Source: Candidatus Brocadiaceae bacterium
Lineage (GTDB): Bacteria > Planctomycetota > Brocadiia > SM23-32
Reading direction: 5' to 3'
DNA length: 13,886 nucleotides
Assembly (NCBI GenBank): GCA_003567495.1
Contig: PWZK01000067.1
Location: forward strand, 1-13,886
Shown: positions 1-13,886 of the stretch, one piece after another
Layout: the number at the start of each line of letters is the position of its first letter
How positions within the stretch are numbered: the stretch's first letter is position 1
Made by a program: the position numbers and the translations under genes
The notes under the pieces: model-generated
What the model was told of the DNA's origin: nothing
The model's database searches: none
The model's input: the letters and a program-made list of their open reading frames with translations, nothing else

Positions 1-468
1 CCGTGCTTCTTTGACGTCATATACGGCCCGGCTGCGCGGTATATCGACCCCTATTTCCTGGAGCGCCTCACGAAAACGTCCCCGGTCTTCGGCACATTGG
101 ATGGCATCGTAATTGGCGCCTATCATCTCCACGGAATACTTCTCCAGCGCCCCGGCCTCCCATGCCTCCACCGCAACGTTCAGAGCGGTCTGGCCGCCGA
201 GAGTGGCAAGCACGGCGTCGGGCCTTTCTCGTTCTATAACCCTCTCCAGCACATCGGGCGTCACGGGCTCCACATAGGTTTTATCCGCTATGAAAGGATC
301 GGTCATGATGGTGGCGGGGTTGGAGTTAAGCAGCACTATCTCACAACCCTCTTCTCTGAGTGCCTTGCATGCCTGCACGCCGGAATAATCGAATTCGCAG
401 GCCTGACCTATCACTATCGGCCCCGAGCCGATTATCAGCACTTTGTTAATATCTTTTCGCTTCGGCAT
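1..468 (-). CDS. carB: Carbamoyl-phosphate synthase large chain, N-terminal part (cut by window edge)
   Basis: Partial gene: the first 156 codons lie in the window and the rest runs off base 1. The full protein is normally about 1,070 residues and makes carbamoyl phosphate from bicarbonate, ATP and glutamine-derived ammonia for arginine and pyrimidine synthesis, together with the CarA glutaminase. The translation starts [20 protein letters not shown]. It continues with the CarB hallmarks [29 protein letters not shown] and [11 protein letters not shown], followed by [12 protein letters not shown]. These are the pre-ATP-grasp domain and the start of the first ATP-grasp domain. The start ATG (466-468, minus strand) is preceded by GGAGG. 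It is the last gene in view of the minus-strand series, 106 bp after hisH. carA is not in the window. Identification is very secure; only the function of the unseen part is assumed. Confidence 0.96.
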
Positions 469-537
469 AACCTCCGTTCTCACAAATCAAATCCCCAGTT
501 CCACATTCCTCATCCCTGATTCCGGCTTGTCCGGGTT

Positions 538-553
538 GGGACTTATATGTCCC
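538..553. repeat. Short hairpin, module C-like, in the hisH-carB gap
   Basis: GGGAC-TTATAT-GTCCC: a 5-bp stem with a 6-nt loop, followed by CATA. It resembles the element before hisF at 2216-2230 (GGGACCTATAGGTCC then TATA), so it looks like a diverged copy of the same dispersed motif. It sits 22 bp beyond the hisH stop and could act as a weak intergenic hairpin. There is no U-tract for a classic terminator. Confidence 0.45.
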
Positions 554-574
554 ATAACGCTCCTGAATACTCTA

Positions 575-1186
575 TCAACTTACCCTGCACAGCCGACAGA
601 AATTTTCAAGCACCACTCGCCCGGCCCCGGCGCTTTTCTCCGGGTGAAACTGAACTCCAAATACGTTCCCGCTCTGCACCGACGATACGAACTCACCGCC
701 GTAATCTGTTACGGCGAGCGCAGCGGCGTGCTCGGCGGGCCGGACAAAAAAAGAATGCGCAAAATAAAAAAATGTGCCGTTTTCAACCCCCTCAAAAAGG
801 CAGGAACTTTTCCTGTATTCGACGCTGTTCCAGCCCATATGCGGGATTTTGACACCTTTGCCAAAACTAAGTACATCTCCCTTGATCAGGCCCAATCCGA
901 CATGGTGGCCGTGTTCGTGGCTTTCGGAAAAAAGCAGTTGATATCCCAGGCAAATGCCCAGCAGCGGTTTTCCCGTCGAAACCGAGTCCACCAGCGCCGC
1001 GTCAAGGTTTCCTCTTTTGAGCCGCTCCATCGCGCGGCCGAACGCTCCAACACCTGGCAGAATTACCCCGTTTGCCTCTTTTAGTTCTGCAGCGTCTGCG
1101 GTCAGGCACGCATCCGCTCCGATCCGCTGCAGAGCAAACAAAACGCTCCGGGTGTTTCCGGCGCCGAAATCAACTATTACAATCAT
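575..1186 (-). CDS. hisH: Imidazole glycerol-phosphate synthase, glutamine amidotransferase subunit HisH
   Basis: A 203-residue class I glutamine amidotransferase, the usual HisH length. It releases ammonia from glutamine and channels it to HisF, which forms imidazole glycerol phosphate and AICAR in histidine synthesis. Visible motifs: N-terminal IVDFGAGN, oxyanion-strand PGVGAFG (44-50), nucleophile elbow LLGICLGYQLLF with Cys79, PHMGWN (115-120), and the end of the triad in QFHPEKS with His181 and Glu183. All three catalytic residues are present. The start ATG at 1184-1186 has CGGAGG six bases upstream; the stop is TGA. hisF lies upstream on the same strand but is separated by 213 bp, and no hisA is present, so the usual tight hisH-hisA-hisF arrangement is broken. 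I see no convincing separate promoter in the gap. Confidence 0.96.
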   Translation of the reverse strand: MIVIVDFGAGNTRSVLFALQRIGADACLTADAAELKEANGVILPGVGAFGRAMERLKRGNLDAALVDSVSTGKPLLGICLGYQLLFSESHEHGHHVGLGLIKGDVLSFGKGVKIPHMGWNSVEYRKSSCLFEGVENGTFFYFAHSFFVRPAEHAAALAVTDYGGEFVSSVQSGNVFGVQFHPEKSAGAGRVVLENFCRLCRVS

Positions 1187-1200
1187 GACAAGCCTCCGGG

Positions 1201-1351
1201 TAAGTATTCACTGAACCGCGTCTGACTGCGTATATATCCGCAGGTACGAAAAACCTTTCACCCTTTCAGGCATTCACGGAACGTTTTAACGTTTGGGCGA
1301 AAGATTTTTCGCCTCTACAAATCGTTTTAAGACATTGCCACTGAATACTTA
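1201..1351. repeat. 10-bp terminal inverted repeats bounding a 151-bp segment between hisF and hisH
   Basis: TAAGTATTCA (1201-1210) is matched exactly in reverse complement by TGAATACTTA (1342-1351). Both arms are associated with a CACTGAA heptamer (1209-1215 and 1339-1345). Inside lie AACGTT-TT-AACGTT (1280-1293) and a GGCGAAA/TTTCGCC hairpin with a 4-nt loop (1296-1313). No coding sequence is apparent. The layout resembles a small non-autonomous palindromic element sitting in an otherwise operon-like gap, but a second copy is not present here, so its repeat status is unproven. Confidence 0.4.
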
Positions 1352-1391
1352 TCAGAATATCGCCTGGGTTTTGATTCGTTGCCTTTATACT

Positions 1392-1423
1392 AATTCTTTT
1401 CAAGTCCTTTTTTGAAAAGAATT
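1392..1423. repeat. Module A palindrome at the hisF stop codon
   Basis: AATTCTTTTCAA (1392-1403) pairs perfectly with TTGAAAAGAATT (1412-1423) around an 8-nt loop. The hisF stop codon (1400-1402) lies inside the left arm, so the last residues of HisF are encoded by the repeat. A longer near-identical palindrome overlaps the gltD stop (13248-13283), and a degenerate one lies at 6384-6414. It may act as a bidirectional transcript-end hairpin, but no consistent U-tract follows. Confidence 0.75.
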
Positions 1424-2170
1424 GATTGTTACCCCTCGCTCGGCCAAAAATTCCTTTACTTCTCCGACCGAAAAGGCGCCGTAATGAAAGATCGAGGCTG
1501 CGAGCGCAGCGTCCGCTTTTCCACCGGTAAGCACGGCATAGATGTCTTCCGGACCTCCCGCTCCGCCCGACGCTATAACCGGCAGGCTTACGGCTTCGGC
1601 GACCGAGGCTGTCAATTCTTTATCATAGCCGGCCTTATGGCCGTCGGAATCTATCGAGGTCAGGAGAATTTCACCCGCACCACGCTCTTCCACCTCCTTT
1701 GCCCACCGAACCACTTCAATATCGGCCGGCCTGCCGCCGGAATGGGTGTAAACCTTCCAGGCGCCGTCACCCGACGCCGCATCTATGGCCACCACCACAC
1801 ACTGCGCGCCAAAGATTTTCGACGCTTCGCCGATCAGTTCCGGCGTATATACGGCGGCGGTGTTTATTGAAACTTTGTCGGCCCCGGCATCCAGAAGCCT
1901 GTGGATATGGTCGACCGACCCGATGCCGCCCCCGACTGTGAAGGGGATGGATATCTCCCCGGCAATATCCGTCACAAGATTCACCATCGTTTCGCGCGTA
2001 TCAAGGGTGGCCGTTATATCCAGGAATACGAGCTCGTCAGCACCCTGACGCTGATATTCCACGGCACACCCTACCGGGTCGCCGGCGTCTGCGAGAGACT
2101 TAAAGGATACCCCTTTAACCACGCGATCGCCCTTGATATCAAGACACGGAATTATTCTTTTGGCAAGCAT
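1400..2170 (-). CDS. hisF: Imidazole glycerol-phosphate synthase, cyclase subunit HisF
   Basis: A 256-residue (beta/alpha)8-barrel protein that uses HisH-derived ammonia and PRFAR to make imidazole glycerol phosphate and AICAR. It opens [20 protein letters not shown] with catalytic Asp11. The second catalytic aspartate is Asp130 in VVVAIDAA. Phosphate-binding loops are seen in TVGGGI (78-83), the SINTAA strand, LTSIDSDG and VIASGGAG. The start ATG (2168-2170) follows GGGGA; the stop is TGA. The natural HisF end is around ERGVTIN. The final SFQKRT is encoded by the palindromic module A that overlaps the stop, which suggests the repeat replaced or extended the original 3' end without harming the barrel. 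hisF lies 108 bp downstream of purC; a possible own promoter is listed separately. Confidence 0.97.
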
Positions 2171-2215
2171 AAAAGTCCCCGGCCCAACTTCAGCGTAAAC
2201 TGATCATAAACACGT

Positions 2216-2244
2216 GGGACCTATAGGTCCTATACGACCTATAA
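2216..2244. repeat. Module C: GGACCTATAGGTCC palindrome plus CCTATACGACCTATAA
   Basis: A perfect 14-bp palindrome (2217-2230) runs into CCTATACGACCTATAA (2229-2244). The latter 16 bases recur exactly at 6799-6814 upstream of gltB, and a weaker relative of the palindrome is at 538-553. It is a short dispersed intergenic repeat built of ACCTAT/AGGTCC hexamers, located between purC and hisF. Confidence 0.6.
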
Positions 2245-2266
2245 ACCCTGTACCGCTGCAGGTCAA
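2238..2266 (-). promoter_or_regulatory. Possible sigma-70 promoter for hisF-hisH
   Basis: Read on the minus strand: TTGACC (2266-2261), a 17-bp spacer, then TATAGG (2243-2238). This is 5/6 and 4/6 of the -35 and -10 consensus with ideal spacing. It would start transcription about 60 bases before the hisF ATG. The -10 overlaps the module C repeat, so chance similarity is possible. Tentative. Confidence 0.3.
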
Positions 2267-2278
2267 AAAATATGTGGG

Positions 2279-3175
2279 CTAGCCCCCCGGGCCCTTCCCG
2301 GTCAGCAGCTCACAGGCCTGAATATATTTTTGGCTTGTTTTCTCTACAACATCTTCCGGCAGCTTCGGGCCGGGCGGGCTGTGATCCCATCCCGATTCGT
2401 CAAGCCAGTCTCGCACGTACTGTTTATCAAAGGACTCCTGCGCCTTGCCCGGGCTGTATGAATCGGCCGGCCAGAAACGACTTGAATCCGGGGTGAGCAC
2501 TTCATCTATAAGCGTGAGCTTGCCGTCGCAAAATCCCCATTCAAACTTGGTGTCACACACTATGATCCCCCTCTCTGCGGCGTAGTCGCGGGCTCTGGAG
2601 TATATTTCGATCGAACGCTCCCGAAGCGTATCTGCAAGCTCTGCGCCTATGAGATCGCCGGCCTCTTTTATGGAAATATTCTCGTCGTGTCCATCTTCGG
2701 CCTTGGTCGCCGGGGTGAAAACAGGCTCCGGAAGCTTTTCGCTCCTGCGAAGCCCCTTCGGCAGTTTTACGCCGCATACCGACCCGCTGCTTTCATATTC
2801 TCGCCAGCCTGACCCGGCAAGGTAGCCCCTCACCACGCACTCCACCGGAACGACATCGGCTTTTTTAACGAGCATCGACCGGCCTTTCAAAATCTCAGCG
2901 TAAGGGGCAGCCTCTGTGCCCATCTCAGCCGGATCGGCGGTGATCAGATGGTTTTCAGTCACATCCGCGAGATAATCCAGCCAGAACAAAGTCAGGGACG
3001 TAAGCACACTACCCTTACGCGGTATGGCGGAGCCTAAAACGCTGTCGTAGGCACTTATCCTGTCGGTAGCTACGATAATCAGGTTGTCATCGAGCTCGTA
3101 GATGTCCCGTACCTTTCCCCTGCTGAAAAGGGTAAGCCGTTCAAAATCTGTCTCCATCACTGCACTGTTTGCCAT
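2279..3175 (-). CDS. purC: Phosphoribosylaminoimidazole-succinocarboxamide (SAICAR) synthetase PurC
   Basis: Joins aspartate to CAIR with ATP to make SAICAR in purine synthesis. From the chosen start it is 298 residues, the longer PurC type similar in length to yeast Ade1 rather than the roughly 240-residue bacterial form. Motifs: SRGKVRDIYEL near residue 19, ATDRISAYD, RKGSVLTSLTLFWLDYL, VVRGYLAGSGW, GHDENIS, IIVCDTKFEWG and LIDEVLTPDSSRFWP. The frame stays open to an upstream ATG at 3212-3214 (311 residues). That ATG and the 13 residues it adds lie largely in a dispersed repeat (module B, 3199-3227) and lack a ribosome site, whereas the ATG at 3173-3175 has AGGA eight bases upstream and gives the family-like N-terminus. 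The stop is TAG. It lies just after glnA on the same strand and may be co-transcribed. Confidence 0.94.
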   Translation of the reverse strand: MANSAVMETDFERLTLFSRGKVRDIYELDDNLIIVATDRISAYDSVLGSAIPRKGSVLTSLTLFWLDYLADVTENHLITADPAEMGTEAAPYAEILKGRSMLVKKADVVPVECVVRGYLAGSGWREYESSGSVCGVKLPKGLRRSEKLPEPVFTPATKAEDGHDENISIKEAGDLIGAELADTLRERSIEIYSRARDYAAERGIIVCDTKFEWGFCDGKLTLIDEVLTPDSSRFWPADSYSPGKAQESFDKQYVRDWLDESGWDHSPPGPKLPEDVVEKTSQKYIQACELLTGKGPGG

Positions 3176-3198
3176 CTTTTGGTCCTTTTTATCAAGTG

Positions 3199-3227
3199 TT
3201 GTCGATGTCAGCATATTAAGCGCCTAC
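3199..3227. repeat. Partial module B repeat across the glnA stop / purC leader
   Basis: This stretch (TTGTCGATGTC, then ATATTAAGCGC and TAC) matches 13355-13382 downstream of gltD apart from four substitutions within GTCGATGTC...TAC. Only the right half of the module B palindrome is kept; the left arm is not recognisable. Its end overlaps the glnA stop codon (3224-3226), and its ATG on the minus strand creates the spurious upstream start of purC. Confidence 0.6.
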
Positions 3228-4567
3228 AGTATCGGCAGATACTTTTCCAGTTCGAAAGCGCTGACATGCGTGCGATAGGCGTCCCACTCTATTTTTTTGT
3301 TTTCCAGGAACTTGTTAAACACATGCTCGCCCAGCGCTTCTTTTACGAGTTCGCTGTTCTCGGTGGCTTCAATCGCCCTGTCGAGATCGCGCGGGAGCGA
3401 CTCTATATTATGCCGGGCGCGCTGTTCGGAGTTCATCTGGAAAATATCTTTTTCCACTGCAGGCGGCAGTTCGTAGCCCTCTTCGATACCCTTCAGGCCA
3501 GCCGCCAGCATTACGGAAAACGCCAGGTATGGGTTGCAGGCCGGATCGGGACAGCGAAACTCCACCCTTGTTGCTTCTTCGTTTCCGGGTTTATACATCG
3601 GCACACGCACCAGGGCCGACCTGTTTCGTCTGGCCCATGATATATAAACAGGCGCTTCGTAGCCACTTACCAGCCGCTTATATGAATTGACCCACTGGGC
3701 GACTACGGAGCAGATCTCACGCCCGTGTTCGAGAAGTCCCGCAATGAAACCACGCGCATCCGTTGAAAGGCCATATTCATTGTCACAGTCAAAAAACGCG
3801 TTTTTACCGTCCCGAAACAGCGACATGTGCGTATGCATACCGCTGCCGTTCTCGTTGAAAAGAGGCTTTGGCATAAACGTGGCGTGTATGCCCTTCTGCA
3901 AGGCGATCTCTTTTACCGCGAGCCTGTATGTCATGGCGGTATCGGCCATGCGGAGCGCTTCATCATAGCGCAGGTCTATCTCATGCTGACTGGGGGCAAC
4001 CTCGTGATGGCTGTATTCCACCGTGATTCCGAGCTTATTGAGCGCCATTATCGTGTCCCTGCGCAGGTCGCTCGCAACATCAAGCGGGGTGAGGTCGAAA
4101 TATCCGCCCTCATCCAGACATTCGGTGCCGCGTGAGTTTTTGAAATAGAAAAACTCCAGCTCCGGCCCGACAAAAAACTCATACCCCATCCCGCTTGCTT
4201 TCTCCAGGTTGCGCCTGAGCACGTGCCGCGGGTCGCCTTCATAGTTCGTGCCGTCGGGCTGAAGGATATCGCAGAACATTCTGCCCACCGCTCCGTTCTC
4301 CGCAGGACGCCATGGAAGGAGCTTGAAAGTGGAAGGATCGGGCATCGCAATCATGTCGCTCTCCTCGATCCGAGCATAACCCTCGATCGATGAGCCGTCG
4401 AAGCCCATGCCCTCTTCAAGCGCTTTTTCCAGCTCGCCGTCCGTTATGGCAAAGCTCTTCAACGACCCCAGGACGTCGGTAAACCAGAGGCGTATGAACT
4501 TAACGTCATTTTCACGCACTGTCTTGAGAACATCTTCCTTCCGCCCTTGCGTTTTTTGAGTCGTCAT
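3224..4567 (-). CDS. glnA: Glutamine synthetase, type I-alpha
   Basis: A 447-residue glutamine synthetase that joins ammonium to glutamate using ATP, acting as a cytoplasmic dodecamer. Motifs in order: GFDGSSIEGYARIEESDM (55-72), FVGPELEFFYF with metal-ligand Glu, HHEVAPSQHEID, NENGSGMHTHMSL, NSYKRLVSGYEAPVYISWA with RNRSALVR, and RVEFRCPDPACNPYLAF. The length matches the I-alpha class: the insertion of I-beta enzymes and the NLYDLPP adenylylation segment are absent. The corresponding region reads YELPPAVEKDIFQMN, so covalent GlnE control is not expected. Arg66 in ARIEESDM aligns by motif with the Bacillus residue (Arg62) tied to glutamine feedback inhibition; this is an inference. The ATG (4565-4567) has GGGGAG upstream. 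gdhA ends 21 bp before it, so the two form an operon behind the sigma-54 promoter at 5909-5924. The stop (TAG) overlaps a repeat. Confidence 0.97.
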   Translation of the reverse strand: MTTQKTQGRKEDVLKTVRENDVKFIRLWFTDVLGSLKSFAITDGELEKALEEGMGFDGSSIEGYARIEESDMIAMPDPSTFKLLPWRPAENGAVGRMFCDILQPDGTNYEGDPRHVLRRNLEKASGMGYEFFVGPELEFFYFKNSRGTECLDEGGYFDLTPLDVASDLRRDTIMALNKLGITVEYSHHEVAPSQHEIDLRYDEALRMADTAMTYRLAVKEIALQKGIHATFMPKPLFNENGSGMHTHMSLFRDGKNAFFDCDNEYGLSTDARGFIAGLLEHGREICSVVAQWVNSYKRLVSGYEAPVYISWARRNRSALVRVPMYKPGNEEATRVEFRCPDPACNPYLAFSVMLAAGLKGIEEGYELPPAVEKDIFQMNSEQRARHNIESLPRDLDRAIEATENSELVKEALGEHVFNKFLENKKIEWDAYRTHVSAFELEKYLPIL

Positions 4568-4588
4568 GACAATCTCCCCATTCTAAAG

Positions 4589-5842
4589 TTAAAAATCCCC
4601 CCACCCGCGCAGTCGCATGGCCTCCACCAGGCGCTCGATAGCGTGCATATACGCGGCCTGCCGCATGGTCACGCCGGGATGTCTGCTGCCATAATCGTGC
4701 AGGCGCAGGAACGCTTCGGTTATCTTCCGGTCAAGGTGCCGGGCCGTTTCTTCCCAGCTCCAATCGTTCTGCAGCCACTCAAAATAAGAAACGATCACGC
4801 CGCCGCAGTTTGCAAGCAAATCGGGCAGCACGAGCACCCCTTTCTCCTCCAGCACCGTATCCGCCTCGGCCGTAACCGGGCCGTTTGCAAGTTCGCAGAT
4901 TATCTTTGCCTCCACATCCGGCGCGTTCCGCCCGGTTATGGCGTTGCCCATCGCCGACGGATAGAGAACATCAACGGGCAGCTGAAGCAGCTCTTCCCTT
5001 CCTATTTCAGTGCCACCTTTATAGTCCGAGACGATGCCGGTCCTTTCCTTGTGCCCGGCCAGCGAACGGGCGTGCAGCCCGTCCTCGTTATAAACAGCCC
5101 CGCGACTGTCGCTTACCGCAACGATTTTTGCGCCCAGAAGCTCTTCGCTGAGGATTGCGGCATACCGCCCGGCGTTGCCGAAGCCCTGGATGGCCACCGA
5201 AGCGCCGCCGGTATCCAAACCGACCACCTTCGCAGCTTCTCGGACTGCATAGCACCCGCCCCTGGCCGTGGCATCCAGCCTGCCCTCTATGCCGCCCAGC
5301 TGCAGCGGCTTGCCCGTGACTACCCTTGGCTGGTAGCTGCCACCGCCGACTACCTGATACTCATCCATCATCCAGGCCATAATCTGCGGATTGGTATTGA
5401 CATCGGGCGCAGGAATGTCCATCTTCTCGCCAATTACGCATTCCATCCGCCGGATATATCCCCTGCTGAGACTTTCAAGCTCCCTCTTGCTCATTACCGA
5501 CGGATCGCACGCAATACCGCCCTTTCCACCGCCCAGCGGCACCCCCGCCACCGCACACTTCAAGGTCATCCACATCGACAACGCTTTTACCTCGTCGGCG
5601 TCGACGTCCGGAGAAAAACGTATGCCGCCCTTATAAGGCCCGAGCGCGTTGTTGTGCTGCGAACGATAGGCGCGGAAAGCTTTTAATTTTCCCGAATCCA
5701 TCTCGACGCATACCGATGCCTCAACTATGATGTCGGGCATTTTAAGTCGCTCGTAAACGTCCGGCGACATCCCCAGCTCTTCCACGGCCGACTTAATGCG
5801 GCCCTTTGCAGTTTGATACGGATTTTCTGTAGAGTTGTCCAT
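4589..5842 (-). CDS. gdhA: Glutamate dehydrogenase (Glu/Leu/Phe/Val dehydrogenase family)
   Basis: A 417-residue hexameric-type glutamate dehydrogenase that interconverts 2-oxoglutarate plus ammonium and glutamate with NAD(P)H. The N-terminal substrate domain has GPYKGGIRFSP (Lys71), MTLKCAVAGVPLGGGKGGI (Lys95, Lys107) and PAPDVNTNP (catalytic Asp147). VVTGKPLQLGGIEGR is typical of glutamate rather than branched-chain enzymes. The Rossmann domain begins AIQGFGNAG (glycines at 220-225), and the second strand ends VSDSRG. Cofactor choice cannot be settled from this. The start ATG (5840-5842) follows GGGAGGGAG; the stop is TAA. It is the first gene of the minus-strand series and shares its transcript with glnA (21-bp gap). 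Coupling GDH with GS behind an apparent sigma-54/NtrC control region suggests an assimilatory, nitrogen-responsive role. Confidence 0.95.
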   Translation of the reverse strand: MDNSTENPYQTAKGRIKSAVEELGMSPDVYERLKMPDIIVEASVCVEMDSGKLKAFRAYRSQHNNALGPYKGGIRFSPDVDADEVKALSMWMTLKCAVAGVPLGGGKGGIACDPSVMSKRELESLSRGYIRRMECVIGEKMDIPAPDVNTNPQIMAWMMDEYQVVGGGSYQPRVVTGKPLQLGGIEGRLDATARGGCYAVREAAKVVGLDTGGASVAIQGFGNAGRYAAILSEELLGAKIVAVSDSRGAVYNEDGLHARSLAGHKERTGIVSDYKGGTEIGREELLQLPVDVLYPSAMGNAITGRNAPDVEAKIICELANGPVTAEADTVLEEKGVLVLPDLLANCGGVIVSYFEWLQNDWSWEETARHLDRKITEAFLRLHDYGSRHPGVTMRQAAYMHAIERLVEAMRLRGWGDF

Positions 5843-5908
5843 GCTTCTGAACTCCCTCCCTTAAAAAAAATGTTTCATGGCCACAAAACATCAACACGAT
5901 AAGCTAAG

Positions 5909-5924
5909 AGCGAATCCCGTGCCA
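5909..5924 (-). promoter_or_regulatory. Sigma-54 (-24/-12) promoter of gdhA-glnA
   Basis: The minus strand reads TGGCACGGGATTCGCT. The GG of the -24 box (5923-5922) and the GC of the -12 box (5911-5910) are separated by exactly 10 bases. The sequence fits TGGCACG-N4-TTGCW at every fixed position except TCGC for TTGC. Transcription would start near 5898, leaving a leader of about 55 nt that contains the gdhA ribosome site. The NtrC-like inverted repeat at 6003-6019 lies at about -112, which is where sigma-54 activators usually bind. The call rests on sequence pattern alone. Confidence 0.75.
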
Positions 5925-5963
5925 TACGCGCCGCTGAAGTCGTAATTCGTCTCAGAACAACAT

Positions 5964-5978
5964 CTTATATCATATAAG
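5964..5978. promoter_or_regulatory. AT-rich palindrome between enhancer and sigma-54 promoter
   Basis: CTTATAT-C-ATATAAG, a perfect 7-bp-arm palindrome centred near -72 of the predicted gdhA transcript. It lies between the NtrC-like site and the -24 box, where bendable DNA or a second regulator's operator is often found. The binding protein is unknown. Confidence 0.35.
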
Positions 5979-6002
5979 GCGAAAATCGTAACGAAAACAG
6001 GT

Positions 6003-6019
6003 TGCACAATGCTTGTGCA
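6003..6019. promoter_or_regulatory. NtrC-like upstream activator site
   Basis: TGCACAA-TGC-TTGTGCA is a perfect inverted repeat with TGCAC-N7-GTGCA geometry. It is the same half-sites and spacing as enterobacterial NtrC sites (consensus TGCACYA-N3-TRGTGCA), differing only at the inner Y and R positions. Extra half-sites follow at once: GTGCAC (6022-6027) and TGCAC (6034-6038). Together these give a cluster centred at about -112 to -135 of the predicted gdhA start, close to the placement of the two enhancer sites at E. coli glnAp2. The site is upstream of a glutamine synthetase operon, which supports the NtrC reading. A different TGCAC-binding regulator remains possible. Confidence 0.6.
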
Positions 6020-6070
6020 GTGTGCACAGTGACTGCACCTTGTTTTAGCATAGCCCGCTTATTTCACGCG

Positions 6071-6112
6071 TTCCAAATAAATTCAAAATTGCAATACCAA
6101 AATTCAAAACAA
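6071..6112. repeat. AT-rich dispersed block, copy 1
   Basis: Begins TTCCAAATAAATTCAAAATT and continues with CAAAATTCA-type units. The same block with a few substitutions is at 13473-13520 downstream of gltD. It is internally repetitive (AAATTCAAAA units) and non-coding. Confidence 0.65.
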
Positions 6113-6130
6113 AAGCGGCTACCGTCTTTT

Positions 6131-6238
6131 TCCCCGAAGGGGATGCTTATTTACAGCCCTGGGTTGGGACGGCGGTCGTTTGCCGGTCCTACTACCCAGG
6201 GAAACTTGTGCGAAACACAGCCTTCCCCGAAGGGGATG
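6131..6238. repeat. Hairpin unit flanked by 15-bp direct repeats
   Basis: TCCCCGAAGGGGATG occurs at 6131-6145 and again at 6224-6238; each copy is itself a CCCC-GAA-GGGG mini-hairpin. Between them CCCTGGGT (6157-6164) pairs with ACCCAGGG (6194-6201). The nested design resembles the other multi-hairpin units here. Function unknown. Confidence 0.55.
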
Positions 6239-6282
6239 TTTAATCGCAAGCCCACCATTCATATGTTATTCGGTTTCGGCCC

Positions 6283-6303
6283 CAACCGAGCCTGCGTCGG
6301 TTG
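6283..6303. repeat. Small hairpin CAACCGA/TCGGTTG
   Basis: CAACCGA (6283-6289) and TCGGTTG (6297-6303) form a perfect 7-bp stem with a 7-nt loop inside the repeat mosaic. No coding role and no U-tract. Confidence 0.4.
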
Positions 6304-6383
6304 AGCCTCTGATTAACCACTACGTATGCCGCGCCTGAAATATGCGGGATAGCCGTACATTGTAGTCATTAGACGTTTTATAT

Positions 6384-6414
6384 AATTTTTTCCGATCCGT
6401 TTTCGAAAAGAATT
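6384..6414. repeat. Degenerate module A palindrome
   Basis: AATTTTTTCCGA (6384-6395) against TCGAAAAGAATT (6403-6414): 10 of 12 positions pair. It shares the GAAAAGAATT arm with the copies at the hisF and gltD stop codons but is not next to a gene here. Confidence 0.45.
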
Positions 6415-6445
6415 CTGGCGCTCGATTTCTTCGCATCTCACACCA

Positions 6446-6507
6446 CCGGGAACGCGGGTGTCACCGCCCGCATGCCGTTAGTGCGGACGAGACGTCCGCG
6501 TTCCCGG
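6446..6507. repeat. GC-rich long stem with an alternative inner hairpin
   Basis: CCGGGAACGCGG (6446-6457) pairs perfectly with CCGCGTTCCCGG (6496-6507), a 12-bp stem closing a 38-nt loop. GCGGACG (6483-6489) can instead pair with CGTCCGC (6493-6499) around a 3-nt loop, using part of the outer right arm, so the two folds exclude each other. Confidence 0.55.
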
Positions 6508-6541
6508 GGAAGACGTGGTTGACTGAGGACTTACGACAATT

Positions 6542-6750
6542 TAGCCCTGCAGGGGCGACATAATCACCAACAGGCCAACGGCGCGCCTTTTTCTTCCGGT
6601 TATATCGTCCCTTCAGGACTCTTTTTTTGCGCGCTTCACCTACCCTATGGCTTCGCTTCGGCCCCATTCGGGGCCTGCGCTCCGCCATAGGCTATAACAT
6701 ATCGCGCTTTCAGCGCTTACTTCGGTCGTTCCCTGGACATTGGATATTTG
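6542..6750. repeat. Module D multi-hairpin repeat, copy 1
   Basis: About 209 bp, co-linear with 13624-13839. Shared landmarks in order: TAGCCCTG(C/T)AGGGGCGACATAAT, GGCGCGCCTTTTTC, CCCTTCAG, a large hairpin, CTATAACATAT, GCGCTT-AGCGC hairpin, TTACTTCG, GGATATTT. The large hairpin has outer arms CCTATGGC (6644-6651) and GCCATAGG (6684-6691) and inner stem GGCCCC-ATTC-GGGGCC (6660-6675). In the other copy the outer stem has changed on both sides and still pairs. Non-coding; the short minus-strand ORF at 6461-6688 is a by-product. Confidence 0.8.
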
Positions 6751-6814
6751 TTTTTTTAGTACACTAACAATTTGTTGTTAGTGTCAGCATATCGAGGGCC
6801 TATACGACCTATAA
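6751..6814. repeat. Module B palindrome joined to module C
   Basis: TTTTTTTAGT (6751-6760), then ACACTAACAA (6761-6770), a TTTG loop, and TTGTTAGTGT (6775-6784), a perfect 10-bp stem. An ATAT-containing tail follows and ends in CCTATACGACCTATAA (6799-6814), identical to 2229-2244. The copy at 13331-13364 has the same T-run and stem length but different, compensated stem bases. Confidence 0.7.
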
Positions 6815-6916
6815 CCCGCATGATCGCCCGGACTGACATGATCTCCTGCCCACTCTTTTAAAAAAAAGGGTTCAATCCCGCCGGGCACGACAATCCGGCT
6901 CGCTCAAAGTGATATA

Positions 6917-6932
6917 CGGCATGGATATTGCA
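6917..6932 (+). promoter_or_regulatory. Sigma-54-type (-24/-12) promoter of gltB
   Basis: CGGCATGGATATTGCA: GG (6918-6919) and GC (6930-6931) are separated by exactly 10 bases, and the -12 box TTGCA is perfect. It matches 10 of the 12 fixed positions of TGGCACG-N4-TTGCA. The predicted start is near 6943, leaving a leader of about 90 nt. A TATAAT (6935-6940) overlaps downstream, so sigma-70 use is an alternative, but no good -35 is present. No TGCAC-N7-GTGCA site was found within 200 bp upstream. Confidence 0.5.
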
Positions 6933-6976
6933 TATATAATATTGAGATGGAGCTATTATTAAAAAATGCACAAAAA

Positions 6977-6995
6977 TTGCGCGGCTTTTGCGCAA
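6977..6995 (+). promoter_or_regulatory. Leader hairpin upstream of gltB
   Basis: TTGCGC (6977-6982) and GCGCAA (6990-6995) form a 6-bp stem with a 7-nt loop, flanked by ATGCAC direct repeats at 6966-6971 and 6998-7003 and followed by a 7-base T run from 7005. The layout could serve as an attenuator or operator in the gltB leader. The stem is short and the T run is nine bases away, so this is tentative. Confidence 0.3.
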
Positions 6996-7032
6996 AAATG
7001 CACCTTTTTTTACCATTAGCAACACTAAAATC

Positions 7033-10000
7033 ATGAGCATAAAGAAAAACACCGCCGGCCGTCGCCGGGGCCCGGGCGAACTTTCCCGGAGGCAAAGGCA
7101 ATCCTGTGCCGGAACGCTTTGCACACGGCTTCGGCCCGCCGGACTTTATAACCCTGCAAATGAACACGACTCATGCGGGGTCGGGTTTCTGGCCGAACTG
7201 AACGCCAAACCTTCACACGAGCTGGTTCAAAAGGCAATAGAAATCCTCGTCAATCTCCAGCACCGCGGCGCCGCCGGAGCAGATGCCGACACCGGAGACG
7301 GGGCCGGGCTTCTGCTTCAAATCCCTGATGCGTTTTTGCGCGGTGAAATGCAAAAACACGGCGTCCCGCTTCCCCCGCCGGGCGACTACGGCGTGGGGAC
7401 GGCCTTTCTCCACCAGGATCCCGACGCGTCACCTGATACGTGGGAATTTATAGAAAAACAGGTAGCCGCGGAAGGTTTTAACCTACTTGGCCGGCGCCGG
7501 GTGCCCGTCGATCCTAATGCGCTCGGAAGCAGCGCGCGCAAACATATGCCCTATATATGGCAGTTTTTCGTCTCGTCAAAATCATCGGGCGATGCGCTCG
7601 AAAGAAAATTATACGTGCTCAGACGCGTTATAGAAAAAAACACATTCAGCGCCCGCATCCAATGCTATATCCCGGGCCTCTCTTCTCGCACAATCGTATA
7701 TAAAGGGCTTATGCTGGCGCCGCAGCTTGCCGCTTTCTACCCGGACCTATCCGACACACGGCTTGCCGGCTCAATGGCGGTCGCGCATCAGCGCTATAGC
7801 ACAAACACCGCTCCGACATGGGAACTGGCTCAGCCGCTGCGCCTTCTGGCACATAACGGCGAAATAAACGCACTACGGGGCAACATCAACTGGATGCGCG
7901 CCCGTGAAAATAACCTGAAATCGGACCTGTTCGGAAAGGATATAAAGAAAATTCTGCCCGTCCTGGACGAAACCGGCAGTGACTCCGCATGCCTGGATAA
8001 CGCACTCCAGCTGCTGGCCTGCTCGGGACGCACGCTGGAACATTCGATGCTTATGCTGATGCCGCAGGCGTGGGGCGAAAAATATCCCATCGGCCCCGAC
8101 CTGCGCGGCTTCTTTGAATATCACGCCGGGCTTATGGAACCCTGGGACGGCCCCGCAGCGGTGGCATTCTCCGACGGGCGGAAAGTGGGCGCCATACTCG
8201 ACCGAAACGGACTGCGCCCGGGCAGATATACCATAACCAATGACGGATTCGTAGTCTTCGCCTCGGAAACAGGTGTGCTCGATATTGCGCCGTCCCGCGT
8301 CAAAACTAAAGGGGCTCTGCGCCCCGGACAAATGCTGCTCGCCGACCTCGATACCGGCTTAGTCGAAAACGACACGCAGATCAAAATGCGCCTTGCCAGA
8401 AAACGCCCCTACCGAAGATGGGTCAGTGAAAACAAAATTTCCATCCGGGGGTTCTACGACGCCGTATCCGGCGTAAAACCTGAAAAATCGCTCCTGCACA
8501 GACAGAAACTTTTCGGCTACTCGCGGGAAGATCTGAAAAACATACTTGTCCCGATGGCCTCCGATGCCGCCGAGCCCACCGGCTCGATGGGCAACGATGA
8601 GCCGCCGGCTGTGCTGTCAGAAAAACCGCAGCTGCTCTACCATTATTTCAAACAGCTCTTCGCCCAGGTGACCAACCCCGCCATCGACCCAATCCGCGAG
8701 GAGCTGGTCATGTCACTTATGACGTTTATAGGGATTTCCGATAACATTCTCTCCGAGGCTCCCGGCCACGCTCGCCTTATCAAACTCAAACATCCCGTGC
8801 TCTCCAATAACGACCTTCAGCGGATCAGGACGCTGCATCTCGATGATTTTGAGTGTGATACGCTGCCCATGGCATTCCCCTGCAACGGCGACGGAGAAAG
8901 CCTCAGGAAAAGCGTAGGGGAGCTATGCAGCCGGGCAGATGCGGCCGTGCGAGACGGGAAAAATATACTCGTGCTCAGTGACAGCGATCTGCCGCCCGAT
9001 ATGACGCCAATCCCCGCGCTGCTCGCCGTATCCGCGGTCAATAAACACCTGATTCAGAGCTGCCTTCGAACACCCGTCGGGCTGATAGTCCAAAGTGGCG
9101 AAATACGTGAAGTCATGCACCTGGCACTGCTCCTGGGCTACGGCGCCAGTGCCGTCAACCCCTATCTGGCCTTCGAGTCCGTCGCAGCCCTGGCGGCCGA
9201 AGACAGATTGTCGCAGAAAACAGGGACCGTAAAAGCAATCGAAAACTACATAAAAGCGCTTTGTAAGGGGCTTTTGAAAGTGATGTCCAAAAGCGGAATA
9301 TCCACACTGCGCAGCTACCGCAGCGCGCAGATCTTCGAGGCCGTGGGCCTGAGCAAAGAACTGATCGATCGCTATTTCGAAGGCACCGCTTCGCGTATCG
9401 GGGGGATCGGAATAGATAAAATAGCCGCCGACGCGCGGGCGCGCCACCGGCTCGCCAACGGCGCGCCCGAACAAAAAACGGCACTGCTCCCATCCGGCGG
9501 ACGCTACAGCGTCCGCACCGACGGCGAACGTCACCTCTGGAATCCTGATTCAATCCATACGCTGCAAAGAGCCGCACGCGAGAACGATTACCGGCGCTAC
9601 AGGCAATACGCCGAAATGATAAACGACCAGTCTCGCAGGCATAGCACTCTGCGCGGGCTATTTTCGTTCAAAACCGGACAGCCGATCCCGCTCGAAGAAG
9701 TCGAAAAAGAAGAATCCATAATTAAACGATTCGTCACCGGCGCTATGTCTTTTGGTTCAATAAGCCGCGAAGCACATGAAACCCTCGCCATCGCCATGAA
9801 CCGCATAGGCGGCATGAGCAACAGCGGAGAAGGCGGCGAAGACCCGCAACGCTACCTGCCGCTGCCCGGTGGAGACTCGCTGTGCAGCGCCATAAAGCAG
9901 ATAGCAAGCGGCAGGTTCGGCGTAACCGCCCAGTATCTGGCCAACGCACGCGACCTGCAGATAAAAATCGCCCAGGGCGCAAAACCCGGCGAAGGCGGCC

Positions 10001-11562
10001 AATTGCCCGGATATAAAGTCGATGAAGTTATCGCAAAGGTGCGCCATTCCACCCCAGGGGTTACGCTTATCTCGCCACCGCCTCACCACGATATCTATTC
10101 CATAGAAGATATCGCACAACTTATCTACGATCTCAAATGCGCAAACCCGAAAGCGCGAATATCCGTCAAGCTGGTCTCTTGTCTCGGTGTCGGAACCGTG
10201 GCGGCCGGCGTGGCAAAAGCGCATGCCGATATGATACTTATCAGCGGATATGACGGCGGCACCGGCGCATCGCCGCTCTCATCGATAAAACACGCCGGCA
10301 TCCCGTGGGAAATAGGACTCGCCGAAACCAGGCAAACACTCGCGCAGAACCGCCTTCGCAGCCGCGTCAGGCTGCAGGTTGACGGGCAGATCAAAACCGG
10401 CAAAGACATCGTAATAGCTGCGCTGCTGGGGGCCGAAGAGTTCGGCATTTCAACCGCCGCACTGGTGGTCTGCGGCTGTGTTATGGTTCGAAAATGCCAT
10501 AAAAACACCTGCCCGGTAGGCATCGCCACACAGGACCCGGAGCTGCGCAAGAGGTTCGGCGGAAGACCGGAACATCTGGTTGATTTCTTCCACATGATCG
10601 CCCGTGAATCAAGAGAAATTATGGCAAAGTTGGGCGTGCGAAGCTTCGACGACCTCATAGGACGCAGCGAGCTGCTCGGTATGAACGAGGCCGTCGATTT
10701 CTGGAAAAAACAGGGGCTCGACTATTCCGGAATTCTTAAACCAGACGGCCCCGAATGCGGCCCGAAACGCTGCACCCAAAAGCAGCAGCACGGCCTTGAA
10801 AAATCTCTCGACTACGATATCATGCCCGAAGTAAAAGAAGCAATAGAAAAACGCCTGCCCGTGCGAGTTAAGCGGCCGGTGCGTAATGTCAACCGCACGG
10901 TCGGCACGATAATATCAAACGTCATAGCCGTCCGATACGGACAGGCGGGGCTGCCGGACGATACAATTAAGCTGGACTTCAAAGGAGCTGCAGGACAGAG
11001 CTTCGGCGCATTTTGCAGCCCCGGCATGACGCTCACCCTGGAGGGCGAGGCGAACGATTACCTCGGGAAGGGGCTTTCGGGTGCAAGAATTATAGTGCGT
11101 CCTTATAAGGATGCCGCCTACGAGCCGCAGGAAAACATAATCGCCGGCAATGTTGCGCTCTACGGCGCAACCTCCGGGGAACTCTACTGCTGCGGCCTTG
11201 CAGGTGAGAGGTTTGCCATAAGAAACAGCGGCGCATGCGCCGTTGCCGAAGGTATAGGCGACCACGGATGCGAGTATATGACCGGCGGCATCGCGGTGAT
11301 ACTTGGAGAGACGGGCGTTAATTTCGGCGCGGGAATGAGCGGCGGCATAGCATATGTTTACGACGAAGACGGGCTTTTCGACAGCCGGTGTAACCTTGAA
11401 ATGATCGACCTGGAAAACGTATCGGATCCGGATGATGAAAAGGCGCTTCGCAAGCTGATAAAGCGCCATCTCAACCATACCGGAAGCAGCCGCGCTAAGA
11501 GGCTGCTTGAAAACTGGGAACACACGCTGGCGCATTTCATCAAAGTGTGCCCCGTAGCCTAA
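7033..11562 (+). CDS. gltB: Glutamate synthase (NADPH-type), large (alpha) subunit
   Basis: A 1,509-residue GOGAT alpha chain. It hydrolyses glutamine and channels ammonia to 2-oxoglutarate to form glutamate. Domains: class II amidotransferase from Cys48 (DSCGVGF, exposed after removal of a 47-residue propeptide) to about 420, with HQRYSTNTAPTWELAQPLR and Asn275 in AHNGEIN; central domain about 530-805; FMN domain about 860-1215 with TGAMSFGSIS, AKPGEGGQLPG (near 983) and GYDGGTGASPLSS (near 1073). The [3Fe-4S] ligands are Cys1149, Cys1155 and Cys1160 in CVMVRKCHKNTC. The C-terminal beta-helix (about 1290-1490) includes GAAGQSFGAF. All key residues are present. The propeptide is strikingly Arg-rich. 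The ATG at 7033 is the only ATG in frame before Cys48. A TTG at 6988 would add 15 residues and is less likely. No clear ribosome site precedes either. Confidence 0.97.
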   Translation: MSIKKNTAGRRRGPGELSRRQRQSCAGTLCTRLRPAGLYNPANEHDSCGVGFLAELNAKPSHELVQKAIEILVNLQHRGAAGADADTGDGAGLLLQIPDAFLRGEMQKHGVPLPPPGDYGVGTAFLHQDPDASPDTWEFIEKQVAAEGFNLLGRRRVPVDPNALGSSARKHMPYIWQFFVSSKSSGDALERKLYVLRRVIEKNTFSARIQCYIPGLSSRTIVYKGLMLAPQLAAFYPDLSDTRLAGSMAVAHQRYSTNTAPTWELAQPLRLLAHNGEINALRGNINWMRARENNLKSDLFGKDIKKILPVLDETGSDSACLDNALQLLACSGRTLEHSMLMLMPQAWGEKYPIGPDLRGFFEYHAGLMEPWDGPAAVAFSDGRKVGAILDRNGLRPGRYTITNDGFVVFASETGVLDIAPSRVKTKGALRPGQMLLADLDTGLVENDTQIKMRLARKRPYRRWVSENKISIRGFYDAVSGVKPEKSLLHRQKLFGYSREDLKNILVPMASDAAEPTGSMGNDEPPAVLSEKPQLLYHYFKQLFAQVTNPAIDPIREELVMSLMTFIGISDNILSEAPGHARLIKLKHPVLSNNDLQRIRTLHLDDFECDTLPMAFPCNGDGESLRKSVGELCSRADAAVRDGKNILVLSDSDLPPDMTPIPALLAVSAVNKHLIQSCLRTPVGLIVQSGEIREVMHLALLLGYGASAVNPYLAFESVAALAAEDRLSQKTGTVKAIENYIKALCKGLLKVMSKSGISTLRSYRSAQIFEAVGLSKELIDRYFEGTASRIGGIGIDKIAADARARHRLANGAPEQKTALLPSGGRYSVRTDGERHLWNPDSIHTLQRAARENDYRRYRQYAEMINDQSRRHSTLRGLFSFKTGQPIPLEEVEKEESIIKRFVTGAMSFGSISREAHETLAIAMNRIGGMSNSGEGGEDPQRYLPLPGGDSLCSAIKQIASGRFGVTAQYLANARDLQIKIAQGAKPGEGGQLPGYKVDEVIAKVRHSTPGVTLISPPPHHDIYSIEDIAQLIYDLKCANPKARISVKLVSCLGVGTVAAGVAKAHADMILISGYDGGTGASPLSSIKHAGIPWEIGLAETRQTLAQNRLRSRVRLQVDGQIKTGKDIVIAALLGAEEFGISTAALVVCGCVMVRKCHKNTCPVGIATQDPELRKRFGGRPEHLVDFFHMIARESREIMAKLGVRSFDDLIGRSELLGMNEAVDFWKKQGLDYSGILKPDGPECGPKRCTQKQQHGLEKSLDYDIMPEVKEAIEKRLPVRVKRPVRNVNRTVGTIISNVIAVRYGQAGLPDDTIKLDFKGAAGQSFGAFCSPGMTLTLEGEANDYLGKGLSGARIIVRPYKDAAYEPQENIIAGNVALYGATSGELYCCGLAGERFAIRNSGACAVAEGIGDHGCEYMTGGIAVILGETGVNFGAGMSGGIAYVYDEDGLFDSRCNLEMIDLENVSDPDDEKALRKLIKRHLNHTGSSRAKRLLENWEHTLAHFIKVCPVA

Positions 11563-11711
11563 ATTTTAAAGGCCGTCATTCAACATTGTCTGTTAAATAA
11601 TTATCGAAATTAGCGTTACAACGATTCTTATTGGTTTGCAGTAAAATTTAGGATAGAAAAAAAACGGCGCACGAAAGTTCACCAAAAATCTCAATAAAGT
11701 ACGAGTTGCCC

Positions 11712-11740
11712 TGAAACAGCCGTAAAATCCTTGCTATAAT
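11712..11740 (+). promoter_or_regulatory. Probable extended -10 promoter for gltD
   Basis: TGCTATAAT (11732-11740) is a perfect -10 with the TG extension. TGAAAC (11712-11717) sits 17 bp upstream as a weak -35. The predicted start near 11747 lies 56 bases before the preferred gltD ATG but only about 14 before the upstream ATG at 11761, which supports the downstream start. It would let gltD be transcribed apart from gltB despite the 240-bp gap. Confidence 0.5.
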
Positions 11741-11802
11741 ACAAAAAAACATCAGGCCGCATGGATATAGAAGATATTGAACCAAGGCTCAGGGAGTCAA
11801 AT

Positions 11803-13284
11803 ATGGATAATAATTTTAAAGAGGAAAAAGACCGGGGGTTTCTTCTGTTTGCGCGCGAAGATCCGGCCCATCGGCCGGTGGCGGAACGCGTGAAAGATTA
11901 CAGCGCGGTGGAATTGCCGCCAGAAGAAGATATGATCCGCCGCCAGGCCGCTCGCTGCATGGACTGCGGCGTGCCATTTTGCCACAGTGCATCAAGCGGA
12001 TGCCCTCTTGGTAATATCATGCCGGAGTTCAACGAGGCGGCACATGCAGGCAGGTGGCGCGAGGCGCTGGAAGTGCTCCTTAGCACAAACTGCTTCCCTG
12101 AATTCACCGGCCGCGTCTGCCCGGCTCCCTGCGAAAGCGCATGCGTGCTGGGGATAAACGACGACCCCGTCGCCATCCGGCCTATCGAGCTGGAAATCAT
12201 CGAAAAAGCCTGGCAGTGCGGTTATATGAAACCGCATCCGCCGAAAGAAAGAAAAAAAGAAAAAGTGGCCGTTCTCGGCTCCGGCCCCGCCGGCCTGGCG
12301 TGTGCAGAAGTGCTTAACCGCTGCGGATGGCGCGTGACCGTCTATGAAACCGATGTCGGCCCCGGCGGCATACTGCGCTACGGAATCCCGGACTTCAAAC
12401 TTGAAAAATGGGTTATCGACCGCCGGATCGATCTTATGAAAGCCGAGGGAGTCGTTTTTGAATGCGCGGTTAAAGGCGGGGAAGATGTCTCCGGTCGCTA
12501 CCTGAAAGGCCGCTTCGACGCTATAGTGATCGCAGGCGGCGCCCGCAGGCCGCGTGACCTTGATGTGCCGGGCCGGGATCTGGAGGGTATTCACATGGCC
12601 ATGGACTATCTCACCGCGCAAAACAAGCGCATAGCGGGTGAGCCCATAGGAGACTGCGATATAACCGCCGCAGACAAACGGGTGGTCGTTATAGGCGGAG
12701 GCGATACCGGAAGCGACTGCATTGGAACCGCTTTAAGACAGGGGGCGGGGTCGGTTACGCAAATTGAAATACTCCCTAAACCGCCTGAAAGGCGCACGCC
12801 GGAGAGACCCTGGCCGCTTTGGCCGGGCACGCTGCGCGTCTCAAGCAGCCATAAAGAGGGCGCGCGGCGCAGGTGGTCGGTCTCCACAAAGGCCTTCAAA
12901 GGCGACTCGCACGGACGGGTCAAAGCGCTGGAATGCGTTGAGGTCGAGTGGGAAAAAACCGAAGCCGGCCCCCGGATTAGCGAAAAACCGGGCTCCCGGC
13001 ACACGACAGAGGCGGATCTCGTGCTGCTTGCAATGGGATTTACCGGCCCCGGGGAAAACACGCTGGTAGAAGATCTGGATATCAAGCGCGACGCGCAAGG
13101 GTTCATTGCGCGGGACGAAAATTTCATGACAAACCACCCCGGGCTATTCGTCTCCGGCGACATGTGGCGCGGAGCAAGCCTGGTGGTTCACGCCATCGCC
13201 GACGGAGTGCGCTGTGCTGAAAAGGTCGATGACTATCTTGAGAAAACTAATTCTTTTTCAAGACTTCGCTTGAAAAAGAATTAA
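11803..13284 (+). CDS. gltD: Glutamate synthase, small (beta) subunit
   Basis: A 493-residue FAD-containing subunit that takes electrons from NADPH and passes them through [4Fe-4S] clusters to the FMN of GltB. The N-terminal iron-sulfur domain has CMDCGVPFC (Cys52, 55, 60), Cys67, and RVCPAPCESAC (Cys106, 110, 114). The FAD fingerprint is VLGSGPAG (159-164), the nucleotide fingerprint GGGDTGSDC starts at 298, and PERRTPERPWPLWP is a GltD family stretch. The C-terminal GDMWRGASLVVHAIADG closes the FAD site. The ATG at 11803 has GGGAG seven bases upstream; the ATG at 11761 would add 14 residues, has no ribosome site and is not family-like. The family end is near VDDYLEK. The remaining TNSFSRLRLKKN is encoded by the module A palindrome that contains the TAA stop. 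Confidence 0.96.
   Translation: MDNNFKEEKDRGFLLFAREDPAHRPVAERVKDYSAVELPPEEDMIRRQAARCMDCGVPFCHSASSGCPLGNIMPEFNEAAHAGRWREALEVLLSTNCFPEFTGRVCPAPCESACVLGINDDPVAIRPIELEIIEKAWQCGYMKPHPPKERKKEKVAVLGSGPAGLACAEVLNRCGWRVTVYETDVGPGGILRYGIPDFKLEKWVIDRRIDLMKAEGVVFECAVKGGEDVSGRYLKGRFDAIVIAGGARRPRDLDVPGRDLEGIHMAMDYLTAQNKRIAGEPIGDCDITAADKRVVVIGGGDTGSDCIGTALRQGAGSVTQIEILPKPPERRTPERPWPLWPGTLRVSSSHKEGARRRWSVSTKAFKGDSHGRVKALECVEVEWEKTEAGPRISEKPGSRHTTEADLVLLAMGFTGPGENTLVEDLDIKRDAQGFIARDENFMTNHPGLFVSGDMWRGASLVVHAIADGVRCAEKVDDYLEKTNSFSRLRLKKN
13248..13283. repeat. Module A palindrome at the gltD stop codon
   Basis: A perfect 15-bp inverted repeat: TAATTCTTTTTCAAG (13248-13262) and CTTGAAAAAGAATTA (13269-13283) around ACTTCG. 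It encodes the last residues of GltD and supplies its TAA stop. It is the longest copy in the window. It could be the transcript-end hairpin of gltD, though it is AT-rich and lacks a downstream U-tract. Confidence 0.8.
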
Positions 13285-13330
13285 TAAAACGACCACGACA
13301 ACGGCTACGACTAAACGGCAAACGACATCA

Positions 13331-13384
13331 TTTTTTTAGTACATCGACAATTCTTTGTCGATGTCGTGATATTAAGCGCATACG
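13331..13384. repeat. Module B palindrome, copy downstream of gltD
   Basis: TTTTTTTAGT (13331-13340), ACATCGACAA (13341-13350), TTCT loop, TTGTCGATGT (13355-13364), then a tail with ATATTAAGCGC. The T-run, the 10-bp stem length and the 4-nt loop match the copy at 6751-6784, while stem bases differ in compensated pairs. The tail matches 3210-3227. Confidence 0.7.
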
Positions 13385-13472
13385 CGTTTTCGGAGACTTC
13401 GCTCTGAGAATGGGGCGCCTTCGGCGCAGTACAGTGCATACGCAGAGAAAATTACAAATTCAAAATCTCAAG

Positions 13473-13520
13473 TTCCAAATAAATTCAAAATTATAATATC
13501 AAAATTCAGAAAATAAAAAC
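13473..13520. repeat. AT-rich dispersed block, copy 2
   Basis: Starts with the same TTCCAAATAAATTCAAAATT as 6071-6090 and continues with near-identical CAAAATTCA units. A related short stretch (ACAAATTCAAAATCTCAAG) precedes it at 13454-13472. Confidence 0.65.
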
Positions 13521-13558
13521 GCAACTTCTTTCAGCGCCAACGGCGCATCATGCTAAAG

Positions 13559-13603
13559 CCTATGGCGAAGCGCAGGTCCAACGGACTGAAGCGAAGCCAT
13601 AGG
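13559..13603. repeat. CCTATGGC/GCCATAGG stem-loop
   Basis: CCTATGGC (13559-13566) pairs perfectly with GCCATAGG (13596-13603). The outer arms are identical to those of the large hairpin in module D copy 1 (6644-6691), but the loop content differs. It lies just before module D copy 2. Confidence 0.5.
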
Positions 13604-13623
13604 AAACCGATGCCCGGACAGCG

Positions 13624-13839
13624 TAGCCCTGTAGGGGCGACATAATGATCTACATGCTCCCGGCGCGCCTTTTTCTCCACGGCTATACCCTCCCTTCAGA
13701 ACTCGTGTATTGCACGCGTTACCTGCCCTGTGGCTTCGCTTCGGCCCCATTCGGGGCCTTCACTCCGCCACAGGCTATAACATATTGCGCTTCAAGCGCT
13801 TACTTCGTCGTTGCTTTGTCATTGAATATAGGATATTTC
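13624..13839. repeat. Module D multi-hairpin repeat, copy 2
   Basis: About 216 bp, co-linear with 6542-6750. The large hairpin has outer arms CCTGTGGC (13727-13734) and GCCACAGG (13767-13774), where copy 1 has CCTATGGC and GCCATAGG. An A-T pair has become G-C on both sides, so pairing is preserved. The inner stem GGCCCC-ATTC-GGGGCC (13743-13758) is unchanged. Confidence 0.8.
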
Positions 13840-13886
13840 TCATTCGTAATTGTCCTTAACGCCCGAAGGGCCCACTCACCCGCCTC

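Follow-up and report, generated by a model that had tools for sequence, protein, structure and literature searches.

Promoters read by sigma-54 RNA polymerase carry a -24/-12 element with the consensus TGGCACG-N4-TTGCW, and the classical site of the activator NifA reads TGT-N10-ACA. The sigma-54-controlled glutamate dehydrogenase genes of Bacillota are reportedly of the rocG type and linked to arginine catabolism. PMC12316311 describes sigma-54 control of glutamine synthetase as primarily a matter of Pseudomonadota and the conservation of NtrB/NtrC in Planctomycetota as limited. Our literature search for gdhA-glnA returned only an engineered construct, and a search for NifA with amtB and glnB in planctomycetes returned no title on the subject. 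Here we describe a planctomycete in which the full promoter-plus-enhancer layout stands before a gene string that includes glutamate dehydrogenase, in an assembly without recognisable PII, AmtB or NtrC.

The window, by which we mean the whole stretch of 13,886 nucleotides that was analysed, is one entire contig (C372) of a 2.16-Mb assembly (genome G000; 387 contigs, 82% complete). Its minus strand carries hisH, hisF, purC, glnA and gdhA, and its plus strand carries gltB and gltD. The genes of the proposed operon are as follows.

4589..5842, minus strand: gdhA, glutamate dehydrogenase (best model NF040817, 484 bits; the equivalog cut-off of 750 is not reached).
3224..4567, minus strand: glnA, type I glutamine synthetase (TIGR00653, 524 bits, over the cut-off).
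2279..3214, minus strand: purC, 9 bp behind glnA, a spacing that probably places it third in the operon.

The first gene, gdhA, starts with an ATG at 5842 and is separated by 21 bp from glnA on the same strand; judging by these distances, gdhA, glnA and purC are probably co-transcribed. The nearest named match of gdhA, 70% identical, lies on a contig of a 'Candidatus Brocadiaceae' MAG. From this, the organism is probably an uncultured planctomycete close to the anammox group without belonging to it. The divergent gltBD starts at 6988 or 7033, the start codons behind all upstream distances being our choice. No Rfam family reached its gathering score in the window, indicating no known structured RNA there. 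The region between gdhA and gltB contains the following elements.

5909..5924, minus strand: sigma-54 -24/-12 element TGGCACGGGATTCGCT, 11 of 12 consensus letters, p ~0.002 by shuffles.
5964..5978, no strand assigned: CTTATATCATATAAG, an AT-rich palindrome that lies between the enhancer and the promoter and may be a site of DNA bending or a weak -10 region for sigma-70.
6003..6019, no strand assigned: enhancer palindrome TGCACAATGCTTGTGCA, an exact match to the TGCAC-N7-GTGCA form and a putative activator-binding site.
6022..6038, no strand assigned: further TGCAC/GTGCA half-sites behind the palindrome, starting at 6022, 6023 and 6034.
6917..6932, plus strand: weaker sigma-54-like site CGGCATGGATATTGCA before gltBD, 10 of 12 letters, p ~0.015.

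An earlier, sequence-only reading of this DNA had claimed a minus-strand GG-N10-GC element with a single mismatch, and this can be read directly at 5924..5909, where GG occupies 5923-5922 and GC 5911-5910 and one letter departs from the consensus. The transcription start predicted from TGGCACGGGATTCGCT lies at about 5898, which leaves 56 nt to the ATG of gdhA. The centre of TGCACAATGCTTGTGCA is at 6011, approximately 113 bp upstream of that start (the earlier estimate was 112 bp), and the additional half-sites reported behind it are present as well. Together they make a cluster of five half-sites (starts 6003, 6015, 6022, 6023 and 6034), and five within 45 bp were encountered only once, at this place, in 73 kb of G000 (11 contig pieces). 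To estimate chance, we made 3000 dinucleotide shuffles of a 350-bp stretch upstream of gdhA. A match to the sigma-54 consensus as good as TGGCACGGGATTCGCT arose in 0.23% of them (p 0.0023), an exact TGCAC-N7-GTGCA in 0.07% (p 0.0007) and the two jointly in none (0/3000), in line with the earlier judgement that the combination is hard to ascribe to chance. Across the genome, sigma-54-like sequences with one mismatch allowed number 108, and 99 in the reversed control. Because this is no clear excess, the promoter claim rests on the combination of elements and on the relatives. The sigma factor that such a promoter needs is encoded in G000 as an RpoN of 488 aa with three RpoN domains and the RpoN box ARRTVAKYRK. 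With rpoN present and with sigma-54 sites before glnA of relatives, the predicted sigma-54 promoter with an enhancer driving gdhA-glnA is supported.

On the other side of the intergenic region, CGGCATGGATATTGCA suggests that gltBD could share similar wiring. The same region also holds an inverted repeat with 10-bp arms upstream of gltBD (6761-6784, ACACTAACAA-TTTG-TTGTTAGTGT) and a small hairpin sequence, TTCCCCGAAGGGGATG, that is present twice, approximately 93 bp apart (6130-6143 and 6223-6236). A scan for terminator-like sequences found 10 hairpins there, against 1.7 expected, and the TGCAC palindrome is among them.

We then turned to glnA in related genomes. Nineteen genomes were searched and 17 matched, namely G000, G018 and 15 others; 16 upstream regions were read from those 15 genomes, and the second glnA of G011 was also read. 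The distant glnA of G018, the extra glnA-like matches of G009 (its third), G010, G012 and G015 and a second piece from G006 were left out. The sample of the order comprised 10 genomes, eight of them with glnA. Five of these eight, G000 among them, have a sigma-54 site ahead of glnA or of the operon that contains it, with scores of 11/12 in the window, G009 and G004, 10/12 in G007 and 9/12 in G001. No counted site was found before glnA of G003, G005 and G006 or before the second glnA copy of G009, and in G010-G017, eight genomes of the class that are not of this order, no match before the main glnA exceeded 8/12. The gene in front of glnA in G003 and G005 is purF, an identification made by eye on the translated upstream sequence. 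Within purF, upstream of glnA in G003, there are a 9/12 match and a TGCAC site with one mismatch; these were not counted and illustrate what chance can give. Before purF-glnA of the same genome, TGCAC half-sites are present without a fitting sigma-54 site. In G001, which belongs to the same genus as G000, the upstream region of glnA contains CGCACTGTTTGTGTGCA, a one-mismatch counterpart of the TGCAC palindrome (p 0.015). Its sigma-54 site is weak by itself (9/12, p 0.09), and the two jointly give p 0.0017. The distance from the enhancer centre to the promoter GG is 118 bp in G001, 88 bp in the window and 115 bp in E. coli.

The neighbourhood of gdhA is different. Of 80 gdhA loci compared, only one has glnA on the DNA that was fetched, where it follows gdhA after 342 bp. 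In the congeners G001 and G002, gdhA stands apart, both elements are absent before it, and sigma-70-like sequences were read there by eye. Directly behind it, both congeners have a second, divergent glutamate dehydrogenase gene (L120, 11852-13153; L121, 6909-8282); a single glutamate dehydrogenase gene was seen in G000. Conservation through gdhA was rejected because the congener gdhA lies elsewhere, is followed by a second gdh and lacks a sigma-54 site. Since the sigma-54 sites are found before glnA of relatives while the congener gdhA has neither element, the promoter belongs to the history of glnA, and gdhA appears to have joined it here. The sequence-only reading had named conservation in the orthologous promoters as its test, and the outcome is mixed: glnA of four relatives keeps the -24/-12 element, but the gdhA promoters of the congeners keep neither element. 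The TGCAC element recurs, with one mismatch, in only one of those four, G001, whereas the others have a different enhancer motif.

This motif, CCTAC-N6-GTAGG, was derived from the glnA promoters of G004 and G007, where it occurs without mismatch, and the amtB promoters served as a subsequent check. With one mismatch, it is found before glnA of G009, the second glnA-type gene of G011 and amtB of G004, G009 (one of two copies), G010, G011 and G012. It accompanies a sigma-54 site in three of the five sigma-54-type glnA promoters of the order, those of the window and G001 lacking it. Outside these, the motif with at most one mismatch goes together with a sigma-54 site scoring 10/12 or better at five of seven amtB genes and at the second glnA-type gene of G011. 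It is absent from amtB of G007 and from the other amtB copy of G009, and the main glnA of G011 has neither a sigma-54 site nor the motif. Pairs of motifs 30-31 bp apart, each with at most one mismatch, occur at G004 glnA, G004 amtB and a 386-aa gene of G011; amtB of G010 has a pair with the same spacing in which the second site has two mismatches. A NifA-type activator (534-573 bits with the NifA model TIGR01817, over its cut-off) is encoded 0.3-3.2 kb from glnA in G004, G007, G009 and G011, with PII and amtB between the activator and glnA in G004 and G009. The members of this glnA-linked group are 65-77% identical and share the helix TERIMGLR or a close variant. None was found among the strong activators of G000 (3), G001 (8) and G002 (4), groups being assigned by BLAST on fetched loci, which for G003-G009 cover a part of all activators.

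The strict TGCAC palindrome occurs three times in the 2.16-Mb assembly of G000, against none for the reversed control, and twice in each congener, where the control gives one each. Further TGCAC-N7-GTGCA sites, which the sequence-only reading had proposed to look for, thus exist in G000, but both are intragenic (in a glycyl-radical-enzyme-like gene and in trpS), and no sigma-54-like sequence of at least 9/12 lies within 200 bp of them. Of the seven strict palindromes in G000, G001 and G002, only that of the window has a sigma-54 site scoring 10/12 or better beside it; next to the palindrome within trpS of G002 there is a 9/12 match, and one site of G002 is situated 75 bp from the end of its contig. 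A whole TGCAC regulon was rejected, as only one of the seven sites is convincing. The palindrome inside trpS is present in all three genus genomes (position 1501 of loci L083, L129 and L130; trpS was identified by model in G000 and by eye in G001 and G002) and is probably kept for coding reasons.

That the strict sites form no regulon favours an alternative in which the sigma-54 promoter is real and an unrelated regulator uses the palindrome as its operator, with the sigma-54 activator binding elsewhere or missing from the assembly. Operators commonly take the shape of inverted repeats, and the 18% of the genome that is missing may encode other activators. However, the placement of the palindrome at approximately -113, with the G001 counterpart CGCACTGTTTGTGTGCA at approximately -143, suits an enhancer, and a consensus scan of 5840-7040 for sigma-70-type promoters gave none over threshold where 1.7 were expected. 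We consider this alternative unlikely, even though it survives better than the others.

Five matches to the sigma-54 activator domain were found in G000, three strong and two weak. The first strong one, C123, is a protein of 612 aa with GAF, AAA+ and HTH domains (locus L122, 3430-5268). It scores 513 bits with the NifA model TIGR01817, under the curated equivalog cut-off of 528.85 and hence not NifA by this measure, and 356 bits with the NtrC model (cut-off 558.6). The second, C263, has 458 aa with receiver, AAA+ and HTH domains and scores 388 bits with the NtrC model and 398 bits with another response-regulator model (cut-off 502.6). The third, C353 (L124, 2269-3344), ends at a contig edge, and its first 230 residues match no Pfam family. 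With the genome 82% complete, another activator may be missing.

These proteins bear on the claim that gdhA comes under the same nitrogen-limitation switch as glutamine synthetase. If this switch is the orthodox NtrB-NtrC-PII system of enterobacteria, NtrB-phosphorylated NtrC would bind the site under nitrogen limitation, and the exact NtrC half-site geometry, glnA as the target and the response-regulator activator C263 would all be in its favour. However, C263 is well below both model cut-offs, its helix GERTLYRKIRKYDLG is unlike that of NtrC, and its scanned neighbour is pnp. No NtrC over the curated cut-off was found in G000, the best full-length scores being those of C263 and C123 in an 82% complete assembly whose third activator is cut by the contig end. 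PII gave no match in G000 (82% complete; control search positive in 13 of 14 genomes) or in G001 and a weaker match only in G002, and AmtB gave none in all three genus genomes (G000, G001 and G002; 82-87% complete). Among the 13 genomes searched, PII was found in seven and AmtB in six. In its NtrB-NtrC-PII sense, the claim was not borne out, and we regard the orthodox system as slightly less probable even than the unrelated operator; 'NtrC-type' describes the DNA site, not an established NtrC system. Least probable is pure chance, in which the two elements would be random matches and an ordinary promoter would serve gdhA-glnA, an alternative for which the near-control genome-wide count (108 vs 99) and the sigma-70-like congener gdhA upstream regions can be cited, but which has against it the empty joint shuffle class, the fitting order, strand and spacing of the elements and the sigma-54 sites before glnA in G001, G004, G007 and G009.

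For the preferred reading, a sigma-54 promoter with a TGCAC enhancer, the recognition helix of the activator is informative. The helix of C123 reads SRNTVRNKIKELG, compared with GRNTLTRKLKELG in E. coli NtrC (longer stretches, GISRNTVRNKIKELG and GWGRNTLTRKLKELG); R and N at this helix are among the DNA-contacting residues of NtrC. All seven C123-clade proteins examined have (S/T)RNT at this position, where NtrC has GRNT. Of the strong activators whose C-terminus was seen in G000 and G001, only C123 and its GAF-type counterpart C284 of G001, the two being 75% identical, have such a helix; G005_L220, outside the C123 clade, also has RNT. Given this helix, C123 is the best candidate for the TGCAC site, on a correlation over two genomes. 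The HTH domain gave 19 matches in the PDB, Fis and NtrC-family HTH domains among them, and the protein carries GSFTGA instead of GAFTGA. In the activator tree, which was built without G009_B and has weak deep branches, the C123 clade includes longer proteins of G003-G007 (98% support) and stands apart from the glnA-linked group (100%). Many relatives of C123 are longer at the N-terminus (730-830 aa, e.g. L233, 8053-10452), some with a KaiC-like match; both genus proteins are without this extension. G004 and G007 have activators of the C123 type beside the glnA-linked one, and such proteins are widespread in planctomycetes, so their role need not be in nitrogen control. Many of the C123-like planctomycete proteins among the 120 matches listed are annotated 'Nif-specific regulatory protein'.

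In the mechanism that we propose, RpoN polymerase would wait in the closed state at 5924..5909, and an AAA+ enhancer-binding activator would bind TGCAC-N7-GTGCA and the neighbouring half-sites (6003-6038). The bound activator, C123 or another, would loop to the polymerase, open the promoter and start transcription of gdhA-glnA-purC. The most likely activator would be the GAF-AAA+-HTH protein C123, with a NifA-like domain order and an NtrC-like recognition helix, not an orthodox NtrC. Its signal would be nitrogen- or glutamine-related, and without PII a small molecule may act directly at the GAF domain. Ancestrally, a different activator of the NifA type probably acted on the glnA promoter through CCTAC-N6-GTAGG, and this lineage appears to have lost that activator, changed the enhancer and placed gdhA under the glnA promoter. 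The promoter and enhancer elements with their geometry, the gene order, RpoN and the sigma-54 sites before glnA of relatives are established by sequence. The whole, consisting of a sigma-54 promoter, a TGCAC enhancer, C123 as candidate, exchanged activators and the capture of gdhA, is the best explanation and in our estimate a likely one. We offer only tentatively the specific course of events in which the glnA-linked NifA-type activator with its CCTAC enhancer, which several relatives have together with PII and AmtB, gave way to a GAF-type activator that is independent of PII and has an NtrC-like DNA code (TGCAC-N7-GTGCA, SRNT), after which gdhA was taken in. A glnA promoter kept in sigma-54 form with exchanged enhancers is a more interesting result than the observation itself. 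If true, the NtrC-like DNA code is separable from the NtrC-PII sensing chain, and testable activator-enhancer pairs become available for nitrogen control in uncultured Planctomycetota.

Compared with described systems, the locus is closest at the DNA level to E. coli glnA. The p2 promoter has the same sigma-54 form (TGGCACAGATTTCGCT, 10/12, versus TGGCACGGGATTCGCT, 11/12, with the same scanner), and both have TGCAC-N7-GTGC(T/A) upstream and glnA as a target, the E. coli enhancer TGCACCAACATGGTGCT with one mismatch and that of the window with none. As a description of a DNA site, the 'NtrC-type' of the sequence-only reading is thus a better match here than in E. coli itself. Unlike in E. coli, gdhA comes first and purC, not ntrBC, follows glnA; PII, AmtB and an NtrC over the cut-off were not found in G000, and the candidate activator has a GAF domain in place of a receiver domain. 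C123 shares with NifA (TIGR01817) the GAF-AAA+-HTH order and, at 513 bits, falls just under the cut-off of that model. It differs from NifA in that its candidate targets are ammonium assimilation genes, and the enhancers in this group of genomes are TGCAC-N7-GTGCA or CCTAC-N6-GTAGG rather than the TGT-N10-ACA of classical NifA. Finally, the locus resembles the sigma-54-controlled glutamate dehydrogenase of Bacillota, as described in PMC12316311, in placing a glutamate dehydrogenase gene under sigma-54. Unlike in the Bacillota case, the glutamate dehydrogenase gene here adjoins that of glutamine synthetase.
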